DNA from: a virus
DNA: 23,935 bases
IMG/VR virus record: IMGVR_UViG_3300012920_000262
Span: 1 to 23,935 of that record
Direction: 5' to 3' (one strand)
The notes beneath the pieces were generated by a model. The model was not told where the DNA came from. It searched no databases and saw only the letters and a list, made by a program, of their open reading frames with translations. How positions within the stretch are numbered: position 1 is the first letter of the stretch; each line of letters opens with the position of its first letter. The translations under genes were made by a program, and so were the position numbers. Positions 1 through 23,935 of this stretch are shown here, piece by piece.

Positions 1-115
1 TATGAATATCCTGTGCAATATTTATAAAAGGTAATAGTTTATCATTATCTATATTACCATTAGCAGCAGTAAATACTGATATATCCTGTCTTGTTACAAA
101 TAGTGCTTTACTCAT
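1..115 (-). CDS. DUF6712-like head-tail connector, partial (N-terminal 38 codons)
   Basis: The reading frame opens with ATG at 113-115 and runs off the left edge of the window, so only the N-terminus is visible. The visible part reads MSKALFVTRQDISVF, then a GNIDNDKLLPFINIAQDIH segment. This is how I remember the start of DUF6712 proteins, which Bacteroidota phages carry near the capsid and portal genes and which are thought to be head-completion or head-tail connector proteins. The gene starts 3 nt after the preceding gene stops, so it belongs to the same operon. The position after the portal and capsid genes fits a connector. The name rests on a short N-terminus. Confidence 0.6.
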   Translation of the reverse strand, partial: MSKALFVTRQDISVFTAANGNIDNDKLLPFINIAQDIH

Positions 116-118
116 TTT

Positions 119-553
119 TTATACACTTAATATTTTTTCTAAACCATTCATATCAGCTTCAAATTTTCCTAAATCATCAAAAGATTTTTTCATAGCATTT
201 AAAGATTTACTTAAATTAGAATATGCTGGTATAGATTTTTCTGATACACCTAATTCTTTTGCAGTTTTATTAATTTCAGTCATCAGTTTTAAAGTTAGTT
301 TTTCACTATCTTCATATTCAGAAAAAGCATCTTGCATTTTAAAATTTGTTTCTTTATATTCAGATTTTACATCATTAATTTTTCTTATAACTTGTCTTAC
401 TTCTGTATATGCTTTATCTATAAAAGATTTAACTGTTTTATTTCCATCTACAATAGATTTTGCTCTATCATTTAATGATGCCAACTCAATCTTTTCACTA
501 GCTAATTCTACCTTATCAGCTAACTTGTTGTATATTCTTTTGTGTGTTTCCAT
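119..553 (-). CDS. Helical, probably coiled-coil protein after portal (144 aa), unknown function
   Basis: I do not recognise a named family. The 144 residues are rich in Lys, Glu, Leu and Ala with few Gly or Pro, and read as long amphipathic helices, so a mostly helical or coiled-coil protein is likely. No signal peptide, membrane segment or Cys cluster is seen. The gene starts 7 nt after the portal stop and ends 3 nt before the connector gene, inside the head operon. A minor virion or assembly role (for example a small head or scaffold-like protein) is an inference from position only. Confidence 0.8.
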   Translation of the reverse strand: METHKRIYNKLADKVELASEKIELASLNDRAKSIVDGNKTVKSFIDKAYTEVRQVIRKINDVKSEYKETNFKMQDAFSEYEDSEKLTLKLMTEINKTAKELGVSEKSIPAYSNLSKSLNAMKKSFDDLGKFEADMNGLEKILSV

Positions 554-560
554 TTCTTAT

Positions 561-2375
561 TTATTTACTTGTTGGATATGCTCCTTTATCTTTTCTTGTT
601 ATTTCTGCTTTTGCAGCTCTTTTATGTCCTCTTGGTGTTGGTTTATAGCTTTTAGGTATTTTATTTACATTCTTATAATCTTCTAAATCACTACTACCCT
701 TTTTTCCTTCTAAAGCAGGTTGTATTTTCATTTTATATAACACTTCCCTCCAGATATGTCGACAGTTAATACCTCCCTTAAATTTAAACAAATCAAAGGT
801 TTGATTTTTGTGCATAGGTAAATTGTATTTTATAAACAAAGATTTATCAATCATTGCTTTATTAATATCTTCTATTCTATAAACAACTCCTTGTTTTGTT
901 CTATTCATTAGTGCTTGACAAAATGGCCTTGAATTACCTCCACTACCTCTTGCTGTACCTACATCATACTTGTATCTTACAGCATAATAAGATTTATCAA
1001 GTGTTGATCCTTTTTTTGGTATATTTTTTATAGGTGTATCTGCTTTTGGTTCTTTTGCTAAATGAATTACATCTTTAGCCCATTCATCTGCACTTGTGTT
1101 TTCTTCATTGTAATCTCTTATATCAGCAATCTCCCATTCAGAACTCATTTGCTCTCCTTTAAGGCCTTTTAATACTGCATTATATACTTCTTCTGGTAAA
1201 CCTTTACTCTGTGCTAATTGTAATTCAAAATCAAAATCACTATCTTCTTGTTTAATACCTGTTTCTTCTTCAATAGCTTCTGCATCTTGTAATTCTTTAT
1301 CTATTTCAATAAATTCTAATGGTTGTAGTGTTTTAAAGTATAGATTTAAAGTAATATCATTTACTGCTAGTATTTCATTTAGTGAATCGATGATCAAATG
1401 CTGATACGGTTTAATAACAATGTTATCAAATAATAATGTAGCAGTTTCTATCTCCTCACTATTGTTCCCTAATCCATTGTTTCCATCTCTTAAACCTAGT
1501 AATAGTGGTGAGGTAACTCTATGTGTTAAAAGTATCTTTCTTTGACATTCTTCACTTAAATAACTATAGTGTTCAGGTGCATCTGGTAATGGTATATCTT
1601 CAATAGTTGTTTTTTGTTCTGCATTGTTGTTGAACGCTACAATGACCTTCTCTCCATAAGAACCAGTGAGCTTGCCCATTACCTGATCTTTGATTTCCAA
1701 CTGCTTGGTTCTGTCAGGAATACCCCCGTTAAAATTTATTACTTTAGTCCCACTAAAAGAACATTGTGCATCATTAATCAAAAAATCTGCAATTTCTTTC
1801 TCTAGTATTGCATAAGATATTTGATAATCAGCTGGTGAGTAGTAGTAGTAACCACTCACAAATCTTTTTATAATATATATTTCATTTTTAGCACCACTAC
1901 CAAAAACAGGAAATTTAGTTAGTTTAGTGTTTCTAGTAACTTTAGTCCAATCTGGTGCATAGTAATAGTTCTTAATATCACCATTAGCATCCATCTTTTC
2001 AGCTCTTAAAGTTTCCCTAGGAAAGTGTGTTAATGAACCTACTTTATTACCTTTATATGATACCTGAATAGCAGCTTCACCTAATAACTTTAAATCATTA
2101 CAAACCTTTCTCATGCAGTTAGGTGTAAGTAGCTGCTTCATTTGTGCATATTCTTCTGGCTTTTGGTTGCTATCTGTAGCATCTAAACCTTTACCATAAA
2201 TCATATTTACTATACCATTAATAGTAGATTGGTTTGTTGTGCTTTCCATATAAGCATCGATCAAGGTCTGGTAGTAATCATTATTATCACCTATTCCTAC
2301 CCAGTCCCTGTTTCTTTCCTCTGTGATAGCAGGCCTTTCATATTGGTTTAATTGTATTAAATGTAAATTATCCAT
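561..2375 (-). CDS. Portal protein with C-terminal MuF-like region (604 aa)
   Basis: Portal proteins form the dodecameric ring at one capsid vertex through which DNA is packaged and to which the tail attaches. Residues from the N-terminus to about 400 look like the portals of Bacteroidota phages: an early segment with NDYYQTLIDAYMES and TINGIVNMIYGKGL, then a central region with THRVTSPLLLGLRDG. From about residue 450 a second region carries SRPFC, VVYRIEDIN and FKGGINCRHIW, the Cys/His pattern of MuF-like minor head domains. The reading frame continues through both parts without a stop, so this looks like a natural portal-MuF fusion. At 604 residues it is longer than a plain portal of 400 to 500. 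The start overlaps the end of the preceding gene by 8 bp. Placement after capsid and tail tube is unusual, since the portal normally follows terminase. Confidence 0.82.
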   Translation of the reverse strand: MDNLHLIQLNQYERPAITEERNRDWVGIGDNNDYYQTLIDAYMESTTNQSTINGIVNMIYGKGLDATDSNQKPEEYAQMKQLLTPNCMRKVCNDLKLLGEAAIQVSYKGNKVGSLTHFPRETLRAEKMDANGDIKNYYYAPDWTKVTRNTKLTKFPVFGSGAKNEIYIIKRFVSGYYYYSPADYQISYAILEKEIADFLINDAQCSFSGTKVINFNGGIPDRTKQLEIKDQVMGKLTGSYGEKVIVAFNNNAEQKTTIEDIPLPDAPEHYSYLSEECQRKILLTHRVTSPLLLGLRDGNNGLGNNSEEIETATLLFDNIVIKPYQHLIIDSLNEILAVNDITLNLYFKTLQPLEFIEIDKELQDAEAIEEETGIKQEDSDFDFELQLAQSKGLPEEVYNAVLKGLKGEQMSSEWEIADIRDYNEENTSADEWAKDVIHLAKEPKADTPIKNIPKKGSTLDKSYYAVRYKYDVGTARGSGGNSRPFCQALMNRTKQGVVYRIEDINKAMIDKSLFIKYNLPMHKNQTFDLFKFKGGINCRHIWREVLYKMKIQPALEGKKGSSDLEDYKNVNKIPKSYKPTPRGHKRAAKAEITRKDKGAYPTSK

Positions 2376-2721
2376 AGGTTACAAATTCATTATCTCCTGT
2401 ACTTTGTTCTATATAAACACCATTGCTAATTTCATAATCAGATAGTGTTTGATCTGTACAGTACATTTTGTCTTTAAATATAACAATTCCATCAGTAGTA
2501 TTAGTTATGGTAATTGTATAATAGTTGTTTTCCTTTAGTGTTTGTGTAGTGCTATATTGATAATAGTAGTCCAATTCTGTAAATGTTGCCGTTGTATCTT
2601 CTAATATCACCTTGTTTTGTCCTTCTGATTTTATCACTAACTTATAAACCTTTTCACCACTTATTGTTTCACGTGGTATAAAGTTAATGTTTCTTGTGCC
2701 TGTTTCAGTTAGTATCTGCAT
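2368..2721 (-). CDS. Small beta-rich virion-associated protein (117 aa), unknown function
   Basis: The 117 residues are rich in Thr, Tyr, Ile and Asn and alternate polar and hydrophobic residues, which suggests a beta-sandwich. The layout, with an N-terminal NFIPR segment, a central LKENNYYTITI and a C-terminal KDKMYCTDQ and DNEFVTYG, resembles a conserved family I have seen beside capsid and tail-tube genes of Bacteroidota phages, but I know of no function. It lies between a strong terminator and the portal gene and overlaps the portal start by 8 bp. A head decoration or connector-like role is possible from position only. Confidence 0.78.
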   Translation of the reverse strand: MQILTETGTRNINFIPRETISGEKVYKLVIKSEGQNKVILEDTTATFTELDYYYQYSTTQTLKENNYYTITITNTTDGIVIFKDKMYCTDQTLSDYEISNGVYIEQSTGDNEFVTYG

Positions 2722-2729
2722 AATTTTTT

Positions 2730-2762
2730 AAAAAAAGAAGGTGAGCTATTAAACTCACCCTC
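2730..2762 (-). terminator. Intrinsic terminator after the tail tube gene
   Basis: Read on the minus strand, a hairpin with stem GAGGGTGAG / CTCACCTTC (9 bp including one G-U pair) and an 8-nt loop is followed at once by seven Ts (2736-2730). This is a textbook rho-independent terminator. It lies about 50 nt after the tail tube stop and just before the next start codon, so it probably limits read-through from the highly expressed capsid/tail-tube unit into the portal genes. Confidence 0.85.
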
Positions 2763-2811
2763 CACAATCAACTATATATTATGAATCACACTCTGTGATG
2801 AAGTGTTTATA

Positions 2812-3360
2812 TTAGCTATTCGTTCCTACTGTTACTGTTACAGTTGCACTACCCATTCCAGCATAAGGGTCAGCAGCAGTACCACCATTTATAAAGTTAG
2901 CAGGTTTAGCTTCTTGTGCTGTAAAGGTTAATGTATAACCTGATAGGTCACCAAATCCAGCTCCACTAGCAATAGTACCACCAGTTACTTCACATCCGTG
3001 AACTAAACCAAATTGCATAAAATTACCATTTCTATCTTCTACGCAGATATGCGGTCTTCCGTAAGCCATCAACTTCAATTCAGCATTATCTTCTTTAGAT
3101 AGTTTAGGAAACTGTAAACTAATACTTTGTTCAAAAAATGTAGTACCATTTTCTCTTGAACTTGTAATTGTTTGTTCAAAAGAATTAGCACCATGTAAGT
3201 CGTATTGAAAAGCAGTAAACGTACCAGTCATATCAGTAATTTCATCAGCAGTTTCTGTTACTGTTCCAAGATCGTTGAAATCCACGAACCAGCACCTTAC
3301 CAACCCCCCGATGACATCTTTGCACGGAACTTTACGTCCTCTTGTTAAATCGCAAGCCAT
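2812..3360 (-). CDS. Major tail tube protein (182 aa)
   Basis: This is the subunit of the hexameric rings that form the tail tube. It opens with MACDLTRGRKVPCKDVIGG and has a central SSRENGTTFFEQSISLQF, then LKLMAYGRPHICVEDRNGNF, GCEVTGGTIASG and GDLSGYTLTF. I recognise that order as a conserved tail-tube-like family of Bacteroidota phages. The length is usual for the family and the protein is beta-rich. The C-terminal 20 residues are rich in Gly, Thr and Val. The gene sits directly after the major capsid gene, with a GC-rich hairpin between them and a strong terminator behind it, as expected for a high-copy virion protein whose expression is tuned separately. Confidence 0.8.
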   Translation of the reverse strand: MACDLTRGRKVPCKDVIGGLVRCWFVDFNDLGTVTETADEITDMTGTFTAFQYDLHGANSFEQTITSSRENGTTFFEQSISLQFPKLSKEDNAELKLMAYGRPHICVEDRNGNFMQFGLVHGCEVTGGTIASGAGFGDLSGYTLTFTAQEAKPANFINGGTAADPYAGMGSATVTVTVGTNS

Positions 3361-3378
3361 AATCTTTAAATTTAAATT

Positions 3379-3399
3379 AAGGGGGAATCACACCCCCTT
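3379..3399 (-). terminator. G/C-rich hairpin between capsid and tail tube genes (weak terminator or RNA processing element)
   Basis: On the minus strand AAGGGGG and CCCCCTT form a perfect 7-bp stem around a 7-nt loop. What follows is AATTTAAATTT rather than a run of Ts, so it is a poor intrinsic terminator and may be leaky, or may stabilise the 3' end of the capsid message. The G5/C5 blocks are conspicuous in such AT-rich DNA. Confidence 0.55.
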
Positions 3400-3415
3400 G
3401 TTATTAATTAGTTAA

Positions 3416-4351
3416 TTAGGCGTGGTATAATACTATATCAGAACCTATTCCATATTGTACACCAGAAGTGTAACGCATGATACATCTTACATTTTGTGAA
3501 CCATCAAGATCACTCATATCTAGAAGTTTAACTTCATTATGATCAGATAGTAATCCAGTACCAAAGTAAAGGTTTGACTTCTGTGCAGCCATTGCAGTAT
3601 CATCATTTAATCCTTGTGCAACAAATAATTTAACACCATCAAAAGATAATGCTCCATTGTTCCACCATTGTGTACCTTGATTGTTAACACCATTTGCACC
3701 TAATCCAGATGAACCAAATCCACCTAATGCTCTAACATAAGCTCTTGCAATGTTAGAAGATACGTATAAGTAAAGATCTTCCTTACCATAAATTGCAGAA
3801 GGAATTACATCGACAATAGAACCTAATTTATCAATTACATTCGATGCAGTTACAGCAGCATGAGAAGCAACATCAATTACATCACTATCAGCTAGTGCAA
3901 GTGTTACTAAACCATCATGCTCGCCAGCATTAGCATTTACGCCTTCCCAAATGTTTTGTTCAGTTTTTTCTGCTACCAAACCAGCCACATGGCCAATGAT
4001 AAAATCAGAAAATTTAGGTGGCATATTATCATATGCTGAATATCCCATTTGAACCGCCTCCCAATCTGACTGAAAATCAGATTTGCAAAATTCCAAATTG
4101 ACTTGAAACTCTTCAGGCGTTAATATTCTTTCAGTTAATGTAACAGTACCTGTAGCTGTAAAATCACAAGTTGCATCTTTGATTACATTAGCATCAGTAG
4201 CAACTTTTTTGATTACTTGTTTGTACTTTACATTTGGTTTTACTTCAATTCCACCATTCTCAATAGTAGAACCAGAAAGTAGTGCCGCAGCGATGTATTT
4301 GCCAGCAAATTCCCCTGCATACGTACTTGTTATACTTGTGGTCGTAGCCAT
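3416..4351 (-). CDS. Major capsid protein (311 aa)
   Basis: This is the likely shell-forming protein of the head, presumably with the HK97 fold. It has an N-terminal MATTTSITSTYAGEFAGKYI segment, then ATCDFTATGTVTLTERILTPEEF, a segment with CKSDFQSDWEAVQMG, a central segment with WEGVNANAGEHDGL, and a C-terminus with CIMRYTSGVQYGIG. This matches the capsid family I associate with marine and flavobacterial phages. The length of 311 residues fits an HK97-type coat whose delta-like function is on a separate scaffold, which is what the upstream gene provides. It starts 11 nt after the scaffold gene stops. The protease-scaffold-capsid order confirms the call. The HK97 fold itself is inferred. Confidence 0.88.
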   Translation of the reverse strand: MATTTSITSTYAGEFAGKYIAAALLSGSTIENGGIEVKPNVKYKQVIKKVATDANVIKDATCDFTATGTVTLTERILTPEEFQVNLEFCKSDFQSDWEAVQMGYSAYDNMPPKFSDFIIGHVAGLVAEKTEQNIWEGVNANAGEHDGLVTLALADSDVIDVASHAAVTASNVIDKLGSIVDVIPSAIYGKEDLYLYVSSNIARAYVRALGGFGSSGLGANGVNNQGTQWWNNGALSFDGVKLFVAQGLNDDTAMAAQKSNLYFGTGLLSDHNEVKLLDMSDLDGSQNVRCIMRYTSGVQYGIGSDIVLYHA

Positions 4352-4362
4352 TTTATTTGTTT

Positions 4363-4971
4363 TTAGTTATTATTAAATATTTTGTTATAAACTCTATCTT
4401 TTGTTGTTTGTGTTCTTTTACCAGCTATAGCAAAATGAACATTTTTTGTTTCTGCTTCTGGGTTGTGCTTAATTGGCTCAACAGTTTCAGCAGATAATTC
4501 TTCTTTTGTTTCAACAACTTCTTCTTTGGACATTTCTTCTTCTTTGTCCTTGTAACCCATTTTCTCTATCATAGATTTTAATTCATCCATAGCTAGAGCA
4601 AACTCTTCTTTAGTTACATATTTCATTTCTTCTTTTTCTTCTTCCTCAAGTTCAGTTTCAACAGTTTCTTCTGTTACTGTTTCTTCAGAAAGTTCTTCTT
4701 CTGCTTCTTCAGCAGCAGCCTCTCCAATACTGTCAATAATACCTTCTTCAACTACAAAAAGTGTTCTACCATCTTCTAGTTCATATTCACCTACTGGTAA
4801 TGCCATTTCTCCATCTTCTGATTTGATAAATACTGCATTGCCTTTAGCAAATTCTTCTGATACTAATACAGTACCATTTTTTAAACTCATTTCAGCTAGT
4901 TCTACTTTTTCTTCAGAAAGTTCTACACCAACAATATTTTTGATTTTGTCTAGTATATCATTTGCTTTCAT
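4363..4971 (-). CDS. Capsid scaffolding protein (202 aa)
   Basis: The gene sits directly upstream of the major capsid gene and downstream of the protease gene. Residues 1 to about 80 form a compact region (NGTVLVSEEFAKGNAVFI, then LPVGEYELEDGRTLFVVEEG) seen in scaffolds of Bacteroidota phages. Residues 80 to about 165 are extremely acidic, mostly Glu with repeated EEE runs, and predicted helical or disordered. The C-terminus turns basic (KRTQTTKDRVYNKIFNN), which is where scaffolds usually bind the coat protein. Scaffolds organise the procapsid and are then removed, here presumably by the XkdF-like protease. The 30-bp promoter-like element at 4987-5016 lies 15 nt upstream of the start, so this gene probably opens a transcription unit. 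Confidence 0.82.
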   Translation of the reverse strand: MKANDILDKIKNIVGVELSEEKVELAEMSLKNGTVLVSEEFAKGNAVFIKSEDGEMALPVGEYELEDGRTLFVVEEGIIDSIGEAAAEEAEEELSEETVTEETVETELEEEEKEEMKYVTKEEFALAMDELKSMIEKMGYKDKEEEMSKEEVVETKEELSAETVEPIKHNPEAETKNVHFAIAGKRTQTTKDRVYNKIFNNN

Positions 4972-4986
4972 AATAAGATTTATTAG

Positions 4987-5016
4987 TAATGTAAAAAAAT
5001 CTGCAAAGTGTTATGT
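4987..5016 (-). promoter_or_regulatory. 30-bp conserved element, copy A: putative late promoter for scaffold/capsid genes
   Basis: On the minus strand the element reads ACATAACACTTT, then GCAGATTTTTTT, then ACATTA. A second copy with 26 of 30 identical bases lies at 14375-14404. Both copies are intergenic and close to the start codon of the first gene of an operon (15 nt here, 7 nt there). An AAC-type upstream block and a TACATTA block about 16 nt apart resemble the spacing of -35/-10 pairs used by ECF-like sigma factors. The promoter role is an inference; an operator is the alternative. Confidence 0.55.
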
Positions 5017-5032
5017 GTTTTTACAAAAAAAA

Positions 5033-5182
5033 TTATTCTGGTGTGCCAGTTATGTTTCCTATTCCTTGGGCTTGTAATGAACCATCACAACATTTTCTAC
5101 TATAGGTTTTTCCATCAGCACATAAACAAGCTCTTTTAGTACCTTTAGGTGATGTTCTACTTGGTGTTTTAAATTTTTTCAT
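5033..5182 (-). CDS. Cys-rich basic mini-protein (49 aa)
   Basis: I chose the ATG at 5180-5182, which follows the protease stop by 1 nt. A longer frame to 5266 would overlap the protease gene by more than 80 bp. The N-terminus is basic (MKKFKTPSRTSPKGTKRA), then CLCADGKTYSRKCCDGSLQAQGIG. Four Cys in the pattern C-x-C-x9-C-C could bind zinc or an Fe-S cluster. I have seen very similar small proteins in flavobacterial phages next to capsid genes, with no known function. It is cotranscribed with the head protease and ends just before copy A of the 30-bp element. Confidence 0.75.
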   Translation of the reverse strand: MKKFKTPSRTSPKGTKRACLCADGKTYSRKCCDGSLQAQGIGNITGTPE

Positions 5183-5183
5183 A

Positions 5184-6800
5184 TTATTTATTTTTTGGTG
5201 ATTTAGGGTGTTTACTTGGCAAGAGATCAAAATCTCCTGTGTATTTAGGATTTTGTGGCCTACCATTTCTAACTAGATATAAATAAGCATTTACTCTAGC
5301 TTGTGCCCAAGCTGAAGGTGATTTAATTTTTGGTGAATGTGATACATTAAATGCTCCTAAACCTCTTTGAAATACACTTTTTAATTGACCAACAGTCACA
5401 CCATAGCCTAGTTTCTTTTTATACCTTTCATTAAATTCATCTGCTTTTTTTTGTAAACTAGCTTCATCTTTCTTACTTACTTTAGCACCTCTACTAGTTG
5501 ATGCATCTCCTTTGGCAGTACCTTTACCTTTTGGGTTTTTGTTTGGTGTATCTGATTTAGGTGCTTTAGGTGATTTCTTTATTCCACCTCTTGGACCAAT
5601 TTCAGCATATTGATTTTTTTTTACACATTTACCTTTCTTTTTTACAAACCCTTCTGGACATTTATACTTTTGCATAATGTGCTTTTCACAAGGCATATAC
5701 CAAGTTTTTTCATTACCCTCTTGATCTTGATAAATATGTGTGTGTATTCCTTTACAACCTATATTTTTAGCCATTTCTTCTGCCTTTTCCTGTGTGCTGT
5801 ATGCCAACCTGTCGTCTAATATTGCAAAATCTTCATTAACTACCATAGATGCTAAATTAATTTCACCTAGTTCTTTTAACTTACTTTCAGCCCATCTTAA
5901 TCCAGCTTTACCACCCCATAGTAAATAGCTAATTGTACCACAGGCTTCAGTATTACCTTCATCATAGTATTCACCTGCTCTGCTTAAATAGCTATACATT
6001 CTTTTTATGGTTTCTAAACTAATGTTTTCTTTGTTTGCTAATTGTTGTGCTCTTATTTTTCCCACCTGTGTTGCACACTTATTATTAACCTTTGCATTTA
6101 GTTCAATGCCTTTTTTAGCATTATTAGAAACTCCTGATGGATAATCTTTATATGTTTCTAGTGTAATCTTCTTGCCATTTTTAGTTCTTTTGTCATTTCT
6201 GATAACTGCCTTAATATTACTTAACATATATTCAGCTTCTTCTTCTTCTATAGCTTGCATCTCTGCTTTTAAATTAGGTTTACTAATTTTAGCTTTATCT
6301 GCAAAGTAACCTTCAATGCTAAATCCTTTTACTCGTCCTTCTTTTACATAATCATTCCAAACCTCATCATTTTCTACTTTCATGCTGATCATCCAAGTTC
6401 CCTCTGGTACTTCAAATCCATACATTTTGCTTTTATCCATTTCAGGGTTTTCTACTATCCAAGATTCAACAACAGTTAAACCATTGATCTCCATATTGTG
6501 TTCTAGTGTTGCATTGTTTTGGTTACCATTCATAAAAAACAATTCACTTGCTCTTTTTACTGTATCCTTGCTAAAATACACATAGAACATTGTATCATTT
6601 CTTTTTCTAAAGATTGGTTTATTAGGTATTAATGCAGCACCCATTAGTATTTTCTTATCTTCATCCACTTTAGCAAACATTACTTCTTGTTTGCTTAATG
6701 CTATAAAATCTGATTCTATAGCAGGATTCTCTACAATGCTAACAGCTTCAATGCCTGTTAGTTCATCATTTTCATCTAGTAATAATTCTATTATATCCAT
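5184..6800 (-). CDS. XkdF-like head maturation protease with DUF5824-like C-terminal domain (538 aa)
   Basis: Residues 48 to 170 match the XkdF-like phage protease family (Peptidase S78_2): ILMGAALIPNKPI, FYVYFSKDTV, NATLEH (His101) and VKGFSIEGYF (Ser161). His101 and Ser161 are the likely catalytic residues. Such proteases cleave scaffold and coat during head maturation. The protein continues well past a normal protease. Residues 205-312 have DYPSGVSNNAKKGIELN and RMYSYLSRAGEYYDEGNTEA; residues 333-395 have a Cys/His segment (GIHTHIYQDQ, WYMPCEKH, YKCPEGFVKKKGKC); 396-450 is a basic Lys/Pro/Gly linker; 452-526 looks like DUF5824 (ADEFNERYKKKLGYGVTVGQL, RGLGAFNVSHSP, WAQARVNAYL). The extra domains may package other activities with the protease or be released in the head. 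The gene lies upstream of scaffold and capsid, as expected. Confidence 0.8.
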   Translation of the reverse strand: MDIIELLLDENDELTGIEAVSIVENPAIESDFIALSKQEVMFAKVDEDKKILMGAALIPNKPIFRKRNDTMFYVYFSKDTVKRASELFFMNGNQNNATLEHNMEINGLTVVESWIVENPEMDKSKMYGFEVPEGTWMISMKVENDEVWNDYVKEGRVKGFSIEGYFADKAKISKPNLKAEMQAIEEEEAEYMLSNIKAVIRNDKRTKNGKKITLETYKDYPSGVSNNAKKGIELNAKVNNKCATQVGKIRAQQLANKENISLETIKRMYSYLSRAGEYYDEGNTEACGTISYLLWGGKAGLRWAESKLKELGEINLASMVVNEDFAILDDRLAYSTQEKAEEMAKNIGCKGIHTHIYQDQEGNEKTWYMPCEKHIMQKYKCPEGFVKKKGKCVKKNQYAEIGPRGGIKKSPKAPKSDTPNKNPKGKGTAKGDASTSRGAKVSKKDEASLQKKADEFNERYKKKLGYGVTVGQLKSVFQRGLGAFNVSHSPKIKSPSAWAQARVNAYLYLVRNGRPQNPKYTGDFDLLPSKHPKSPKNK

Positions 6801-6811
6801 TTTATTATTTT

Positions 6812-8854
6812 TTAATTTCCACCTACTGTAGCAGCAGATATTATGTTATTATTTAATTGTTGTGCTGTTGTTACGTCTTGTGCTACTACAAATGCTTGTA
6901 CTGGTTGCTGTTGACCTAGTGCCTGTGCAACTTGATTAAAACCTGACTGACCAACTACGTTAAACTGTGGTGCTTGTGATTCTGCAACACCACCTGAAAT
7001 ATTACCTGTAGGAGTAGAAGGTTTTGTTGAAGAAGGTGATTGAAACCTTTGTGCTGCTATTGCTGCAACATTAGCTAATCCTGTTACTGTTGCTATTCCT
7101 GCTGCAATACCTCCTCTAATTGGTGAGGTTGCATCTGCTATAGGTACAAACTGTGAGAAATATGCTTTGTTAGCACTATTAAATGTTGTAATTAATGCAG
7201 ATGCTATATTAGCAGCTTTTTCAACTTCAAAAGCCTTTTTCTGTTGCTTTTCACTTTGACCAGCAAATGTTTGTGCTAAAGATGCAATGGTATCAAAACC
7301 TGCTATAGCTGCTTCAACTTTTAAATCTTCTAATCGTTGTAAATTTTCTACCTCTGATTCTGTTAGTTCTGTTCTTTTAGGAACTTGTTTTTCTAAATTA
7401 GCTGTAACTGTATTTTCTGTTTCTATTGTTTTAGCTGCCCTAGTTTCCATTCTTGGAATTTGCATTTCTGCAAACTTATCAACTTCAGATTCAACAAGAG
7501 TAAGTTCTCTTAATGCTGTAATTTTTGCCTGTATAGCTTTTACTTCATCATTTCTTTGAGCTACTTCTCTTTCACTAGTTGCCTCCCTATTACTTACTTG
7601 CTGTAATTCTTTTTCTAATAGTTTTATTAAATCTCTAGTTTGTTTCTCTTTTTCTTTACCTGCTTCTGTATTTTCTTTTAAAACAGCTCCTTCTTCTTTA
7701 AGTGATTCTATTTGTTTTTCAAGTTTTCCATCTAGTTCATCAAGTACATCAATTTGTTTTTGTGTTTCTATAACTGATGACAATGTTTTAGCATTAGCAA
7801 AATCTTGAGCTTTACCTGTTCCTATTATACCTTTCTCAATTCCAAAAAATGACTGTATTTGTGCACCCATAGCTTGTAAATGGTCAGTTATACCTATATT
7901 AGCATCAGTTTGAGCATCTACTTGAGCATTTAAAATATCTTTAAATTTTTCTGCTCTTAATTCAGCTATAGCATCCTGTTGAGCTTTTAACTTGACAAGT
8001 TTTACATTTAATAGTAATGCTTTATTTATATTCTCTATTGAATCTTTTTCAGCATCTACATTAGATAATAAATCAGGGTATTCTTTTTGTAGTTCTTTTA
8101 CTGCTTTTGTTTTGTCAGCTCTTGTAGTTGTTTCATCATTTAAAATTTTCCTTAACCTATCAGCAGCACTTACTTCTTCAGCAATATTATCTATGGCTAG
8201 TTTTGATGCCTCATTCATTGCATCTTGGCTCTTTGTTGTTCCTGTAATAGCTCTTGATAATTTATCAAAATTTTCTACTAATAAACCTATACCAACAACT
8301 AATGCACCTATTCCTGTTGCTATTATTGCTGTTCTTAATCCTTTAAAAGCAAATGAAGTAGTGTCTACAGAAGCACCAAATGCTTTCATAATAGTACCAG
8401 CAATAGCATTAACTTTATTGTTTGCAGTTTGTAAAAGTGTTGATGTTTTTATAATGTTATTAAATAACTTTAACCCAGATTGAACACCTTCTATAGCACC
8501 TTTAAAAGCCATTGATATACCTATAGCTTTTTCTATATTTTGTGCTGTTTCTTCTACTGCACCATCTTCACCACCTAGCAATACAAAAGCTGCTGTAACA
8601 TCACCTACTGCACCAGTAACAGAACCAAGTTCAGATGCTACTTGCTCACTATCTAATGCTTCTAAAGCAAGCTCTGTGTTTTTAAGTTGTTTTTGTGCTG
8701 TTATTAACTCTTGGGAAAGTGCCTTAAATTCATCACTTCCAATTTTTTCTCTTTTTAACCTTTCCTGTAAATCAGAAATTTGATCTTCTAATTCACCAAT
8801 AGAATTTACAGCTCCTTTAGTGTCTATATTTATTTCTACTTCAAACTCTTTCAT
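6812..8854 (-). CDS. Tape measure protein (680 aa)
   Basis: It sets tail length and is later ejected with the DNA. Residues 14-75 are heptad-like helices (ELEDQISDLQERLKRE and onward), typical of tape measure N-termini. A hydrophobic segment at about 173-194 (LRTAIIATGIGALVVGIGLL) could span a membrane. Residues 230-520 are long charged helices. The C-terminus is Ala/Gly/Gln-rich with FVVAQDVTTAQQLNNN. It is short for a tape measure; at roughly 0.15 nm per residue it predicts a tail of about 100 nm. It starts inside the previous small gene (14-bp overlap). It is not directly preceded by the chaperone gene as in lambda, but comes after the baseplate-like genes. Confidence 0.8.
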   Translation of the reverse strand: MKEFEVEINIDTKGAVNSIGELEDQISDLQERLKREKIGSDEFKALSQELITAQKQLKNTELALEALDSEQVASELGSVTGAVGDVTAAFVLLGGEDGAVEETAQNIEKAIGISMAFKGAIEGVQSGLKLFNNIIKTSTLLQTANNKVNAIAGTIMKAFGASVDTTSFAFKGLRTAIIATGIGALVVGIGLLVENFDKLSRAITGTTKSQDAMNEASKLAIDNIAEEVSAADRLRKILNDETTTRADKTKAVKELQKEYPDLLSNVDAEKDSIENINKALLLNVKLVKLKAQQDAIAELRAEKFKDILNAQVDAQTDANIGITDHLQAMGAQIQSFFGIEKGIIGTGKAQDFANAKTLSSVIETQKQIDVLDELDGKLEKQIESLKEEGAVLKENTEAGKEKEKQTRDLIKLLEKELQQVSNREATSEREVAQRNDEVKAIQAKITALRELTLVESEVDKFAEMQIPRMETRAAKTIETENTVTANLEKQVPKRTELTESEVENLQRLEDLKVEAAIAGFDTIASLAQTFAGQSEKQQKKAFEVEKAANIASALITTFNSANKAYFSQFVPIADATSPIRGGIAAGIATVTGLANVAAIAAQRFQSPSSTKPSTPTGNISGGVAESQAPQFNVVGQSGFNQVAQALGQQQPVQAFVVAQDVTTAQQLNNNIISAATVGGN

Positions 8855-8990
8855 AATCTTTTATATGTCTTTGAATTTCACCTTCTTTAAATGTTTGTGC
8901 TAATTTGTTTTGGCCAATAGCTATATTAATATGCTTATCATATAACTTATTTTCTTTACAAAATTCTAATGCTTCTAATATTATTTTCAT
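8841..8990 (-). CDS. Small protein between tail hub and tape measure genes (49 aa)
   Basis: A 49-codon frame with ATG at 8988-8990 fills the gap between the large tail gene (ends 8992) and the tape measure gene, whose start it overlaps by 14 bp. The protein begins MKIILEALEFCKENKLYDK and ends in a basic/acidic mix (RHIKDYERV); it looks helical. Without it there would be an unexplained gap of more than 130 bp in a densely packed operon. The overlap pattern is like that of the other small genes here, which supports translation. Function unknown; a small tail assembly factor is a guess from position. Confidence 0.6.
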   Translation of the reverse strand: MKIILEALEFCKENKLYDKHINIAIGQNKLAQTFKEGEIQRHIKDYERV

Positions 8991-8991
8991 T

Positions 8992-11289
8992 TTAACTTAC
9001 TGTAAATGTTCCTCCTGTTGGTGATACTGTTGGTGTTGGATCAATATCTGTTGTACAATAACTAGTAGCACTATATGATATTGATATTTCAGCAGGATTG
9101 TTTATAATATTTATTAATTCTAGTTCAGTTTCTCCACTTTGTAATTTTGTCTTCATGCTATTTATAGTAAATGACCTTGTGTCAATGATTACAGTATCAT
9201 CTAAAGACAAATTAATTAATACTTTTAATGGTAAAATAGCTTTAAATTTAAAAAGCCTTGACTCTTTATTATATAGTCTTGTAATATAATTTGTATAATA
9301 CTTTTGAAATAAAGAATTATTAACACCACTAAAATCAGTTAGATCGTAACTGTTTATCTCACTTCCAAAATCTAAATTATAAGTGGGAGGGGTTGTTGTA
9401 CTTCCTGCGCTACTATAATTATGAGGCATCCAAAAATTAATAACGCCTGTTCTCGTTCCTGCAGGACATAACGCATTTTTAGTGGCTGGCCTTGTAGTAT
9501 CTACAAAATTAATTCCTCCTGTTGCGACTTTATATACTCCATAAAAAATAACAGGTTTTGCCATAATAGGCTCTTCATTACTGTCAACGTGAAAACCATA
9601 TTGAATACCCGTTAAATCTCCGTTAGCTATATTTATCAACCTTTCATACAGTATATGTTCTAAATCAGCTTTTACATTGAATTTATTATTAGTAGTTAAA
9701 TCACTTTTAAATTCTAAACTGCCAAATTTTCTATTGTTTGTGTTGTTAAATGCATCAGCTAAAATTGTTTTCTGTTCCGCATATTCAAAATCTATTTCAT
9801 CATAAGGAATAACACTTGTTACAGTATGCTCATCTGTTTTAATATATTCTGTAATATTATGTGTTTCACCTCCATCATAAAAATCATCTAATGTTTGAAC
9901 AACTATTTCTTCATTAAAATTTACAAATGCAGTTAAATTATGCATCTTAAATAAAGTAGTCAAAAAATCTAGAACCTTCATGTCTGGCATTTGATCTGTA
10001 ATAACCACTTCTCCATTTTGTGGTGTTAAGTTTGATGCAGTAGAAGTAAAAGTAGCAGTAAAGTTGTTTACTGTAGGTGTAGGATCAGTATCAACAATAG
10101 TAGTAAAATCTAAATCATATTGCGCCTGAAACTCAAAAGTTTCTTCACTTGTTACCCTTCCTACAATATCACCAGTAAAAAACTCATCAACCTCAAAAGT
10201 GTAAGAAATTGTATTTGTTCCTGTTTGATAAACATCTTTTGCCAATGATGACCAATCAGAAGCACTTAATAACTCAATAGTATATGGAACAGAAGCAAAA
10301 CCAGTATTTGGAGTGACTTGAAAATCAATAGTCAACTCAAAAGATAAAGTGTCTGCTATTGGGGTGTAAACATATCTTATAATCCCATTTGCTAAATTGA
10401 ATTTGGGATTACTGTTTGTAGATGTAAACACAGCACAATCTGAACCTGAACAAGTGTAAGAATCTGAATTGCCTATCCAAGTTCCAGCTAAAGCCATTTT
10501 CCCTTTTTTTCTATGCAACCACATATACATATTATCCATAGCAGCAGAATCAAAAAATTCACTTGTTTTAAATGTTAATGAATATTTTTCTTCAATAGCT
10601 TTTATTATGTGTTTTACTAAAATAGCTGGTTTTAAATCTTCTGGAACTACCCCTCTCTTTGTTCTGTTTGTAAGGTTAGCTGATATGTTTCCCCCGTGAT
10701 CTAAATTTGGTGAACCGATTGCAAAGTCATAAAGCAATTGCTGTGAATGTGTGATTAATGGATATATAATGGCGTCATTATATGTTACAGAATCAACTGT
10801 AAAATTAAGACCGCTTTGTAATCCGTCTAATACATTTGTTGCATTATTGACGTGATCAAAGTTATTGAGCCACTCTAATTGATTTAATTTGTCCTCTCCG
10901 ATTAGATCGTTTAGTGTAACAGTACTCCCGAAAAAAGTTACTTTATATAATGAGGGTTTGTTGTTTTTCATAACCACTTCCTCTAATCTAATCTTACCAT
11001 CTTTGAAATGAAAATGATTTAATTCTATTCTAGCTTTTGAATACTGTTGATTATCAAAGCCTTCTACATCAGGGTTGTACCAATATTTAAAAATCTTATT
11101 ATTAGTTTTTGATGCAGGCAAATTAAATGTTTGGGTAAAATCTGTAAATACTTTATCAATATTTTTAGCATCTTGTATAACTTGTGTTAATGTAATTAAA
11201 TCTTCTTCCATTAAATCCAATATCTGAAAGTCTTGATCAGTGCTTTCATTTCTTAATTTTGGCTGTATGTATAGAATTATCTTCTGCAT
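8992..11289 (-). CDS. Large tail/baseplate hub-like protein (765 aa)
   Basis: The 765-residue protein follows a Dit-like gene, the place where siphophages keep the tail-associated (Tal, hub) protein. The N-terminus has a run of motifs I associate with large tail proteins of Bacteroidota phages: FTQTFNLPASKTNNKIFKYWY, RIELNHFHFKDGKIRLEEV, then NNKPSLYKVTFFG and NDLIGEDKLNQL. The middle is beta-rich with a Cys pair (TCSGSDCAVF) at about 280. The last 30 residues (TDIDPTPTVSPTGGTFTVS) are a Pro/Thr-rich stretch. I see no lysozyme or peptidase motif. Its start shares one base with the upstream stop (TAATG), consistent with translational coupling. The hub role is inferred from position and family resemblance. 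Confidence 0.7.
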   Translation of the reverse strand: MQKIILYIQPKLRNESTDQDFQILDLMEEDLITLTQVIQDAKNIDKVFTDFTQTFNLPASKTNNKIFKYWYNPDVEGFDNQQYSKARIELNHFHFKDGKIRLEEVVMKNNKPSLYKVTFFGSTVTLNDLIGEDKLNQLEWLNNFDHVNNATNVLDGLQSGLNFTVDSVTYNDAIIYPLITHSQQLLYDFAIGSPNLDHGGNISANLTNRTKRGVVPEDLKPAILVKHIIKAIEEKYSLTFKTSEFFDSAAMDNMYMWLHRKKGKMALAGTWIGNSDSYTCSGSDCAVFTSTNSNPKFNLANGIIRYVYTPIADTLSFELTIDFQVTPNTGFASVPYTIELLSASDWSSLAKDVYQTGTNTISYTFEVDEFFTGDIVGRVTSEETFEFQAQYDLDFTTIVDTDPTPTVNNFTATFTSTASNLTPQNGEVVITDQMPDMKVLDFLTTLFKMHNLTAFVNFNEEIVVQTLDDFYDGGETHNITEYIKTDEHTVTSVIPYDEIDFEYAEQKTILADAFNNTNNRKFGSLEFKSDLTTNNKFNVKADLEHILYERLINIANGDLTGIQYGFHVDSNEEPIMAKPVIFYGVYKVATGGINFVDTTRPATKNALCPAGTRTGVINFWMPHNYSSAGSTTTPPTYNLDFGSEINSYDLTDFSGVNNSLFQKYYTNYITRLYNKESRLFKFKAILPLKVLINLSLDDTVIIDTRSFTINSMKTKLQSGETELELINIINNPAEISISYSATSYCTTDIDPTPTVSPTGGTFTVS

Positions 11290-12428
11290 TATCTTATATC
11301 ATTTACAAAATTAAATGCCTTTTCAAAATTCATTGTGTAGTTTATTAACCTATCATTTAAACCTGTTTTATAAGTAAAGTTACTATCTTTTAATGTTACA
11401 GGATAAATTACATTTTCATCATCTGTTAGCCAGATATGCTCACTTACCATTAATTCTTCAAAGTATACATTCATTCTTTCATCTACAAAACCAGTATTTA
11501 ATAATACTGATTCTGTACCATTTGCATTGTGTACTTTTTTAGAATGTGCATTTACATTATAAGTATTGTATGTTATTGTTTCATCACAATCTTCTCCTTC
11601 TCCTTCTGGTTCTGATAAACTCACACTTCTAGCTTTAAATATACTTCTATTAAAATTTTCACTTCTAGTATCTAGTGATTCTACTGATTTCTTAAAGAAG
11701 AATAAGTCTTGCAAAGCTCCCCACCTATTTAAGAAAGTTATTTTATGTACTGGATATTTACATTCTTCTATTTCTTTAAGTGTATAAGTTATAGTGCTAG
11801 TAGTATCATAGGTAACTAATACTTCATCATATTGCTGTGTTGAAGTTGTAACATTTTGATATTTAATTTTTTGGTTTTGATTCCCATTGTCAGTGATAGT
11901 AACTGTGCTTATAGTTGAACCATTAAACCTCCAATCTACTGAATTTACTCTTTCTGTATTAAATGGTAAGAACAATGTGCTTCCTTTATGATATTCATAA
12001 TATGTATTACTTATCATAGCTATTGGCTCTGTTGTATAGTTTACACCTTCTTTAAATTTGTTAAATCCTTCTTGTGCTAAATATGTTGTTGAAGTGGATG
12101 ATCCTATTATATTGCCATCTGATTGCCTTGCACTAGTAATAACATTAACCCATATAGATTGTGTAAGTGCTGAATTACTTGGTGTGCCATTATATGTTTG
12201 TATAATATGATCATTTACTAGTTCACTTATTTCAAATGTAACACTAGTTTCATTAGGCAGTGGTTGCTTCTTAAATGTATATGTTGCATATAAATCATCA
12301 CATACTTGAGTTGACCCACTTAATCCACCATGTACAGTTATTACTGCTTGAAAGTAAACTAGAGCAGTGCTAGTTTCTTGTGGTGTCCTAATAAAAAATG
12401 GTGATCTTGTTCTAATTATTGTACTCAT
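11289..12428 (-). CDS. Distal-tail/baseplate-like structural protein (379 aa)
   Basis: A beta-rich protein with a Ser/Thr-rich N-terminal half (RTRSPFFIRTP at the start) and a C-terminal half carrying KITFLNRWGALQDLFFFKK, then LLNTGFVDERMN, SEHIWLTDDENVIYPV and YKTGLNDRLINYTMNFEKAF. I recognise this C-terminal set as a recurring tail component of Bacteroidota phages, usually directly upstream of the large hub-like gene, as here. A Dit-like role (the ring joining tail tube and hub) is my best inference; a tail fibre or receptor-binding role is the alternative. It starts 4 bp inside the previous gene (ATGA-type overlap) and its stop overlaps the next start. Confidence 0.68.
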   Translation of the reverse strand: MSTIIRTRSPFFIRTPQETSTALVYFQAVITVHGGLSGSTQVCDDLYATYTFKKQPLPNETSVTFEISELVNDHIIQTYNGTPSNSALTQSIWVNVITSARQSDGNIIGSSTSTTYLAQEGFNKFKEGVNYTTEPIAMISNTYYEYHKGSTLFLPFNTERVNSVDWRFNGSTISTVTITDNGNQNQKIKYQNVTTSTQQYDEVLVTYDTTSTITYTLKEIEECKYPVHKITFLNRWGALQDLFFFKKSVESLDTRSENFNRSIFKARSVSLSEPEGEGEDCDETITYNTYNVNAHSKKVHNANGTESVLLNTGFVDERMNVYFEELMVSEHIWLTDDENVIYPVTLKDSNFTYKTGLNDRLINYTMNFEKAFNFVNDIR

Positions 12429-12919
12429 GTTTTTAAATTATCTTCTATAAATGCAGCTGCCCATTCCTCACCATATAATTCTTGACCTCTTTTAAATGGC
12501 TTGGTGAAAAATAAAGTAGCCCTAATTCCTTTTTTGTATATGCTTCTTGCTATTAAATAACTTAATGATTGATTAGTTATAAATCTTCCTTTTTTGTCTC
12601 TACCTCTAATGCCTTTTTGCTTAATCCATTTACTTAATGATTTTGCAAATGGTCCATCAGATGATGGATGATGTTTGTACTTAAATGGACTGCCTGAAGT
12701 TGCTTCATCTGCATAGTAACTTTCTGCACCTCTTACACCCTTATCTTGGTATAAACCATATTCTTCACCTTCAAATTTTATCTTACTACCTTGTATTTTG
12801 TATCCTAAACTTTGGTATAGTTTGCCACTAGATTTCTGTCCTCTACGTGTGAGGTTAGCACGTGATTCTTTGATCACATACTTTGCATATTTTTCTAGTG
12901 CCTGTTCAAACTTTCCCAT
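12425..12919 (-). CDS. HK97 gp10-like tail completion/head-tail joining protein (164 aa)
   Basis: A basic, single-domain protein of the gp10-like type used to join head and tail or finish the tail. Motifs in order: ANLTRRGQKSSGKLYQSLGY, EYGLYQDKGVRGAE, SLSKWIKQKGIRGRDKKGRF and SYLIARSIYKKGIRATLFFTK, the last two being hallmarks I associate with Bacteroidota phages. The ATG at 12917-12919 is chosen because it overlaps the upstream stop as TAATG; extending to 12925 would require a TTG start two codons earlier. It sits between a likely terminator protein and the Dit-like protein. Confidence 0.75.
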   Translation of the reverse strand: MGKFEQALEKYAKYVIKESRANLTRRGQKSSGKLYQSLGYKIQGSKIKFEGEEYGLYQDKGVRGAESYYADEATSGSPFKYKHHPSSDGPFAKSLSKWIKQKGIRGRDKKGRFITNQSLSYLIARSIYKKGIRATLFFTKPFKRGQELYGEEWAAAFIEDNLKT

Positions 12920-13374
12920 TAACAATATGTCATTTCTGTAGTTGTACCTATATCAAATGTTACTGCCCAGCCAGCTAACATATTATCAAATCTTTCTGTA
13001 AATGGCTCACAAGAGGCATCTCCTACTAATTCAAAACCATTTCTGTATGCATCTTTTTTTTGCATTACTCTAATTACTCTAGTAGCCAAAGCAAGCTGTG
13101 TATTTAGTATATCTTGCCTGTTGTCATTGCCTAGAAAATAATCTCTTGTCTGCTCATTACTAACATCAACTAAATCCATTAAAAATATAGTCATGTTGTG
13201 TACTACATAATTATCTTGTATTGTAGCATTATTAACTGTGATGTGGCAAAGTGGAAATAAACTTTGTTTTTTTAAATCTACATCACCAATATCACCAAAG
13301 GTTACTTCATGGTTAAATGGTTCTTCTTTAACTACATCTCTAATTGTATCTATAACTTTGTAAAAACTTTTCAT
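12919..13374 (-). CDS. Tail terminator-like / head-tail joining protein (151 aa)
   Basis: A 151-residue protein with VTFGDIGDVDLKKQSLFPLCHI, then NATIQDNYVVHNMTIFLMDLVD, DNRQDILNTQLALATRVI and SCEPFTERFDNMLAGWAVTFDI. I recognise that order as a conserved neck/tail protein of Bacteroidota phages that travels with the gp10-like gene, as it does here. The alpha/beta pattern and location fit tail terminator (gpU-like) proteins that stop tube growth and bind the head. The assignment to that role is inferred from gene order. It overlaps both neighbours by a few bases. Confidence 0.68.
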   Translation of the reverse strand: MKSFYKVIDTIRDVVKEEPFNHEVTFGDIGDVDLKKQSLFPLCHITVNNATIQDNYVVHNMTIFLMDLVDVSNEQTRDYFLGNDNRQDILNTQLALATRVIRVMQKKDAYRNGFELVGDASCEPFTERFDNMLAGWAVTFDIGTTTEMTYC

Positions 13375-13637
13375 ATTGATTTTATAAATAATGGTGCATG
13401 CTTGCCTAAATCTTCTTTAATAAATTCATCTAGCCAATCTATTGATTCATCAAAATCTGAATCTTTATCTTGCATTAGTAAATCTAAACACTTCCAATAG
13501 TTGTAAACTGCTTTTAAAGGTTTATTACTTGTAACACCCATAAATGCTTCTTCAAATCCATCTGCAAGAATTACATACTCATGCTTTTCTACTAGTTTTT
13601 GTTCCATTAGCTTTTCTAATATTTCTTCTCTTTTCAT
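13371..13637 (-). CDS. Small acidic protein after the chaperone-like gene (88 aa), unknown function
   Basis: An acidic helical protein: MKREEILEKLMEQKLVEKHE, then ILADGFEEAFMGVTSNKPLKAVY and DESIDWLDEFI. A similar small acidic family with a central ADGFEEAF-type motif occurs widely in Bacteroidota phages, with no known function. Its ATG lies within the last codons of the -1 frame extension of the preceding gene (4-bp overlap, ATGA), which supports that extension being translated, since otherwise the frame-0 protein would end 76 nt earlier. Confidence 0.72.
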   Translation of the reverse strand: MKREEILEKLMEQKLVEKHEYVILADGFEEAFMGVTSNKPLKAVYNYWKCLDLLMQDKDSDFDESIDWLDEFIKEDLGKHAPLFIKSI

Positions 13638-13885
13638 TTCTTTTTAACCATTTGTTGTTGTAGATCAGCTTTATCTTTTTCAAATGCTAGATACTGCAAA
13701 CAACTATGTAGCTTTAGTTTTGTAACCTCATCAAACCTCCTGACATCACCCTGTGCCATTGCATAGATTGATTGATACCAAGACCATTTTTGATTAAATC
13801 CAGTTTCTGCTGTTGCAATTTGTCTGGAGTCTGTTTTTGTAAATAGCTCATTATACAATTCAATAATTCTTTCTTTAAATGATAA
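13634..13885 (-). CDS. -1 frameshift extension (83 codons) of the chaperone-like protein
   Basis: This frame has no convincing start of its own (the first candidate is TTG at 13858) but is open in the -1 frame directly after the T9 run at 13884-13892. Two TAG codons close the same frame 6 nt before the run. Read through a -1 slip, residues 1-161 of the upstream protein continue as LSFKERIIEL and then ATAETGFNQKWSWYQSIYAM, GDVRRFDEVTKLKLHSCLQY and so on to KKK, giving a 244-residue product. The W-W-Y-x-S and D(V)xxFDEVT pattern resembles a conserved phage segment I recognise, so it is unlikely to be a chance frame. It overlaps the frame-0 end by about 170 bp and ends 4 bp into the 88-aa gene. 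The alternative is a homopolymer length error in the assembly. Confidence 0.7.
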   Translation of the reverse strand, partial: LSFKERIIELYNELFTKTDSRQIATAETGFNQKWSWYQSIYAMAQGDVRRFDEVTKLKLHSCLQYLAFEKDKADLQQQMVKKK

Positions 13886-14367
13886 AAAAAAACAATGCTA
13901 CTAAACACTATATCTAATTTAACTTTTTTCATATCATACTTATTAGAATTTTCATAATCTTCTATTAAGTATTTATCTTTTCTAGTTACTGTTACTGGTC
14001 TATATAAAACATTAATAGCTTTATGCATTGACTGCCATTCAGGTAAGTATGTATCAAGATCAATATATTCACCAAAGCTCATATCATCTAGTTTAGGTAT
14101 AAAACCAAACTCAAGGCCATTATGATTAAATCTATCAATAAATTTAGGTTCTTCTTTAAACAGGTTGTTTATACTATTAGCAATGGTGTTTATATCTGTT
14201 GCCTTTATTTGTAATACATTTTTTAATGGTATGTTACAAAATATTTCAATCATCTTCTGCTTTAAAAAATTATCATCTTTATTCTTATCACTAATCTTTA
14301 ACCACTTCTGGTATTGTCCTAGTGTTATTTCACTTAATGATTCAGGTACTTTGATTGTTACTTTCAT
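13714..14367 (-). CDS. Tail assembly chaperone-like protein, frame-0 product (217 aa)
   Basis: First gene of the tail module. Residues 1-160 read as a conserved Bacteroidota phage protein: MKVTIKVPESLSEITLGQYQ, MIEIFCNIPLKNVLQIKA, then LEFGFIPKLDDMSFGEYIDL and MHKAINVLYRPV. The frame-0 end is MQWHRVMSGGLMRLQN. Val159-Phe160-Phe161 are encoded by GTT TTT TTT within a T9 run, where a -1 slip would give a second, longer product. Two nested products from a slippery site are the hallmark of G/GT-type tail assembly chaperones, which load the tape measure protein. The chaperone role is inferred from that architecture and place in the tail module, although the tape measure gene is 5 kb downstream rather than adjacent. 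Copy B of the 30-bp element is 7 nt upstream of the start. Confidence 0.78.
   Translation of the reverse strand: MKVTIKVPESLSEITLGQYQKWLKISDKNKDDNFLKQKMIEIFCNIPLKNVLQIKATDINTIANSINNLFKEEPKFIDRFNHNGLEFGFIPKLDDMSFGEYIDLDTYLPEWQSMHKAINVLYRPVTVTRKDKYLIEDYENSNKYDMKKVKLDIVFSSIVFFYHLKKELLNCIMSYLQKQTPDKLQQQKLDLIKNGLGINQSMQWHRVMSGGLMRLQN
13884..13893 (-). other. Slippery sequence for a putative programmed -1 ribosomal frameshift
   Basis: On the minus strand the bases are G followed by nine Ts and then A. In frame 0 the codons are GTT TTT TTT TAT, so a canonical T TTT TTT heptamer is in register. A -1 slip moves decoding to TTA, TCA and onward in the 83-codon extension. I did not find an obvious strong pseudoknot in the AT-rich sequence downstream by eye. 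Polymerase slippage or a sequencing error in the homopolymer are alternatives. Confidence 0.68.
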
Positions 14368-14374
14368 ATATATA

Positions 14375-14404
14375 TAATGTAGAAAAAAGTGTAAAGTGTT
14401 ATGT
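14375..14404 (-). promoter_or_regulatory. 30-bp conserved element, copy B: putative late promoter for the tail operon
   Basis: On the minus strand it reads ACATAACACTTT, then ACACTTTTTTCT, then ACATTA, matching copy A at 4987-5016 in 26 of 30 positions without gaps. It lies directly after an intrinsic terminator and 7 nt before the start codon of the first tail gene. If TACATTA acts as a -10 box, the message would be nearly leaderless, which is tolerable in Bacteroidota because they depend little on Shine-Dalgarno pairing. Confidence 0.55.
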
Positions 14405-14412
14405 ACAAATAT

Positions 14413-14444
14413 AAAAAAAAAGCCACCTTAAAAAGATGGCCTTT
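14413..14444 (-). terminator. Strong intrinsic terminator between terminase and tail genes
   Basis: On the minus strand GCCATCTT and AAGGTGGC pair through eight positions (one G-U) around a 3-nt loop, and nine Ts follow (14421-14413). The G-U pair forms only in the minus-strand RNA, so that strand is favoured. It should stop transcription coming from the terminase operon, or from the promoter at 14546-14575, before the tail module. Confidence 0.88.
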
Positions 14445-14540
14445 AGTTTTTGTGTTTTGTTTGTTTGATGCTTTGACTTTTACCTTTGTTTTTAAGAACC
14501 AATTGCGCACTTGGTAAATCTTACATACTTCATAGTTTTA
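14413..14540 (-). ncRNA. Candidate short RNA or attenuator leader (about 125 nt)
   Basis: A Bacteroidota-type promoter at 14546-14575 would start RNA near 14540, and the strong terminator at 14413-14444 would end it, leaving no long reading frame. The interval includes a 5-bp inverted repeat (ACCAA at 14498-14502, TTGGT at 14511-14515) enclosing a GCGC-containing loop, rare in this DNA. It also has a 13-codon frame, MKYVRFTKCAIGS, at 14492-14533, which could be a leader peptide. Either a stand-alone small RNA or an attenuator ahead of the tail operon would fit. Nothing here matches an RNA family I know. Confidence 0.35.
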
Positions 14541-14545
14541 TGATT

Positions 14546-14575
14546 CAAATATAAATATAATTATTTAATTACAAA
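14546..14575 (-). promoter_or_regulatory. Bacteroidota-type housekeeping promoter (TTTG - 18 nt - TATATTTG)
   Basis: On the minus strand TTTG (14575-14572) is followed after 18 nt by TATATTTG (14553-14546), a perfect match to the -7 consensus TAnnTTTG with the -33 TTTG at acceptable spacing. It lies in non-coding DNA after the terminase gene and points toward the terminator and tail operon. Such AT-rich DNA can produce the -7 box by chance; the paired box and non-coding location raise my confidence. Confidence 0.5.
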
Positions 14576-14631
14576 ACATTTTGCAACTTTTTTTTCTATA
14601 TCTTTTATTTTCTTATCTCTTCTTATCTTAT

Positions 14632-14664
14632 CTTAATGCTTAAGGGGGGCTTAAGCAATGCTTA
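14632..14664 (-). repeat. Three contiguous 11-bp iteron-like repeats after the large terminase gene
   Basis: On the minus strand, three 11-mers lie head to tail: TAAGCATTGCT, TAAGCCCCCCT and TAAGCATTAAG. The first overlaps the terminase stop codon. The second and third also form a stem, GCTTAAG / CTTAAGC, around a C5 loop. They are followed by a purine-rich tract with repeated GATAAG. A related array with the same 11-bp period, orientation and GATAAG flank lies inside the DUF1376-like gene at 20880-20912. The array marks the start of the only long non-coding gap in the window (14368-14661), so an origin-like or packaging-related role is plausible. Confidence 0.65.
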
Positions 14665-15885
14665 ATAAATGTAGTATTCTCCACCACTTTGTAGCTGGTA
14701 ACTAACTGCATATCTCAAAGCATCTAATGCGTGGTTGTAATTATCTACAGGTGTTTGTGATTTTCTTTCTAACCATACATAGTTATTTAATTCTTTGATT
14801 AGATCAGTACTATCACTATCTATTATTAAATCATAATCTTGTATCATACTAATACCATATGTTACACTACCTTGTCCTTTAATAGCTGGTACTATATTAC
14901 AATGTCTTGATAACTCATTAATTAATCTTGGTTCAGCACTATCACCAACAATTAAATCATTTCCTGCATACTTTACATTTAAGTTGGCTAATTCACTTGT
15001 AGTTAGTTTAGACTGATAGAAACACAGCTTAACATAAATAATCTTATTCTCTTTGTCTATGCTTGTTTTGACTAATGTACTAGGGTCGTTACTAAATCCA
15101 TAATCTTGGCCATAAACAACTTTATTAATATACTTAAATTCACCTATTGACCAATTAGAATATATAACCCCTTCTGCTTTGTCTAGCCAAGCACCTTGAA
15201 TAGTGTGCTTAAATCTATCTGGCCTTCTAGCTTGCATACTTTCTATTTGCTGTATGTAGCTGTTAGATAAATTATCTTTGTTATCTAGATATGTTGTGTG
15301 TATATAGGTAGTGTCATCTTTTGTTATATTGCTACCAGCTTGTACACCTCTACCTTCAAACCATCTTTGATATATAAAATGCTCTTTAGTTGTAGGGTTT
15401 AATATTAGTATTATTCTATTTTCTTGTGCTTTGTTTCTAACACTTAAATCTATCTTATCAAAAGTATCCTCATCTACTAATTCTTCTGCTTCATCCATCA
15501 CCCAAGTTGTGATGCCCTGTAGTGATTTGAGGTTTGCTGTCTGGTCTCCTGATGAGGTTTTAATACCTCTGAATATTATCTTGCTTCCATTACCTTTGTT
15601 AATAATCTCATCTTTGGTTATTTTAAAATCATCAACCTTATTAAGCATTTCAATCTTTTCTATGAATTCAGGTATGATAGATATATTTGCTGATCTTAAT
15701 GTATATCTAGTAAATAATATAGTGTGGCCTGCTTGATATGTTAGCAGTAGCAGTATGGTATTTATAGCAAATGATTTACCACTACCTCTACCACCTGTGA
15801 TAATAAAGTACCTTGCTTTAGATTCATCAAGTACTAAATACTTATTGTGTAGCTTTAATTCCTGCAATGAGTTTTCTGAAGTCAT
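14662..15885 (-). CDS. terL: Terminase large subunit, PBSX/XtmB-like (407 aa)
   Basis: The motor that packages and cuts phage DNA. The ATPase domain has Walker A GGRGSGKS at 31-38 and Walker B with TTWVMDEAEE, Asp131-Glu132. The C-terminal RNase H-like nuclease has Asp in YGQDYGFSNDPS near residue 250, Asp in IVGDSAEPRLINEL near 320, and NHALDALRYAV near 384-394. All expected acidic positions are present, so it should be active. The length of 407 residues is normal for the PBSX-type family. The gene overlaps the small subunit by 44 bp. Its stop codon lies in an 11-bp repeat array, and a 290-bp non-coding gap follows instead of the portal gene. Confidence 0.95.
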   Translation of the reverse strand: MTSENSLQELKLHNKYLVLDESKARYFIITGGRGSGKSFAINTILLLLTYQAGHTILFTRYTLRSANISIIPEFIEKIEMLNKVDDFKITKDEIINKGNGSKIIFRGIKTSSGDQTANLKSLQGITTWVMDEAEELVDEDTFDKIDLSVRNKAQENRIILILNPTTKEHFIYQRWFEGRGVQAGSNITKDDTTYIHTTYLDNKDNLSNSYIQQIESMQARRPDRFKHTIQGAWLDKAEGVIYSNWSIGEFKYINKVVYGQDYGFSNDPSTLVKTSIDKENKIIYVKLCFYQSKLTTSELANLNVKYAGNDLIVGDSAEPRLINELSRHCNIVPAIKGQGSVTYGISMIQDYDLIIDSDSTDLIKELNNYVWLERKSQTPVDNYNHALDALRYAVSYQLQSGGEYYIY

Positions 15886-16183
15886 GGTTTACTTGTTCTG
15901 TTGTGTTCATGTCAACAGTATCTTTTAACTTACCATATAGATTATCATACAAGGCATTGAATGCAGCCACATCACCTTTCTCAATAGCTTTATTAACCAT
16001 TGCTTGTACCATTCTATATTCATTGCTTTGCCATACATCTTCACCTGTGCTTTCATCTTTTACTTGCACCATTAGGTTAAGTATTTCTTTAATGATAGTA
16101 CTTCTATTCTTACTTCCTTTAGGTCTACCTTTACCAAATTTATTGCCCTTTTCAAAAGGTATTAAGTTTTCTTCATTCGCCAT
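15842..16183 (-). CDS. terS: Terminase small subunit-like protein (113 aa)
   Basis: The 113-residue protein has an N-terminal basic segment, KGNKFGKGRPKGSKNRSTIIKE, typical of DUF5681-type small terminases and their DNA-binding arms, followed by helices (MVQAMVNKAIEKGDVAAFNAL, then YGKLKDTVDM). The small subunit recognises the packaging site and hands DNA to the large subunit, whose gene overlaps the end of this one. The length is normal. It may also act as a homing-like DNA-binding protein, but immediate adjacency to terL makes the terminase call strong. Confidence 0.85.
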   Translation of the reverse strand: MANEENLIPFEKGNKFGKGRPKGSKNRSTIIKEILNLMVQVKDESTGEDVWQSNEYRMVQAMVNKAIEKGDVAAFNALYDNLYGKLKDTVDMNTTEQVNHDFRKLIAGIKATQ

Positions 16184-16316
16184 TGTCTCGCGTTTTATTC
16201 TCGTTATTTTGTTTATCTAAACCAAGATTCTTTATAGCTAATTCATATTCATTAAGATACTCTCTTAATTTATCTTCTGCTTCCTTTTTCAGCTTGTGTT
16301 TCTTGTTCGTATTCAT
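16173..16316 (-). CDS. Small basic, helical protein bridging to terminase (47 aa)
   Basis: A 47-codon frame starts with ATG at 16314-16316 inside the end of the Cys-rich gene (47-bp overlap) and stops 11 bp inside the small terminase gene. It fills the 86-bp gap between those two genes. The protein begins MNTNKKHKLKKEAEDKLREY and ends NKTRDNGE, highly charged and likely helical. The bridging geometry matches the other small genes in the window. No family recognised. Confidence 0.5.
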   Translation of the reverse strand: MNTNKKHKLKKEAEDKLREYLNEYELAIKNLGLDKQNNENKTRDNGE

Positions 16317-16677
16317 ATTCATTAAATAGTTTTCTCATTGTATCTACTAATTCTTTTACACAACTACCACAGGTGGACATTTGTCTATGTTGATTGAATA
16401 TTCTATTATATATTTTTAGTAGTGCTGATTGTTCTGTTGGCCCTACTCTATTATTAATATGTTTAAATATATCTTTTAGTATTTCATATTCTTCTGCATT
16501 TAAGCATTCTGGTTTCTTGTAAGGAAACAAAGAATTTAATCTTTTTTTTCGTTTTTCACACCCGCAATCAATTCCCATTTTATCAAACACATAATCTACA
16601 CCAGCTTTAATGCCTGTTGCCTTTGTTATCTTTTCTATTGTATCTCCTAATCCTTTTGAAGTATTCTTACTTTTCAT
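16270..16677 (-). CDS. Cys-motif protein upstream of terminase (135 aa), unknown function
   Basis: The start MKSKNTSKGLGDTIEKITKA, then CGC (Cys38, Cys40), a basic KRKKRLN stretch, LFPYKKPECLN (Cys58) and CGSC (Cys103, Cys106) form a pattern I have seen in Bacteroidota phages directly upstream of terminase genes. The paired Cys sites could bind zinc or an Fe-S cluster. A packaging accessory or transcription role is possible, but no function is known to me. The gene overlaps the end of the sigma-like gene by 11 bp. Confidence 0.72.
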   Translation of the reverse strand: MKSKNTSKGLGDTIEKITKATGIKAGVDYVFDKMGIDCGCEKRKKRLNSLFPYKKPECLNAEEYEILKDIFKHINNRVGPTEQSALLKIYNRIFNQHRQMSTCGSCVKELVDTMRKLFNEYEYEQETQAEKGSRR

Positions 16678-17188
16678 ATAGTTTCTTTTTAATATTCTTT
16701 TTTGCTCTTGCTATAGTATTGTAAACTGTTACGTGGCCTAACCTAGTTTCTTTAGCTAGCTTTCTAATACTATTAAACTGCTTAACATAAAGTGTAAATA
16801 GTTTTCTATCAAACCAGTACATTCCATTTAGTATATCTATTACTTTGTTGTTAAATTCTTCTAGTTCAAATTCATTTTCTTCTACTATGTTTTTTATTAC
16901 TGCATTATCATCTTTAGGTATTCTGTTTTCTAGGTTTGCAGTTTCTTGTATAATTCTTTCTATTGTTCTTTTTATTATACCATAGTGTGGTTTATCATTT
17001 ATTATTAATTGCTGTGTTTCTAGTTTACCATCGTGTACTTGTTCATATAGTTTTATGTACATTTCTTGTACAATATCTTGTACAACTTTCTTATCTTTCT
17101 TATATAATAAATTATTTGCAATTTCACAAAAATCATTGTGGTAAAGTGCAAGGTGTTCTAATATATTATTTAGCTCTACCTTCTTCAA
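16667..17188 (-). CDS. Sigma-70-like transcription factor (173 aa)
   Basis: The protein has an ECF-like layout: a region-2-like helix with VVQDIVQEMYIKLYEQ near residues 34-50, a variable acidic middle, and a region-4-like HTH at about 130-165 (WFDRKLFTLYVKQ, SIRKLAKETRLGHVTVYNTI). Such proteins redirect host RNA polymerase. It precedes the terminase genes, so it is well placed to switch on late genes; the 30-bp elements at 4987-5016 and 14375-14404 could be its targets. The start is uncertain: no ATG lies at the 5' end, and the frame opens with TTG at 17186-17188, overlapping the previous gene by 23 bp. The next Met is about residue 43 and would remove much of region 2. It may act as an activator rather than a true sigma factor. 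Confidence 0.68.
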   Translation of the reverse strand: MKKVELNNILEHLALYHNDFCEIANNLLYKKDKKVVQDIVQEMYIKLYEQVHDGKLETQQLIINDKPHYGIIKRTIERIIQETANLENRIPKDDNAVIKNIVEENEFELEEFNNKVIDILNGMYWFDRKLFTLYVKQFNSIRKLAKETRLGHVTVYNTIARAKKNIKKKLYEK

Positions 17189-17516
17189 CTTCTATTAATA
17201 AGTTTACAAAATCATCTAATTCAATAGCTACATAATCTCTTTCAAAGTTTTTAGTGAAACATACTACTGGCATTTTTGCGTTTCCTAAACAATCATTTCT
17301 ACTTTGTTCTAGTGCTTTCCATATGTTTAGTTTCTCTTGGTTCTTGCATTCCCAGTTAAACTCTGACAAAATACTATTATCATCAATGCACAGTATATCA
17401 CCTTTCATTGATAAACCACCACTATTAGGTGTTCGCCTTATGTTAGCTTGTAGCTTTTCAGCTAGATACTTTGCTACTTTTAGTTCAAACCTTTTGCCTT
17501 TTTTATTAGCGTTCAT
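17166..17516 (-). CDS. PD-(D/E)XK endonuclease, Holliday-junction-resolvase-like (116 aa)
   Basis: The motif order is that of a small PD-(D/E)XK nuclease: Glu11 in KKGKRFELKVAKYL, RRTPNSGGLSMKGDI with Asp40, then FNWECKNQEKLNIW with Glu56 and Lys58, followed by WKALEQSR. The SGG-x-KGDI and ECKNQ features fit Hjc-like or VRR-like phage enzymes that cleave branched DNA before packaging. It lies directly upstream of the sigma-like and terminase genes, the position often used for resolvases. Catalytic residues appear intact. The exact substrate is not visible from the sequence. Confidence 0.75.
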   Translation of the reverse strand: MNANKKGKRFELKVAKYLAEKLQANIRRTPNSGGLSMKGDILCIDDNSILSEFNWECKNQEKLNIWKALEQSRNDCLGNAKMPVVCFTKNFERDYVAIELDDFVNLLIEVEEGRAK

Positions 17517-17676
17517 TTTTATTTATTTGAAAGTGTTCTCTAACTGCTGCACCTAAATCAGCATTATTAGGATAGATAGCACATAGATATTTAATACCAT
17601 TTACCACAGGTTCATAAGGGTGTGTGTAGTACTCTTTAGTTTGCCTCAATTCATTTAATGTTCTTTTCTTTGCCAT
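17506..17676 (-). CDS. Small protein of unknown function (56 aa)
   Basis: A 56-codon frame from ATG at 17674-17676 to a stop 11 bp inside the nuclease gene. The protein starts MAKKRTLNELRQTKEYYTH and continues YEPVVNGIKYLCAIYPNNAD. I remember short phage proteins with the same KxTLNELRQTKEY-type N-terminus in Bacteroidota, with no function given. It fills what would otherwise be a gene-free stretch, and its start overlaps the preceding membrane-peptide gene by 22 bp. Confidence 0.65.
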   Translation of the reverse strand: MAKKRTLNELRQTKEYYTHPYEPVVNGIKYLCAIYPNNADLGAAVREHFQINKNER

Positions 17677-17774
17677 TTCTTAATAAAATAAGTTATTAAT
17701 GTTATTGGTAGCCATATAGGTGTTAATATTAAACCTATCAATATTGCTATTAAATCAAGTATCTTTTTTTTCAT
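17655..17774 (-). CDS. Single-pass membrane peptide (39 aa)
   Basis: ATG at 17772-17774. The peptide MKKKILDLIAILIGLIL is followed by a hydrophobic stretch to about residue 31 and a basic C-terminus (KKWQRKEH). This is the layout of a one-helix inner-membrane protein. It overlaps both neighbours by 20 bp. It could be an accessory to host membrane processes or a superinfection factor; holin activity cannot be claimed since no endolysin is nearby. Confidence 0.55.
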   Translation of the reverse strand: MKKKILDLIAILIGLILTPIWLPITLITYFIKKWQRKEH

Positions 17775-17889
17775 AGTAACTACTACATATTGCAACTGCT
17801 TGTTCTTTGCTCTTACCTTCTTTTATAACTTCAGGTATACACCTCATCATAAAATCTTTTCTAGTTTCTCCTGCTTTTGGTTTAGGCAT
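17755..17889 (-). CDS. Small Cys-containing protein (44 aa), MPKPKxGE family-like
   Basis: ATG at 17887-17889. The protein starts MPKPKAGETRKDFMMRCIPE and continues with EGKSKEQAVAICSSYYEKK. It resembles a short module (a Cys in DFxxRC and a second Cys in AxxxCxxxY) that I associate with phage and prophage proteins of many bacteria, sometimes attached to head proteases. Function unknown. It overlaps the next start by 20 bp. Confidence 0.65.
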   Translation of the reverse strand: MPKPKAGETRKDFMMRCIPEVIKEGKSKEQAVAICSSYYEKKDT

Positions 17890-17890
17890 C

Positions 17891-18001
17891 TTAATTTCTA
17901 TTAAATAAATAATGTGTTAACATTCCTGCAAAGAATGATACTATACATACTACAAACATTACATAATATATATAATCCATATTTATCATATATAAATTCA
18001 T
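17891..18001 (-). CDS. Single-pass membrane peptide (36 aa)
   Basis: ATG at 17999-18001, directly after the 85-aa gene stops. MDYIYYVMFVVCIVSFFAGM includes a strongly hydrophobic helix of about 20 residues, and a short polar tail (HYLFNRN) follows. In-frame ATGs four and seven codons later are alternative starts. With the 39-aa gene nearby it makes two tiny membrane proteins within 350 bp. Function unknown. Confidence 0.5.
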   Translation of the reverse strand: MNLYMINMDYIYYVMFVVCIVSFFAGMLTHYLFNRN

Positions 18002-18002
18002 A

Positions 18003-18260
18003 CTATACAAAATTACTAAATTTTTTCTTTAGTTGCTGATTCTGCCTGTATGACTTAATGTTGTTCTGTTCTGCAATTAAGTTTTTCTTTTGTAAATTAT
18101 CTAATGCAGCTTGCAAAAAGCAGATAGTAGAATATGCATCTGTTAATGTGTCTAATGCTTCTTTTCTGCTATTGGTTGCTTGTTGTTTTATGTTTTCTTG
18201 TGCTTGTAGTATAAGTATCTGCAACTTGTTTTTTGTTATTGTAATATCTATTGTATCCAT
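18003..18260 (-). CDS. Small helical, coiled-coil-like protein (85 aa), unknown function
   Basis: The 85 residues are mostly Gln, Asn, Lys, Leu and Ile: MDTIDITITKNKLQILILQA, then a helix with RKEALDTLTDAYSTICFLQA and a Gln/Lys-rich basic tail ending KKKFSNFV. A helical, possibly DNA- or protein-binding role is likely, but no family is recognised. It starts 1 nt after the methyltransferase stop and ends 1 nt before the membrane peptide gene, so it is part of the same message. Confidence 0.72.
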   Translation of the reverse strand: MDTIDITITKNKLQILILQAQENIKQQATNSRKEALDTLTDAYSTICFLQAALDNLQKKNLIAEQNNIKSYRQNQQLKKKFSNFV

Positions 18261-18261
18261 A

Positions 18262-18885
18262 TTAAAATATTCTTAATTGTTGTTTATGTTGTTCTATTCT
18301 TTTCATAGCAGCATTATAGTATTCAGTATCTAATTCACAAGCTGTTAAATCATATCCTAAATTATGGCAGGCAATAGCTATCGAGCCACTACCTAAATGA
18401 GTGTCTAGTATTTTATCTCCTTCTTTTGCGTAGTTCATTAAAAGCCATTCATATAGTTTTATGCTTTTTTGTGTAGGGTGTATTCTTTTGCCCTCTACTT
18501 CAATTTGACAAATATTTTGTCTAAAATATCTGGCAACTTTATTAAAAGATGTCCACGCTAATTCTCCATCTGCATAACTATTCCCGTGTATAGTTTTATC
18601 CCAAAAAATAAAACATCTAAAATTATCTAAATGCTCAACAAAATAATTACCACCCCAAATTATTTGATTTTTACTAACTCTTTTTAATTCTTCAAAATAT
18701 TCTTTTTTAGGTGCTATATCCCAATCCTTTTCTTTGTAATATGTTTTTTTTGTTTTACTTGTTCCATTAATAAACTTTTTACTTCCTGCTCCAATTCCAT
18801 AAGGAGGGTCAACTATAGCAAGGTCAAAGTAGTTGTCCTCATACCTTGCCATTAGTTTCATATTATCTTCATTAGTTATAGTCAT
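18262..18885 (-). CDS. DNA methyltransferase, amino (N6A/N4C) type, beta-order (207 aa)
   Basis: Catalytic motif IV DPPY is at 26-29 (LAIVDPPYGIG), HPTQKS at 136-141 is the motif X-like segment, and the S-adenosylmethionine motif I is DTHLGSGS at 161-168. The order IV then X/I is that of beta-class amino methyltransferases acting on adenine N6 or cytosine N4. At 207 residues the enzyme is short; the target-recognition region between DPPY and HPTQK is about 105 residues. No matching restriction gene is beside it, so it is probably a solitary phage methyltransferase that protects or marks phage DNA. It overlaps the next gene upstream by 4 bp. The target sequence cannot be read from the protein. 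Confidence 0.88.
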   Translation of the reverse strand: MTITNEDNMKLMARYEDNYFDLAIVDPPYGIGAGSKKFINGTSKTKKTYYKEKDWDIAPKKEYFEELKRVSKNQIIWGGNYFVEHLDNFRCFIFWDKTIHGNSYADGELAWTSFNKVARYFRQNICQIEVEGKRIHPTQKSIKLYEWLLMNYAKEGDKILDTHLGSGSIAIACHNLGYDLTACELDTEYYNAAMKRIEQHKQQLRIF

Positions 18886-19121
18886 TGTTTTTTATCTTCC
18901 ATATATAGTAGTTCAACACCTAGCTTTTTATCTAGTGTTTTAATTAATCTATATATTATTAAACTTCTTCTTTTAGCTTCTGCCTTTTCTTCTTGTGTGC
19001 TATCAGTACCTAGATTAGCATATAAGTTACAATCTATTCTTAATAGTTCATCTATCTTTTGTTTATCACTCCAACTTTTATAACTCATAAAAGTATCTAT
19101 GTTATCATATCTATATTTCAT
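18882..19121 (-). CDS. Small charged helical protein (79 aa), unknown function
   Basis: I place the start at the ATG at 19119-19121, 10 nt after the PP-loop gene stops. The frame is open to 19178, but starting there would overlap the PP-loop gene by 47 bp and add a hydrophobic N-terminus that looks out of place. The 79 residues (MKYRYDNIDTFMSYKSW, then DKQKIDELLRIDCNLYANLG and KRRSLIIYRLIKTLDKKLG) are helical and charged. The stop overlaps the methyltransferase start by 4 bp. No family recognised. Confidence 0.7.
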   Translation of the reverse strand: MKYRYDNIDTFMSYKSWSDKQKIDELLRIDCNLYANLGTDSTQEEKAEAKRRSLIIYRLIKTLDKKLGVELLYMEDKKQ

Positions 19122-19131
19122 ATTTATTGTT

Positions 19132-19977
19132 TTATAATCCACAGTAACCAGAATCACATTCTGTGAAATCAGTTTCAAATAGTTCTGTTTGTGGTTGCCA
19201 TTTAATTACTTCATCATATGATAAGTTTTTTGATTTGTACCATACGTCTTTTTCGTGTTTTATTCTTTCTTTAGAAGCAAACCATTTGATTTTATTTGGG
19301 TGTTTTTTATACATAGTATTTATAAGTAAAGGTGTTTTATGAAAACACCCTACACAGTTATTCATCCAAGCAAATCTTACAGGCTTGTCTTTCCAATACT
19401 CCTCTATGTTATCTTTGTAAATATTATCTTTTATTAATGGGAATGTTGGCTTTTGCCATTCAATAACTCCCCATTTATTTCTTGTACCTCTTTTGCCTAC
19501 TATTGCTTTCATTTCTAAACAACCATTACTATTTGTTTTTGCAATAGTTCTTTTAGCTCTACCTTGTTCATTTGCTCTAAAACCAACATTAAATTTTGCT
19601 GGTTTATTTATATATTTTTGCCACCAGTAAAACATAGGCTCTAATTTCATTTGTGTTGTGCAATATCTTCTTAATGGGTCAGGTAAAGTTCCAGCAGTAT
19701 TTAAAACCTCATCAAATGTTTTACCAGTCACCCAATGTATTTCTTGACCTATAAACTGCTCTAAATCTAATATTGTGTTTATTATTACATCATCTTCTAA
19801 AGTACCAATAAACTCTGTACCTAATTTATCAGATACTAACTGCCTTACTTTTGCATCAGGATACATACAGCTTTTGTCATCTGTTCTTACTAATGCAAAT
19901 ACATTATAATCTGCTGGATAATTAGCAGCTATATATGCTGATGTTTTACCACCTGATATACTATTTACTGTTTTCAT
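19132..19977 (-). CDS. PAPS-reductase-like PP-loop enzyme (281 aa)
   Basis: The adenylating PP-loop SGGKTS is at residues 8-13 (MKTVNSISGGKTSAYIA). RRYCTTQMKLEP with Cys106 is the usual family signature in the middle, NEQGRAKRT follows, and the C-terminus carries NNCVGCFHK (Cys208, Cys211) and CDSGYCG (Cys274, Cys279), possibly for a metal or Fe-S site. Members activate a substrate with ATP, then transfer sulfur or reduce it. Phage members of this type are common but their substrates are mostly unproven. A neighbouring DNA methyltransferase and DNA-metabolism genes make a role in phage DNA or tRNA modification (compare DndC-like proteins) a reasonable guess. The gene overlaps the ATPase gene by 4 bp. 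Confidence 0.8.
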   Translation of the reverse strand: MKTVNSISGGKTSAYIAANYPADYNVFALVRTDDKSCMYPDAKVRQLVSDKLGTEFIGTLEDDVIINTILDLEQFIGQEIHWVTGKTFDEVLNTAGTLPDPLRRYCTTQMKLEPMFYWWQKYINKPAKFNVGFRANEQGRAKRTIAKTNSNGCLEMKAIVGKRGTRNKWGVIEWQKPTFPLIKDNIYKDNIEEYWKDKPVRFAWMNNCVGCFHKTPLLINTMYKKHPNKIKWFASKERIKHEKDVWYKSKNLSYDEVIKWQPQTELFETDFTECDSGYCGL

Positions 19978-20822
19978 TTTAATACATTTAAACCACCTAT
20001 TGTAAAACCTAATCCTTTGTTGTAATCAAAACACAAAGGTTTATCTAGTGTAGGTGTGCCACCAGTTTCCTTATCTTTAATTTTTTCTACTCTTACTTGT
20101 GTTAGCATCCAGCTTTCAGGTGAATTAATAAACCTGTGTATAGATAGAAATGAATCACATCTATTAGCAAACACTTGGCCACCTTCTACATCACTTTTTC
20201 TAGGTGGTTGTATGTAACCAGCATATTCGTGGTTTGGTGGATATACTCTCCTTGCACTTTCTGTCATTGGGTGTGTCATTACATATATTGCTTTACCTGT
20301 AGTATTGCAGAACTCTCTAATATCATTACATATTAAATAATTCCTTTCATATTGGTTTACTTTTCTATCGTGGTTTAATCCTGTAAATGGGTCAATAGCA
20401 CAAGCATCACAATCACTTTCTTTAAATAACTTAAGTAAATCTTTATGGTTGTACATTTTCTTGTTACTAACAAATGTGAACCATTTACCTATTTTATTGT
20501 TGTATTCTTCTATTTCTAGTTTGTTTAAATCTACTAATTTACTTTGTGAATACATTTGAATTAAATCTCTTGTTAATTGTCCTGCGCTATTTTCACCTGA
20601 CCATATTAACCACTTTACATTGTGCTTAACACTTAAACACAAAAAATACCATAACATAAAATTAGTTTTACCTACATTATCCAAGCCAACTATTACTGTG
20701 AAACTACCACGTTTGTGAACATACCACTTATCAAGCTCATTACCAATGCCTAAACCTCTTTGTATTTTACCTTCTTTAAATGCAAATAAGTATTTTAACT
20801 GTTCTTCTTGCTTTACTATCAT
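19974..20822 (-). CDS. RecA/DnaB-fold replicative ATPase, RepA-like (282 aa)
   Basis: Walker A is GLDNVGKT at 46-53 (FTVIVGLDNVGKTNFML) and Walker B is CDACAIDPF with Asp143. Further along are VMTHPM and QVRVEKIKDKETG, which resemble the core of hexameric RecA-fold helicases of the RepA/DnaB kind. At 282 residues there is no room for a DnaB N-terminal domain, so it may be a helicase core or a helicase loader. It follows a DUF1376-like gene with iteron-like repeats, with a 4-bp overlap, and this pair is the likely replication-initiation unit of the phage. Confidence 0.78.
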   Translation of the reverse strand: MIVKQEEQLKYLFAFKEGKIQRGLGIGNELDKWYVHKRGSFTVIVGLDNVGKTNFMLWYFLCLSVKHNVKWLIWSGENSAGQLTRDLIQMYSQSKLVDLNKLEIEEYNNKIGKWFTFVSNKKMYNHKDLLKLFKESDCDACAIDPFTGLNHDRKVNQYERNYLICNDIREFCNTTGKAIYVMTHPMTESARRVYPPNHEYAGYIQPPRKSDVEGGQVFANRCDSFLSIHRFINSPESWMLTQVRVEKIKDKETGGTPTLDKPLCFDYNKGLGFTIGGLNVLK

Positions 20823-21226
20823 TTTATAAAGGTTGTAGTAAGGTATGGGTCTTTATTATCTTTTTTTATCTTATCTTTTCTTAATGCTTGAGCATTGCTT
20901 GAGCTTTGCTTGTTTTGTGTGGTTTTACCACCTTTTCTGCCAGCATTAACTCTTTTAATGTGTGCTGCTTTTCTTTCTTCAAATTGTTCATCTAACCATT
21001 TAATTCTAATGTTATTACCATCTGATTTAAGTAATTGACTATCAAGTAGTTTGCTCCATTGTTTAGGTACTAGTGATTTTATTTGATCTCTGCTTACATT
21101 ACATTCTTTGCTCCAGTAGTAGCAACATATTTTCATAAATGCACCTTGCACATCTAAATCCATAAACATTATTGAACCTGTGATCCATTGGTTAGGATAA
21201 AATTTAAAGTATGGTAATTCTTTCAT
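20819..21226 (-). CDS. DUF1376-like replication protein (135 aa)
   Basis: Residues 1-75 have the layout of DUF1376 / replisome-organizer-like N-domains: YFKFYPNQWITGSIMFMDLD, then QGAFMKICCYYWSKECNVS and WSKLLDSQLLKSDGNNIRIK, a winged-helix-like domain. The C-terminal 50 residues are a basic, Gln/Ser/Lys-rich linker (RVNAGRKGGKTTQ and onward) that is probably disordered. Part of the linker is encoded by three contiguous 11-bp repeats (20880-20912), much as lambda O holds its origin iterons in its own gene. The gene is coupled to the ATPase gene by a 4-bp overlap. I infer origin binding and helicase loading. Confidence 0.72.
   Translation of the reverse strand: MKELPYFKFYPNQWITGSIMFMDLDVQGAFMKICCYYWSKECNVSRDQIKSLVPKQWSKLLDSQLLKSDGNNIRIKWLDEQFEERKAAHIKRVNAGRKGGKTTQNKQSSSNAQALRKDKIKKDNKDPYLTTTFIK
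20880..20912 (-). repeat. Three contiguous 11-bp iteron-like repeats inside the DUF1376-like gene
   Basis: On the minus strand CAAGCAAAGCT, CAAGCAATGCT and CAAGCATTAAG lie head to tail, in the linker-coding part of the gene. A purine- and A-rich tract with AAGATAAGAT follows, which could melt easily. A second array, with 24 of 33 identical bases plus the same AAGATAAG flank, is at 14632-14664. The arrangement resembles a phage origin built of iterons plus an AT-rich unwinding region. That the initiator is the protein encoded here is an inference. Confidence 0.62.
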
Positions 21227-21228
21227 AA

Positions 21229-21738
21229 TTATAGTTTGTTAAATTTATATAAATCTACATTTTTTATTTCATACATATTTTCTTCACAAGCAAATGTAGT
21301 TTCATCATCTCTTGTTCTTATATCACCTTTTTTATATAAAACACCTTTATTTAATATTTCATTTTTAGGTATATAACCACATATTTGAAATGTATTTTTT
21401 TTAACATTTATAGAAACAAATACAATAAAATCACAGTCATATTTTAATTGGCATTGAAGAAAATTATTTACATAATGGTTTTTACAATCTACATTTCTGG
21501 ACATTGTTTTTACATCAATGCTTTTGTTATTGTAGATAATATCTACACCATTATCAAAACCTTTTTTAGGTTCAGGATATTTATTATATATCAAATTGTA
21601 AAATTCTGTTTCACCTATTAAACCTATGAGTTGTTTTTCTTTATTGCCATCAAATCTACCTCTATTAGCTATATTATTTGTTTTCAACCAATTCCAGATT
21701 TTATTTTTATTTTCTAAATTGATATTATAAATTTTCAT
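21229..21738 (-). CDS. PD-(D/E)XK nuclease-fold protein, restriction-enzyme-like (169 aa)
   Basis: The motif spacing fits a PD-(D/E)XK nuclease: Glu43 in IGLIGETEFYNL, Asp66 in FDNGVDIIYNN, and Asp75-x-Lys77 in KSIDVKTM. After that come a Cys-containing stretch (CQLKYDCDFIVFVSINV) and GYIPKNEI, the beta-strand and loop seen in related phage and restriction nucleases. All three acidic/Lys positions look intact. Functions in the fold range from host DNA degradation to self-defence and repair, and the sequence alone does not decide. It overlaps the HTH gene by 14 bp and ends 2 nt before the DUF1376-like gene. It has no partner methyltransferase next door; the methyltransferase is about 2.3 kb downstream. 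Confidence 0.7.
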   Translation of the reverse strand: MKIYNINLENKNKIWNWLKTNNIANRGRFDGNKEKQLIGLIGETEFYNLIYNKYPEPKKGFDNGVDIIYNNKSIDVKTMSRNVDCKNHYVNNFLQCQLKYDCDFIVFVSINVKKNTFQICGYIPKNEILNKGVLYKKGDIRTRDDETTFACEENMYEIKNVDLYKFNKL

Positions 21739-22048
21739 AATATGCTTTGTGTTTTTGATTGTATTTATTGTATGCTTTAATTTCTGATTTACTTAATCTA
21801 TCCCAAGTATAAACACCATCAAAGGTAAATGATATTGCACTCACCCTTTCATCTACCTTATCAGGTGCTTGTATGTAATCAAAATACTTATAGTGTTTTT
21901 TTACAGGTCTGTATTCAAAAGCCAATCTTTCAGGCCTCATATCTAATTCTTTAGCTATTTCTGGTAGTGTGTAACCTTCCATTAATAAACCTTGTATAAC
22001 TGACATACTGAAACCCTTTTTCAATAAGTAATTTGATTCTTCTATCAT
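21725..22048 (-). CDS. HTH DNA-binding protein (107 aa)
   Basis: Residues 16-46 (SVIQGLLMEGYTLPEIAKEL then DMRPERLAFEYR) have the helix-turn-helix pattern: a hydrophobic helix, Gly turn, then IAKELDMRPERLA as the recognition half. The rest is aromatic, with YKYFDYIQAPDKVDER and a charged, Tyr-rich C-terminus. It lies among early replication and recombination genes, so an early regulator or a DNA-structure protein fits. A resolvase-like HTH without a catalytic domain is also possible. It starts 2 nt after the SSB-like gene stops. Confidence 0.6.
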   Translation of the reverse strand: MIEESNYLLKKGFSMSVIQGLLMEGYTLPEIAKELDMRPERLAFEYRPVKKHYKYFDYIQAPDKVDERVSAISFTFDGVYTWDRLSKSEIKAYNKYNQKHKAYYENL

Positions 22049-22050
22049 TG

Positions 22051-22293
22051 CTAAAATGGTAAATCATTAGTGGTTGATTCTTGCTTTTCTTCTGGTTTCC
22101 AAGTATCTACACTAATAGCTACATCTTTACCATACTGATCTGCTTCATCCTTTACATTAATATTAAGTTTAATAAACTTATTACCATTGTATTCTTGGAT
22201 GTGTTCTTTTAGTTTATCAGGATTTATAGTTACTTTTAACCACTTTTCATTCATTACTTTTCCTGAACCACAGTATATTGTTTTTTCTTTCAT
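22051..22293 (-). CDS. Small SSB-like protein ending in DLPF (80 aa)
   Basis: The 80 residues contain beta-strand-like segments (KWLKVTINPDKL, FIKLNINVKDEADQYGKDVAISVDTW), then a flexible EEKQESTTN stretch and the end NDLPF. An acidic tail ending DLPF is the signature by which bacterial SSB proteins recruit partners, and phage SSB-like proteins share it. A single-stranded DNA-binding role fits the position after an exonuclease gene. At 80 residues it is shorter than a usual OB-fold SSB, and I see no clear OB motif beyond the strands, so it might instead be a partner-mimic of host SSB. Confidence 0.6.
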   Translation of the reverse strand: MKEKTIYCGSGKVMNEKWLKVTINPDKLKEHIQEYNGNKFIKLNINVKDEADQYGKDVAISVDTWKPEEKQESTTNDLPF

Positions 22294-22305
22294 TGTTGTT
22301 TGTTT

Positions 22306-23031
22306 TTATGTTAATATTAATTCATCTACTTCTATTTCTATAATGTCATCACTATAGCCAACAGGTTCACCATTCCATTCAATGTATTTAGCTACTAGGT
22401 TTTTATATTCTGAAAAACCCTGTAAAATCAAATTATGACCTAAACTATAAACCTGAACATTGTAAGGTGATGTAGTTTCTACTGCAATTATATAATAATC
22501 TGAATCATCATAGTTTTCTAAATACATAGCTGCTTGCATTTTATAATCATTATATAATAAATCCCTTTGAAACCTTTTTCCAGCATCTGTAGTGGTTTTT
22601 ATATCACATACTATAGTTTTGCCATCTACATGGCTTTCAAGGTCTACAAAGCCTTTAAAATCAACTCCTGCATGATTCCATCTTACTTCTTTTTCAGTAT
22701 GTACCTTGTTCTGCATTAGTTTATTAAATATAGGATTGTTCATTGCATTTTGTGCTATTGCATTAGCATCATCTAGTTCTGATAGTTTAATGATCTGTTT
22801 ATTATCATTAGCAGCTTTAAACTCTTGCCATTCTTTACCTGCTCTTCTTGCACCTTCAAATACTGCATAATCATCATTAAATGAATCAGGTTCTAATAGA
22901 AGTTTATGTACTATACTTCCAAACTGCATTGCATCTGTAACTTTTGTTTTACCTTCCCAGTACTTTAGTAAGTGGTTAGGTGATTTCTTAAAAGCACATA
23001 ATGCACTATAACTTAATCTATTCCTTTTCAT
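22306..23031 (-). CDS. RecE/DUF3799-like PD-(D/E)XK exonuclease (241 aa)
   Basis: Motifs in order: SALCAFKKSPNHLLKY at the N-terminus, FGSIVHKLLLEP (His42), KEVRWNHAGVDFKGFVD with Asp130, VCDIKTTTDA with Asp143 and Lys145, and YKMQAAMYLE (Gln166). This is the PD-(D/E)XK layout of the RecE C-terminal/DUF3799 family, which makes 5'-3' degradation products for single-strand annealing recombination. The length is normal for the phage form. All catalytic residues look present. It overlaps the 44-aa gene by 14 bp and follows the 126-aa protein that might be its annealing partner. Confidence 0.85.
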   Translation of the reverse strand: MKRNRLSYSALCAFKKSPNHLLKYWEGKTKVTDAMQFGSIVHKLLLEPDSFNDDYAVFEGARRAGKEWQEFKAANDNKQIIKLSELDDANAIAQNAMNNPIFNKLMQNKVHTEKEVRWNHAGVDFKGFVDLESHVDGKTIVCDIKTTTDAGKRFQRDLLYNDYKMQAAMYLENYDDSDYYIIAVETTSPYNVQVYSLGHNLILQGFSEYKNLVAKYIEWNGEPVGYSDDIIEIEVDELILT

Positions 23032-23152
23032 AATCTTCTAGTTTTTGTTGGTAAAATTTAGTAATGGCTGCATTCCATTGTTCTTCTATCTGCTGTTTTT
23101 CTCTTACTAATTCTAACAGCTTTTCATATTCTGTTTTTATATCATTTATCAT
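23018..23152 (-). CDS. Small coiled-coil protein between recombination genes (44 aa)
   Basis: ATG at 23150-23152 overlaps the upstream stop as ATGA, and the frame runs 14 bp into the exonuclease gene. The peptide MINDIKTEYEKLLELVREKQ is followed by EEQWNAAITKFYQQKLEDYEKE: charged, with a heptad-like Leu/Ile pattern, so a helical coiled coil. Without it a 117-bp gap would separate two coupled genes. It might be a small partner of the recombination proteins; that is position only. Confidence 0.6.
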   Translation of the reverse strand: MINDIKTEYEKLLELVREKQQIEEQWNAAITKFYQQKLEDYEKE

Positions 23153-23529
23153 TTTGAATCTTTTTTAAATGAATCAGCTTCTACATCACTATAGATACCA
23201 TATTCATATGCGTTTATTAATTTAAGGCACAACCTGTCTTTCAATCTCTTTTCGCACATCGCAAAAGGATAAGGTGCTTTACAATTTTTTGGTGATGCCT
23301 CACCTGTACTCCAGATTACTTTGTTACCACGTTTAGCATCTCCTACCATTGCTATATTATTATTATCATCTCTAAAAACTGTAGGTGCGCCAAACTGAAT
23401 GTTTTCTTTGGCTGCTATTTTTTCGCAGGCATCGTGTGTAATAATCCACATTGATTTTGTACCTCTTTTAAGTTCCCAAAAATCTTCTTTATTTAGGTTG
23501 TACTTTTGTGCTATTTGTTTTATGTTCAT
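23149..23529 (-). CDS. Conserved early protein, possibly annealing-type recombination factor (126 aa)
   Basis: Motifs: KEDFWELKRGTKSMWIITHDACEKIA, then TGEASPKNCKAPYPFAMCEK and RLKDRLCLKLINAYEYGIYS. I have seen near-identical proteins in flavobacterial phages just upstream of RecE-like genes. A short stretch resembling YPxAMAExRAxxRxxL is reminiscent of the core helix of Rad52/ERF-type annealing proteins. With an exonuclease just downstream this would make an annealing-recombination pair; that is an inference and the protein is short for a Rad52-fold protein. The coupling to the 44-aa gene is ATGA. Confidence 0.62.
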   Translation of the reverse strand: MNIKQIAQKYNLNKEDFWELKRGTKSMWIITHDACEKIAAKENIQFGAPTVFRDDNNNIAMVGDAKRGNKVIWSTGEASPKNCKAPYPFAMCEKRLKDRLCLKLINAYEYGIYSDVEADSFKKDSK

Positions 23530-23824
23530 AATTTTTAATTTTAGTTAATTGTTGTTTTATTTTATTTATTCTATTGCTATCATAATTGTATCGCAATTCT
23601 TTCCAGTTCTTATCTACTTCTTCTAGTTCTTCTAGTAATCTATCAAACCTGTGTCTATGAATTTCTTTGTCATTGTTGTTTAATTCAAAACGTGTAATAA
23701 CATTCTTATTCCAGTTAGCTTGTCTAATAATCTTACGTAATCTAAAATGTAATGAAGTGTAATAGTAATATGCTTGCCATTCTTCCATATCTTGAATGTG
23801 TTTGTAGTATTCAGTTATTTCCAT
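23489..23824 (-). CDS. Basic helical early protein (111 aa), unknown function
   Basis: The 111 residues have many Tyr, Arg, Asn and Lys: MEITEYYKHIQDMEEW, YYYYTSLHFRLRKIIRQANW, then HRFDRLLEELEEVDKNWKEL and a basic Lys/Asn tail. This suggests a nucleic-acid-binding helical protein. The last 41 bp overlap the next gene, the longest overlap among the early genes, so the true C-terminus may be expendable. No family recognised. Confidence 0.7.
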   Translation of the reverse strand: MEITEYYKHIQDMEEWQAYYYYTSLHFRLRKIIRQANWNKNVITRFELNNNDKEIHRHRFDRLLEELEEVDKNWKELRYNYDSNRINKIKQQLTKIKNYEHKTNSTKVQPK

Positions 23825-23935
23825 TGTACTGCTGCATTAGTTCTAGTAATACCTCTGAATAGCTTTTTCTACCATTGGCTCTGCATTTCTCTTGAAATTC
23901 TAGTAATGTTTCCATCTTACTAGCTGGTACATAAA
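23811..23935 (-). CDS. Early protein, partial at window edge (at least 34 codons), possibly ribbon-helix-helix-like
   Basis: The frame enters from the right edge without a stop and ends 14 bp inside the 111-aa gene. The visible part reads YVPASKMETLLEFQEKC, then RKSYSEVLLELMQQY. The last helix (SYSEVLLELM) has the look of the second helix of ribbon-helix-helix regulators, but too little is seen to name it. An in-frame ATG at 23913-23915 could be the real start, which would give a 34-residue protein. Confidence 0.5.
   Translation of the reverse strand, partial: YVPASKMETLLEFQEKCRANGRKSYSEVLLELMQQYNGNN

Follow-up and report, generated by a model that had tools for sequence, protein, structure and literature searches.

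The window analysed here is the entire 23,935-base IMG/VR virus record IMGVR_UViG_3300012920_000262. On its minus strand, a terS-like gene and the terminase large subunit are followed by a gene in which two reading frames meet at a run of nine T's (the frame-switch gene) and by an 88-aa gene. Downstream on the same strand come genes matching phrog_30964, phrog_29822, phrog_35281, and phrog_38559, the tape-measure gene, a protease-like gene, a small gene matching phrog_24921, genes matching phrog_11320 and phrog_19091, and the portal gene; the phrog_11320 gene is capsid-like, as judged from a partial match to phrog_1623. The features of the locus are as follows:

14662–15885, minus strand: terminase large subunit, the directly upstream gene (PF04466, E 5.9e-35)
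14413–14444, minus strand: terminator-like hairpin with a T tail, between the terminase gene and the frame-switch gene
13714–14367, minus strand: frame-0 ORF encoding the short product of 217 aa (ATG at 14367; stop ends at 13714)
13885–14367, minus strand: N-domain, 161 aa common to both products (alignment of 60 members and AlphaFold model)
13884–13892, minus strand: putative slippery T9 run, with G13893 before it and A13883 after it
13634–13885, minus strand: −1 extension of 83 codons plus TGA, the C-domain of the 244-aa long product
13717–13883, minus strand: dual-coded stretch of 167 nt in which frame 0 and the −1 frame are both open
13875–13877, minus strand: TAA stop in the +1 frame, the frame of a transcript one T shorter, read from the sequence
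13371–13637, minus strand: next gene, 88 aa (phrog_13182, E 4.5e-11)
6812–8854, minus strand: tape-measure gene (phrog_3336, E 2.6e-10), 4.8 kb downstream

The original prediction of a frame switch at G-T9-A (13884–13893) was accurate in most particulars. Frame 0 reads GTT TTT TTT TAT at the run, and the −1 frame is closed just upstream by TAG TAG, although the second TAG lies 5 nt from the first T and not 6 nt as had been given. The −1 frame is open from 13885 to 13637 and stops at TGA (13636–13634), which bears out the 83-codon extension, the products of 217 and 244 aa with their first 161 residues identical, and the dual-coding stretch put at about 170 bp. Residues 1–183 of the short product match phrog_32199 (E 1.5e-18), the −1 extension matches phrog_38404 at E 0.004, and frame 0 is 209–223 codons long in most close relatives. 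The next gene begins inside the last −1 codons, as foreseen, its ATG (13637) overlapping the −1 stop as ATGA; the offset between −1 stop and next start is −1 in 52 of the 82 lineages compared, and in a further 14 it is +2, as in TAATG. Because the two abut or overlap in most lineages, translation of the 88-aa gene is probably coupled to that of the long product.

On the upstream side, the T9 tail of the hairpin runs into TATATTTG at 14413–14406, which resembles a Bacteroidetes −7 promoter box, purely as a consensus match. The frame-switch gene may start its own transcript just past the terminase gene. Separately, a 20-base exact match links window positions 14143–14162 in the frame-switch gene with 2411–2430 on the opposite strand of gene 2368–2721; it is probably due to chance.

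Conservation of the junction and of both frames

We collected related loci by protein-pattern scans of viral contigs, a scan seeded with P12024S, and a scan of genome contigs, each taking the best 80 of several hundred relatives. Loci were retrieved by N- or C-domain protein patterns, and the T run was not used. Uniform tblastn searches with N- and C-domain queries were carried out over 407 loci, the window included. Both domains were present in 403 of these, in a −1 relation in 402 of the 403 among the matches listed; a C-domain match was absent from four loci (L102, L146, L223, and L397). Among the matches listed, 322 of 323 distinct junctions were in the −1 arrangement across an unbroken T9 (299 junctions) or T10 (23 junctions), and no in-frame fusion of the two domains was found among the 323. 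The T run is thus kept in homologues, a point the original prediction had proposed to check; a different T count or a lost −1 frame turned up only in L054, the sole T8 junction, whose domains stand in a +1 relation, and in L142, where the −1 frame has just 33 codons. The 23 T10 junctions and the T8 of L054 could include assembly errors.

The same arrangement occurs in the isolate phages P12024S and P12024L, which are ∼31% identical and have a C-T9-A junction, as well as in a Bacteroidetes bacterium MAG and a Psychroflexus MAG (L167 and L168). In these isolates, gp38/gp39 and gp40/gp41 (phrog_32199, phrog_38404) carry domains homologous to those of the window gene in the same order after the terminase; unlike the window gene, each pair is annotated as two hypothetical genes and the frame-0 tail is just 25 codons. 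The P12024S pair gp38 and gp39 (JQ823122, 23136–23830) look like a single frame-switch gene.

Clustering the loci at 80% identity gave 85 lineages; L158, L146, and L223 fall outside this set, no run having been found in the stretch examined. By start phase and T count, 66 lineages have phase 1 with 9 T, 12 phase 1 with 10 T, 4 phase 0 with 10 T, 2 phase 2 with 9 T, and 1 phase 0 with 9 T. None of the 85 has a run shorter than 9 T, and these settings of register and length change about 10 times on the tree. Where a 5′ T has been lost, in L167 (GCT) and L200 (AAT), the run is lengthened at its 3′ side, and T10 lineages retain the C-domain in the −1 frame because flanking codons changed too.

We then asked of the 82 lineages with a complete C-domain how far each frame is maintained. 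The frame-0 tail past the run has a median of 54 codons (minimum 24) compared with a median of 5 under a null in which the −1 protein is kept and its codons are resampled. At least 41 codons are reached by 79 of the 82 observed tails vs. 14% of the resampled ones, and the same-offset frame within the real N-domain reaches 41 codons at 0.6% of 1,426 points. Codon resampling is the fair test here, since the frame-0 stop is what delimits the overlap, and the absence of stops inside it is therefore true by definition. This comparison argues strongly for selection keeping the frame-0 tail open. Selection on its protein sequence is moderately supported: codon-level conservation is 0.178 in the overlap, 0.097 after it, and 0.028 in the N-domain, and frame-0 identity is 0.347 vs. 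0.246 in the null, an excess inflated by ancestry. A synonymous-site test in close relatives did not find the overlap more constrained than the remainder of the −1 frame (ratio 1.21); the overlap/post-overlap ratio was 0.81 in the distant set and 0.94 over all.

The conserved −1 peptide starts right at the run, with Phe as its third residue in all 81 residues of that column. Just after the run, the Phe codon is TTT in 81/81. That TTC is missing at the third Phe codon is weak evidence, as codon counts (which left out L095 and L142) would lead one to expect T in ∼0.92 of cases anyway. Arg after the run is AGG in 54/54 cases in the 82-lineage set and 57/57 in the 85-lineage set, a choice that preserves frame-0 Leu-Gly; it could reflect the frame-0 Gly or a nucleotide signal for either slippage mechanism. 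The C-domain spans 79–91 codons except in L142 and at contig ends, and alignments of relatives show a conserved core motif, K-W-[GS]-W-Y. A stop in the +1 frame lies at most three codons from the run in 84 of the 85 lineages, in part because Phe-Lys/Arg coding in the −1 frame forces it; in the real N-domain, a +1 stop occurs within six codons at 62% of 794 points. As a separate observation, codon constraint in the −1 frame is strongest in the 10–25 nt that directly follow the T run (window 13871–13883 and its equivalents).

Together, the conserved arrangement, the maintenance of both frames, and the two isolate genomes strongly support the programming of a short and a long protein. On this comparative evidence, both frames are almost certainly used by way of a programmed slip.

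Ribosome or RNA polymerase as the slipping enzyme

Textbooks illustrate programmed protein ratios in phages with the frameshifts of tail chaperones, and these are usually taken as ribosomal. The original prediction followed this view in calling the event a programmed −1 ribosomal frameshift; its programmed short and long proteins are strongly supported, whereas the ribosomal part is not established and a slipping polymerase fits at least as well. In the ribosomal explanation, a −1 shift like those of lambda G/GT and P2 E/E+E′ would take place at U UUU UUU, two Phe tRNAs re-pairing one base back so that the ribosome enters the C-domain with polymerase slippage unneeded. Every run does hold a zero-frame T TTT TTT, which is a standard site for ribosomal slipping; the window has it, and so do the register variants examined. 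The P2 record carries a −1 translational shift in its annotation, and tail chaperones of tailed phages commonly use −1 ribosomal shifts according to PMC5009743.

The length of the run points the other way. The heptamer requires seven T's and seven suffice, yet the run always has 9–10 through repeated register changes, although two-frame Phe-Phe-Leu/Val coding accounts for part of them. We compared homopolymers in 629 non-redundant neighbouring genes (433 kb) with expectations from codon randomisation. T7 was seen 40 times vs. 72 expected, T8 once vs. 22, T9 once vs. 11, and longer T runs never vs. 3.5, so that these genes tolerate T7 but almost never contain runs of at least eight T's (2 seen vs. 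36.5 expected). A runs were depleted at greater lengths but not at seven, with 159 A7 vs. 180 expected, 43 A8 vs. 63, 6 A9 vs. 31, and 1 longer run vs. 15.7 (at least nine A's: 7 vs. 46.7). The length threshold is not perfectly sharp, as T7 is avoided in all registers. Of the T7 classes, depletion is greatest in the ribosomal register (20 vs. 44.6 expected) and smaller in the two others (9 vs. 13.9 in one, 11 vs. 14.0 in the second), which favors the ribosomal explanation in that ribosomal slippage on U7 may be costly too.

Two side observations concern such runs elsewhere. Among 1,595 neighbouring ORFs listed (a redundant set), the only other runs of at least eight T's were a T9 in a 454-codon ORF (L020, 7–1368) and a T8 in a 344-codon ORF (L387, 4176–5207). 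In the window, gene 5184–6800 (minus strand) contains an A9 in the mRNA sense at 5614–5622, a length mostly avoided in the neighbouring genes of relatives; it is possibly another slippage site.

Beyond the heptamer itself, ribosomal shifts commonly, but not obligatorily, have a stimulator. No stimulatory RNA structure above chance was found in 83 lineages by pseudoknot-free folding: the mean folding z was 0.09 at 5–85 nt downstream and −0.03 upstream (also 0.05), and 0/83 fell below −2. SD-like 4-mers upstream of the run occurred in 6 of 85 lineages compared with a control of 10%, giving no signal, and an Rfam search returned no match. The position of the frame-0 stop also argues against the ribosomal explanation, as it lies ∼55 codons after the slip, whereas the annotated P2 shift site is 20 nt before the end of E.

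An uninterrupted, conserved T9/T10 at the frame junction, of a length depleted in neighbouring genes, is what transcriptional slippage would call for. Baranov et al. (PMC1088944) mark slippage-prone runs, runs of nine, by a length threshold combined with conserved overlapping ORFs. Polymerase indels in A/T runs are described in PMC5574713 as mainly insertions of a single base, whose frequency climbs steeply as the run gets longer; one inserted U would lead into the −1 frame, the same direction as these bacterial polymerase insertions. Weighing the maintenance of run length over register, the avoidance of runs of at least eight T's, and the lack of detected stimulators against the presence of the heptamer, we consider RNA-polymerase slippage the probable main mechanism, with modest confidence, and a ribosomal shift a possible though less likely one. 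What the sequences show is how the junction is arranged and conserved, that run length is under selection, and that both frames are maintained; from this we infer that the polymerase is the enzyme that slips.

Three further explanations dispense with a programmed slip, all of them improbable. A C-domain translated as a separate gene from its own start inside the overlap, with no slippage, recalls the annotation of P12024S gp39 from an ATG overlapping the gp38 stop, and in the window a TTG start gives a 74-aa ORF. However, an ATG (the only start counted) occurs within 45 codons of where the −1 extension starts in just 4 of 85 lineages, conservation of the peptide sets in at the run itself, and the T run would be left unexplained; we rejected independent initiation as a general explanation and regard it as very unlikely. 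Slightly less likely still is a contingency (phase-variation) locus, in which DNA-level changes of the run would switch the frame within a population. T9 homopolymers are mutable, and T8, T9, and T10 all occur, but T10 lineages are still in the −1 relation and the frame relation is kept in 322 of 323 distinct junctions, L054 being the one change, on which ground this explanation was rejected. Finally, homopolymers are error-prone, and the T8 of L054 and the short −1 frame of L142 could be read in that light, but mistakes in sequencing or assembly, or gene decay, in a single contig are ruled out as a general explanation, and a sequencing slip in the window is excluded, by the 322 junctions, P12024S and P12024L among them, that share the arrangement with both frames maintained.

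Predicted products and a possible chaperone-like role

If RNA polymerase is the slipping enzyme, the host polymerase would yield a mixed mRNA population by slipping on the unbroken run of T9, or of T10 in some relatives. Faithful transcripts would encode the 217-aa protein, made up of the N-domain and a 56-aa frame-0 tail, and transcripts with one additional U would encode the 244-aa protein, made up of the N-domain and the 83-aa C-domain with its KWGWY motif. Transcripts with one U fewer or two U's more would end within a few codons, giving ∼163 aa with little beyond the N-domain; taken at face value, the product of L054 is that of the minus-one transcript, about 163 aa. Ribosomes in the −1 frame would stop at ATGA and could restart on the 88-aa gene, so that slippage may tune that gene as well. 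In Shigella, the spa13 extension likewise runs into the following gene, whose expression is affected by slippage, according to PMC5009743 and PMC4256274.

Other bacterial genes resemble the window gene in this respect. Thermus dnaX, Shigella spa13/mxiE, Citrobacter tssM, and IS elements have an unbroken A/T run of at least nine at the frame junction (PMC5009743, PMC4256274), and in bacterial transcriptional-slippage genes, conserved overlapping ORFs are joined by one additional nucleotide that gives the extension, as proposed here. Unlike those genes, the window gene has a run of T and not A, would be a phage late gene, and has counterparts in hundreds of lineages, with slippage inferred. Lambda gpG/gpGT and P2 E/E+E′ share with it a short and a −1 extended protein from one start, in or beside the tail genes, and an extension that forms a separate C-domain abutting the next gene. 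It differs from both in lying 4.8 kb from the tape-measure gene, in the 56-aa frame-0 tail after the slip, and in its T9/T10 run as opposed to an ordinary heptamer (a P2-type record notes AGGGAAAG).

The short and long forms most likely act like short and long tail-assembly chaperones, and we infer this role, together with the product ratio, from the design of the gene. A short and a frame-shifted long protein predicted from one start agree with the G/GT type named in the original prediction, and it is plausible that the gene works like a G/GT chaperone. The adjacency to major-tail and tape-measure genes expected of such a chaperone is found neither in the window nor in P12024S. A chaperone of this type would also be expected to bind the tape-measure and tail-tube proteins and to be missing from virions. 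The predicted distance of about 5 kb to the tape-measure gene was right (4.8 kb, with five genes between), but what had seemed an oddity is a stable gene order, also present in P12024S at 6.4 kb; assignment of the tape-measure gene there has weak support (phrog_58, E 2.2e-4).

Homology to lambda G/GT-type tail chaperones is weakly indicated. The "tail protein" family phrog_166 was matched by 16 of 60 N-domains (best 1.7e-5), and P2 gpE, a chaperone with an annotated −1 shift, also matches it (4e-7); Pfam Phage_TAC_7 was matched by 3 of 60 (best 0.03). In hhalign comparisons, the N-domain profile gave no match to 11 P2 gpE relatives (probability 0.5%), and the C-domain profile gave nothing against P2 gpE relatives. 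AlphaFold models of the N- and C-domains (mean pLDDT 93.6 and 79.3) retrieved one named chaperone in the fold search (E 0.31, TMq 0.49), and fold and profile searches of the PDB found no homologue, middling hits being disregarded. Weighing these weak links, which point in a single direction, against the negative P2 gpE profile comparison and the distant tape-measure gene, we conclude that a chaperone-like role is plausible and that membership is not established. Both domain models match the same eight BFVD proteins (C-domain E 0.0012 to 0.89), which suggests single-ORF versions in remote relatives. Flavobacterium phage 6H may include a remote relative at 10352–10927, a weak structural match (TMq 0.34) without T9. 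The 6H locus (L249, 10048–10927) appears to be split between frames with TGTTTTTTC at the junction, where a −1 slip meets a stop at once.

Taken as a whole, the proposal that polymerase slippage sets the ratio of short and long tail-assembly proteins in a large aquatic (including marine) Bacteroidota-type siphophage clade, on a T9/T10 run kept constant across at least ten changes of run setting and with three products of 217, 244, and ∼163 aa, has about an even chance of being correct on the comparative data. In the portions of the open-access literature searched (phage and tail-chaperone slippage, programmed frameshift, Flavobacteri, P12024S), we found no description of this case. Run length and ribosomal register can be told apart in the comparative data, which favor run length, and codon randomisation of neighbouring-gene homopolymers offers a clean comparative test between ribosomal and polymerase slippage. 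If confirmed, annotation pipelines that split such genes, as in P12024S, or call homopolymer shifts errors lose a real protein. If true, the gene would give the slippage genes of bacterial secretion systems a counterpart among phage structural genes, and, if confirmed, transcription would be the level at which an abundant group of phages sets the ratio of a structural protein.

Follow-up and report, generated by a model that had tools for sequence, protein, structure and literature searches.

Why would a phage genome hold the same triplet of 11-bp repeats twice, once inside a gene and once in the non-coding DNA that follows the terminase? The question is raised by positions 14,632 to 14,664 of the IMG/VR record IMGVR_UViG_3300012920_000262, of which a stretch of 23,935 nucleotides was analysed as a whole (the window). 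Three repeats at this locus resemble three others at 20880-20912; we refer to the two sets as the late array and the coding array, respectively. A sequence-only reading of the window had offered paired origins, an initiator-controlled switch between replication and late genes, or a packaging start near terS/terL. The explanation that we favour, with a probability of roughly 0.63, is that both arrays are sites for one initiator, the coding array being the primary origin and the late array a second site comparable to oriR of the Bacillus subtilis phage SPP1.

The two arrays share orientation and 11-bp phase and lie 6.25 kb apart (Table 1). Read on the minus strand from 14664 to 14632, the three units of the late array run on into ATAAGATAAGAAGAGATAAG, while those of the coding array, from 20912 to 20880, run on into AAAAGATAAGAT. 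Identity amounts to 24 of 33 positions over the units, 9 of 10 over the flank and 36 of 49 when units and flank are taken together. The second array is thus confirmed as described. It also proved correct that the late array is non-coding except for the terminase stop, since the TAA within unit 1 is the stop codon of terL. The gap that it opens had been described as the longest gene-free one; it is one of the two longest, with 17677-18002 slightly longer on the list of open reading frames. A more apt reading of the unit is the near-palindrome AAGC-N3-GCTT, whose core sites GCTTAAGC recur every 11 bp, that is, once per helical turn. The previously noted GCTTAAG/CTTAAGC stem is present as a consequence of these near-palindromic units, and the run of six C residues is not special, the spacer bases varying freely across relatives (ATTG, CACC, CACT, CCAC).

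Table 1. Features of the two arrays and their surroundings in the window
Feature	Position	Strand	Remark
Late array, unit 1, TAAGCATTGCT	14654..14664	-	Position conserved in relatives
Late array, unit 2, TAAGCCCCCCT	14643..14653	-	
Late array, unit 3, TAAGCATTAAG	14632..14642	-	Most conserved of the units
Purine-rich tract, (AAGATAAGATAAG) ATAAGATAAGAAGAGATAAG...	14592..14631	-	Conserved to ~45 bp past first unit
AT-rich DNA flanking late array	14521..14636	.	Nearest-neighbour stability
terL, terminase large subunit	14662..15885	-	PF04466, E 6e-35
Conserved gene (phrog_32199)	13714..14367	-	Always downstream of late array
Coding array, CAAGCAAAGCT CAAGCAATGCT CAAGCATTAAG	20880..20912	-	Within initiator-like gene
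Purine-rich tract adjoining coding array, AAAAGATAAGATAAAAAAAGATAAT	20855..20879	-	Side and strand as at late array
Initiator-like gene, 135 aa	20819..21226	-	phrog_29280; weak phrog_9327 'primosomal protein'; DUF1376-like
DnaB/primase-helicase-like ATPase gene	19974..20822	-	Directly downstream of initiator gene; phrog_18375, E 1e-24

Next to each array lies a purine-rich tract, and the one beside the late array is proposed as its unwinding side. Nearest-neighbour stability places 14521-14570 as the second least stable 50-bp stretch of the window and 14537-14636 as the second least stable 100-bp stretch. By the same measure the site of the coding array stands at the 92nd percentile of the window and is not a strong minimum.

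How much of this could be expected by chance in one genome was evaluated with dinucleotide shuffles. The match of 24 of 33 positions to the coding array arose in 3 of 1000 shuffles, and 1 shuffle in 500 reached 36 of 49. None of 1000 shuffles contained the phased motif [CT]AAGCN4CT[CTA]AAGCN4CT[CTA]AAGC, of which the window has two occurrences. A weight matrix built from the coding arrays of 15 other genomes, the window's own being left out, scored 62.6 bits at the coding array and 37.8 bits at 14641; the next best score in the window was -10.3, and the best over 300 shuffled windows was 10.6. On its own, the array pair within one genome is unlikely by chance, which is modest and not overwhelming evidence. 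The earlier statement that two matched arrays are hard to explain by chance holds with a single-genome P of 0.003, and it is conservation that decides the matter: the resemblance of the arrays is certain because it is conserved in relatives.

These relatives were drawn from IMG/VR, where 599 stretches matched terL patterns and 125 matched initiator patterns. The coding array was found in every complete initiator relative inspected, and most close relatives have the late array after terL. In nearly all near-complete relatives (~30 kb) the count of arrays is exactly two; they share the gene strand and are separated by 4.3-9 kb on the circular map, and the two-site result of the matrix was repeated in 14 other genomes. 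A third match in G015 is an overlap of contig ends, and that in G014 is without units. The genomes scanned showed no extra arrays at random places, and among close relatives none was lost, G021 and a few fragments being records that stop before or within the late site. Farther away, records with a more distant terL (e.g. G012, G030, G024) have no array of the present type, and in G039, a moderately close record, the coding array is shifted and none follows terL.

The late form of the pattern, AAGCN4CTNAAGCATTWAGATAAGA, was also scanned across 2.9 million viral contigs in IMG/VR, giving 89 stretches, with 80 loci listed. All 80 listed loci are on the terL strand, downstream of terL where the contig includes it and upstream of the homologue of the gene at 13714-14367 wherever that gene is carried. 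The distance from the terL stop to the array is 8-10 bp in many of the listed loci and 29-994 bp in others, the longer distances arising because genes such as a methylase entered between; the next gene lies 89-784 bp away. As its position is kept despite genes inserted after terL, the late array is an independent feature rather than an extension of terL. Information content at the relatives' loci delimits a conserved block of ~45 bp, made up of the three units and the purine-rich tract, with 1.5-1.6 bits per column in the block and 0.2-0.3 thereafter. Columns beyond the search pattern are, at both ends, almost as conserved as the columns within it.

The coding array is constrained as DNA, because synonymous diversity over its codons is almost nil. 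The comparison covered 84 distinct initiator genes. Normalised synonymous diversity in the 16 array codons was 0.08, compared with 0.43 for the codons upstream (P 5e-7) and 0.37 for those downstream (P 0.003), and no other 16-codon stretch of the gene is as low. Lysine codons AAA and AAG are both fixed within the array, each at different positions.

The nature of the presumed initiator encoded here is less directly evident. It has no Pfam match of its own; DUF1376 (PF07120) was matched by 5 of 37 aligned relatives, weakly (best E 3.5e-4), and in Flavobacterium phage morran9-1 the homologue carries the annotation PF07120. Residues 20-90 form the predicted core (pLDDT 84-92), with the order H-H-H-E-E-H, as in a winged helix. 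Its best structural matches are mostly winged-helix domains, among them ORC2 (Z 5.5) and the N-terminal domain of DnaD (Z 4.5), scores of 4.5-5.5 that are below the clear level and too low to prove kinship. Judging by the predicted fold, the DUF1376-like initiator probably has a winged-helix N-terminal domain. A search by sequence found no homologue of solved structure at E <= 1, and the initiator profile gave just three distant matches in bacterial genomes (32-34% identity), which provides no link to a prophage or a host. A helicase loader was not found alongside the helicase-like gene. Past the coding array, relatives carry unrelated protein tails (DPYLTTTFIK, KYANDNLLKVNDEVQKLLDQ and a 204-aa form; L083, L011, L110, L111, L127), as if the array were a module border in the initiator gene.

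That the arrays belong together is also indicated by their joint divergence. In a divergent clade, B (G005, G006, L047, L079, L201), the array is changed, reading GCGTTCGCTACANTTTCGCTAAGC in the late form and GCGAACGCTAARGATTCGCTWAGC in the coding form; L079, for instance, has AAAGCGAACGCTAAGGATTCGCTAAGCATA within the initiator gene and TAAGCGTTCGCTACACTTTCGCTAAGCATA after terL. In both copies of clade B the middle unit is without its AAGC half, and the third unit still lies 22 bp from the first. Identity between coding and late arrays over units 1-2 is 0.73 within clade B and 0.62-0.75 within the window's clade, against 0.30-0.49 across clades. Paired within their own genomes, the arrays have an identity of 0.67 versus 0.58 for random pairing, and 0 of 20000 random pairings reach 0.67, although this permutation treats genomes as independent, so that its P overstates independence, the main contrast being one of two clades with five genomes in B. 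The G+C content of the spacers moves together in all three groups (coding/late 0.33/0.30 in A1, 0.85/0.78 in A2 and 0.36/0.29 in B); inside clade A, the co-variation of A1 and A2 is resolved by this measure only and not by identity. A common reader of both arrays would be a better explanation of these sequences than gene conversion, because the flanks are unrelated and the arrays within a genome are non-identical.

An arrangement of this kind has a precedent. SPP1 has two origins composed of direct repeats and an AT-rich element, ~12-13 kb apart on the circular map; oriL lies inside gene 38 and oriR is intergenic among the late genes, and gp38 (G38P) binds both (PMC6316719, PMC3485210). In the current view, gp38 bound to oriR would halt the replication fork and so set off the synthesis of concatemers (PMC6316719, PMC3485210). 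As in SPP1, there are direct repeats in the initiator gene of the window and a second, intergenic set in the late region. A possible counterpart of the AT-rich side is the conserved purine/A-rich tract at both arrays, with the low stability described above at the late side. Unlike in SPP1, the units are 11-bp phased near-palindromes, the late copy is at terL, the initiator is DUF1376-like and only 135 aa long, and the host group is unrelated, the clade's nearest isolates infecting marine Bacteroidota. By their anatomy, the window's arrays most likely work like oriL and oriR, a likeness that is one of arrangement.

Two further systems share parts of this anatomy. In lambda O/ori-lambda and other lambdoid origins, iterons inside the initiator gene are followed by an AT-rich tract, and the window's coding array is likewise inside an initiator gene. 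The lambda iterons are longer than the 11-bp units and the initiator is unrelated; lambda is not known to have a second distant array. Iteron-type plasmid origins combine a Rep protein with tandem phased direct repeats (iterons) and an AT-rich unwinding element, or DUE (PMC4980987). Tandem phased direct repeats adjoining an AT-rich tract are found in the window as well, and no Rep protein of the iteron-plasmid families was seen there. The iterons of such plasmids have units of about 17-22 bp and stand outside the rep gene.

Nearer to the window, Leeuwenhoekiella phage Arctus_1 and Flavobacterium phage morran9-1 have 11-bp phased units of the GCAATGC type followed by purine-rich AAGAGAAGATAAG at the same place in the initiator gene. 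Because such distant isolates carry phased units and a purine-rich tract in the same gene region, the coding array looks older than the window's clade. They differ in that the second-best phased array is ~180 bp upstream in the same gene (L208 8544, L210 14705) and not at terL; the initiator gene thus seems to hold two 11-bp phased arrays in both Arctus_1 (L208 8544, 8725) and morran9-1 (L210 14705, 14885). In neither of these phages nor in phi10:1 is a copy away from the initiator gene clearly above chance. Candidates for a distant second array in the three were rejected, their self-matches of 30-34/44 being as expected of purine-rich DNA. Since these phages are without a clear distant copy, the second distant site is not essential in all relatives.

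Paired origins or an initiator-controlled switch, as the sequence-only reading had it, are thus supported in part. The genomes have two arrays each, at fixed position and strand; one lies in the initiator gene, which has a helicase-like gene beside it; both are under selection at the DNA level and co-vary. All of this fits. From it we infer initiator binding to both arrays, melting, origin activity and a late switch. In such a scheme, each array would consist of 11-bp phased iterons with an adjacent, easily melted purine-rich tract and would be bound by the DUF1376-like protein encoded at 20819-21226. Stacked along a single helix face at the GCT[T/C/A]AAGC steps that recur every 11 bp, the protein would open the neighbouring AAGATAAG tract and recruit the helicase encoded next door. 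The coding array would be the primary or early origin, carried within the gene for its own initiator, for which SPP1 gene 38 and lambda O are precedents, and the array at 14632-14664 would be a late-region site of the SPP1 oriR kind. At the latter, the initiator would either start late replication or stall incoming forks, and through this fork event recombination-dependent synthesis of concatemers, the packaging substrate, would begin near terL. GC skew is uniform along the window, with no break at either array; it is uninformative on origins here because all genes point one way. The most specific form of the proposal makes the late array a dedicated fork barrier or second origin by terL, bound by the initiator and turning theta replication into concatemer synthesis, with an initiator family unlike that of SPP1. 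This form is put forward tentatively, and we would sooner wager against it than on it.

The main rival for the late site is a role as an initiator-bound operator or road-block. Initiator accumulating once replication has started would then bind beside terL and control transcription of the cargo genes and the downstream late operon, with no origin involved. The location at the border between terminase and late operon, near promoter-like sequences and terminators in the window and in relatives, speaks for such a role. An operator would not need the purine-rich tract, however, which belongs to the conserved block in the same order as in the coding array, and the promoter-like elements around the array come and go, as the varying distance of the next gene illustrates, whereas the array stays. 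We consider an operator unlikely for these reasons. Appreciably less credible is that the late array serves recombination or cargo insertion, either as a short homology for gene swaps or as the remnant of a duplicated initiator-gene end. The many unrelated small genes and the methylase gene inserted on either side of the array would suit this, as would the swapping among relatives of the initiator C-terminus after the coding array. A remnant would decay, though, and every insertion would duplicate an insertion site; what is found is a single late copy in each genome, always in the same 11-bp phase, and clade-B changes matched in both arrays.

A packaging start (pac) read by the small terminase ranks slightly lower again and is very improbable. 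It would account for an array directly after terL, and several near-complete contigs end within 3 kb of the late array. However, the same array sequence also occurs 4-9 kb away inside the initiator gene, an unexpected place for a packaging site, and the late array is kept when inserted genes displace it 300-1000 bp from terL. Contig ends have no fixed place and no pile-up at the array but scatter across the entire map. Within a single near-complete contig both ends map together, at a place that differs among genomes, as expected of circularly permuted or circular genomes. The proposed packaging start near terS/terL is therefore unsupported: the sequence is the initiator's and not specific to the terminase, it can be displaced, and it attracts no cluster of contig ends. 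That the resemblance arose by chance in AT-rich DNA has next to no probability. The three shuffles in 1000 that reach 24/33 leave some doubt from one genome alone, but the 80 listed loci at a fixed position and the presence of the array in every near-complete close relative rule a chance match out.

Paired origins served by one initiator are well studied in SPP1. If the fork-barrier or second-origin form of the proposal is true, a clade of uncultured marine Bacteroidota phages uses a dual-origin switch that evolved with an initiator family other than that of SPP1, the DUF1376-like family, which the literature searched does not tie to any replication origin. The genomes form a natural series: the two sites persist throughout, are shifted where genes have been inserted, and change in step. 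With the arrays as a sequence signature, origins could be sought in uncultured Bacteroidota phages, and the co-variation set could yield protein-DNA contacts.

Several smaller observations concern the surroundings of the late array. Shortly upstream of the terminase genes, a small gene on the minus strand (16667-17188) has a weak helix-turn-helix match; the gene in the corresponding place in Nonlabens phage P12024S is annotated Sigma-70 region 2, and the window's gene may encode a late sigma factor. The gap after the late array includes a short cassette resembling a transcription unit (14418-14560, minus strand), with a Bacteroidota-type -7 box TATATTTG at 14553-14546, a 13-codon frame starting ATGAAGTATGTAAGATTTACC and a terminator at 14444-14418. 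This cassette recurs downstream of the late array in L274 and upstream of it in L033. No known RNA family was found in the gap after the late array in the window and ten relatives.

More generally, the gap is a hotspot for cargo: a variety of unrelated small genes, and a methylase gene, have entered on both flanks of the array. In L220, L225, L227, L247, L262 and L279 it contains a near-constant promoter-like AAAAAAGTTTTGTAGTTTATAAATATATTTATATATT, a varied, unrelated frame of 50-112 aa and a terminator. In L276 the cargo position is taken by ~450 nt that contain no reading frame, have many short runs of G and match nothing in Rfam. Many cassettes (e.g. in L220, L225, L227, L161, L197) have a conserved RNA-like element before the terminator, E1, of the form GAGGCAGCCGA-N-TTAGCGTAAGTCCTC. 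It has no Rfam match and shows two-sided change at only one pair of the alignment; GAGG/CCTC is changed to GAGC/GCTC in some copies, and the inner hairpin GTC/GAC to GCC/GGC in one. A second element, E2 (e.g. in L119, L154, L201, L276), is a hairpin resembling a terminator, GTAGGTAGTCGGCAAAAGAGCGTTACCTAC-T8, whose loop hardly varies. In clade A it precedes the next gene; in clade B (L201, L296) it stands immediately ahead of the late array.

Follow-up and report, generated by a model that had tools for sequence, protein, structure and literature searches.

Do the 11-bp repeats found inside a small gene of this virus contig reflect the protein that they encode, or do they form a DNA element such as a replication origin? 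The contig, which is 23.9 kb long with genes on the minus strand, was analyzed over its whole length and is hereafter termed the window. An earlier note had reported three contiguous 11-bp repeats at 20880-20912, inside a replication gene and followed by an A-rich purine tract. This placement proved exact on the minus strand, where the contiguous units CAAGCAAAGCT (20912-20902), CAAGCAATGCT (20901-20891) and CAAGCATTAAG (20890-20880) lie inside an open reading frame of 135 aa (20819-21226) and adjoin an A/G-rich tract. The array is thus present as described, albeit in a different register: the third unit has only CAAGCA and a few bases in common with the others, and comparison with relatives favours 20915-20883, read as AAACAAGCAAA (20915-20905), GCTCAAGCAAT (20904-20894) and GCTCAAGCATT (20893-20883), followed by AAG. 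The first of these units is degenerate and missing from most relatives, and the iteron consensus drawn from 64 relatives is the 11-bp sequence GCTNAAGCANN. Behind this array, termed site 1, the tract AAGAAAAGATAAGATAAAAAAAGATAATAAAGA (20850-20882, minus strand) consists of imperfect (AAGAW)n pentamers, detected by Tandem Repeats Finder (TRF) as period 5 at 20856-20883, and is a candidate unwinding element. The same program gave the 11-bp array a score of 49, ranking fourth within the window. Against 20,000 protein-preserving synonymous shuffles, period 11 had a p value of 0.0016 and the best of all tested periods a p value of 0.0125; taken alone, the array is only modestly improbable.

The gene carrying site 1 (20819-21226, minus strand) encodes a replisome-organizer-like protein whose sole profile match is phrog_29280 (E = 1.7e-17). 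An N-terminal winged helix-turn-helix domain (approximately residues 10-100) precedes a short linker and tail, and the AlphaFold model shows this fold with a pLDDT of about 90 over residues 21-90 and a disordered tail. The protein is a truncated relative of the DUF1376-like phage proteins of 200-290 aa. The label "DUF1376-like", already applied in the earlier note, can be kept as a name only: a Pfam scan of the window protein gave no match and the curated cut-off of DUF1376 (PF07120) was not reached, the Baldr homologue scoring 30.0 bits for a threshold of 30.1, while 25 of 36 relatives match the domain weakly (best E = 2.8e-5) and distant relatives match DUF1376, Phg_2220_C and DUF7833, again weakly. 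Structural comparison returned generic winged helices, among which the origin recognition complex ranked first (Z = 5.3) and the DnaD N-domain scored Z = 3.7; matches this weak (Z under 6) indicate a common fold and not kinship. Foldseek detected nothing at E ≤ 0.001 beyond such generic winged helices, and a sequence search of solved structures with the family profile gave no match. A possible likeness to phage replisome organizers, which have a DnaD-like C-terminus (Phg_2220_C), comes from the three of 36 relatives that match Phg_2220_C and from the DnaD N-domain structures among the matches cited above. The window protein does not have this C-terminal domain, by which the helicase might be recruited, and we count this against the origin reading. 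Immediately downstream, and overlapping the gene, lies a RecA-like DNA primase/helicase gene (19974-20822, minus strand; phrog_18375, E = 1.4e-24; PF13481, E = 3.5e-4), itself followed by a phosphoadenosine-phosphosulfate-reductase-like gene (19132-19977). The modelled DNA-binding fold and the adjoining helicase gene are both features of known in-gene origins, and we predict on this basis that the protein is an initiator.

In order to separate DNA-level from protein-level constraint, we gathered 80 viral relatives by protein similarity, 64 of which differ by more than 2% and formed the non-redundant set. Over codons 108-123 of their alignment, spanning the repeats and the A/G tract, synonymous change was nearly nil, the codons AGC, GCA and TTA being invariant (64/64 each) and AGA nearly so (63/64). 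The observed to expected ratio of synonymous diversity fell to 0.026 in this 16-codon block as compared to a gene median of 0.54 in 16-codon windows; in the helicase gene the median was 0.66 and the minimum 0.34. Amino-acid diversity was not reduced (0.185 in the block versus 0.152 over codons 1-100), and protein constraint is therefore not the cause of the synonymous freeze. Instead of following the codon frame, the variable bases mostly fall on a grid of 11 bp (GCTNAAGCANN) or 5 bp (AAGAW): in the repeat part they are mainly the fourth and the last two (10-11) bases of the unit, and in the tract T and A alternate at the fifth base of AAGAW, at bases that fall on codon positions 3, 2 and 3, with two further tract positions also varying (G to A/T). 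The in-gene repeats are thus regularly spaced and constrained as DNA. Comparing relatives for conservation of the period but not of the amino acids had been proposed in the earlier note, and this is the outcome that we obtained, synonymous sites remaining frozen while amino acids change. Its companion claim, that the linker can vary freely, was overturned, the linker DNA being the most constrained stretch of the gene. Viral contigs yielded 113 occurrences of the motif that were examined; 108 of them lie inside the initiator gene, and the other five comprise two truncated gene copies at contig starts, one ORF with a similar linker (L113) and two non-coding copies.

The sequences flanking the block are variable. 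Behind the conserved block, the initiator tails of the relatives (L001-L080) are of at least four interchangeable types, namely DPYLTTTFIK, KYANDNLL..., EPYMSTDS... and the long C-terminal domain of L030 and L046, and this places the block at a module junction. In one relative (L031:3371-3799) the N-terminal domain of the initiator is strongly diverged, with linker and block identical to those of the window, which points to a recombination junction immediately upstream of the block.

The earlier note recognized the in-gene element but overlooked a second copy of the same bipartite element in the window, at 14583-14666 on the minus strand, just after the terminase gene. A scan allowing up to three mismatches returned seven hits, all at site 1 or at 14637-14668, for 0.26 expected. 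At this site 2, the iterons ATTAAGCATTG (14666-14656), CTTAAGCCCCC (14655-14645) and CTTAAGCATTA (14644-14634) are followed by the A/G-rich pentamer tract AAGATAAGATAAGAAGAGATAAGAAAATAAAAGATATAGAAAAAAAAG (14583-14634; TRF period 5 at 14599-14635). The full element, TTTATTAAGCATTGCTTAAGCCCCCCTTAAGCATTAAGATAAGATAAGAAGAG, starts at the stop codon of the upstream gene and is otherwise non-coding. This gene (14662-15885, minus strand) we take from its sequence to be the terminase large subunit gene, its identity to annotated or homologous terL genes being weak (25-31%). Site 2 tracts are 63% A and 0.3% C with a 5-bp period, and at both sites the tract is nearly C-free; an A+T-rich, strand-asymmetric tract thus lies beside the iterons, for which an unwinding role is predicted. 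The non-coding copies show 11-bp autocorrelation (0.62 versus 0.25 when shuffled) and, in the tract, 5-bp autocorrelation (0.75 versus 0.45), and their variable bases fall into the 11- and 5-bp spacing as well.

In 33 of the 45 relatives with terL 3' ends, the core of site 2 lies no more than 330 bp from the terL stop codon. Thirteen of 18 near-full-length contigs (29-32 kb) have two same-strand copies, and two have three, the third being due to overlapping contig ends (118 bp exact in one case, about 1.1 kb nearly exact in the other), so that every one of the 15 matching contigs holds exactly two. The remaining three gave no motif match and have an initiator of a related type, with four iterons and a different tract. 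A reversed control pattern had no match in the near-full-length contigs. The copies are 3.9-7.0 kb apart (nine genomes). Directly downstream of site 2 in the window, a Bacteroidota-type promoter-like TTTTG-N18-TATATTTG (14546-14576, minus strand) could be read by eye, as could an intrinsic-terminator-like hairpin with a T run (14410-14443, minus strand) that separates site 2 from the next late gene.

The 11-bp phasing extends well beyond close relatives. Homologues with 27-43% identity occur in isolated phages of Leeuwenhoekiella, Flavobacterium and Cellulophaga, where repeats of other sequence occupy the equivalent position and keep the 11-bp step, as in CAAAAGCAATG CAAATGCATTA CAAAACGAATG CAAAAGCAATG followed by a purine tract; isolates with this in-gene layout include Arctus_1, morran9-1, phi10:1 and Nekkels_1. 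A profile search added 80 more distant loci. By eye, 11-bp-phased units precede an A/G tract in about 50 of 55 non-redundant distant genes. Their autocorrelation peaks at period 11 (0.53 versus 0.39 when synonymous codons are shuffled), with p ≤ 0.05 in 42 of 54 genes. These tests are not independent since the genes are homologous. A second site was looked for in Arctus_1 and morran9-1 and none was found; in most other distant relatives one site was found, and site 2 iterons may have diverged beyond the patterns used. One distant genome (G032) does carry a second copy, in a 100-bp non-coding gap between two structural genes (L320:1160-1300), with three 11-bp GCAWTGC units and a pentamer tract. 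These units are of the iteron type of its own in-gene site, which suggests that a phage-specific protein reads both. In addition, Arctus_1 (L235:8547-8580) and morran9-1 (L236:14708-14724) display further iteron-like stretches some 180 bp farther upstream, still within the initiator gene, in its winged-helix-coding part.

The frozen synonymous sites, the 11-bp period in distant homologues and the non-coding copy argue for the interpretation as a replication origin already advanced in the earlier note, and have to be weighed against other functions. The two sites could be transcriptional operators bound by the initiator or by another phage regulator, site 2 activating or repressing the late promoter just downstream and site 1 autoregulating the replication operon. 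The promoter-like sequence about 10-20 bp past the site 2 tract, similar in many relatives, speaks for this, as does the fact that initiator-bound origins are often also regulatory. However, site 1 lies mid-operon with no such promoter nearby, the promoter or gene downstream of site 2 lies at a distance that differs between genomes, and an operator alone leaves unexplained why a long A/G pentamer tract is conserved on a fixed side of the iterons. We consequently judge an exclusively regulatory role improbable, and note that site 2 may have a regulatory effect on the adjacent promoter-like sequence. The position of site 2, which abuts the terminase gene and in most relatives starts at the stop codon of terL, could also designate a packaging signal (pac or cos) recognized by terminase. 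With two such sites 4-7 kb apart, however, the genome would be cut twice. The copy that single-copy relatives retain is the one in the initiator gene, and site 2 of G032 lies between two structural genes; we regard this explanation as very unlikely.

An RNA-level element (hairpin, translational control or frameshift signal) would benefit from the palindromic character of units such as GCTTAAGC, which could pair mutually. The predicted folds are however ordinary for their composition (z = -1.2, -1.9, -0.5 and +0.4), the site 1 iterons of the window (GCTCAAGC) break the palindrome and both alternative sense frames are interrupted by stop codons in the block, so that we regard such an element as extremely improbable. 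It could finally be argued that the block has no function as DNA, being either a coincidental protein-coding repeat, in keeping with the modest improbability of the array alone, or a module junction homogenized by recombination, in keeping with the L031 chimera joined upstream of the block and with the position of the block between variable linkers and variable tails. Homogenization would not retain amino-acid-changing differences while synonymous ones are absent, as the block does; moreover, conservation in the non-coding copies obeys the 11- and 5-bp grid seen at site 1, and the distant families have the period, not the sequence, in common. An absence of DNA function is thus a highly unlikely explanation. 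On the points raised against each, the packaging site, the RNA element and the recombination artefact were rejected.

We consider it very likely that the window carries an origin inside the gene of its own initiator, together with a second initiator-bound site, in an organization similar to those of lambda O and SPP1 gp38. Site 1 is probably one origin of a pair. The N-terminal winged-helix domain of the initiator would bind the 11-bp iterons, with core GCTNAAGC, and since there is one iteron per helical turn these would all lie on one DNA face; lambda iterons are longer than one turn. The strand-asymmetric, A-rich AAGAW tract beside them would then be unwound, and the product of the next gene, the RecA-like helicase/primase, would be loaded. 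Site 2 would be bound by the same initiator, either as a second origin or as a fork-stall or late-replication site comparable to SPP1 oriR. The constraint at DNA level, the bipartite anatomy, the two copies per genome and the 11-bp phasing throughout the family are observed here; protein binding, melting, helicase loading and origin activity are inferred by analogy with SPP1, lambdoid phages and P1. GC skew, a check suggested in the earlier note, was uninformative and lends support neither way: in the window and in nine complete or near-complete genomes it is monotonic and shows no switch at site 1 or site 2, as would be expected of genomes with all genes on one strand. It is conceivable, though rather unlikely, that the AAGAW tract is a strand-specific single-stranded DNA code read by the initiator, a phage counterpart of the bacterial DnaA-trio, and that site 2 links the early-to-late replication switch with late transcription. 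If true, a self-contained cassette in which the initiator gene is the origin would be common to a large Bacteroidota phage family.

Among the closest parallels is the Bacillus phage SPP1, in which oriL lies in gene 38, oriR is intergenic among late genes and gp38 binds the repeats of both (PMC6316719). Here too, one site is inside the initiator gene and a similar one lies in the non-coding late region, direct repeats adjoin a predicted AT-rich unwinding element, and helicase functions are encoded beside the initiator. In contrast to SPP1, the iterons are contiguous 11-bp units with an AAGAW pentamer tract, the phages form a Bacteroidota family and the sites are 4-7 kb apart instead of about 13 kb. 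The likeness concerns the layout of sites and genes and not initiator sequence kinship, binding being predicted here. The same holds for lambda and lambdoid phages, whose ori, made up of iterons with an AT-rich tract beside them, occupies the central part of the initiator gene O, next to the helicase-loading gene (PMC7466680); the resemblance is again one of layout, not of initiator family, lambda having four iterons (six in Stx phages) and no second in-genome copy being described. In phage P1, oriL likewise lies inside an initiator gene, repL, and synonymous changes in its AT-rich part impair replication (PMC9948254); RepL is a different protein, and the abstract describes no 11-bp iteron array.

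The assignment of these phages to Bacteroidota hosts rests on the isolates carrying distant homologues, on the promoter type and on one Bacteroidia MAG contig matched by the distant-family profile; a search of GTDB genomes with the window protein gave no match. Replication origins of Bacteroidota phages appear to be little studied, and we found no description of this element in the open-access papers searched. Its bipartite signature, in which 11-bp iterons in a DUF1376-like linker are followed by AAGAW pentamers, would provide hundreds of unannotated phages with a predicted origin and a predicted initiator at once. With two closely similar copies per genome, the paired-origin role known from SPP1 becomes directly testable in a second lineage, and the in-gene layout is available in isolated phages of Leeuwenhoekiella, Flavobacterium and Cellulophaga. 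A related initiator type, observed in L113, L128, L160 and L186, carries four 11-bp units, GCTTAAGCAGG GCTAAAGCATC GCTAAAGCAAG GCTCAAGCATT, with a different tract behind them.
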